Notes under the pieces: model-generated
The model's input: the letters and a program-made list of their open reading frames with translations, nothing else
Databases searched by the model: none
Told to the model about the DNA's origin: nothing
Assembly (NCBI GenBank): GCA_038093975.1
Contig: JBBPTG010000259.1
Location: 1 to 32,813, forward strand
Length of the DNA stretch: 32,813 nucleotides
Source: Chalciporus piperatus
Taxonomy: Eukaryota > Basidiomycota > Agaricomycetes > Boletales > Boletaceae
Reading direction: 5' to 3'
Position numbers and translations under genes: made by a program
Part shown: in pieces, positions 1 through 32,813 of the stretch
Position numbering within the stretch: position 1 is the first letter of the stretch
Layout: every line of letters begins with the position of its first letter

Positions 1-559
1 GACGTCATCAGGACGATTTAAGATGCAGACATGGCTGAAAGGTGACAAGCGTCTGATTGACAGCTTCACACCCGACGTCCTCGGGCCTATTTTAGATGTC
101 TGATAAATTGACCCAGAGCCGACATCATTGGGACCTATCACACCGAAGGAGCCAATGACCAGCAACAAAGGTTCCTGACTGCACTGACACCAGGATTTGT
201 TTCTCTTGCACCTGAAGTAACAGAAAGATGGTCATGAAGTCTGCCACCCAAACGACGGCCGAACGTTCCTATGATATGCAGGACCTTCCCTCCAGCGATC
301 ATGCATCAGCAAATCCTCAGTGAGCTGCACAATGCTGTGGCACTCTGCACAGCATGTTCCTGTCACAGTATGACAGAAAGGTCCCCCTCTGTCCAGCATA
401 GTCACAGGACTGTGCAGAGTCTCGATTCAGAAGCAAAAGTTTTACCAGCCTCTGTCTTCTGTACTTGCGAAATTCTCTTTGCATGTTCACGAGTAGTAGA
501 ATAAAATATATTTATTCCATGTACTAGTATCTATGAGTAGTATCTAACTCCTGTCGTTG
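1..559. other. Unassigned AT-moderate sequence, no supported gene
   Basis: I see no recognisable protein or RNA gene here. A motif beginning GACGTC/GACATC followed by an ATTTTAGATG-like stretch recurs imperfectly near 1-30, 73-105 and 120-140, which suggests a decayed repeat. A 77-codon frame at 271-504 has no family likeness and is not called. The copia reading frame downstream of the MITE-like element cannot be followed into this stretch, so the two flanks of that element are probably not one interrupted gene. Confidence 0.4.
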
Positions 560-1250
560 TTAGTGTTTAAAAGTCCAGTTACATAACTGGAAAAAAACCG
601 AAACTTAACTTAACTGGAGCGAAATATAACTGAAACCGGGTGAAAAATTGTAACTGGTTACATCCAGTTTCAGTTACAGTTTTGTCACTTCCAAAATTTT
701 ACAAAACTGTACACAAACTGGTTATAACTGGTTATAAATAATAACCTATATATGGTCATCTACCACTATTTTTCCTGATTTTTTACAAATTTTTCCGACC
801 TTATTTGGCTTTCTTTCTGAATATTGAAGTAAATTGATGAAATGACTGATTGAGACACACTCAACTCAAATACACATGTTAATTTGCACTGCTGAGATTA
901 CATATTTGCTTGTATTTTACTTAACTTGACCTCCCTTCCAATGCTATATCCACCAAAACATATGATAATCATGGTAATATAATAAAATGAGCATATCTTC
1001 ACAAGGACTGAACCAAATCACATGATCCAGGGGTCATTTTAAAGCTACGAATTAGGGCTTTCTAATGTGTGTCCAGTTATTACAAAAAACCGGTCACAAA
1101 CCGGTCACAAACTGGACCATAACTGATATGACAGTTATGTAGAGTTTCAGTTCAGTTAAACTGATTTTGCCGAAATTGATAACCAGTTACAGTTACAGTT
1201 TTGTCAAAAGAGGTATAAAAACTTAACTTAACTGGACTTTTAAACACTAA
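560..1250. mobile_element. Non-autonomous TIR element (MITE-like), about 690 bp
   Basis: Perfect 21-bp terminal inverted repeats lie at 560-580 (starts TTAGTGTTTAAAAG) and 1230-1250. TA or TTA/TAA at the tips fits a TA or TWA target duplication, which cannot be told from the repeat itself. The interior is AT-rich, without a reading frame, and full of subterminal copies of CCAGTTACAGTTACAG-, AACTGGTTATAA- and ACCGGTCACAAA-like motifs in both orientations, as in MITEs whose subterminal repeats bind a transposase. It sits directly upstream of the copia fragment. No 8-bp duplication is visible, so hAT membership is not supported; the superfamily is left open. Confidence 0.75.
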
Positions 1251-2435
1251 TCAAAGCGCCAACTGTCAAACCACATGCCGAGCCTATAAGCATGGCCGCT
1301 GTGGACTACGACTTGCTACATCGCCGCCTCGGTCATCCCTCGCGTGATGTGCTAAAAGCCGCACGCAAACATCTCAAAGATTTCCCGGACGTTGAAATTC
1401 CGTCCAATCCTCCAATTTGTCCCGGTTGCGAACTTGGCAAACAGCCAAACAGGACGTTTCCTCATACTGAGATGCGTGCAAGCGCTCCTTTTGAGTTGAT
1501 TCACTCTGATCTCAAGTCATTCGAGATAGAATCGTACCATAAGTTTAAATACGCGGTCGTATTCTACGATGACTTCACGTCAATGTCCTGGCTCGCCCTT
1601 ATACGCACCAAGGACCAGACCCTTAAAATGGTCAAACAATTCATTGCTTTCGTCCGCACACAGTACAACGCCAAAGTAAAGGCTTGGAAATCCGATGCCG
1701 GAGGCGAATACACCTCCAAGGCATTCACGGAATACATGCGTGATGAAGGCATCCGTATTCAACAGTCCGCCCCATACGCACATCAGCAGAACGGGCGTGC
1801 AGAATGCTTAATCCGCACATTAATGGACAAAGCACAGGCGATGCGTTTACACGCTTGCCTACCCGATTCTTACTGGGAATTCGCTTTAACGCATGCATCC
1901 CATGTGTACAATCGTACACCAATGGCTAGGTTGAACTGGAAGACTCCTATGGAGAAACTTACAGGGAAACAATCCTCCGTCTCCCACCTAAGAGTATTCG
2001 GATGTGGTGCATACGTGCATCTTCCCGATGAAACAAGGAAAGGGAAACTACAACCTAAGTCCCAACTGATGATTTATCTCGGTGTTGCCCCTGGTAGTGA
2101 GCGCAACTACATATTCATGCGCCCCAACAATTCCATGCACACGTCGGCACATGCCATCTTTGATGAGCATTTGTTTCCTAAGTGTTCCGGTGCACGCCCT
2201 CACAGGCCCGTAAGTCACCCACCCACTGAAATACATCGACACACCGATGATGAAAACGAGTCTTCTGACTCTGACTCCTCTGACGATCAGTCTGATGCGG
2301 TTAAACCCGCCCCTGATCCCCAGCCAGCACCAGCACGCCCGGAAACCCCATCGGCACCTGCGCCTGCACCTCCTGTCACACCGCCATCTGCTCGTCCACC
2401 AGCTGGACCACCTGCATCAGGAAAAAACCTCTGTT
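1250..2435 (+). pseudogene. Ty1/copia Pol fragment: GAG-pre-integrase and integrase core
   Basis: This frame (first ATG 1292, but open upstream to the TIR element) encodes the middle of a copia polyprotein. A GAG-pre-integrase zinc-binding segment is present (LLHRRLGHPS ... CPGCELGK, residues about 8-50). It is followed by the integrase core with the D,D-35-E acidic residues in IHSDLKSF, SDAGGEYTS and QQNGRAE, and by the copia-type region ending near YLGVAPGSERNY. An acidic, then Pro/Ala-rich linker follows. The frame stops at 2473, just after the sequence changes to AT-rich non-coding DNA. Gag, protease, reverse transcriptase, RNase H and LTRs are all absent, so it is a dead fragment. Confidence 0.85.
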
Positions 2436-2829
2436 CCCTATATCACTCTTTGATGATATATGGAGGTATTTGATGATATATGTTACTATATGTGTCATAT
2501 GGATCCAATGGCCAGAATGCAAAAGTCCCCTGTAAAATAGCACAAAATAGCACACAAAAAGTGCCATATAGCATTATATAGTACCATATAGTAGGTGTTT
2601 TAACAGGACCAATGGCCTATGCTCAGCCTTGGCTTTTTGTGTCAGATATGCACATGCGCACATATAGTGCTATCTGGAAATGTCCAAATGTAATCTGGGA
2701 CTTTTCCTTTTGTCACCATTCTTCACTCTTTGTACTCATTTGTCACACATTTAGAACGGGGAAAATGTGATTCATTTGCAGCGGCCCAAAACCAGCCCAA
2801 AAACAGAAAACAAATTACAGCAGCTACAA
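2436..2829. other. AT-rich spacer between copia fragment and DUF6532 gene
   Basis: No gene is seen. Short direct repeats occur (TTTGATGATATATG twice near 2448-2482; CCATATAG/ATATAGTA motifs near 2563-2595). It includes the presumed 3' untranslated region of the minus-strand gene ending at 2830. Confidence 0.5.
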
Positions 2830-4627
2830 CTAAGCAGGAGGAGTGTTTGGAGCTGTATCCCCAGCCGTAGATTCAGTCGTAGATTGGCCCTTGGCCTTCG
2901 CCTCAAGGCTTGCAAAGTCAAAGATGTGGTCAGTGGATGTTGAGGGAGCGATGCTGAAAATAAGGAGATGAAAAAAAAATCAGATACATAACAATAATGA
3001 GAATGAAACACAGTCATACCCAGTCTCCTCCTGGATCCTGCTTTGAAGTTGTTTCAGGTATGTTGGAGACTTTGCCTGGAACACCTTTAACATGCCCATA
3101 TAGGTTTGCCATCTATTACCAGGGTGTAGAGCGTCCAACCCATCAGATGTTTTGGTAAATTACAAAAAAAACTTACTTGGTTTTGAACAATGTATCGTTG
3201 AACTCCAGAGTGGTGCCGGTTCCTATGCTAGTGAGCACACAGTTAACCTGTCAAGTCCATTGTCAGTATGTGAACTGAGAAATTGTCGAGACCTACCGCG
3301 GTTGCCACCAGGGCCATCTGACAAATGGGAGCATTGAGGAAAGGATTGGTCGCAGTGGATCCGTATCGTTGACCCTCTGCACGGTGTCCCCACCACTGTG
3401 CCTTGATGAGCTGACCTATGATAGGATGGCCCCAAGGCTGATCATCATCACAGGTGCGTTCCTAGTATCTTCATATTCAGAGGAAACTCTGAGAAGACGA
3501 GTGAGTCACTTACCTTGATTTTGATCCCGCTGTGCAGCATCTTATGCCCATCCACCAACCACCTCACCGCATCCACCAACTCATCTCCTTTGAGTCCCCC
3601 GGGAAGTCCATATGCATGAGGAACCGCAATCCTTGCCTTGTTGATGAGCTCGCCACGTATTTGGGTCACTCCCCCCCAACACTAGGAAAGACAATTAGTA
3701 TTTCAGCGTCAATGACAATAATGCTTACATAGTCCACAAGCTTTTTCTTCTTCTTGAGGTCGCCGTCCAGCTCCTTGAGGAGGCCGTTGAGTAGCTTGTC
3801 AGGCCTGGCTGCCTCCACAACTGCCTTCCAACACAACTCCTCCTTCTCCATGGCTGATGGAAAGGCATCAGTGACCGAGGTATATCGGCGGATTAAACCA
3901 TGGCCAAGCTTGGCTATGCGTTCGGAGCGCGGCGTATTGAAGGAACCAAGGGTGACCTTGGAAGCCTTGCCTTGTCGACCGTCAGTGAAAGCAGGAGCGG
4001 TCTTTTCTTCTACCTTGGATACGACGACGATCTGTTAGGGAGAAGATTGAATTAGCATCAACTTACAATCAATGAAAAAAAAATACCTCGTCATCATTGC
4101 CGTCCACATTCTCAACAACATCCCCTCCCTCAAGTGAGTCAACGTCATCTTTCTCCTGGTCCACTTCTTCATGTGGGCCTTCTGTTTGCTCGACACCAGG
4201 CTCTGGTCCCTTGGGGTCGTCCCAGAGGTCGTCGAGGGATGAGACGGCACCTTCGCGACGCAGCCTCTTTCTTGGTGGCTGGGTGGATGGAGGAGGGCTC
4301 TCATCGTCAGTGTCGACATCACCTCCTTCCTCCTCCTGCTCGCGAGCAAGCATTGATGCCGCCCTTTTGCGGCTAGCTAGATTATTCAGAGTAGTTAGCC
4401 GGCAGCGCGTACAGCTTCAATAGTGCATGCTTACCTTGCTTTTCCGCTTCGGCTTTGGCAGCCTCGACAGCCTTTCTTTTGGCCTCCAGCTCCTTTAACA
4501 TTTTGACCTCAGAGGCGGTGAGAGCGGGCAAAGCATCCTTGGACGCAGTTTTGCTTTTCTTACCGCCTTTTGACCCCTTGGGGAGCGGGGAGGCAGCGTG
4601 TTTTTGACTTCTTGTAGTCAGAGCCAT
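2830..4627 (-). CDS. DUF6532-type protein, 8 exons, 460 aa
   Basis: Eight exons join without a frame break: 4627-4435, 4376-4087, 4031-3729, 3681-3514, 3437-3297, 3247-3177, 3112-3020 and 2953-2830. Phases match at each junction and the total is 1383 nt. The start is the ATG at 4627 (MALTTRSQKH). The N-terminus is basic and then a Lys/Glu/Ala-rich helix (about residues 40-70, likely coiled coil). An acidic, Ser/Pro-rich linker with a KRLRR patch (possible nuclear signal) follows. The C-terminal half carries the pattern I associate with DUF6532, a basidiomycete-expanded domain of unknown function: FPSAMEKEELCWKA, then QIRGELINKAR, then NAPICQMALVATA. It is intact and could be expressed. The number of compatible junctions makes the gene model strong; the family name is from memory. 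Confidence 0.8.
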
Positions 4628-4877
4628 GGGGTTTTTGTTTCTAGTGAGTGCGATGGTGAAAGAAGAGGATGAAGGGGTGAAGAAAAACCAGTCCCCTACC
4701 TTGAACTTTGAACTTTGTACTTCGGCAATCTGGGATCCACCCGGTTCTGGATCGCCGTCAACTTCGCGATCTGCAGCCCTCATGCTCACATCGAGCTTCT
4801 GTTCGCTGATTAATCCATCACATTATTAGCAGTACCATTTACAAATAGGGAGGGATTAAGGAAAGCCTACGATAACT

Positions 4878-5640
4878 CTAATGGAAAAACTCGTTTGGAC
4901 CCCAACCATTCTCCCTTTCTAACCAACGATTGAACGCCCTGTCACTCTGTAATACAAAGGAAGCCCGGGTGCCGTTGTAATGAAGATTGTAGTGGGTCGT
5001 CCCGTCTGACTGGAAAGCAGCCCAGTCGCCATTGCCCATCTCGATCACTAACCCGGGCTCACGAAGGGCCAGCGCCCCACCCTGGAATTGTCCTATGACC
5101 AATACCACGCAAAGATTCTTGTCGCCGACATCGCGATGGCCCTGGGTACATACATTGATGTTGAGAACGAATGAGGGAAAGGGCGCCACCAGACTGCCCG
5201 GCTGACCAGGTAGTGAGTCGAGGACCTGCACCATTGCCTGGTACTCTGCAGGTAAATGAATGCACATCTGAAAGCTAGTTCCAGCACTCTTCCGCCCAAT
5301 GTGAAGACTTGCAAGACTTACCACCTCTTCAATCCACATGAAAACGTCCTTGAACGCGGCGCTCAGATCGTCGTACAGTTTCTGATGTTTCTCGAAATCC
5401 TGCGACATGTACGGGAGGTACTGTGAAGTATTCGCACGAGATGTTTGGACTCTTTTCAACTGATGGGGATGCTTGTCCGTTGGAGCGCCGTCCCCCTGGT
5501 TGTGGTCAAGGATTAACTGAGGTCAAACACAGAGCAGATTTGTGATCACTTACATTCGTCGCATACCGATTGTACCACGAGAAGTGGCATCTGAGTATGG
5601 CATGAAATGGGAGGTCAAAATGAGATTGTGCCGCAACAGA
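4878..5640 (-). pseudogene. TET/JBP-like 2OG-Fe(II) dioxygenase, 5'-truncated
   Basis: Three exons are readable: about 5640-5554, 5516-5322 and 5267-4878, with introns of 37 and 54 nt and all phases 0. The peptide begins in a conserved HFSWYNRYATN segment, continues through HPHQLKR and LPYMSQ, and reaches the double-stranded beta-helix. There HRD (5130-5138, the HxD iron-binding pair) is followed by a GQFQGGALAL strand, GDWAAFQS, a distal His in THYNLHYNGTR and the 2-oxoglutarate-type Arg. This is the order found in the basidiomycete TET/JBP-related dioxygenase family, whose best-known members oxidise 5-methylcytosine or thymine in DNA and which is linked to KDZ transposons. Upstream of about 5640 the sequence becomes a gypsy LTR fragment, so the N-terminal region is missing. 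The catalytic core itself is unbroken. The activity is inferred from family only. Confidence 0.72.
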
Positions 5641-5656
5641 CAGCCAGGCTGGGTGT

Positions 5657-6057
5657 GGTAGCCTATCCATGGGAGCAACCATTTAAGGCCTAGCGTCCGT
5701 TCAAGAGTGGGACGGTGACTCTCAGAGGGTTCAAGGAAGCGAAGAATGACCAAGCTAGATTGCGTAGGTCTAAGTTAGGGTTACAGGAGAAACTCGAGGG
5801 TTTATATAAGTAGAGAAACGAGTTAAGGGCAGGCATGGAACCGGTTGGAATGTGTAAGAACAAGCTATGACGAATAGGAATGAGTCATGCTTGGTAAGAG
5901 TATGAGTCAGCGATGACGAAGTATGGAATGTGAAAGAACATCGAAGAACATCCGCTGACTAAAGCAAGCAAGAAATAAGAGGCCTAGGCAGGACTCGAAC
6001 CGGCGACTAGGACTTAGTACAAGGTAATGAGAAAGGAAAGAATGAACGATCGTAACA
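5657..6057 (-). mobile_element. Ty3/gypsy LTR fragment (same family as the LTR at 29649)
   Basis: Read on the minus strand it starts TGTTACG at 6057 and follows the LTR at 29649-30116 closely for about 400 bp, including the TATATAAA box and the AACTTAGACCT motif (5766-5776 on the plus strand). It loses similarity after GGCTACC and lacks the last 65 or so bases with the CGTAACA end. It abuts the truncated TET/JBP-like gene, so the insertion or a later deletion removed that gene's 5' part. No target duplication can be identified because one end is missing. Confidence 0.85.
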
Positions 6058-6182
6058 TTACCCCCGTATTAGAATCAAGTCATCGACGAAGATAAAAACT
6101 AGTCAAATGTTTAACCCGTAATGCCCAGGAGAACCGGTCATGTTTGCATATCCGACATCGTCGGTCGGATCATCTCCGTCAT
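6058..6182 (-). mobile_element. Probable 3' internal remnant and polypurine tract of the gypsy element
   Basis: On the minus strand this stretch lies immediately before the LTR start and ends ACGGGGGTAA|TGTTACG. A G-rich purine run directly in front of an LTR is what a polypurine tract looks like. The other 100 bp are non-coding. It is cut at 6183 by the palindromic element. This reading depends on position only; the plus-strand copy of the family has no 3' end in the window to compare with. Confidence 0.45.
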
Positions 6183-6223
6183 ACATCAGCAAGACTGTAA
6201 AAAGTCTGAAATGACTGGAGCTT

Positions 6224-6253
6224 ACTTGTCTGACTGGAGCCAGTCAGACAAGT
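6224..6253. repeat. Subterminal 14-bp-stem hairpin, left arm
   Basis: ACTTGTCTGACTGG at 6224-6237 is followed by a 2-nt AG spacer and its exact reverse complement at 6240-6253. The mirror copy is at 9555-9584. Confidence 0.9.
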
Positions 6254-7030
6254 GAGCCAGTAGCCAAGTGCCCCAGGCATCCAGTAGTCTCAGTCATCCA
6301 GTAACCAAGTGTTCCAGTCATCCAATAGTCTCAGTCATCCAGTAGTCCAGTGAGTCAGTGCTCCAGTAACCTCAGTAGTCTCAGTCATCCAGTCATCTAG
6401 TCACCCAGTCAGTTCAGTGTGGCAGTGCTCCAGTGCTCCAGTCACCCAGTCAATTCAGTGTGGCAGTGCTCCAGTCATCCAGTCACCCAGTCAGTTCAGT
6501 GTGGCAGTGCTCCAGTGTTCCAGTCACCCAGTCAATTCAGTGTGGCAGTGCTCCAGTCATCCAGTCACCCAGTCAGTTCAGTGTGGCAGTGCTCCAGTGT
6601 TCCAGTCACCCAGTCAATTCAGTGTGGCAGTGCTCCAGTGCTACAGTCATCCAGTAATATCAGTAATATCAGTAATCCAGTAGCTCAGTAGCCCAGTACT
6701 TCAGTACTCCAGTAGCCCAGTAGTGCAGTAACTAAGCAATCCAGTGGTCCAGTAATCTTACAGGCAGTCAGTCACCCAGTAGCCAAGTCATCCAGTCATC
6801 TAGTAGCTCAGTCACCCAATAGCCAAGTATCCCAGTCATCCAGTCACTCAGTAGCTCAGTTACCCAGTTATCCAGTTATCCAGTCACTCAGTAGCTCAGT
6901 TACCCAGTTATCTAGTCACTCAGTCACTCAGTAGCTCAGTTACCCAGTTATCCAGTTATCCAGTCACTCAGTAGCTCAGTTACCCAGTTACCCAGTTATC
7001 TAGTCACTCAGTCACTCAGTCATCCAGTAC
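6240..7030. repeat. Degenerate 8-bp tandem repeats (AGTNNNCC type), left arm
   Basis: Almost the whole stretch parses into octamers of the form AGT + 2-3 variable bases + CC/TC (AGTCATCC, AGTCACCC, AGTGCTCC, AGTAGCTC, AGTTACCC, AGTTATCC), with rare 9-mers. Higher-order repeats lie on top: a block including CAGTGTGGCAGTGCTC repeats about every 60 bp at 6395-6650, and a block AGTCACTC-AGTAGCTC-AGTTACCC-AGTTATCC repeats at 6840-7020. The resulting open frames are low complexity and are not genes. Confidence 0.85.
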
Positions 7031-7133
7031 AATGAGCCAGCTCATTCTGTACTAGTATCTGTCACTCAAGGATCTAACTGGAAGCAGAGAGGGGTGACAA
7101 GCAATGATGACATTCAAGAAGTATCTACTACAT

Positions 7134-7530
7134 CAAGACTTCTAGCTAAGGTTGGAGGGAGGACTGAAGTGCAGCATGGGTGAGCTGGATGGATAAATGA
7201 GATTAATGACCAGGCCATGGAGAGCAAAGACTTACCTGGTTCAGAAAGGGAGGAGGATGGAAGGAGAGGACAATGGGTGAGCTGAATGGATGGATGAGGT
7301 CAGTGACTAGGCCAGAGAGAGCAAAGACTTACCTGGTTCAGAAAGGGAGGAGGATGGAAGGAGAGGACAATGGGTGAGCTGAATGGATGGATGAGGTCAG
7401 TGACTAGGCCAGAGAGAGCAAAGACTTACCTGGTTCAGAAAGGGAGGAGGATGGAAGGAGAGGACAGTGGGTGAGCTGGATGGATGAATGAGGTCAGTGA
7501 CGAGGCCAGAGAGTGCAAAGAAACATACCA
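7134..7530. repeat. 97-bp tandem repeats, left arm
   Basis: CTTACCTGGTTCAGAAAGGG recurs at 7231, 7328 and 7425, an exact 97-bp period, with a diverged copy near 7520. On the minus strand each unit holds a GTAAGT donor preceded by CAG, and a pyrimidine-rich acceptor-like end, so each looks like one 46-nt exon plus one 51-nt intron. Confidence 0.9.
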
Positions 7531-8279
7531 TGATGAACCGGTGTGCGCAGGCGTCCTCTGGTGTGCGGAAACGAGCGGTTGAGCTCGTTGGTGTGCGGAG
7601 AGTTGAAACGAGCGGTTGCACTCGGCGTTGTACAAGGAAGGAGGTGCGGGACGATCGAGGAGCGGAAGGAATTGAGTTGTACTCACCTTTGGTCACCGGC
7701 GGGGCTGTTGAGCCCACGCCGGCTTGCTTGTCGAGGACGAGAGTGGTTGAGGAAGAGTGGCGAGTTACGAACATGGCACAAGTTTGAAAGTCACGTGGTG
7801 GCGTAAGTTGAAAGTCACATGACGTTCAAACTTGCGCCACGTTCGCAACTGTCGTCGCTTCAAGTTCTCTTTCACTGGTACATTCCGCTCGTCCATAAGA
7901 CAGCCGGTGTGGGCTCGACGGCTCAACAGCCCACACCGGCACTGAAAGGTGAGTGCCCATCATCCACTGGCAACCCCATCCGCTCACCTCCCAATGATTC
8001 CGTGGCCCCATCCATGCAGCACCATCATCCCCACACATCCATGAGCGGAACCGCTCGTCAACGGCCTCGCAGCATCACCCCCCCAGCACAACGAGCGCAA
8101 CTGCCCGTTTCCGCTCACCAATGGTCCCACAGCCCCTTCCTCGCACATCCATCACTACAACAACTCAATTCCGCTCGTCAACGCTCATCATCGGTCCCAC
8201 GGCCCCATCGTCTCACAACAACGAGTGCAACCGCTCGTTTCCGCACACCAGAGGACACCCGCGCACACCGGTTCATCAT

Positions 8280-8632
8280 GGTACGTTTCTTTGCACTCTC
8301 TGGCCTCGTCACTGACCTCATTCATCCATCCAGCTCACCCACTGTCCTCTCCTTCCATCCTCCTCCCTTTCTGAACCAGGTAAGTCTTTGCTCTCTCTGG
8401 CCTAGTCACTGACCTCATCCATCCATTCAGCTCACCCATTGTCCTCTCCTTCCATCCTCCTCCCTTTCTGAACCAGGTAAGTCTTTGCTCTCCATGGCCT
8501 GGTCATTAATCTCATTCATCCATTCAGCTCACCCATTGTCCTCTCCTTCCATCCTCCTCCCTTTCTGAACCAGGTAAGTCTTTGCTCTCCATGGCCTGGT
8601 CATTAATCTCATTCATCCATCCAGCCCATGCT
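8280..8632. repeat. 97-bp tandem repeats, right arm
   Basis: This is the mirror of the left array. CCAG|GTAAGTC occurs at 8380, 8477 and 8574, and a diverged donor (GGTACGTTTC) lies near 8280. Between donors each unit reads as a 51-nt GTAAGT...ATTCAG intron with a CTGAC branch-like site, then a 46-nt exon starting CTCACCCA. Confidence 0.9.
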
Positions 8633-8759
8633 GCACTTCAGTCCTCCCTCCAACCTTAGCTAGAAGTCTTGATGTAGTAGATACTTCTTGAATGTCATCA
8701 TTGCTTGTCACCCCTCTCTGCTTCCAGTTAGATCCTTGAGTGACAGATACTAGTACAGA

Positions 8760-9550
8760 ATGAGCTGGCTCATTGTACTGGATGACTGAGTGACTGAGTG
8801 ACTAGATAACTGGGTAACTGGGTAACTGAGCTACTGAGTGACTGGATAACTGGATAACTGGGTAACTGAGCTACTGAGTGACTGAGTGACTAGATAACTG
8901 GGTAACTGAGCTACTGAGTGACTGAGTGACTAGATAACTGGGTAACTGAGCTACTGAGTGACTGGATAACTGGATAACTGGGTAACTGAGCTACTGAGTG
9001 ACTGAGTGACTAGATAACTGGGTAACTGAGCTACTGAGTGACTGGATAACTGGATAACTGGGTAACTGAGCTACTGAGTGACTGGATGACTGGGATACTT
9101 GGCTATTGGGTGACTGAGCTACTAGATGACTGGATGACTTGGCTACTGGGTGACTGAACTCACTTGCCAACTGAATTACTGGACCACTGGATTGCTTAGT
9201 TACTGCACTACTGGGCTACTGGAGTACTGAAGTACTGGGCTACTGAGCTACTGGATTACTGATATTACTGATATTACTGGATGACTGGAGCACTGGAGCA
9301 CTGCCACACTGAATTGACTGGGTGACTGGAACACTGGAGCACTGCCACACTGAACTGACTGGGTGACTGGATGACTGGAGCACTGCCACACTGAACTGAC
9401 TGGGTGACTAGATGACTGGATGACTGAGACTACTGAGGTTACTGGAGCACTGACTCACTGGACTACTGGATGACTGAGACTATTGGATGACTGGAACACT
9501 TGGTTACTGGATGACTGAGACTACTGGATGCCTGGGGCACTTGGCTACTG
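8760..9550. repeat. Degenerate 8-bp tandem repeats, right arm
   Basis: This is the reverse-complement counterpart of 6240-7030, reading as GGNNNACT-type octamers (GGGTAACT, GGATAACT, GAGCTACT). The block GAGCTACTGAGTGACT recurs about six times between 8825 and 9080, more than in the left arm, so the arms have gained or lost units independently. Confidence 0.85.
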
Positions 9551-9554
9551 GCTC

Positions 9555-9584
9555 ACTTGTCTGACTGGCTCCAGTCAGACAAGT
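9555..9584. repeat. Subterminal 14-bp-stem hairpin, right arm
   Basis: ACTTGTCTGACTGG at 9555-9568, a CT spacer, and its reverse complement at 9571-9584 mirror the hairpin at 6224-6253. Confidence 0.9.
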
Positions 9585-9607
9585 AAGCTCCAGTCATTTC
9601 AGACTTT

Positions 9608-10800
9608 TTACAGTCTTGCTGATGTTAGCATTCCCTCCAGTGTAGCCGACGTGAGAACAGCAATGTCATCCGGTGGGAGAGTGGTCAAGGCACGCTCGCC
9701 TCGGACCTCCCGCTCACATGTCTGCTTCCATTCCAAAAACAGACGCACGAGCTTTTTCTGGTCTTCTGCATGGTCGGTAAGCATGCCTTTGACCTTCTCG
9801 ACAAATTCCCTATAGTCCAAGGTCGAGCCCATGCACTGATTATATGTGCTGTACATCCCAGTGATGAGCTCTCGCCAGCCCGCCAACTGGGTCTCACTCG
9901 TATGGTTGATTTCGTGAGATATGCCCACAAATCTCGTCACCCCTGCATCTTCGCCTGGGAGCGAGTAGGTGATGTGATGAGATTGGTAATTGGTGTTCTT
10001 GTGCGTTGTGCCATCACTACTTAATGTGATACCTTTGAATTTTGAGAAGCTCGTCTGTCAAGCATAGCAATGTGTGGAGAATCACTGTGGTACGAACCTT
10101 TTGCTTTGCTGATCTCGTCCACTAACTGAACAGTTGCGGCTACCTCTCCCTCGAGCATAATCCGTCCTATGCTCCGCTCGCTAATCGATCCCTCTACCTC
10201 GATTCCGGCTGTGGCCGCGATCGCGTGGATTGTGTTTTCGATACTGGCGACAGGGATGTTGTGGATAGCCACAAGATCCCGCACCATATCCCGGGCGTCG
10301 TCCGTGATGATGCCATGATTTTTGAGGGTAAGTGTGGGCTTGGCAGGTGTTTGTTCGATTGCTGCAGCGACAGCCTTTTGTATAGCACGCTGAGTCTGCG
10401 CGGGTTTACGAGAGAGCCGGCGGGAAAGGGTTTTGTGGCGTGTGGTGAGTGAGTCGTTCTGTTGTTCGAGTGCATCGACTCGTTGACACAGAACCTCTGC
10501 CTTCCTGGCGAGGAGGCAGTTTTCAGCTTCGGCCTCTCGTGCACGCTTTTGTGCACGTTCAGCGTTCGCTTTGGCGCGTTCTTCACGTCGGACCGCATTT
10601 CGAAGTGTCTTCTTGATTTCTTTTAGCTTCGTGTCAATGCCGGACTGCAGGGAGGAAGGGATGTGGGTTGAGTCAGGGGTAATGACAGTGGGTGGTAAGT
10701 TTTCCTTTCGTAGTGGCTGGGTGGCATTCAGTTGCTCGACATGTGCCTTTTGAGCAGGGCTACGCTTTTTTCTTGGGTTCCAGCGATATCCCGAGGCCAT
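9608..10800 (-). pseudogene. Multicopy basidiomycete gene of unknown function, 3' end cut by palindrome
   Basis: Exon 1 is 10800-10098 and exon 2 is 10032-9608. The 65-nt intron (GTTCGT...TTCAAAG) restores one frame of 375 codons and joins the two halves of a conserved GITLSSDGTTHKN segment. The start is the ATG at 10800 (MASGYRWNPRKKRSPAQKAH). Residues about 60-120 are a charged coiled coil (repeated Glu/Arg/Ala). Then come a conserved helical region (ITDDARDMVRDLV ... SISERSIGRIMLEGEVA) and the HTSETQLAGW / DHAEDQKKL region. I recognise this arrangement from a large family of unknown function repeated across Agaricomycetes. The last codons (TSARL and stop) are supplied by the tip of the palindromic element, so the natural C-terminus is lost. 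No catalytic motif is visible. Confidence 0.7.
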
Positions 10801-12064
10801 TGGAGCTGTCCGCGATCAACAATCCATCGACGACGCGTCGAGGACATGGCGGATCTCGATTATGTAACACGATATTGCGAGGACCGAGTTCAACGACTGC
10901 TAGCAGCTTAATGCATCGTCCCTAGGGGCAGTCGAGCGCGTCAGGACGTGTTTTTCATTGCTCTGGTTGTATTACATGCTAGAGATCTCGAAAAATTGTG
11001 TCAGAATAATAGATTTCATGACTCTGACATGTCCAATACAGAAGCTATTCATGTTTTGTACCTTCCCATACGTTCGTTAGGCAAAATAAACACTATGTCT
11101 CCGCATATAGATTCGGCGAAACTGATGTGTTCGTGTTGTAGCAGCACTGACCGTGTTTTCTCGCCCCCTTCCCTATAGACAGGGACCACGCGGAGTTTGA
11201 ATTATAGTGAGCGTTGCCGCTCCCCATTCAACGGCCCTCCGGGCAACCCTGGACCCGCCGCCAGACTCGCAGTTCAACATGCCCTCGTTGCAACTGTAAC
11301 AATGAATGGGGCCATGGGGGGCATCTAAATTTTGTCACATTCACATTTTATTGTTCGCCAGGTCTCTGGCAGGCTGGAATCATCAAAGTAATTACTGTAA
11401 TTACTATGATGCTGAACACAGCAGTGGTAGTACCTATGTCAGATCACACAGACAAAATCACGAAGGGCAACTCATTGACGGTCAGGATACGGAGCAAACA
11501 GTGAGATGAAGGCAACAACAGTCCTAGTCAACACGATGGAGGGAGAGGAGAGCTGTGGAGCAACAAGAATACAAGCTTTGAAAAAGGGGTTTCGTCGCTG
11601 ACAAAGACGGTAATCCGGACCGACATCCCATCAGTGGACGCACAATTTTGAAAGTGAGACCTGGACCACTTTCGGGTCCAGGAACTTAGAAAAACCTGTG
11701 CGGTCCGGAGGCAGTGCAAAAGCCTGGAGCCGCAGAGAACAGAGCAAAGGCAACTCCAAATGTCGAGAACTGGGAGTCATGACGATGGGATAAAAGCCAT
11801 ACATAGTACGAAATTTGATTACCACTGGTGCACGATGACAGGGTCCCCTCGACTGAGCTCTCATTCTTTCATTTCCCTCCGAGCCCTCTCAATTCGTGAG
11901 GGTCGTTGTTTCGACATCCTGTCAGCATCCCCTGACAATCGTTCTCTTACCGACTCGGAGGGATAGTCTTAGGAAGGCGAGCGGTAAGTACTAGTAGTCA
12001 CGCATCTTCGAATTCCTGTGCAATGGGTTTTTTCAGCGAACCCTTGATTTCGCTTGTTCCCTAG
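10801..12064. other. Intergenic stretch, nothing supported
   Basis: It contains the upstream region of the minus-strand gene starting at 10800 and the upstream region of the C2H2 gene. Short frames on both strands (for example 10948-11178 and 11214-11504) lack family likeness, consistent codon use or convincing splice partners. An upstream exon of the C2H2 gene may exist near 11.9 kb, because GTAAGTAC at 11986 could pair with the CCCTAG acceptor at 12064, but I cannot choose it. Confidence 0.4.
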
Positions 12065-12075
12065 GAACTGCTTGC

Positions 12076-13240
12076 ATGTCAACCAGCACCAACTCGCCCT
12101 TGGCCCGGTTCCGTCATGATCAGGGCCCACCCGTCCCCGATCCACCGCGTCCCCGATTTCGACGTGACTCTCAACCGTTTACTTGTTCCTGGTATTCCCA
12201 CTGTTTTTATGATAGCCAAATTTTCGGACAGCTTTCGTGGGGTGCCCTTCACACTGAACTTTTAGCACTCATGTTCGTTTACCCAAGTTAGTCTCAAACT
12301 TCTGAACTTACTTCTCAGCCAGAGCGAATTTCCTGGCATATCACGAATCTAATCCCCCCTCATATCTGGAATGGCTCCTCGATACCCCTTGGGATATTTG
12401 GTATGAAGGAGTCATCGAATGGGCATTAGGTACGGTACATCCCTCCCATGTCTCTGCTTCGTGTGACCAGGATCGGGCAGCACAATGGAAAAACTTCAAT
12501 GTACACAGTCGCCACCCCGGAATATTGCCTCACCCCGACACGGAGGCATATCATCTTCAATCCGTCATCGCTAATCGACCGCCATCTCCCCCATCCACAA
12601 CCTCTGACCTCGCTGACCTGGTCCCGTCAAATGTCAGGCACCGCCCCTCTTCTTCTGTGAGTGACGATATTTAACCGTGTGAATGCCTCATTGCTGAAGC
12701 GCTGATACACCGTCTTTAGCAAACGATCACTTTGGCTTTACCCAATCTCGACGAGTTCAACACACCTCTATTTGATTCTCCTGCACCGTGGAATCATGTG
12801 CCGTTCGACGACACTGTCCTGTCGCACCCTCCCTCTCTGATTTTAGATCCACGGAATGAAATCAGATCTCCTCCTACTATCTCCACCTCCGATTCATCTA
12901 GCACGGACCTACAACGCAGTCCATATGTTTCTCTGCCCCGCCGCCGCATTCCATTTCTCCCCGCCAACCCTCATATCAATGACAGGGTCTACGTATGTCT
13001 GTGGACCTCGTCGGACGGCTCAGTCTGCGGTACAGAAATCGCCTACTCGACCGTCCCAGATCATCTTGAAACGCATAGGACGCCGGGCACCCCTAATAAT
13101 CACAGCATGATGTGCTCGTGGCGGGGATGCGGGCGTAACATGTTACGCAGGAATATGGTGCCGTCATATTCGCGAGGTGCACTTGTATTACAGTCGGCAG
13201 CCTTTCTCGCTCAGGCCCAGGAGTGGAAGTGGATAGATGC
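12076..13240 (+). pseudogene. C2H2-finger protein gene with a one-base frameshift
   Basis: Exons 12076-12286, 12319-12434, 12471-12656 and 12720 onward join in frame through short introns (32, 36 and 63 nt). The translation has a hydrophilic N-terminus, a Trp-rich segment (SYLEWLLDTPWDIWYEG) and a Ser/Thr/Pro-rich linker. It then shows a degenerate finger (CLWTSSDGSVCGTEI ... HLETH) and the start of a second (MCSWRGCGRNMLRRNMV). At 13158-13164 one extra C shifts the frame. Reading from 13162 restores RHIREVHL, the expected end of the second finger, and stops near 13240. This tandem layout is common in basidiomycete DNA-binding proteins of unknown target. Either the gene is newly broken or the extra base is an assembly error. 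The ATG choice is tentative. Confidence 0.55.
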
Positions 13241-13804
13241 TCGCAAAATTGTATATCATCACTGGTCTGAATTCTCGTGTACGCAATTCATTCTGTATAT
13301 GATACCATTCCATGTTCGACAGCAGTCGCAGGCTTAATTACGAGATGTACTACAATGGATCAAGCCAAGTTAACCATGTACTTGCAGTTGATCCCAGCAT
13401 CCAAACTCTAACCAAAAGTGTAAACCAAGGGAACGAGCGAGTGCGCTTGCTCAGGCTTGCTTGGGATGACTTGTCAACGTGCCAACTGCGGACGGGCAGC
13501 TCCAATGTCTAGATTCTCGTTATGTAGTGCCAACTAGGGACATCATTCCTGCGTCGAGCATCGTCTTCCTACCCTAGATCCTCGTAAGTACAAACCCGAA
13601 ACAAGGAGGAAATTGTGACCGACGCCGCCATGAGTAGCGTGTTCTTCTCACACTCATTAGTTGCAGTGTGCACGTACCGTCCGGGTATCGGCGGGTGCCA
13701 GTGTTTCGTTTAACCCATTTCACGGTGCTGCTCTTGGTAAGCGCCTCGCATCGTAGAATCAGAACTTTGACTCGCCCTGATCTGATAAGGACACTCAGGC
13801 TTCC
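13241..13804. other. Intergenic stretch, nothing supported
   Basis: This is the 3' flank of the C2H2 gene and the 5' flank of the gene at 13805. No RNA gene, convincing frame or TATA box is seen. Confidence 0.4.
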
Positions 13805-14308
13805 ATGGCTCTCACTGCTGGACTTCCACCTCGCCGTCAGCACCGCAACCTCCACGGTGCTCAATTCCCTGACGACGACAGCAGCAAAGTCGTCATATGC
13901 GAAGCAGACGGTCTAGACTCAAATGTCCTCAACCCAGACGACCGTCACGTCCTTCTCAGATGGACCAACGGGACGGACGCCAAAGGCACCTACGTCCAAA
14001 TCATCCAACTCTCCGGCGGACCAGGCAACTACGCTTTCCACATCCCATCAGTCAGATGCTTCACACAGGCCAAGAATACGGAGTACGTCCTGCGCGAGTA
14101 TACGCGTGCGGAACGCGATCAGATCGTGGCGTTTGCGAAGAAGGTCGAGTTCGAGAAAACGTCGCAAGTCAATAATTGTCAGACTTGGCTGCGCGACTTG
14201 CTAGAGGCGATGGATGAGGCTCGTCTTTTGAACCGTGACATATTTGATACGATCGATGTCGAGGTTCCGCTTAAGAAACGGGTGGCGGAGCTGAGGGATG
14301 ATCGATGA
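13805..14308 (+). CDS. Small protein with NNCQTW motif, 167 aa, function unknown
   Basis: This is a single-exon frame from ATG 13805 to TGA 14308 (MALTAGLPPRRQH). It has no signal peptide or membrane segment. The middle reads RHVLLRWTNGTDAKGTYVQIIQLSGGPGNYAFHI, beta-strand-like with an early His. The C-terminal half is helical and includes VNNCQTWLRDLLEAM. The 191-aa protein encoded at 16132-16768 has the same order of elements (LHWAIFIRTSPGRGNYYEL ... WHCQNWVYEAVARL), so the two are probably distant paralogues. A His followed later by Cys-Gln in a helix recalls circularly permuted papain-like folds, but that is a guess. No function is assigned. Confidence 0.6.
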   Translation: MALTAGLPPRRQHRNLHGAQFPDDDSSKVVICEADGLDSNVLNPDDRHVLLRWTNGTDAKGTYVQIIQLSGGPGNYAFHIPSVRCFTQAKNTEYVLREYTRAERDQIVAFAKKVEFEKTSQVNNCQTWLRDLLEAMDEARLLNRDIFDTIDVEVPLKKRVAELRDDR

Positions 14309-14794
14309 CTCCGAGTCCGAGACTGTTTGAGCTCGTCGACGTCGTCATGGGGCTGCTCAGCCTTTGCTCCCAGAGTGTGGCCGTACTTACCCAGATCGCA
14401 GTAGCATTTGTATGAGTAGATCAACGCGCGTCATCGTGGCGATATCGAAAACGCATGGGTGATGTAGCCAACTGCCCGCTCGTGGCAGATACACTTGACG
14501 GGGGAGTTGAACGTTGAACTGGCACCATCAGCAAAACCAGGACGTGCCGTTCTCGTCCCAACAAACACTACACGCCTAGATCGATCTGCGATGCAGGAGA
14601 GACCGAGATGAGTTGCACCAGCGACAAGTGACCTGAAGGGATTCCGCGCACGGAGACTCGGTCGAGCGTCGATACTCGATACTCGAGACGAGCTTTTGCC
14701 CTGCTATATCCCAACCATCATCCCCTCTCCTCATGCACCTTCCCTGACACGTACGTCCTCAGCAACGAGTTCCCAACCCCAACCCCAAACCCAC
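14309..14794. other. Intergenic stretch, nothing supported
   Basis: It carries no convincing frame on either strand. It would hold the 3' ends of the genes at 13805-14308 and 14795-15085. Confidence 0.4.
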
Positions 14795-15085
14795 TCACGA
14801 CGAACTCTTCCCCTGCTGAATCCCCAACCTCCTAAGCCTCTCCTCCTTCTCCCTCGTCTTCTCCACCAGCTGTCTAAACGCCGATCCGGCGGCTGTCTCG
14901 CCCTCGCCCTCGCCCTCACCGAGCAATTTCATTTGAAGGAGTATTCTTTGGCGTTGGTCGTAGTTGGCTCTTTGGGTCGAGACGAGAGTGCGGACGTCTT
15001 GGATGTCTGAGTCGGACATGGGGATCATCGTTGGGGGACGACGGATCATTTTTTTGGTGGTTGGTGGTGGTTTGGTGGCGACCAA
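14795..15085 (-). CDS. Possible small coiled-coil protein, 96 aa
   Basis: The frame starts at ATG 15085 (MVATKPPPTTKKMIRR) and ends KSSS. After a basic, Pro-rich N-terminus it has a helical charged stretch (SDIQDVRTLVSTQRANYDQRQRILLQMKLLGEG) and a second one (FRQLVEKTREKEERLRRLGI), interrupted by a GEGEGEGE run from a GAGGGC repeat. The helical pattern is protein-like rather than random, but there is no recognised family and no splice or conservation evidence. Confidence 0.35.
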   Translation of the reverse strand: MVATKPPPTTKKMIRRPPTMIPMSDSDIQDVRTLVSTQRANYDQRQRILLQMKLLGEGEGEGETAAGSAFRQLVEKTREKEERLRRLGIQQGKSSS

Positions 15086-16002
15086 TTGAGTCGTTTGACA
15101 ATGATCGATTGATCAATGATGACTAGTCGGACTACCTAAACGTTAAACACTACTTGTGACTCTATAAGCCAGATATCGATATTCATAGCAAATAGTTTCC
15201 CCCAGTCTATCGAACTTGCACAAGTGCCATTTCAATCTCGAAAATCCGTGTGCTCCCAGAAGTGGAATCAAGGACGAAACGATCGTGCAGTCGTTTCACC
15301 CGATACCACAGCAGAGCGCACCATGGATCCCGAGTCTCTACCTGGCCAGTGAGACTGTCACAGCATGGTTTTCCGCGTGCGTGGCCCCGAGACGCTTGAA
15401 AGAACCGTGGCTCCGAGACGATGGGAGTCCCCGAGTCTTCGAAGCGCTAGCTGGCCCTCCAAAGCCAGGCCACCGACCCATCTCTGAATATACATTCGAA
15501 ATTCCCCACGGTCGTCGCTCCGTCGCTCCGTGCTCCTTCGTTCACATCAAACGTCCACCCGTACCCTCGTATGTTATCACATCTCTCACACCCCGACCAA
15601 ACCCCCTCCATCATCACGGTAGCCTGCCTATGGCACACGCGCATCAAAGCGTGTACCCGGGGCCACTCCCATTGTTCGGGCAACAATGGACAATGGCTTG
15701 ATCGATATCGACATTGATCTAGATCGTCTCGTCAATTAAGTAATGCTAATGTCGGAGGGTCAAGTAGTCACCGTGCCCCTCCAAGGACTCCATTGTTCTC
15801 CCGGCTGGGCGAGCCCTACCACACACGTCTCCATGGTGTGGTGTGGTAAATCGAACTTGCCAAGCCGACGAACGCGCATCGACGAAAACAAAAAAGGGTC
15901 GAATCCATGTCACCTCGATATCCTAAACGGACCTCGCTTCTGTGGACACCTCCGTTCCACAGAACCGCGCGTCAATAAACGAGTGGACGGTGGGATGTTG
16001 GT
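15086..16002. other. Intergenic stretch, no supported gene
   Basis: A frame at 15216-15701 has no in-frame ATG at its start, is rich in Pro, Ser and His, and resembles no family I know. The DNA from about 15.7 to 16.0 kb is presumably the promoter of the gene starting at 16132. Confidence 0.4.
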
Positions 16003-16010
16003 TATAAAAG
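16003..16010 (+). promoter_or_regulatory. TATA box candidate for the gene at 16132
   Basis: TATAAAAG lies about 120 bp upstream of the start codon, on the right strand and at a plausible distance for a short leader. This is position-based inference only. Confidence 0.45.
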
Positions 16011-16131
16011 ACGTTACGCTTGTGAGGACTTGAGCGCGTTCGTTCTTTACTCCTTCGTCCCCCTTTTCCTAGAGGACGTGAAAGCGCTTCTTCGTTCTAA
16101 TTGTTACTTTTGGTCAAAAAGGCAACGGCGC

Positions 16132-16768
16132 ATGATGTCACGTTCACGATACGAGCTGATCAAGACTTACCCTTACGAACGAGAATACGACGATTCCCAT
16201 TTACCTCTCATAATTCCCCAATGCTGTAAGTCTCTCCCTCTCCTCATCCCACTCACTCACTCACCCCATCATTTCCTCGTACACAGCATCACTGCGTATG
16301 CCCTACGCAACAGCACTCACCCCCATCCAAACACCACCAGGCTGCTTCCCAATCGAAGTCGTCCAATTCTGGCGAGGCGAAAAATCACCCGGTCGTCCCT
16401 ACCCTCTCCACTGGGCCATCTTCATCCGAACCTCTCCCGGTCGTGGCAACTACTACGAACTCGTCGGTAACATCGACACGTTCACCCCTCATTCGCTTCT
16501 CAACGTCCCTCTTCAAAAACGCGACCTCTGGCGAGGGAGTCACGTCGTCGGGTATGTCACTCCGAGCGAGTTGCATCGGTTCGAGAGACGCGTGGCGCAG
16601 ACGGAGGTGGTGAGGGGGTGTAAGGAGTGGCATTGTCAGAATTGGGTGTATGAGGCGGTGGCGAGGTTGAGTTATGAGAATTTGTATACGGATCATATGT
16701 TGACGATGGGGGCGCTGCAGACGCAGATGAGTTGTTTGTTGGAGGCTTGGGAGTTGGGGGAGATTTAG
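16132..16768 (+). CDS. Small protein with WHCQNW motif, 191 aa, function unknown
   Basis: Exons 16132-16225 and 16287-16768 are joined by a 61-nt intron (GTAAGT...TACACAG) with matching phase, giving 191 aa. Two adjacent ATGs (16132, 16135) give MM-SRSRYELI; the first is used. The product has no signal peptide or transmembrane segment. The core is FPIEVVQFWRG, then LHWAIFIRTSPGRGNYYELVGNIDTF, then HVVGYV and finally CKEWHCQNWVYEAVARL, followed by an amphipathic C-terminus. The His-Trp and Cys-Gln-x-Trp pair are the features shared with the protein at 13805-14308. The architecture is typical of small, basidiomycete-restricted proteins; a permuted papain-like fold is possible but unproven. Coding quality is good and the gene appears intact. 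Confidence 0.7.
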
Positions 16769-17090
16769 AGGAGGAGGGGAGAGGAAACGAACAGAGGAAG
16801 GAATGGTCGGGGCGCGTGAAAGTATTAGATTGCATATGAATCACAAAGTAGTATCGATGACCTAGACCTTTTGCACTTTTACTATCGCCAGCTAGAACGC
16901 ATCTAATGTGATTGTAGGGAACACGATCACATTCTTCGGGGAGTCGGAGTGGGAATAATCGAAGATCATCGCGTGTTTTCTTGAACGAAAACCATGAAAC
17001 CACGTTATGCGGTACATGGGATCTGAGCTGCCACCGCTGGGAGGAACGGACGCATTCGCGGAAATGCCGCTGTGCAAGGGATACGATAGG
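16769..17090. other. Convergent 3' spacer
   Basis: About 320 bp lie between the stop at 16768 and the minus-strand stop at 17091. It presumably holds both 3' ends; no hairpin or gene is seen. Confidence 0.5.
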
Positions 17091-18007
17091 CTAAACACGA
17101 GCGAAGACGACACGGTCCTTGTCCCAGGGATCCTTCCATATCTCCGTATGATCTAGACCAACGGTATTGCGGAGGATGTCCTGAACAGCATTGGCTTGAT
17201 CGTGACCGACTTCGAGGGCGATCACGGCGCCATCGCGGAGGATGCCTTTGCGTGCTATGAACGAAGCGATGGTGTGATAGAACGACAATCCATCCTGATT
17301 GGGCGATCCCGGCGGGTCACCCAGTAACGCTCGCGAATCCTCGTAGTCCCTGACCGAGGACGACAGTCGGTCATACTCTCGCCTGGGTATATACGGTGGA
17401 TTGGCTGTGACGACGTCGAAGGGCGGTTCGAGCAGCTGATCGAGGTGTGGATCGCACAAGTCACCCAAGAGCGGCGTAAATACGTTGCGGAGATTAGATG
17501 AGGCATGTGATATGGCGGTGTTGCATCGTGAGGCATTATCGGCTGCCAGTCGAATGGCGTCTGGTGAGATGTCCACGCCGACTGCACGGGTGCTGCCTGG
17601 GGGCCAGAGGTGACATAATAAGAGGGGTATGCAACCAGAGCCGGTGCACAAGTCTAGGACGTTGACTGGTTGGGTGTGCGTGGGAGAGAGGCGTGATGCA
17701 AGATGGATTGTCCAGTGCTCTGTCTCTGGGCGGGGTATAAGCGTCGGGGTCCGAGTCAGCAGATCGAGAGGGCCAAATGGAGTCGTTCCTGAGTCAGTTT
17801 CAGTGAGGTCAGGCGGTGATGTGGAGTGACATAGATTCTCTCACCGAGGATGTACTGGAGTGGTTCACCGCGCAGTCTTTTGTCGAGCATGTCTCTGAGT
17901 ACAAGTCTATTCGGTGCAGCCTGTCTCATCCATTTCAGCTCTTGATCCGCCGACTCGCGACCGAGAAATCGAGCGAGTTGTGCCAGTCGTCCAGAACCAC
18001 GTGGCAT
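17091..18007 (-). CDS. MTQ1: PrmC/HemK-type protein (release factor) glutamine methyltransferase
   Basis: Exon 1 (18007-17845) and exon 2 (17788-17091) are joined by a 56-nt intron with matching phase, giving 286 aa. The N-terminal helical domain (RLAQLARFLGRES ... RGEPLQYILG) and the linker PFGPLDLLTRTPTLIPRPETEHW are characteristic of PrmC-type enzymes. The Rossmann domain has the S-adenosylmethionine loop VLDLCTGSGCIPLLL and the substrate motif NPPY (VTANPPYIPRREYDRL), and ends KDPWDKDRVVFARV. Such enzymes N5-methylate the Gln of the GGQ motif in release factors. The N-terminal domain favours the mitochondrial Mtq1 type over the shorter Mtq2, although no clear targeting peptide is visible. 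It is divergent from the ERT1-like gene, with 244 bp between the starts. It is complete and intact. Confidence 0.9.
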
Positions 18008-18251
18008 CGAAAAAGAAGGACAAATATTGAAATAAATGAGGTTGTCAAAGTGGTGGACGAACTGATTAGGTAATATGGATCAAGTTAATGTGATATTACA
18101 TAATAAAGGGAGAAGGAGAAGTGATGTAAAACTCATCAACGAGGTCACCGAGACTCACTGAAACTCACTGAAACTCACTGAAACTCATCGAGATTCACCC
18201 CCCCTGCCCGACGCTGGAGACCAACTGCTGACTATCCAAATCACAGCGCAC
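18008..18251. promoter_or_regulatory. Shared divergent promoter with 10-bp direct repeats
   Basis: These 244 bp separate the start codons of the methyltransferase (minus) and the ERT1-like gene (plus). ACTCACTGAA is repeated in tandem from about 18153 to 18188, in a run of related copies (ACTCATCGAG follows, and ACTCATCAACGAGGTCACCGAG precedes). The array could be binding sites or simple slippage; no known factor site is claimed. Confidence 0.5.
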
Positions 18252-20394
18252 ATGGCCCTACAAATACAAAACTCTGTCCTACCACTATCAACAGAACAGC
18301 CATCTCATCCTACCATGTCTCCCGCCCTCTCCAGCGCGTATGTCAATCCACAGCACATGTCCCAGGAACAGCACGCTGGACCTTCATCTCAGCCAAAACG
18401 AAAACCATCCTCTTCTAGAAAACGAAGGCGCGCTACTTCTCCCGACGAGAGCGGAGACTCATCGTCAAATCAACCGCGCACAAACAGAGACGGTCCAAAG
18501 AAAAAGAAGGCTAGCCGCGCCTGCGCACACTGCCAAAAGGCCCACCTCACCTGCGACGATTGTCCGTCTCTCCTTCCTTTCACACCGATCTTCTCGCTTA
18601 CCCCGCATTCCCCAGCTCGTCCATGTCAACGCTGCATAAAGCGCGGTATGGCTGCTAATTGTGTAGAGGGTCAGCGCAAAAAGGCCAAATATCTCCTCGA
18701 CGATACCGAACTCGGTCCGTTCACCTTCTCCATTTCACTTATTTCTCTGATCACGTGCACCCCCAGAACTACTCAAGAGAAGGTCTGGCGCCCTGACCGA
18801 AAAGAGCAGAGATCACCCACCCCCACCGATACCCACATGTAACGCTCTCTCCCATCTGTCTCCTTGACCGAACCAACCATGCAATTTTTCGTAGCCGAAC
18901 CATTTACAGCGAACGAACCTCTCTTCAATGTATCGTTCGACCCCAACTTTCCCTTCGGTTCAGAGGCCGCAAACTTGGAGTATTCCATCCTCTCAGCAAT
19001 CTTGGGTAACCCAAGTCCTCCTGATTCTGCCTCAGGTACAGCCCCTTCACCACCACAGCCCCAATTACAGCAAACGTTACCAGACTCGGCGTGGTCTCCA
19101 GAACCATTGCACGCTCAGCCCCACTACACTCAGGGTGCACCTGACTCAACAAACTATGGATTCACGGAACCAACACAACTATCCATTCCAACATCGGAAC
19201 AGACTCTTGCTCAACAGCAATCGCCCACGTCCGCATTCATCTCCAGTTACTCTCCCACGCGCTTTGCGCGTCATTCTCAGGATCAAGCACACGACTTGCA
19301 ATATCCACCGTCATATTCACCCAGCCAGCCAACTCCCGCCGCACCGCAATCCATTCCGCCGCGTTATTCCCGTGAACCGAACGCTGCTCTCCCAATCGTT
19401 CGCGTCCCATCGAAAGAGGCTGGTCCTCATTCGCTCGGCCTTTCGTCACATCCGTCACCGTCATCGACCAGCTCAGCCCACCCCAGTAGTTCTGACCACC
19501 ATTCCGTTTGTCTCCTTTGTTCAGTCATATGCATGCCAACTCAGCGTTTCAGCAGACGACCAATGTTACTGCACCCTACGACTATACCGAAGGCTATCAC
19601 TTCCTCATGAAACACCTTCCAACCCGGTGCGTGCCTTTTTAACCTTGGACGTGGCACGTGCAGGACCCATGCGGGTCATATCCTGATGCTCGATCTTGGA
19701 TTTTCTTCGTGGTACGTCTCCGTGCCTGATAGCTTCGAGAAGAACGACATATTGCGTATCGTCCGAGCACTTGCTATCTTTCGACCGTCCCTTATCGCAC
19801 TGCAAATGCCGATGACGGAGGAAGACGAAGTTTTCGTGGAAAAGTGCTTTCAAAGATCGTTAATAGTGAGGTCTCCCGTGTCACGACGGGCGCCTTGTTT
19901 GTTGAGTGCGATGTTTTGTAGGAGCTCGAGAAGCTCATCTCGTACAGTGGAACGCCGACCGTCGTATGGCGGCGAACTGGCGAGATATGTCTAGTCGCTC
20001 CCGAATTCTGTATGCTCACCGAGTGGCCGATGGAAGAACTTGTCGGGAAGCGAAAATTCATTTACGAGGTAACGTCGTCGACCCCATTTGCTCATTCGCA
20101 CCCTTCGCTCACGTGCACCACTCACACAGCTCTTTGAGAACCAATCCGTCGTCGAGTACTGGGAAAGCTTTGCCTCGCACGCGTTCGAGAACACGACCAA
20201 ATCGGTGTACTCGCACTGCGTGTTGCTCAAACCTTCGGGCGCACCACTACCTGCGACCTTTTGCTTCTCGATACGACGCGACATCTTTGACCTGCCGAGT
20301 ATCGTCATCGGTACGTCCCAACCTGTCCAACGTTTCTCTCTCCCCCCCTTGTTTGACTGACGCACCCCAAGGTCAATGGCTACCACTCCTATAG
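18252..20394 (+). CDS. ERT1: ERT1/Rds2-type Zn2Cys6 transcription factor, 9 exons
   Basis: Exons: 18252-18561, 18616-18714, 18767-18838, 18895 to about 19450, 19525-19626, 19733-19865, 19922-20068, 20130-20310 and 20372-20394. All phases fit; the donor of exon 4 is ambiguous (19445, 19454 or 19460 all keep frame). The product is about 540 aa. It begins with a Lys/Arg/Ser-rich leader, then the Zn2Cys6 cluster ([13 protein letters not shown] ... [15 protein letters not shown]) and [14 protein letters not shown]. Next come the signature [18 protein letters not shown], a Gln/Ser/Pro-rich linker and a PAS-like domain ([18 protein letters not shown] ... [13 protein letters not shown] ... [17 protein letters not shown]), ending IVIGQWLPLL. 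Family members regulate gluconeogenesis and non-fermentable carbon use in the nucleus. Start 18252 (ACATGG) is preferred to the ATG at 18315. Confidence 0.93.
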
Positions 20395-21607
20395 CTTTCG
20401 CACCGCCTTCTCTCCATCTTCGTATCCTTGTTATTTCATTTGCGCTATCTATCATCTATGATTTTTGTATGTTTGTCTTATTTTTTTCCCCGTTTATATA
20501 TCATCCTCCTACCCCGACCCCTAGGCGGGTTTTTCGCTTGGTTCGCGGTCAACGATCCCACACCACGGTTGCGATCGAAACGGGCCTGCACGTTACGGGT
20601 TCCATCCTCGCCGTACCTTTTGCCTTTGTCGTTGCCTGACATCGTTCCTGCTGCCTAAAACCACTCGTACACGTGCCGACTCGTCGTTTCTCCTTCTAGA
20701 CGACGCTCCACCGCTACGGCTCCCCGCCCACGTCATTCGCCCACCGTCAAGGCAATCAAACGTCTTCTTCCCTCCGCGTCCGCGTCCCCATCCCCTCGCT
20801 CCATTTACGTTTTTCACTTTCACTTTCATTTTTATTCCATTCTTTCATTTTAGGCTTTGGCTCGAGCTCACGCACGCTCGCGGTTCGTCGCGTTGTATTT
20901 ATGTATGCTTTTATATTACATATTACATCCACCTTTCTTTTTCTTTTCATCGTTGGATCGTTTTCACGTTTCACGGTTTTCGTTTCCTTGCATGATCGTT
21001 GGGACGTGAACTTGTTTTACCCGCTCGGAGCCTCGGACACATGCTATAGGCGCCTCCAGCATTACTATCCCTATCCCATTCCATTCCATTCTGCCGTCAA
21101 CACTCGAGAGTCCGGTCTTTTTTGCTTTGCTTTTCGCTTTCGGTCAAGTAGTGTTCCGGAGTCGGACGCGGTGTTCGTTCAAAGTTGGTTTTGGTTTTGA
21201 TTTCTTTTTTTCCTTTTTTTTGGTTTATAGTAAATCAAGGTGGTTGGACTCGGATGAAGGAGAATAAATCTCTCGAGTGGATTTGTATCATGTGCTACTT
21301 GACGCGTCGCAGATTCGTTGGTCGTTTTGAGTACGAACAAGGATAGAATGTCCGATCGCAGCAACGTACAGGATGCGCGAGCAAGCATGTACGACACCGA
21401 TCGCAAGTAACAAGAAGAAGAAGAAGAAGAAGAAGAAAGGTCCATTCCAACCCACCATCCATTCCATTCCAATGAATGAAATATCATGATCTAAATCCAT
21501 GAATCGCCAACAACCGATCCCCGATCCCCAGATCCTCGTTCGAAATGGGGTACGGTACATTGTCACACCTAAGTCTCTCATACTCTCACACCCCTCGCCT
21601 CGCCCCC
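20395..21607. other. Convergent 3' spacer, pyrimidine-rich, with an AAG microsatellite
   Basis: About 1.2 kb lies between the stops of the ERT1-like gene and the PRA1 gene. It is rich in C/T tracts and TTTT runs (20470-20490, 20820-20950, 21200-21230), as expected of untranslated and intergenic fungal DNA. An (AAG)n microsatellite is at 21412-21437. Short frames on both strands have no family likeness. I see no gene. Confidence 0.5.
21412..21437. repeat. (AAG)n microsatellite
   Basis: About eight to nine uninterrupted AAG triplets lie in the intergenic region between the convergent ERT1 and PRA1 genes. Confidence 0.9.
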
Positions 21608-22493
21608 CTACACCGCGTCCTGCACGCTCGCATACTCACTCTCCACCCCCGGTTCGAGCAGCGCCGCATGTGCGAGGATAAGACACGACGAAGCGCCGAC
21701 GAGCCAAAAGAAGGTCATGACCGGGGAGGCGAGATAGAGCAGAGGGAGGCCGATGACGAAGAGAGCGGTGTAGAGGGATTTTTGGGTGATGACTATCGAG
21801 CCTAGTTCGAAGGGGTCGGGACCTGTGCATGAGTAGTCGTGCGTGAGTAGTCGTGTGTGGTATGCGCCAAGAGACGTGGTGCATTCGCAAGGGGGGAAGT
21901 GCGCAAGGAATGAGAAACGGAGGAGGGATAGAGTGAGTGAGCGGGACAATGAGATGGAAAGAGGGGTCTCACCGAATTTATTGGCTGCAATGAACCCGCC
22001 GACGAGGAAGACGAGGGAGATGAGGAGATAAGCATTCGTGATACTGCCAATAATCACGCCCATCAGTACATACAACACCCTCAGCCCCAGCTCCAAACGA
22101 AAGCCGAAAGCCAGTCCATTTGGAGGTTCACTCACACAGCATACACGCCCAGCGTGAGCACGATGAGCGTGTAGTTGCCAGAAAAGTATCGCGTGTTGTA
22201 AGTTATCCGCTATTATAGAACCACACCAGGAAGCAGCGTCAGTAGCTGCGATGAACGAGATGGACTTGTTGTCCTGTTTACGCACCGAGACGGCTTGAGT
22301 CGTGTCGGCTGGTCTTGAGATGCGGTGAAAGTCAAAGAATTCGGTGGGTGATCTAAGAGCGCTCAAACGTGTCTCCTACGAGTGCGAGAGGTCTCGTTAG
22401 CCCTTCGCCGCGCCTGCGAGTTCAAAGGTCAACTCGGTATGAACGCACCCTGATGTTCTTGAAGGTTTCCGTCACTCGCAAAAGAGTTTCCAT
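21608..22493 (-). CDS. PRA1: PRA1/Yip3 family membrane protein, 5 exons, 164 aa
   Basis: Exons 22493-22449, 22375-22286, 22209-22136, 22043-21973 and 21822-21608 join in frame to 495 nt. The start METLLRVTETFKNIR followed by ETRLSALRSPTEFFDFHRIS is the canonical PRA1 N-terminus. Two hydrophobic hairpins follow (NYTLIVLTLGVYAV ... ITNAYLLISLVFLVGGFIAA, then SLYTALFVIGLPLLYLASPVMTFFWLVGASSCLILAHAAL), and a short acidic tail. Prenylated Rab acceptor proteins sit in the ER/Golgi membrane and help deliver prenylated Rab GTPases. Length and topology are normal. The first exon is only 15 codons, so a frame starting at 22366 would miss it. It is intact and likely a housekeeping gene. Confidence 0.93.
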
Positions 22494-23227
22494 TGTCGAT
22501 GTCGGTGATGAGATGTATAGGTCCTGGTGCGAGGTTGGGTTTAGTATGCCTGCGGTCGTTCGATGAAGGTGACACTGAAGAGGTTTATATCGATTTGGGT
22601 TTCACTGCGCTTGCTGCGACTCTTTCTGACCTAGCGTGGACAAACACGTCGTCAGCCCAATCGGGAGTCGGAATCGGAGGGTTGACAAGGGGCTTTCTTT
22701 GTGAGTTCACCAAAAACCCTCAAACAAGTCTGTCCCAACCGATCTTGATGGGTTGACCGGGAAGCCAAGAGCCACAGGACATATCGAGAATCGGGTTGGA
22801 TGTTGTCGTAGCTCGTAGGTATGTTCGTCTTAGCGAGAGGCTTCAAGTACTTTGGCGAAAACCCGACAGACTCGGAGTAATGATATGGATACGAACCTCT
22901 GGATGAGAGACAGCGCTGGATAGATGATCGGCGCGGTTTGAAGTATTGGGATCTGGGGTAGGATTGAGGGGGAACTCGAAGCTGTCTGGCTATTGGGACG
23001 TTGTCGGGATTACTACTGCGGGTATACTCCACTACGTGACCGCACGACTCGAACGTCCGTCGTTGAAACGAAGATCGACGACAACAATAGACTTAGTGAC
23101 TAGTACTTGCGGACGCAAGCAGTCGCATGCGGACAGTCAAAGGTGGACGGCAACTTGAACTATCGATTGCCAACGAAATCCCTCGAGGGACTCATTTCCC
23201 ATTCACTCTCTCGAATCCGATCGGATG
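22494..23227. other. Upstream region of PRA1, no supported gene
   Basis: About 730 bp run from the PRA1 start to the Harbinger target site. Short frames (for example 22652-23032 minus) show no family likeness. This would contain the PRA1 promoter; no TATA box stands out. Confidence 0.4.
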
Positions 23228-23230
23228 TTA

Positions 23231-23277
23231 GAGCCTGTCCAGCAACCGGTTTCTCGCCAGTTTCTCGCTCCAGTTTC
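23231..23277 (+). repeat. Harbinger left terminal inverted repeat (47 bp)
   Basis: It is the exact reverse complement of 25528-25574; similarity ends after CTCCAGTTTC. Confidence 0.95.
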
Positions 23278-23346
23278 TTGTCCAAAATAGAACCAAATAG
23301 AAATCGTGACAATAGTGTGATTTCCATATCCAGGTTTGTCGCCTCC

Positions 23347-24685
23347 ATGTCGTCACCTTCTCCTCAGGCTCGCGAACTCTTGCGGCAAAAATTTATGCTG
23401 CTTCGCTGGGCTGCAGCCATGGTAGCACAAATCATCATGGCAGCAGCCCTGGTCTACGCTGCTCCTCTATACAACAAACAACCCTATCACACATCTATTC
23501 TCAGTGGTCAGGCATGGGTACAAGAACTTCTCGATGGTCATCCGGATCGGATCAAATGTGAACTCGGGATGCGGAAGCATGTTTTTCAGCAGCTTGTTCA
23601 AGAGTTGCGTGAGATAGGTTTTGCCAACTCGCGTTATATCACTCTGGAAGAGCAAGTTGCTATTTTCTTGTACATGTCGGTCACTGGATTATCTAGTCGC
23701 CATGTTGGAGAGCGCTTTCAGCACTCCCCAACCACGATCACAAAGTATATCTCCATTTATTTATAATATTTTTGCTAAATACTCTTGTCTAGATATTTCA
23801 AGAAAATTTTGGTCGCTGTATCCTCTCCACCCTTCTATCCTAGATATGTTTTTCTCCCCCCTGACGACGCTCCAACTCCCCTCGACATTCGTTGCAATCC
23901 AAAGTTCTTCCCCTACTTTCGAGATGCTCTGGGTGCTATGGATGGGACACATATCAACTGTTGTCCCTCTGCGTCAGAGCGTCATTTGGCTCGGGATCGC
24001 AAAGGAGGTATTACTCAAAATTGCCTGGCATGCTGCTCATTCGACCTTCGCTTTCAATACATTCTCAGTGGATGGGATGGCTGTGCATCTGATGCCAGCA
24101 TGTATCAGGACGCACGTCTCTCCGATTTGTTTATCCCTCCTGGCAAATATTATCTTGCTGATGCTGGATTTGGCATTTGCAATGCACTTCTGGTGCCGTA
24201 TCGCAACACTCGATACCATTTGGCAGAGTGGGGTCGGGCCCAAGTACGGTGAGCAATTTTTTCATTTAGATATACATCCATTTAACCCAGGCCATCGAAG
24301 CCCTCAGACACCACAGGAGCTATACATTTTGCGACACGCATCTGCTAGAAATGCCGTTGAACATATCTTTGGGATCCTCAAGCGACGTTTTCGAATTCTT
24401 ATTCATGCACCAGAATTCAGCATGGCCAAGCAAGCTCGTATCCCCCCTGCTCTTGCCGCAATTCACAATTTTATTCGGGTTCATGATCCTACGGAGATTC
24501 AGGAGTTTCGCGATGTTCCAGAAAATGTTGACATGAACCCAGGTACACCGAGGGGAGTATTGGCAGAGGGACCTGCGACCCGTGCAGAAAAAGAGCAGGC
24601 AGGCAATTTCAGAGATGATCTTGCTCAGACAATGTGGGAGGATTATCTGGACCATATAGCAAGGAATGGGGCTGGTTTGGAGTAG
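23347..24685 (+). CDS. HARBI1-like DDE transposase, 3 exons, 412 aa
   Basis: Exons 23347-23744, 23793-24248 and 24301-24685 give 1239 nt in one frame. The last intron (24249-24300) ends at an AAG acceptor that yields AQVRPQTPQELYILRHASARN, the conserved junction of the family. The N-terminal helical part includes a HTH-like segment (LEEQVAIFLYMSVTGLSSRHVGERFQHSPTTITKY). The DDE_4 nuclease domain has its acidic residues in GAMDGTHI, YYLADAGF and NAVEHIFGILKRRF. The protein cuts and joins DNA at TWA sites and usually needs its Myb-like partner for nuclear import and binding. Start 23347 (MSSPSPQARELL) is chosen because it lies just inside the terminal repeat. An early hydrophobic stretch (AAAMVAQIIMAAALVYA) is unusual and may be a buried helix. 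All catalytic residues are present. Confidence 0.9.
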
Positions 24686-24704
24686 TTACATTCAAGGGAT
24701 TGTA

Positions 24705-25427
24705 CTAAATAGTGGGACCAGTACTAGTACCATCCCTCTGTACAATCTTTCGCTGAATCCAGACACGTCGCAATCCCTCCGCCTCCGAACCCTGAATCAT
24801 CATGTAGGTATCAGCTGCTGCGACGTCAGCCTCAAAAACCTCAATCAAAGATGACATCTGCTCGTCCGAAAGATCCTTCTCTACCTTCAGTGCACATGCC
24901 ATCGCTTGGCGCTTGCGAATGGGAGAGAGCATCAATGTCACCACCGCATCCCAAACATCGCTCGTTGCATCATCTATGCTCGCCCCTGTCTCATCAGACC
25001 ATGCTGGAAAGCCCGATTGGCGCTTGATCTCGCAGATTATGGCCCATCTTTCCTTGAGCTTGTTGAATTTGAGTGACCTGTATCCTCGAATGTGGATAAC
25101 ACTCACCTTGGTCCACTTGTTCTTACATGCACTTGCATTGGTGGGACCTCCGAGTTTCTGGAACTCGGAGTCGGACAGACCTTCAGGGCAGGTCTGGAGA
25201 TGCTTCACAGAAGCCTCGAATGTGGTTTTCTTGAAGCTCATTCCATCTCCAGCTTCCGACTTGTGCTCGATAAAAAACTGGAGAAACCGCTCGACAACTG
25301 ATTCAGGCCACTTGGAGGTATCACTGGTGGGCTTTTTGGTTGGTTTTCCGGTGCCGGGAAGGGTTCCAGAGGTGTCCGGAATGGTATCGAGCACTGCCGG
25401 CGAGTGTGAAGCAGCCGATTTGGCCAT
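24705..25427 (-). CDS. Myb/SANT-like DNA-binding partner of the Harbinger transposase
   Basis: The gene starts at ATG 25427 (MAKSAASHSP), though the frame is open further upstream to 25484, and ends GPTI. A 48-nt in-frame intron (GTGAGT...AACAAG) probably separates NKWTK from LKERWAIICEIKRQSGF. If it is removed, the product is about 224 aa. The Trp-spaced helical block (SKWPESVVERFLQFFIEHKSEAG ... GMSFKKTTFEASVKHL ... ACKNKWTK ... ERWAIICEIKRQSGF.AWSDETG) fits the Myb/SANT-like domain of transposon-encoded partners and of host genes derived from them. It faces the transposase gene with 19 bp between the stops. The C-terminus is helical and acidic. The intron could be retained, since both forms stay in frame. 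Confidence 0.8.
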   Translation of the reverse strand: MAKSAASHSPAVLDTIPDTSGTLPGTGKPTKKPTSDTSKWPESVVERFLQFFIEHKSEAGDGMSFKKTTFEASVKHLQTCPEGLSDSEFQKLGGPTNASACKNKWTKVSVIHIRGYRSLKFNKLKERWAIICEIKRQSGFPAWSDETGASIDDATSDVWDAVVTLMLSPIRKRQAMACALKVEKDLSDEQMSSLIEVFEADVAAADTYMMIQGSEAEGLRRVWIQRKIVQRDGTSTGPTI

Positions 25428-25527
25428 AGATGATGAGCTGTAGGTAGTCTTGAGCTCGCACTCGAATCTATTACCGAGAGTCACATTTTGTCACAAATAA
25501 TCACACTTTTGTCACACGGTCACACGG

Positions 25528-25574
25528 GAAACTGGAGCGAGAAACTGGCGAGAAACCGGTTGCTGGACAGGCTC
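25528..25574 (-). repeat. Harbinger right terminal inverted repeat (47 bp)
   Basis: It is the exact mirror of the left repeat and is followed directly by the TTA target duplication. Confidence 0.95.
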
Positions 25575-25900
25575 TTAGGTTCCTTAGTACCAAACTCGCT
25601 GGTTCAAGCTATAGACTGTTCTCACTTGCTCAGTACGTTCTTTGGCTTGCCTCATAGACGGTCGGATCACCAGACCGGTAGACGGCCAAAGAGGCGCTCG
25701 CCGTGAGAGCTTGGTCAATCCCGACATTCTTTCCGCTCTCGTCTCATCCAGACTAACCTCCCTCAGCAATTACAGCACTCGAACGTTCACCAACGTTTAC
25801 ATATAACACACTCGACCATGTCTGACTGCAACGAAAGGACTAGGCAACAGTTCAAGCGTTTCCGCATCCTCGTTATCGGGCGCGCCAATGCTGGGAAAAC

Positions 25901-26376
25901 TGAAACGACTCAACTCAACTAAGAGCTAAGACTCACACTAGACAATAGCGAGCCGATGTACTTGGCTGAGGTTCGATGAGGAAACTCCAGGAGAACAAGA
26001 CTGGGGAGTCCAGTGCTTGTCGACCCGGGTTTATATACTATTGTCAATGTTTGTACATGTTGTGGCTAAACCTTATCGTAGGTGACTGGGTATGACTCAT
26101 ACTGACTACTAGCCAATGGCATAACTAGCTCTACTGCGGAATGAGTAAGCGTGAGTCATATGATGAGTAATGCTGACTGATGCTGACGAGTGAGCGGTGA
26201 GTCATCAGTTAGTAAGCGAAGGTCTAGACCTAGCTTATGTAAGTAAGTCACGTGATGCGATAAGATAAGATAACAAAAGAGAAAGTGAAACGACTAAGTC
26301 CATGAAACGAAGAGAAACCTAGTAAGCGTAATGGAATGTAGGGATGATTAGGATAAGGAATGGAGCGTTCGTAACA
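25901..26376 (-). mobile_element. Solo LTR, family A, copy 1
   Basis: On the minus strand it reads TGTTACGAACG ... CGTTTCA, 476 bp, and contains a TATATAAA box. It is flanked by AAAAC at 25896-25900 and 26377-26381, a perfect 5-bp target duplication. The duplication falls inside the Walker A codons (GGG AAA ACT) of the GTPase gene. The copy at 28485 is nearly identical. Confidence 0.95.
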
Positions 26377-27961
26377 AAAACTACGCTACTCCAGAGAATT
26401 TGCAAGACAACCGAGGCCCCGATCGTTCGCGATCACCGCGGTAAAGAGGCCACTTGATATCCGTCATTTCTAAGTACAAGAGGAATACTAATTGACCACT
26501 GTAGATCACTCTCGATCTCAGAGGAACCCAGGATGTGCGTATCTCGGTGATCGTTCCTGTGCTGCATACTTGACAATCTGCAACAGCGTGGCGAGCATGA
26601 CATTGAGCACGAGATATCTTTCAAAAGCAACGACCACTTTGTTTTTCATGATTCATGTGGTTTTGAGACGGGTAGAGTAGAGCAGATGAGCTTCGCAAAG
26701 TCCAGTCATTCATTGACAAGTGTGCGGGATTTGCGAAACTCTTAGACCGACTTCATGTGATATGGTTTGTCTGTTTCTATCATGATTATTGAATGGATCT
26801 CTCATGTTTTGCTATAGGTATTGCATTCCAATGGGTGATTCATGGCCCTTCACTGCTGCAGAAGAAGCTTTTTTCTCAGAGTGTGGTACAGGACAGGGTA
26901 AGCTACTTCACCTGTCTATTCATTTTCTAATTCAGTTATTAGTGCCTGTCATTGTGATTTTCACCAAGTTTGATGCATTGCATACAATTGCATTTGGCAA
27001 ACTCTTGTCACAAGGGAACTTAGGGAAGAGCCTTCAAGAGGCTGCTGCGGAGGCTCCTCAGCATGCAAACAAGATGTTTCAGGATGACAAATACCTGGAT
27101 TGGTTGGCTGCAACCAAGTTTCCACCAAAGAACCATGTCTGCCTTGCAAGTGAGTGTAATGGATTTATCATAAGCATGAATTGGCTGACTATAATGATGA
27201 AGACATGGAGAGAGAAGAGGCTGATTGTACTGAACTAATTGAGCCAACTGCTGCAGCACTGGATGATGAGATGCTGGAGTCCTTGCTTGTGTCAGCACAA
27301 TGCCATAATTTGGAAATATGTATGTCCTATGCTATCAAGAGGCAAGGTATTTTGGAAGGCACTTATTGGCAATAAGCTGAACTTGTCTAGGACTTTGAGA
27401 AGATATATATTAGAGATTGAACAATCCAACAAATCTCAGGGAACAGAAGAGAATTGGGAAATGCAGTGTAAAATGGCCATTTGGTTTCCACATATATTGG
27501 TAAGTCCCATGAATATGAGAGAATCAAGGGAATATTAATGGAGAACAGGTAAGCAACTGGTGTTCAATTGAATATTGTGATATTTGTGCTCACAGGTACC
27601 ATTGCCAGTGTATGTATTTTGATAGGTTGTAAGTTGATCTGATGGTGTCTTTCAAGTTGGATGCATGCTCACTGTGATGCCATTGCTTGTCTCCTGACAG
27701 GAAGTAAGTTCATCTCATGATATCTCTGAATGCATGCTTACTCTGATCTGATTGCTTGTGTCCTGGCAGTTGGTAAGTTGATCTGATGGTGTCTCTGGAT
27801 GCATGCTCACTCTGATGGCATTGCTTGTCTCCTGACAGGAAGTAAGTTCATCTCATGGTGCCTGTGGATGCATGCTCACATTGATTCCCTTGCTTGTTTC
27901 CTGACAGGAAGTAAGTTGATCTGATGGTATCTCTGAATGCATGCTTACTCTGATCTGATTG

Positions 27962-28415
27962 TGTTATGACTGGGTCACAACACAGCGGGGACTTAAGGCA
28001 ACACTAAGCCTTGCGAAGGGATATGCTGAGTACTAAAGCTTAATTGCGGTGAAGCAACAAATGGATTAGACTGGGGTCTGTGATAAGTACAGGGCTACTT
28101 ATATACTATTGAGAAGTGCGCACAGACCAACAGCCGAATAAGGAAAACACAAAGGGAAAGATAGATAAGGTAAATGGTACGATGATAAGAAAAGGTACCA
28201 GGCACGGATTAGGGTCTAGACCATGACATCATTGCTGACTCATCTAAGTCTGGACCTTTGTCACGTGACCTGATTATGTAATAGTTTACGTAATGCTACA
28301 GGGACTACCGGAGCGGATTAAGATGAATCCGGCTTGACCCCTAAGTTGTAGACAAAGTCCAGAGTTCGAATACCGTTGTAGGCAAAAGTTTGAAAAGTTT
28401 TTAAATACTATAACA
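27962..28415. mobile_element. Solo LTR, family B
   Basis: 454 bp running TGTTATGAC ... ACTATAACA, with TGTTAT/ATAACA ends and a 5-bp GATTG duplication at 27957-27961 and 28416-28420. It sits inside one unit of the 69-bp array. It differs from family A over most of its length. A TATA-like TATATAAG on the minus strand suggests minus orientation, but this is not certain. Confidence 0.9.
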
Positions 28416-28484
28416 GATTGCTTGTGTCCTGGCAGTTTGTAAGTTGATCTGATGGTGCCTCTGGATGCATGCTCACTCTGATGC

Positions 28485-28961
28485 CGAAACGACTCAACTC
28501 AACTAAGAGCTAAGACTCACACTAGACAATAGCGAGCCGAGGAACTTGGCTGAGCTTTGATGAGGAAACTCCAGGAGAACAAGACTGGGGAGTCCAGTGC
28601 TTGTCGACCTGGGTTTATATATTATTGGCAGTGTTTGTACATGTTGTGACTAAACCTTATCGTAGGTGACTGGGTATGACTCATAATGACTACTAGCCAA
28701 TGGCGTAACTAGCTCTACTGCGGAATGAGTAAGCGTGAGTCATATGATGAGTAATGCTGACTGATGCTGACGAATGAGCGGTGAGTCATCAGTTAGTAAG
28801 CGAAGATCTAGACCTTGCTTATGTAAGTAAGTCACATGATGTGATAAGATAAGATAACAAAAGTGAAAGTGAAACGACTAAGTCCATGAAACGAAGAGAA
28901 ACCTAGTAAGCGTAATGGAATGAAGGCATGATTAGGATAAGGAAATGGAGCGTTCGTAACA
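28485..28961 (-). mobile_element. Solo LTR, family A, copy 2
   Basis: 477 bp, nearly identical to 25901-26376. On the minus strand it starts TGTTACGAACG and ends CGTTTCG, with one substitution at the last base. The 5-bp target duplication GATGC is at 28480-28484 and 28962-28966. It is inserted in the next unit of the 69-bp array after family B. Confidence 0.95.
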
Positions 28962-29648
28962 GATGCCATTGCTTGTCTCCTGACAGGAAGTAAGTTCATC
29001 TCATGGTGCCTGTGGATGCTTGCTCACTATGATTCCATTGCTTGTATCCTGCTAGCCAGTGAGTTGATTTGATTGTCCCTGTGGATGCATGCTCACTCTG
29101 GTCTGATTGCTTGTGTCCTGACAGCTTGTAAGTTGATGTGATGGTGCCTCTGGATGCATGCTCACTATGATTCCCTTGCTGTGTCCTGACAGGGAGTGAG
29201 TTGATATGATGGTCCCTGTGGATGCATGCTCACTCTGATCCCATTGCTTGTGTCCTGATAGGAAGTAAGTTGATCTGATGGTGCCTCTGGATGCATGCTC
29301 ACTGTGATTCCATTGCTTGTATCCCAACAGCTTGTAAGTTGATATGATGGTGTCTCTGGATGCATGCTCACCCTGTATCTCATTGCTTGTGTACTGACTT
29401 GTTTTTTTCAATCCAGTTGGTAAGCTGTACTGTTGTCTTTGATTATTGCAAACATTACTGTTTCTTTAGATGGTAAGCCCACTTTCTTGAATTTATTATA
29501 TCTCATTTCTTGATAAAATATTATTATGTCTTCTATAGTTTTCTGATCTTCAGGCACCTCAAGCTCAAAGTACTCTTCACTCCATGGTTGGTTTATGTAC
29601 TCATCTGTACTTCCCCTTTCTCATTGTGTACAGTTTGAGATCTCTACT

Positions 29649-30116
29649 TGTTACGATCATTCATTCTTTCCTTTCTCATTACCTTGTACTAAGTCCTAGT
29701 CGCTGGTTCGAGTCCTGCCTAGGCCTCTTATTTCTTGCTTGCTTTAGTCAGCGGATGTTCTTCGATGTTCTTTCACATTCCATACTTCGTCATCGCTGAC
29801 TCGTACTCTTACCAAGCATGACTCATTCCTATTCGTCATAGCTTGTTCTTACACATTCCAACCGGTTCCATGCCTGCCCTTAACTCGTTTCTCTACTTAT
29901 ATAAACCCTCGAGTTTCTCCTGTAACCTTAACTTAGACCTACGCAATCTAGCTTGGTCATTCCTTGCTTCCTGTGAACCCTCTGAGAGTCACCGTCCCAC
30001 TCTTGAACGGACGCTAGGCCTTAACGTGGACATCCCATCGTTAGGCTACCTTTGAAACCCTTGCTTTGACTAGGCTTTTGTGTCTACGCTTTGACCTACC
30101 CGGTACAAGCGTAACA
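29649..30116 (+). repeat. 5' LTR of the Ty3/gypsy element (468 bp)
   Basis: It starts TGTTACG and ends CGTAACA, a 7-bp inverted repeat with TG...CA tips. Similarity to the minus-strand LTR fragment at 5657-6057 fixes the left edge. It contains the TATA box and predicted RNA start, and also GGTTCGAGTCC at 29705-29715, an exact match to the Pol III B-box consensus. The preceding 5 bp are CTACT; the partner duplication is outside the window. Confidence 0.9.
29898..29940 (+). promoter_or_regulatory. LTR core promoter: TATA box and predicted transcription start
   Basis: TATATAAA lies at 29898-29905. About 30 nt downstream, AACTTAGACCT (29930-29940) is the exact complement of the site next to the LTR end. 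In Tf1/sushi-type elements the RNA begins with such an 11-nt stretch, so 29930 is the likely start. The spacing from the TATA box supports this. Confidence 0.65.
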
Positions 30117-30118
30117 AA

Positions 30119-30129
30119 AGGTCTAAGTT
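30119..30129 (+). promoter_or_regulatory. Self-priming primer-binding site
   Basis: AGGTCTAAGTT starts 2 nt after the LTR end and is the exact reverse complement of 29930-29940. No TGG-initiated tRNA-type binding site is present. In Tf1 and related elements the 5' end of the genomic RNA folds back, pairs here and is cut to prime minus-strand DNA. Confidence 0.7.
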
Positions 30130-30164
30130 ACCCCTGAAGGCTACCTTCGCTGTAGACCTCCACC

Positions 30165-31457
30165 ATTTCCCAACGACCTCGCCTCGACACCTCTCGCTGG
30201 GGCCCCCCACGAGAGACCGCTAATCCACAGAACCCCGAATCTTCTGACTCGGGCTCACCTGAAGAGGAAGACCCCTCTAACCCCTACGACACCTCGGATC
30301 TTTACGACGAACCAATCACCACCCAAGAGGAACAAGAAGAAACCCTTCACCTCTCCCACGAATTTTCCTCAGCTGTAACCATCCCAAGGTCACCAACACC
30401 ACCGTCACCGACCCCAATATCCCGAAGAGCTCCACAGTTCCCTGTGTCGCCTGCTCCCCCACGAACCCCAGCTTTCCCCACTCCTTCCCTTCCCGCGCCC
30501 GCATTTGCACCAGGGGCGTATCAGATACCCCCTACCTTCGTAAATCCCATGTCGTCCTCAAAACCCACTGAACTCCGCATCGGAGCCCCGGACGCCTTTG
30601 ATGGCTCCTTCGAGAAAAGCACCGCTTGGATGAATTCCATCCAATTCTATCTCACCGTCAACGGCGACGTATACAACACAGATCCCAAGAAGATCGCCTT
30701 CGCCTTATCCTACATGTCTAAAGGATCAGCGGCCACCTGGGCTGCCACCTTCCGCCGCAAAGCCATCACCGGCGCTACCGTCACCATGGGCACTTGGGCC
30801 CAATTTATCACTGATTTCGAAACGGCATTCAAACATCACGATACCGTAGGAAATGCCGTTGCCTGGCTTTCCACCAAACGCATGAAACCTCTCAAGAACG
30901 GAGAATATTCCCCTTCCCTCTCGGAATTTATTTCGAGTTTCCAAAACCAAGTCGCCCTGTCTGGCATCATCGACAACAACGTCCTAATCGGATATTTCTC
31001 CGCAGGGATATCTATCTCCCTTATGAGAAGAGTCAATAGCATGGATACCGTCCCTACCACGATCGAGGATTGGTACAAACGCACCACCCAGTTCCAGACT
31101 CAATGGGAACATGCCAATGAAATCGCGAATCGCAATCGTAACCCCGCCAAGCCTTTCCGTCCATTCTCCTCTGCCAATCACTCTACCCCCGCCAGGAATC
31201 CCAATGCCATGGACGTCGACGCCATCCGTATCTCCAAGCTCACTCCTGAGGAGCGGAAACGCTGCCAGGAGAAGGGACTCTGCTTCCGCTGCAGGAAAGC
31301 TGGACATCGGTCCAACGCCTGCCCAGAATTCTCCTCAAACCAGAAAACCCCGAGGAAGGTTCAAAAGGTTGAGGAAGAAATTCCCTCGCTGATCGAGATA
31401 GATGATGAGGATGAAACCACCGTTCGTAAAGTAGCCTTTGTCACAAAGGGTTTTTAG
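30165..31457 (+). CDS. gag: Gag of the Ty3/gypsy element
   Basis: The frame is open from just after TAG at 30154-30156 to TAG 31455-31457. The codon in the expected start position is ATT (30165), in a strong CCACC context; the first in-frame ATG is at 30549 (MSSSKPTELRIG). From 30165 the product is 430 aa. It has an acidic, Pro-rich N-terminus, then a capsid-like helical domain (RIGAPDAFDGSFEKSTAWMN ... WAQFITDFETAFKHH) and a C-terminal CCHC knuckle (CFRCRKAGHRSNAC), ending VAFVTKGF. It packages element RNA in the cytoplasm. The likely ATG-to-ATT change would make this copy depend on a non-AUG start or on another copy's Gag. Confidence 0.85.
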   Translation: MSQRPRLDTSRWGPPRETANPQNPESSDSGSPEEEDPSNPYDTSDLYDEPITTQEEQEETLHLSHEFSSAVTIPRSPTPPSPTPISRRAPQFPVSPAPPRTPAFPTPSLPAPAFAPGAYQIPPTFVNPMSSSKPTELRIGAPDAFDGSFEKSTAWMNSIQFYLTVNGDVYNTDPKKIAFALSYMSKGSAATWAATFRRKAITGATVTMGTWAQFITDFETAFKHHDTVGNAVAWLSTKRMKPLKNGEYSPSLSEFISSFQNQVALSGIIDNNVLIGYFSAGISISLMRRVNSMDTVPTTIEDWYKRTTQFQTQWEHANEIANRNRNPAKPFRPFSSANHSTPARNPNAMDVDAIRISKLTPEERKRCQEKGLCFRCRKAGHRSNACPEFSSNQKTPRKVQKVEEEIPSLIEIDDEDETTVRKVAFVTKGF

Positions 31458-32813
31458 ACCGGGAAGCTCTGCCGACGCAAGCTTCCCCAGTCACGTGTGC
31501 ACCTGTACTTGTAAAGTCGCGAAAGCGCTCTATGCAAATTCCCATACAGATTATCGTTCCCTCGCACACGATGAAAGCCGTCGAAACCCGCGCCCTCATT
31601 GATAGCGGCGCAGACATCTCCTGCATCGATTGGGCCTTCGTACGTAAAAATCGAATCCCAACCACTCGACTCGAAACCCCCATTCGAGTTCGAAACGTCG
31701 ACCAAACCGCAAACAAAAGCGGAATGATACTCTTCACCACCACCCTCTTCCTCGACATCGAAGGACTTGCGCAAGAAGTAACCTTCCACGTCATGAACTG
31801 TGGAAACGAAAACGTCATCCTAGGTCTCCCATGGCTCGAAAAGGCTAACCCAATCATCGATTGGCGTCGACGAACCCTCTCACTGTCAGAATCTATCGAC
31901 GAGTCAAAAAGGTTATATGCTATGCACGCTTCAGCCTGTAAAACCAATGACCGACTCTTCACTCGACCTACTCCTCCCCCTCGACACTCCTATGTAACCC
32001 CGGAGATCGACAAACAACTCTATGACTACCTAGATTCTGAGACCGAATCCACCTTCCTCAATCGCGCCTATGAAAACCATACCCTAAACCGCATCATTCG
32101 TTGCGGCTCACGCTTTGTCCCAAACCACGTTGTTGCTCGCCTCACCAGAGCTACGGAACTTGCAATCGCGGCCGAATTGGCCAAACCTAAATCTACCCTT
32201 CCGAGAGAATATGCCAAATACGCCTCGGTTTTTGACGAACCTTCGGCCGGCCACCTTCCTCCGTCTCGAATTTACGACCACGAGATTAACCTGAAGGAAT
32301 CCTTCGTCCCCAAAATCGGGAAACTCTATCCGCTATCCCCAGACGAGAAAAAAGCCACAGAAGACTTCCTTGAAGAAAATCTTCGCACCGGAAAGATACG
32401 TCCTTCCAATTCCCCCCAAGCATCTCCCTTCTTCTTTGTCAAAAAGAAAGACGGAAAACTCCGACCCTGTCAGGACTATCGATATCTGAATGAACACACT
32501 ACCCGCGACGCCTACCCCCTTCCCCTTATTGGAGATCTCGTTGACAAACTCAAAGACGCTAAGATCTTCACTAAATTCGACGTACGATGGGGTTACAATA
32601 ATGTCCGTATCAAAGACGGACACCAATGGAAAGCTGCCTTCCTCACTCACAAAGGCCTCTTTGAACCGACTGTGATGTTCTTTGGGCTGAACAACTCCCC
32701 GGCTACCTTCCAACGCTTCATGAACGACTCTTTTAGAGACATGATAGCTGAAGGATGGCTCGTCATCTATATGGACGACCTTCTCATCTTCTCCCCCGAC
32801 GACACCACTCACA
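31442..32813 (+). CDS. pol: Pol of the Ty3/gypsy element: protease and reverse transcriptase (partial)
   Basis: The frame is -1 relative to gag and open without a stop from the gag end to the window edge (more than 450 codons). The aspartic protease has ALIDSGADISCI (DSG at 31601-31609) and the paired NVILGLPWL element. The reverse transcriptase begins near KLYPLSPDEKKA and shows SPFFFVKKKDGKLRPCQDYR, then FTKFDVRWGYNNVRI, FGLNNSPATFQRFMN and the catalytic YMDD (32768-32779). Fungal gypsy enzymes more often have Y-I/L-DD here, but Met is within the known range. RNase H, integrase and any chromodomain would follow outside. No own start codon is needed if expressed by the -1 frameshift. Confidence 0.9.
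31448..31457 (+). promoter_or_regulatory. Candidate -1 ribosomal frameshift site at the gag-pol junction
   Basis: GGGTTTT at 31448-31454 fits the slippery rule X XXY YYZ in the gag frame (AAG GGT TTT) and is directly followed by the gag stop TAG. Slipping back one base enters the pol frame (TTA GAC CGG GAA), which is open to the end of the window. A downstream stimulatory structure was not assessed. Confidence 0.65.

Follow-up and report, generated by a model that had tools for sequence, protein, structure and literature searches.

Arrays of putative single-codon exons in a GTPase gene family of the mushroom Chalciporus piperatus

Can a segment of a protein be encoded one codon per exon, or are splice signals set three bases apart mere decoys within a longer intron? 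This question is raised by positions 1 to 32,813 of contig JBBPTG010000259.1 of Chalciporus piperatus, the whole stretch of 32,813 nucleotides analysed here (the window). A first-pass annotation had described consecutive three-nucleotide exons between strong splice signals, carried by near-identical units of 69 bp. A pattern search bears out the exons themselves: on the forward strand, between 27626 and 29472, 14 three-nucleotide stretches each have an AG immediately on their 5′ side and a GT(A/G)AG(T/C) immediately on their 3′ side. The first twelve are GTT (V, 27626-27628), GAA (E, 27701-27703), TTG (L, 27770-27772), GAA (E, 27839-27841), GAA (E, 27908-27910), TTT (F, 28436-28438), GAA (E, 28987-28989), CCA (P, 29056-29058), CTT (L, 29125-29127), GGA (G, 29193-29195), GAA (E, 29262-29264) and CTT (L, 29331-29333). 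The thirteenth, TTG (L, 29417-29419), is by alignment identical in all five loci of the 69-bp type; at the fourteenth, ATG (M, 29470-29472), the other four such loci have AAG, AAT or GAG. Read in order, the triplets give VELEEF EPLGELLM. A fifteenth match of the pattern, TTA at 28793, was dropped as it falls inside an LTR.

The regularity of the array is more limited. The typical unit of the window comprises a 66-base intron and three bases, but its copies are about 80% alike by TRF, which falls short of near-identity. The spacing of 69 bases holds for 7 of the 13 intervals between triplets, the other six being 75, 528, 551, 68, 86 and 53. The 14 triplets are all present, but they do not follow each other in strict succession, because solo LTRs occupy two of the array introns: one at 27962-28415 with a 5-bp target repeat (GATTG), and one in the following intron at 28486-28961 with a 6-bp target repeat (GATGCC).

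The array belongs to a damaged gene copy on the same strand. By tblastn, the 5′ part of the first exon, which contains the P-loop GRANAGKT, lies at 25818-25901. It is interrupted by a solo LTR (25902-26376) with 6-bp direct repeats at both sides; this LTR and the one at 28486-28961 share 95.8% identity. The rest of this exon is found beyond the LTR at 26380-26448, and further GTPase-domain exons and their introns extend over 26587-27147 (both by tblastn), with a frame change inside the third exon, which tblastn matches in two frames (26587-26703 and 26676-26768). They are followed by an exon ending in SYAIKR (27203-27341), whose limits were set by eye from a gene model of contig C128 and whose donor is GC in the window copy. 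The last ordinary exon before the array (27391-27499) ends in WFPHIL and has the donor GTAAGT at 27500. Downstream of the array, alignment with other loci identifies an exon, FSDLQAPQAQSTLHSM, at 29539-29586. This is the first of the four post-array exons known from C128; the later C-terminal-domain exons, which are present at the other seven loci, have no match in the window.

The window resembles the C128 gene as far as 29648. The remains of an LTR retrotransposon, with reverse transcriptase and retroviral protease above the Pfam cut-offs and a weak Ty3-capsid match below the cut-off, occupy 29650-32813, the window end cutting the element. Since the similarity stops at 29648, the retrotransposon sits in the expected place of the 3′ exons. 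The LTR insertions, the frame change and the missing C-terminal exons mark the window copy as a relic, a disrupted gene which probably makes no protein.

Is the array a singular feature of this relic? A genome search for the 69-bp unit, proposed with the first-pass annotation, was productive: DNA searches that used the units as queries revealed seven more arrays in the 35.5-Mb genome. Arrays of 69-bp units occur in the window and on contigs C20, C110, C128 and C220; arrays of 75-bp units occur on C229 and, twice, on C122. The three unit searches matched only the eight array loci, and both the match counts and the total are lower bounds, which sets the number of loci at at least eight. Furthermore, the pattern GTAAG..AGNNNGTAAG..AGNNNGTAAG, which describes three donors in tandem with three-nucleotide exons, has 148 matches in the genome versus 1 for the reversed control; the 100 listed among these 148 all lie in five array contigs.

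GTPase-family exons stand upstream of the array at seven of the eight loci, the contig ending first at C229, and C-terminal-domain exons stand downstream at seven, all but the window. The sequences GRANAGKT and FTKFDAL, which conform to the P-loop pattern GxxxxGKT and to TKxD, were found at C128, C20, C110 and both C122 loci. For C128, a gene model built by eye comprises seven GTPase exons, the array, four exons and a stop, and is open throughout. The reading frame remains open on both sides of the array, and the flanking exons have the same phase as the triplets; the units of this locus found by profile search translate as IEELDEDDLDRLRSLRSLRPEHFLFELCGARGYER. The array had been assigned to the 3′ end of the gene, but the four downstream coding exons of C128 position it between two domains. 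The flanks beside the arrays of C128 and C220 are closely similar. C220 is without its 5′ part: homology to C128 begins inside the third exon, where, as read by eye, a sequence like the LTRs of the window adjoins. In a family copy on C3, matches stop before the array junction.

The larger collection allows the triplets to be compared with the sequence around them. Unit profiles were seeded with 95 (69-type) and 50 (75-type) segments, all carrying the splice motif, and were searched at E 0.01 or better. They recovered 225 units in the eight loci (130 of the 69-type and 95 of the 75-type): 13 in the window, 20 in C20, 19 in C110, 35 in C128, 43 in C220, 48 in C229, and 33 and 14 in the two C122 arrays. 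AG-NNN-GT is found in 216 of the 225 units, that is in 128/130 of the 69-type and 88/95 of the 75-type. Seven of the nine units without it are in one C122 array (L056, 33 units), where GC replaces GT at the donor in three (of which a single one keeps a clean triplet), five bases separate AG from GT in another and three are otherwise damaged. This array may be decaying or may partly use GC-AG introns, and some of its irregular units would shift the frame.

None of the 216 triplets is a stop codon, while about 10 stops are expected after within-column shuffling. By the same shuffling, the 69-type has 0 stops where 3.9 are expected (n=128, P=0.009) and the 75-type 0 where 6.5 are expected (n=88, P=0.0002), P values which serve as guides, as duplication relates the units and independence is overstated, and as the seeds held the splice motif. 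After removal of identical units there are still 0 stops in 112 (69-type) and 0 in 73 (75-type) triplets. The codons are diverse, 24 different ones being used in the 69-type and 15 in the 75-type. Triplet positions 1 and 2 are the columns of highest entropy in both unit types, with 1.77 and 1.84 bits in the 69-type and 2.00 and 1.70 bits in the 75-type; the next highest column reaches 1.59 and 1.40 bits, respectively. The acceptor AG has 0 bits in both types. The donor GT has 0 bits in the 69-type and 0 and 0.29 bits in the 75-type, in which the second base varies.

Additional information comes from triplets that do not occur. In the 75-type, the third base is often G, and CAG, AAG and TAG are absent where 15.2 are expected; GAG, which is a poor acceptor, appears 7 times. 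A triplet of C, A or T followed by AG would create a second acceptor three bases downstream, and the codon could then be dropped. Their absence therefore points to use of the upstream AG and suggests that it truly serves as the acceptor in the 75-type arrays. For the 69-type, only 0.7 such triplets are expected, too few to test avoidance.

Other splice signals are likewise consistent. The donor is GTAAGT in 191 of 216 units versus 2 of the 10 ordinary introns of the C128 model, and the acceptor is CAG or TAG in nearly all units. The consensus of both unit types contains a branch-point-like CTCAC about 29 bases before the acceptor AG, its A having 0.24 and 0 bits. Translation of the units by read-through was considered and rejected: a stop lies at offset +6 in the triplet frame in 110/128 units of the 69-type and 93/94 of the 75-type, and 32 of 200 introns have a length that is not a multiple of three.

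These observations bear directly on a second reading offered by the first-pass annotation, in which the array is a minisatellite inside one intron, with the repeated splice signals as decoys; the whole array, about 1-3.5 kb, would then be excised in one step. Tandem repeats are common in introns and, as all the exons have three nucleotides, skipping of the whole array would also keep the frame. However, 216 triplets without a stop, their hypervariability between nearly invariant AG and GT, and the missing CAG, AAG and TAG triplets of the 75-type are left unexplained by such decoys.

Further evidence on this point comes from relatives in other species. Three protein searches gave 455, 713 and 1094 matches; the 120 best of each led to relatives in Boletales and other Agaricomycetes, and 211 distinct proteins were fetched. 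WFP, the sequence at the end of the last exon before the array, is found after residue 180 in 93 of the 211. In 55 of these 93, a V followed by R, S or C occurs within 7 residues after WFP, as gene models running into a GTRAG or similar donor would give; the exon end in relatives would thus often lie at the same place as in this genome. A direct example is provided by P0086 and P0091, a gene model of Suillus cothurnatus; the two share 98.9% identity over 285 aa. After WFPQTTM, P0091 continues with VRLITSLPAS and then ends, whereas P0086 continues with MAEAWDDYNDDYWLDDDAGDF; the P0091 model appears to run into an intron at the array junction.

P0086 is one of 16 proteins of source ‘jgi’, seven of which (P0011, P0013, P0014, P0015, P0016, P0086 and P0122) have an insert at the junction; D, E, L, R, Y, N, H or W abound in it, and the C-terminal domain or the end of the protein follows. 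We infer that these seven represent transcripts, because their frames are uninterrupted over a region of seven exons (as counted in this genome) and their contigs measure 1.6-2.6 kb. Five others (P0068, P0090, P0191, P0193 and P0201) run into intron-like sequence; P0106 is ambiguous, P0190 shows an ordinary linker of short length, and the sequences of P0018 and P0131 stop before that point. Seven inserts, those of the above proteins except P0122 and that of P0001, were scored by their fit to the amino-acid make-up of the triplets of this genome versus the part before WFP, within limits set by eye. Six of them (P0011, P0013-P0016 and P0086) score +4.8 to +20.7 bits, above any equally long stretch that precedes WFP in their own protein. 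The insert of P0001 (source lgn) scores -1.0 bits, and its composition does not match the arrays.

Four Suillus gene models (P0007, P0019, P0026 and P0071) have a short linker in place of the insert, as expected if the array were removed as one intron. Set against them are the inserts of the expected kind at the same junction in the transcript-like relatives, and we regard a minisatellite with decoy sites as improbable. Three other Suillus gene models (P0057, P0073 and P0080) contain what appear to be translated array introns, with repeats of the VSVLILLRARPMLIEVIAHSSQ type and, in P0057, a period of 24 residues. This suggests that exons of one or two codons exist in Suillus too.

The absence of stops, a triplet that is the most variable part between near-invariant AG and GT, the lack of CAG, AAG and TAG in the 75-type and the matching inserts in transcript-like relatives together lead us to consider it very probable that these are genuine arrays of single-codon exons, spliced and retained, in a mushroom GTPase gene family. 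Such an arrangement, in which tandem duplication of an intron unit leaves a GTPase gene with a series of one-codon exons, had been suggested for the window, and this proposal fits the data best. For the C. piperatus arrays themselves, we infer splicing from the genomic sequence.

A feature next to the arrays points to another process. Just upstream of the first unit, at 27547-27550 on the forward strand, alignment reveals an acceptor and a donor which abut with zero bases between them (AG|GTAAGC), and this site is conserved in all five 69-type loci (the window and L051-L054). It could be an exon of zero length or a point of recursive splicing. Its resemblance to a ratchet point would favour recursive splicing of a long intron, in which each AG-NNN-GT is a stepping point and most triplets are finally removed. 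Coding content is not required of a ratchet point, yet the triplets are without stops and agree with the inserts seen in transcript-like relatives; as an account of the arrays, recursive splicing seems to us highly improbable.

If single-codon exons are indeed spliced, a mechanism can be proposed. Each unit would be an ordinary short spliceosomal intron, mostly of 66 or 72 bases, together with a one-codon exon, and recombination would have copied this unit in tandem. Where paralogues are less damaged, the introns would be recognised as introns and excised singly, probably in order from the 5′ end, since a three-nucleotide exon could hardly seat two complexes and would not be recognisable across itself. 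U1 and U2AF/U2 should clash over three bases. Between the small-GTPase domain and the C-terminal domain, the retained codons would then encode a connecting stretch whose length ranges from about 14 to nearly 50 residues and in which charged residues, leucine or tyrosine are abundant. As each repeat would add exactly one codon, the gain, loss or shuffling of units would alter the protein residue by residue without a frameshift.

Retention need not be uniform. Under a mixed use of the units, which overlaps with retained single-codon exons, frequent skipping would produce many isoforms per cell and no fixed peptide. With symmetric three-nucleotide exons and similar introns, any donor may pair with any acceptor, and one relative suggests a retained intron. 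Compared with its close relative P0013, P0122 has 17 extra residues inside the insert, beginning with AS and ending with YQ, which is what retention of a phase-0 GC-AG intron of 51 bases, placed between two codons, would produce, judged from the protein alone. Short fungal introns are usually paired locally by intron definition, however; mixed use is in our opinion possible but doubtful.

What kind of protein would carry such a segment? In Pfam searches, MMR_HSR1 is above the cut-off in two of four relatives and just below it in the other two, the MMR_HSR1 and Arf matches being weak. With the structure model of P0086, the top Foldseek match is a bacterial dynamin-like protein, and IIGP1 is matched with E 1.1e-5 and a TM-score of about 0.32. 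Immunity-related GTPases and bacterial dynamin-like proteins, which are among the best PDB matches of this model, share the order of a GTPase followed by a helical region, but the TM-scores are only about 0.3. The insert is the part of lowest confidence in the P0086 model (residues 297-321 under 50); in that of P0016 it is predicted to form long helices, with modest confidence (about 50-75).

Comparison of arrays provides a view of their evolution. Between C128 (35 units) and C220 (43 units), the 9 first and 10 last units are in line and have identical codons, while the middle is not alignable unit by unit. The flanks of these outer units are so alike that only about one exon change is expected, which makes them uninformative on constraint. 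Among unit pairs, a flank difference of 3-6% accompanies differences at 35% of codon sites, and one of 6-9% differences at 51%. Diversifying selection is at most a possible reading of these differences: certain columns of the intron vary freely as well (up to 1.59 bits), and the flanks include constrained sites. Recombination between introns can, as the layout of the units implies, add or remove codons without a frameshift. The arrays might even act as a codon-by-codon diversity generator, in which recombination between similar introns keeps adding, deleting or reordering single codons, the peptides between the GTPase and a C-terminal helical domain differ among paralogues and haplotypes, diversifying selection acts on the codon and a possible recognition surface arises in IRG-like GTPases; we judge this rather unlikely.

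Several known systems share single traits with these arrays. The micro-exon genes (MEGs) of Schistosoma are described in PMC10526429 as consisting largely of very short exons, 10-20 per gene and 3-81 bp in size. The present genes have many symmetric exons, but confined to one segment between ordinary exons (in the C128 model). MEG introns range from 100 to almost 5000 bp and exon size varies; the present arrays combine one-codon exons with tandem introns mostly of 66-72 bp, up to 48 units per locus. In Drosophila homothorax, a 3-bp exon is spliced into mRNA (PMC7392893); it is isolated and alternative and belongs to no array, in contrast to the tandem arrays here. Among fungi, the account of Trichoderma Xlr2 in PMC11121469 presents a single switch-like micro-exon in a filamentous fungus, which shares with our case a fungal micro-exon but has only one, and Phanerochaete P450 genes perhaps have micro-exons too (PMC1184071). 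Introner-like elements of fungi (PMC4457414) are described as invasive introns which multiply as similar copies among genes. Multiplication by copying is shared, whereas the present copies stand head to tail at one site in one gene family; no dispersal of units among unrelated genes was found by the genome searches, which matched the array loci only. In the open-licence PMC literature, with bioRxiv preprints outside it and few subscription papers, no description of tandem arrays of one-codon exons was found. Relative to that literature, the arrays would be an extreme gene architecture, apparently not described before.

Dozens of successive one-codon exons would test the limits of splice-site recognition, and the order and fidelity with which such similar introns are removed are directly testable. 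Duplication of introns would also offer a route for proteins to grow by single residues. In addition, 55 of the 93 relatives that reach the junction seem to run into a donor, which suggests truncated or incorrect gene models at this position in a large GTPase family of Agaricomycetes.

The window contains other repeated and mobile sequences. An inverted repeat at 6183-7595 and 8214-9625 has arms of about 1.4 kb, whose pieces are 92-97% complementary, around a 618-nt centre. Tandem repeats of 8 to 97 bp (CCAGT and its complement) make up the arms, and the whole (6183-9625) resembles a foldback element or the subterminal repeats known from DNA elements; the ORF in its centre (7819-8412) has no Pfam match. 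A pair of ORFs lies at 23621-24685 and 24705-25484: the first resembles a DDE_Tnp_4 transposase, just below the Pfam cut-off, and its opposite-strand neighbour has no Pfam match. Lastly, the ORF at 1292-2473 matches an integrase core and a retroviral SH3-like domain in Pfam, with weaker gag pre-integrase matches.
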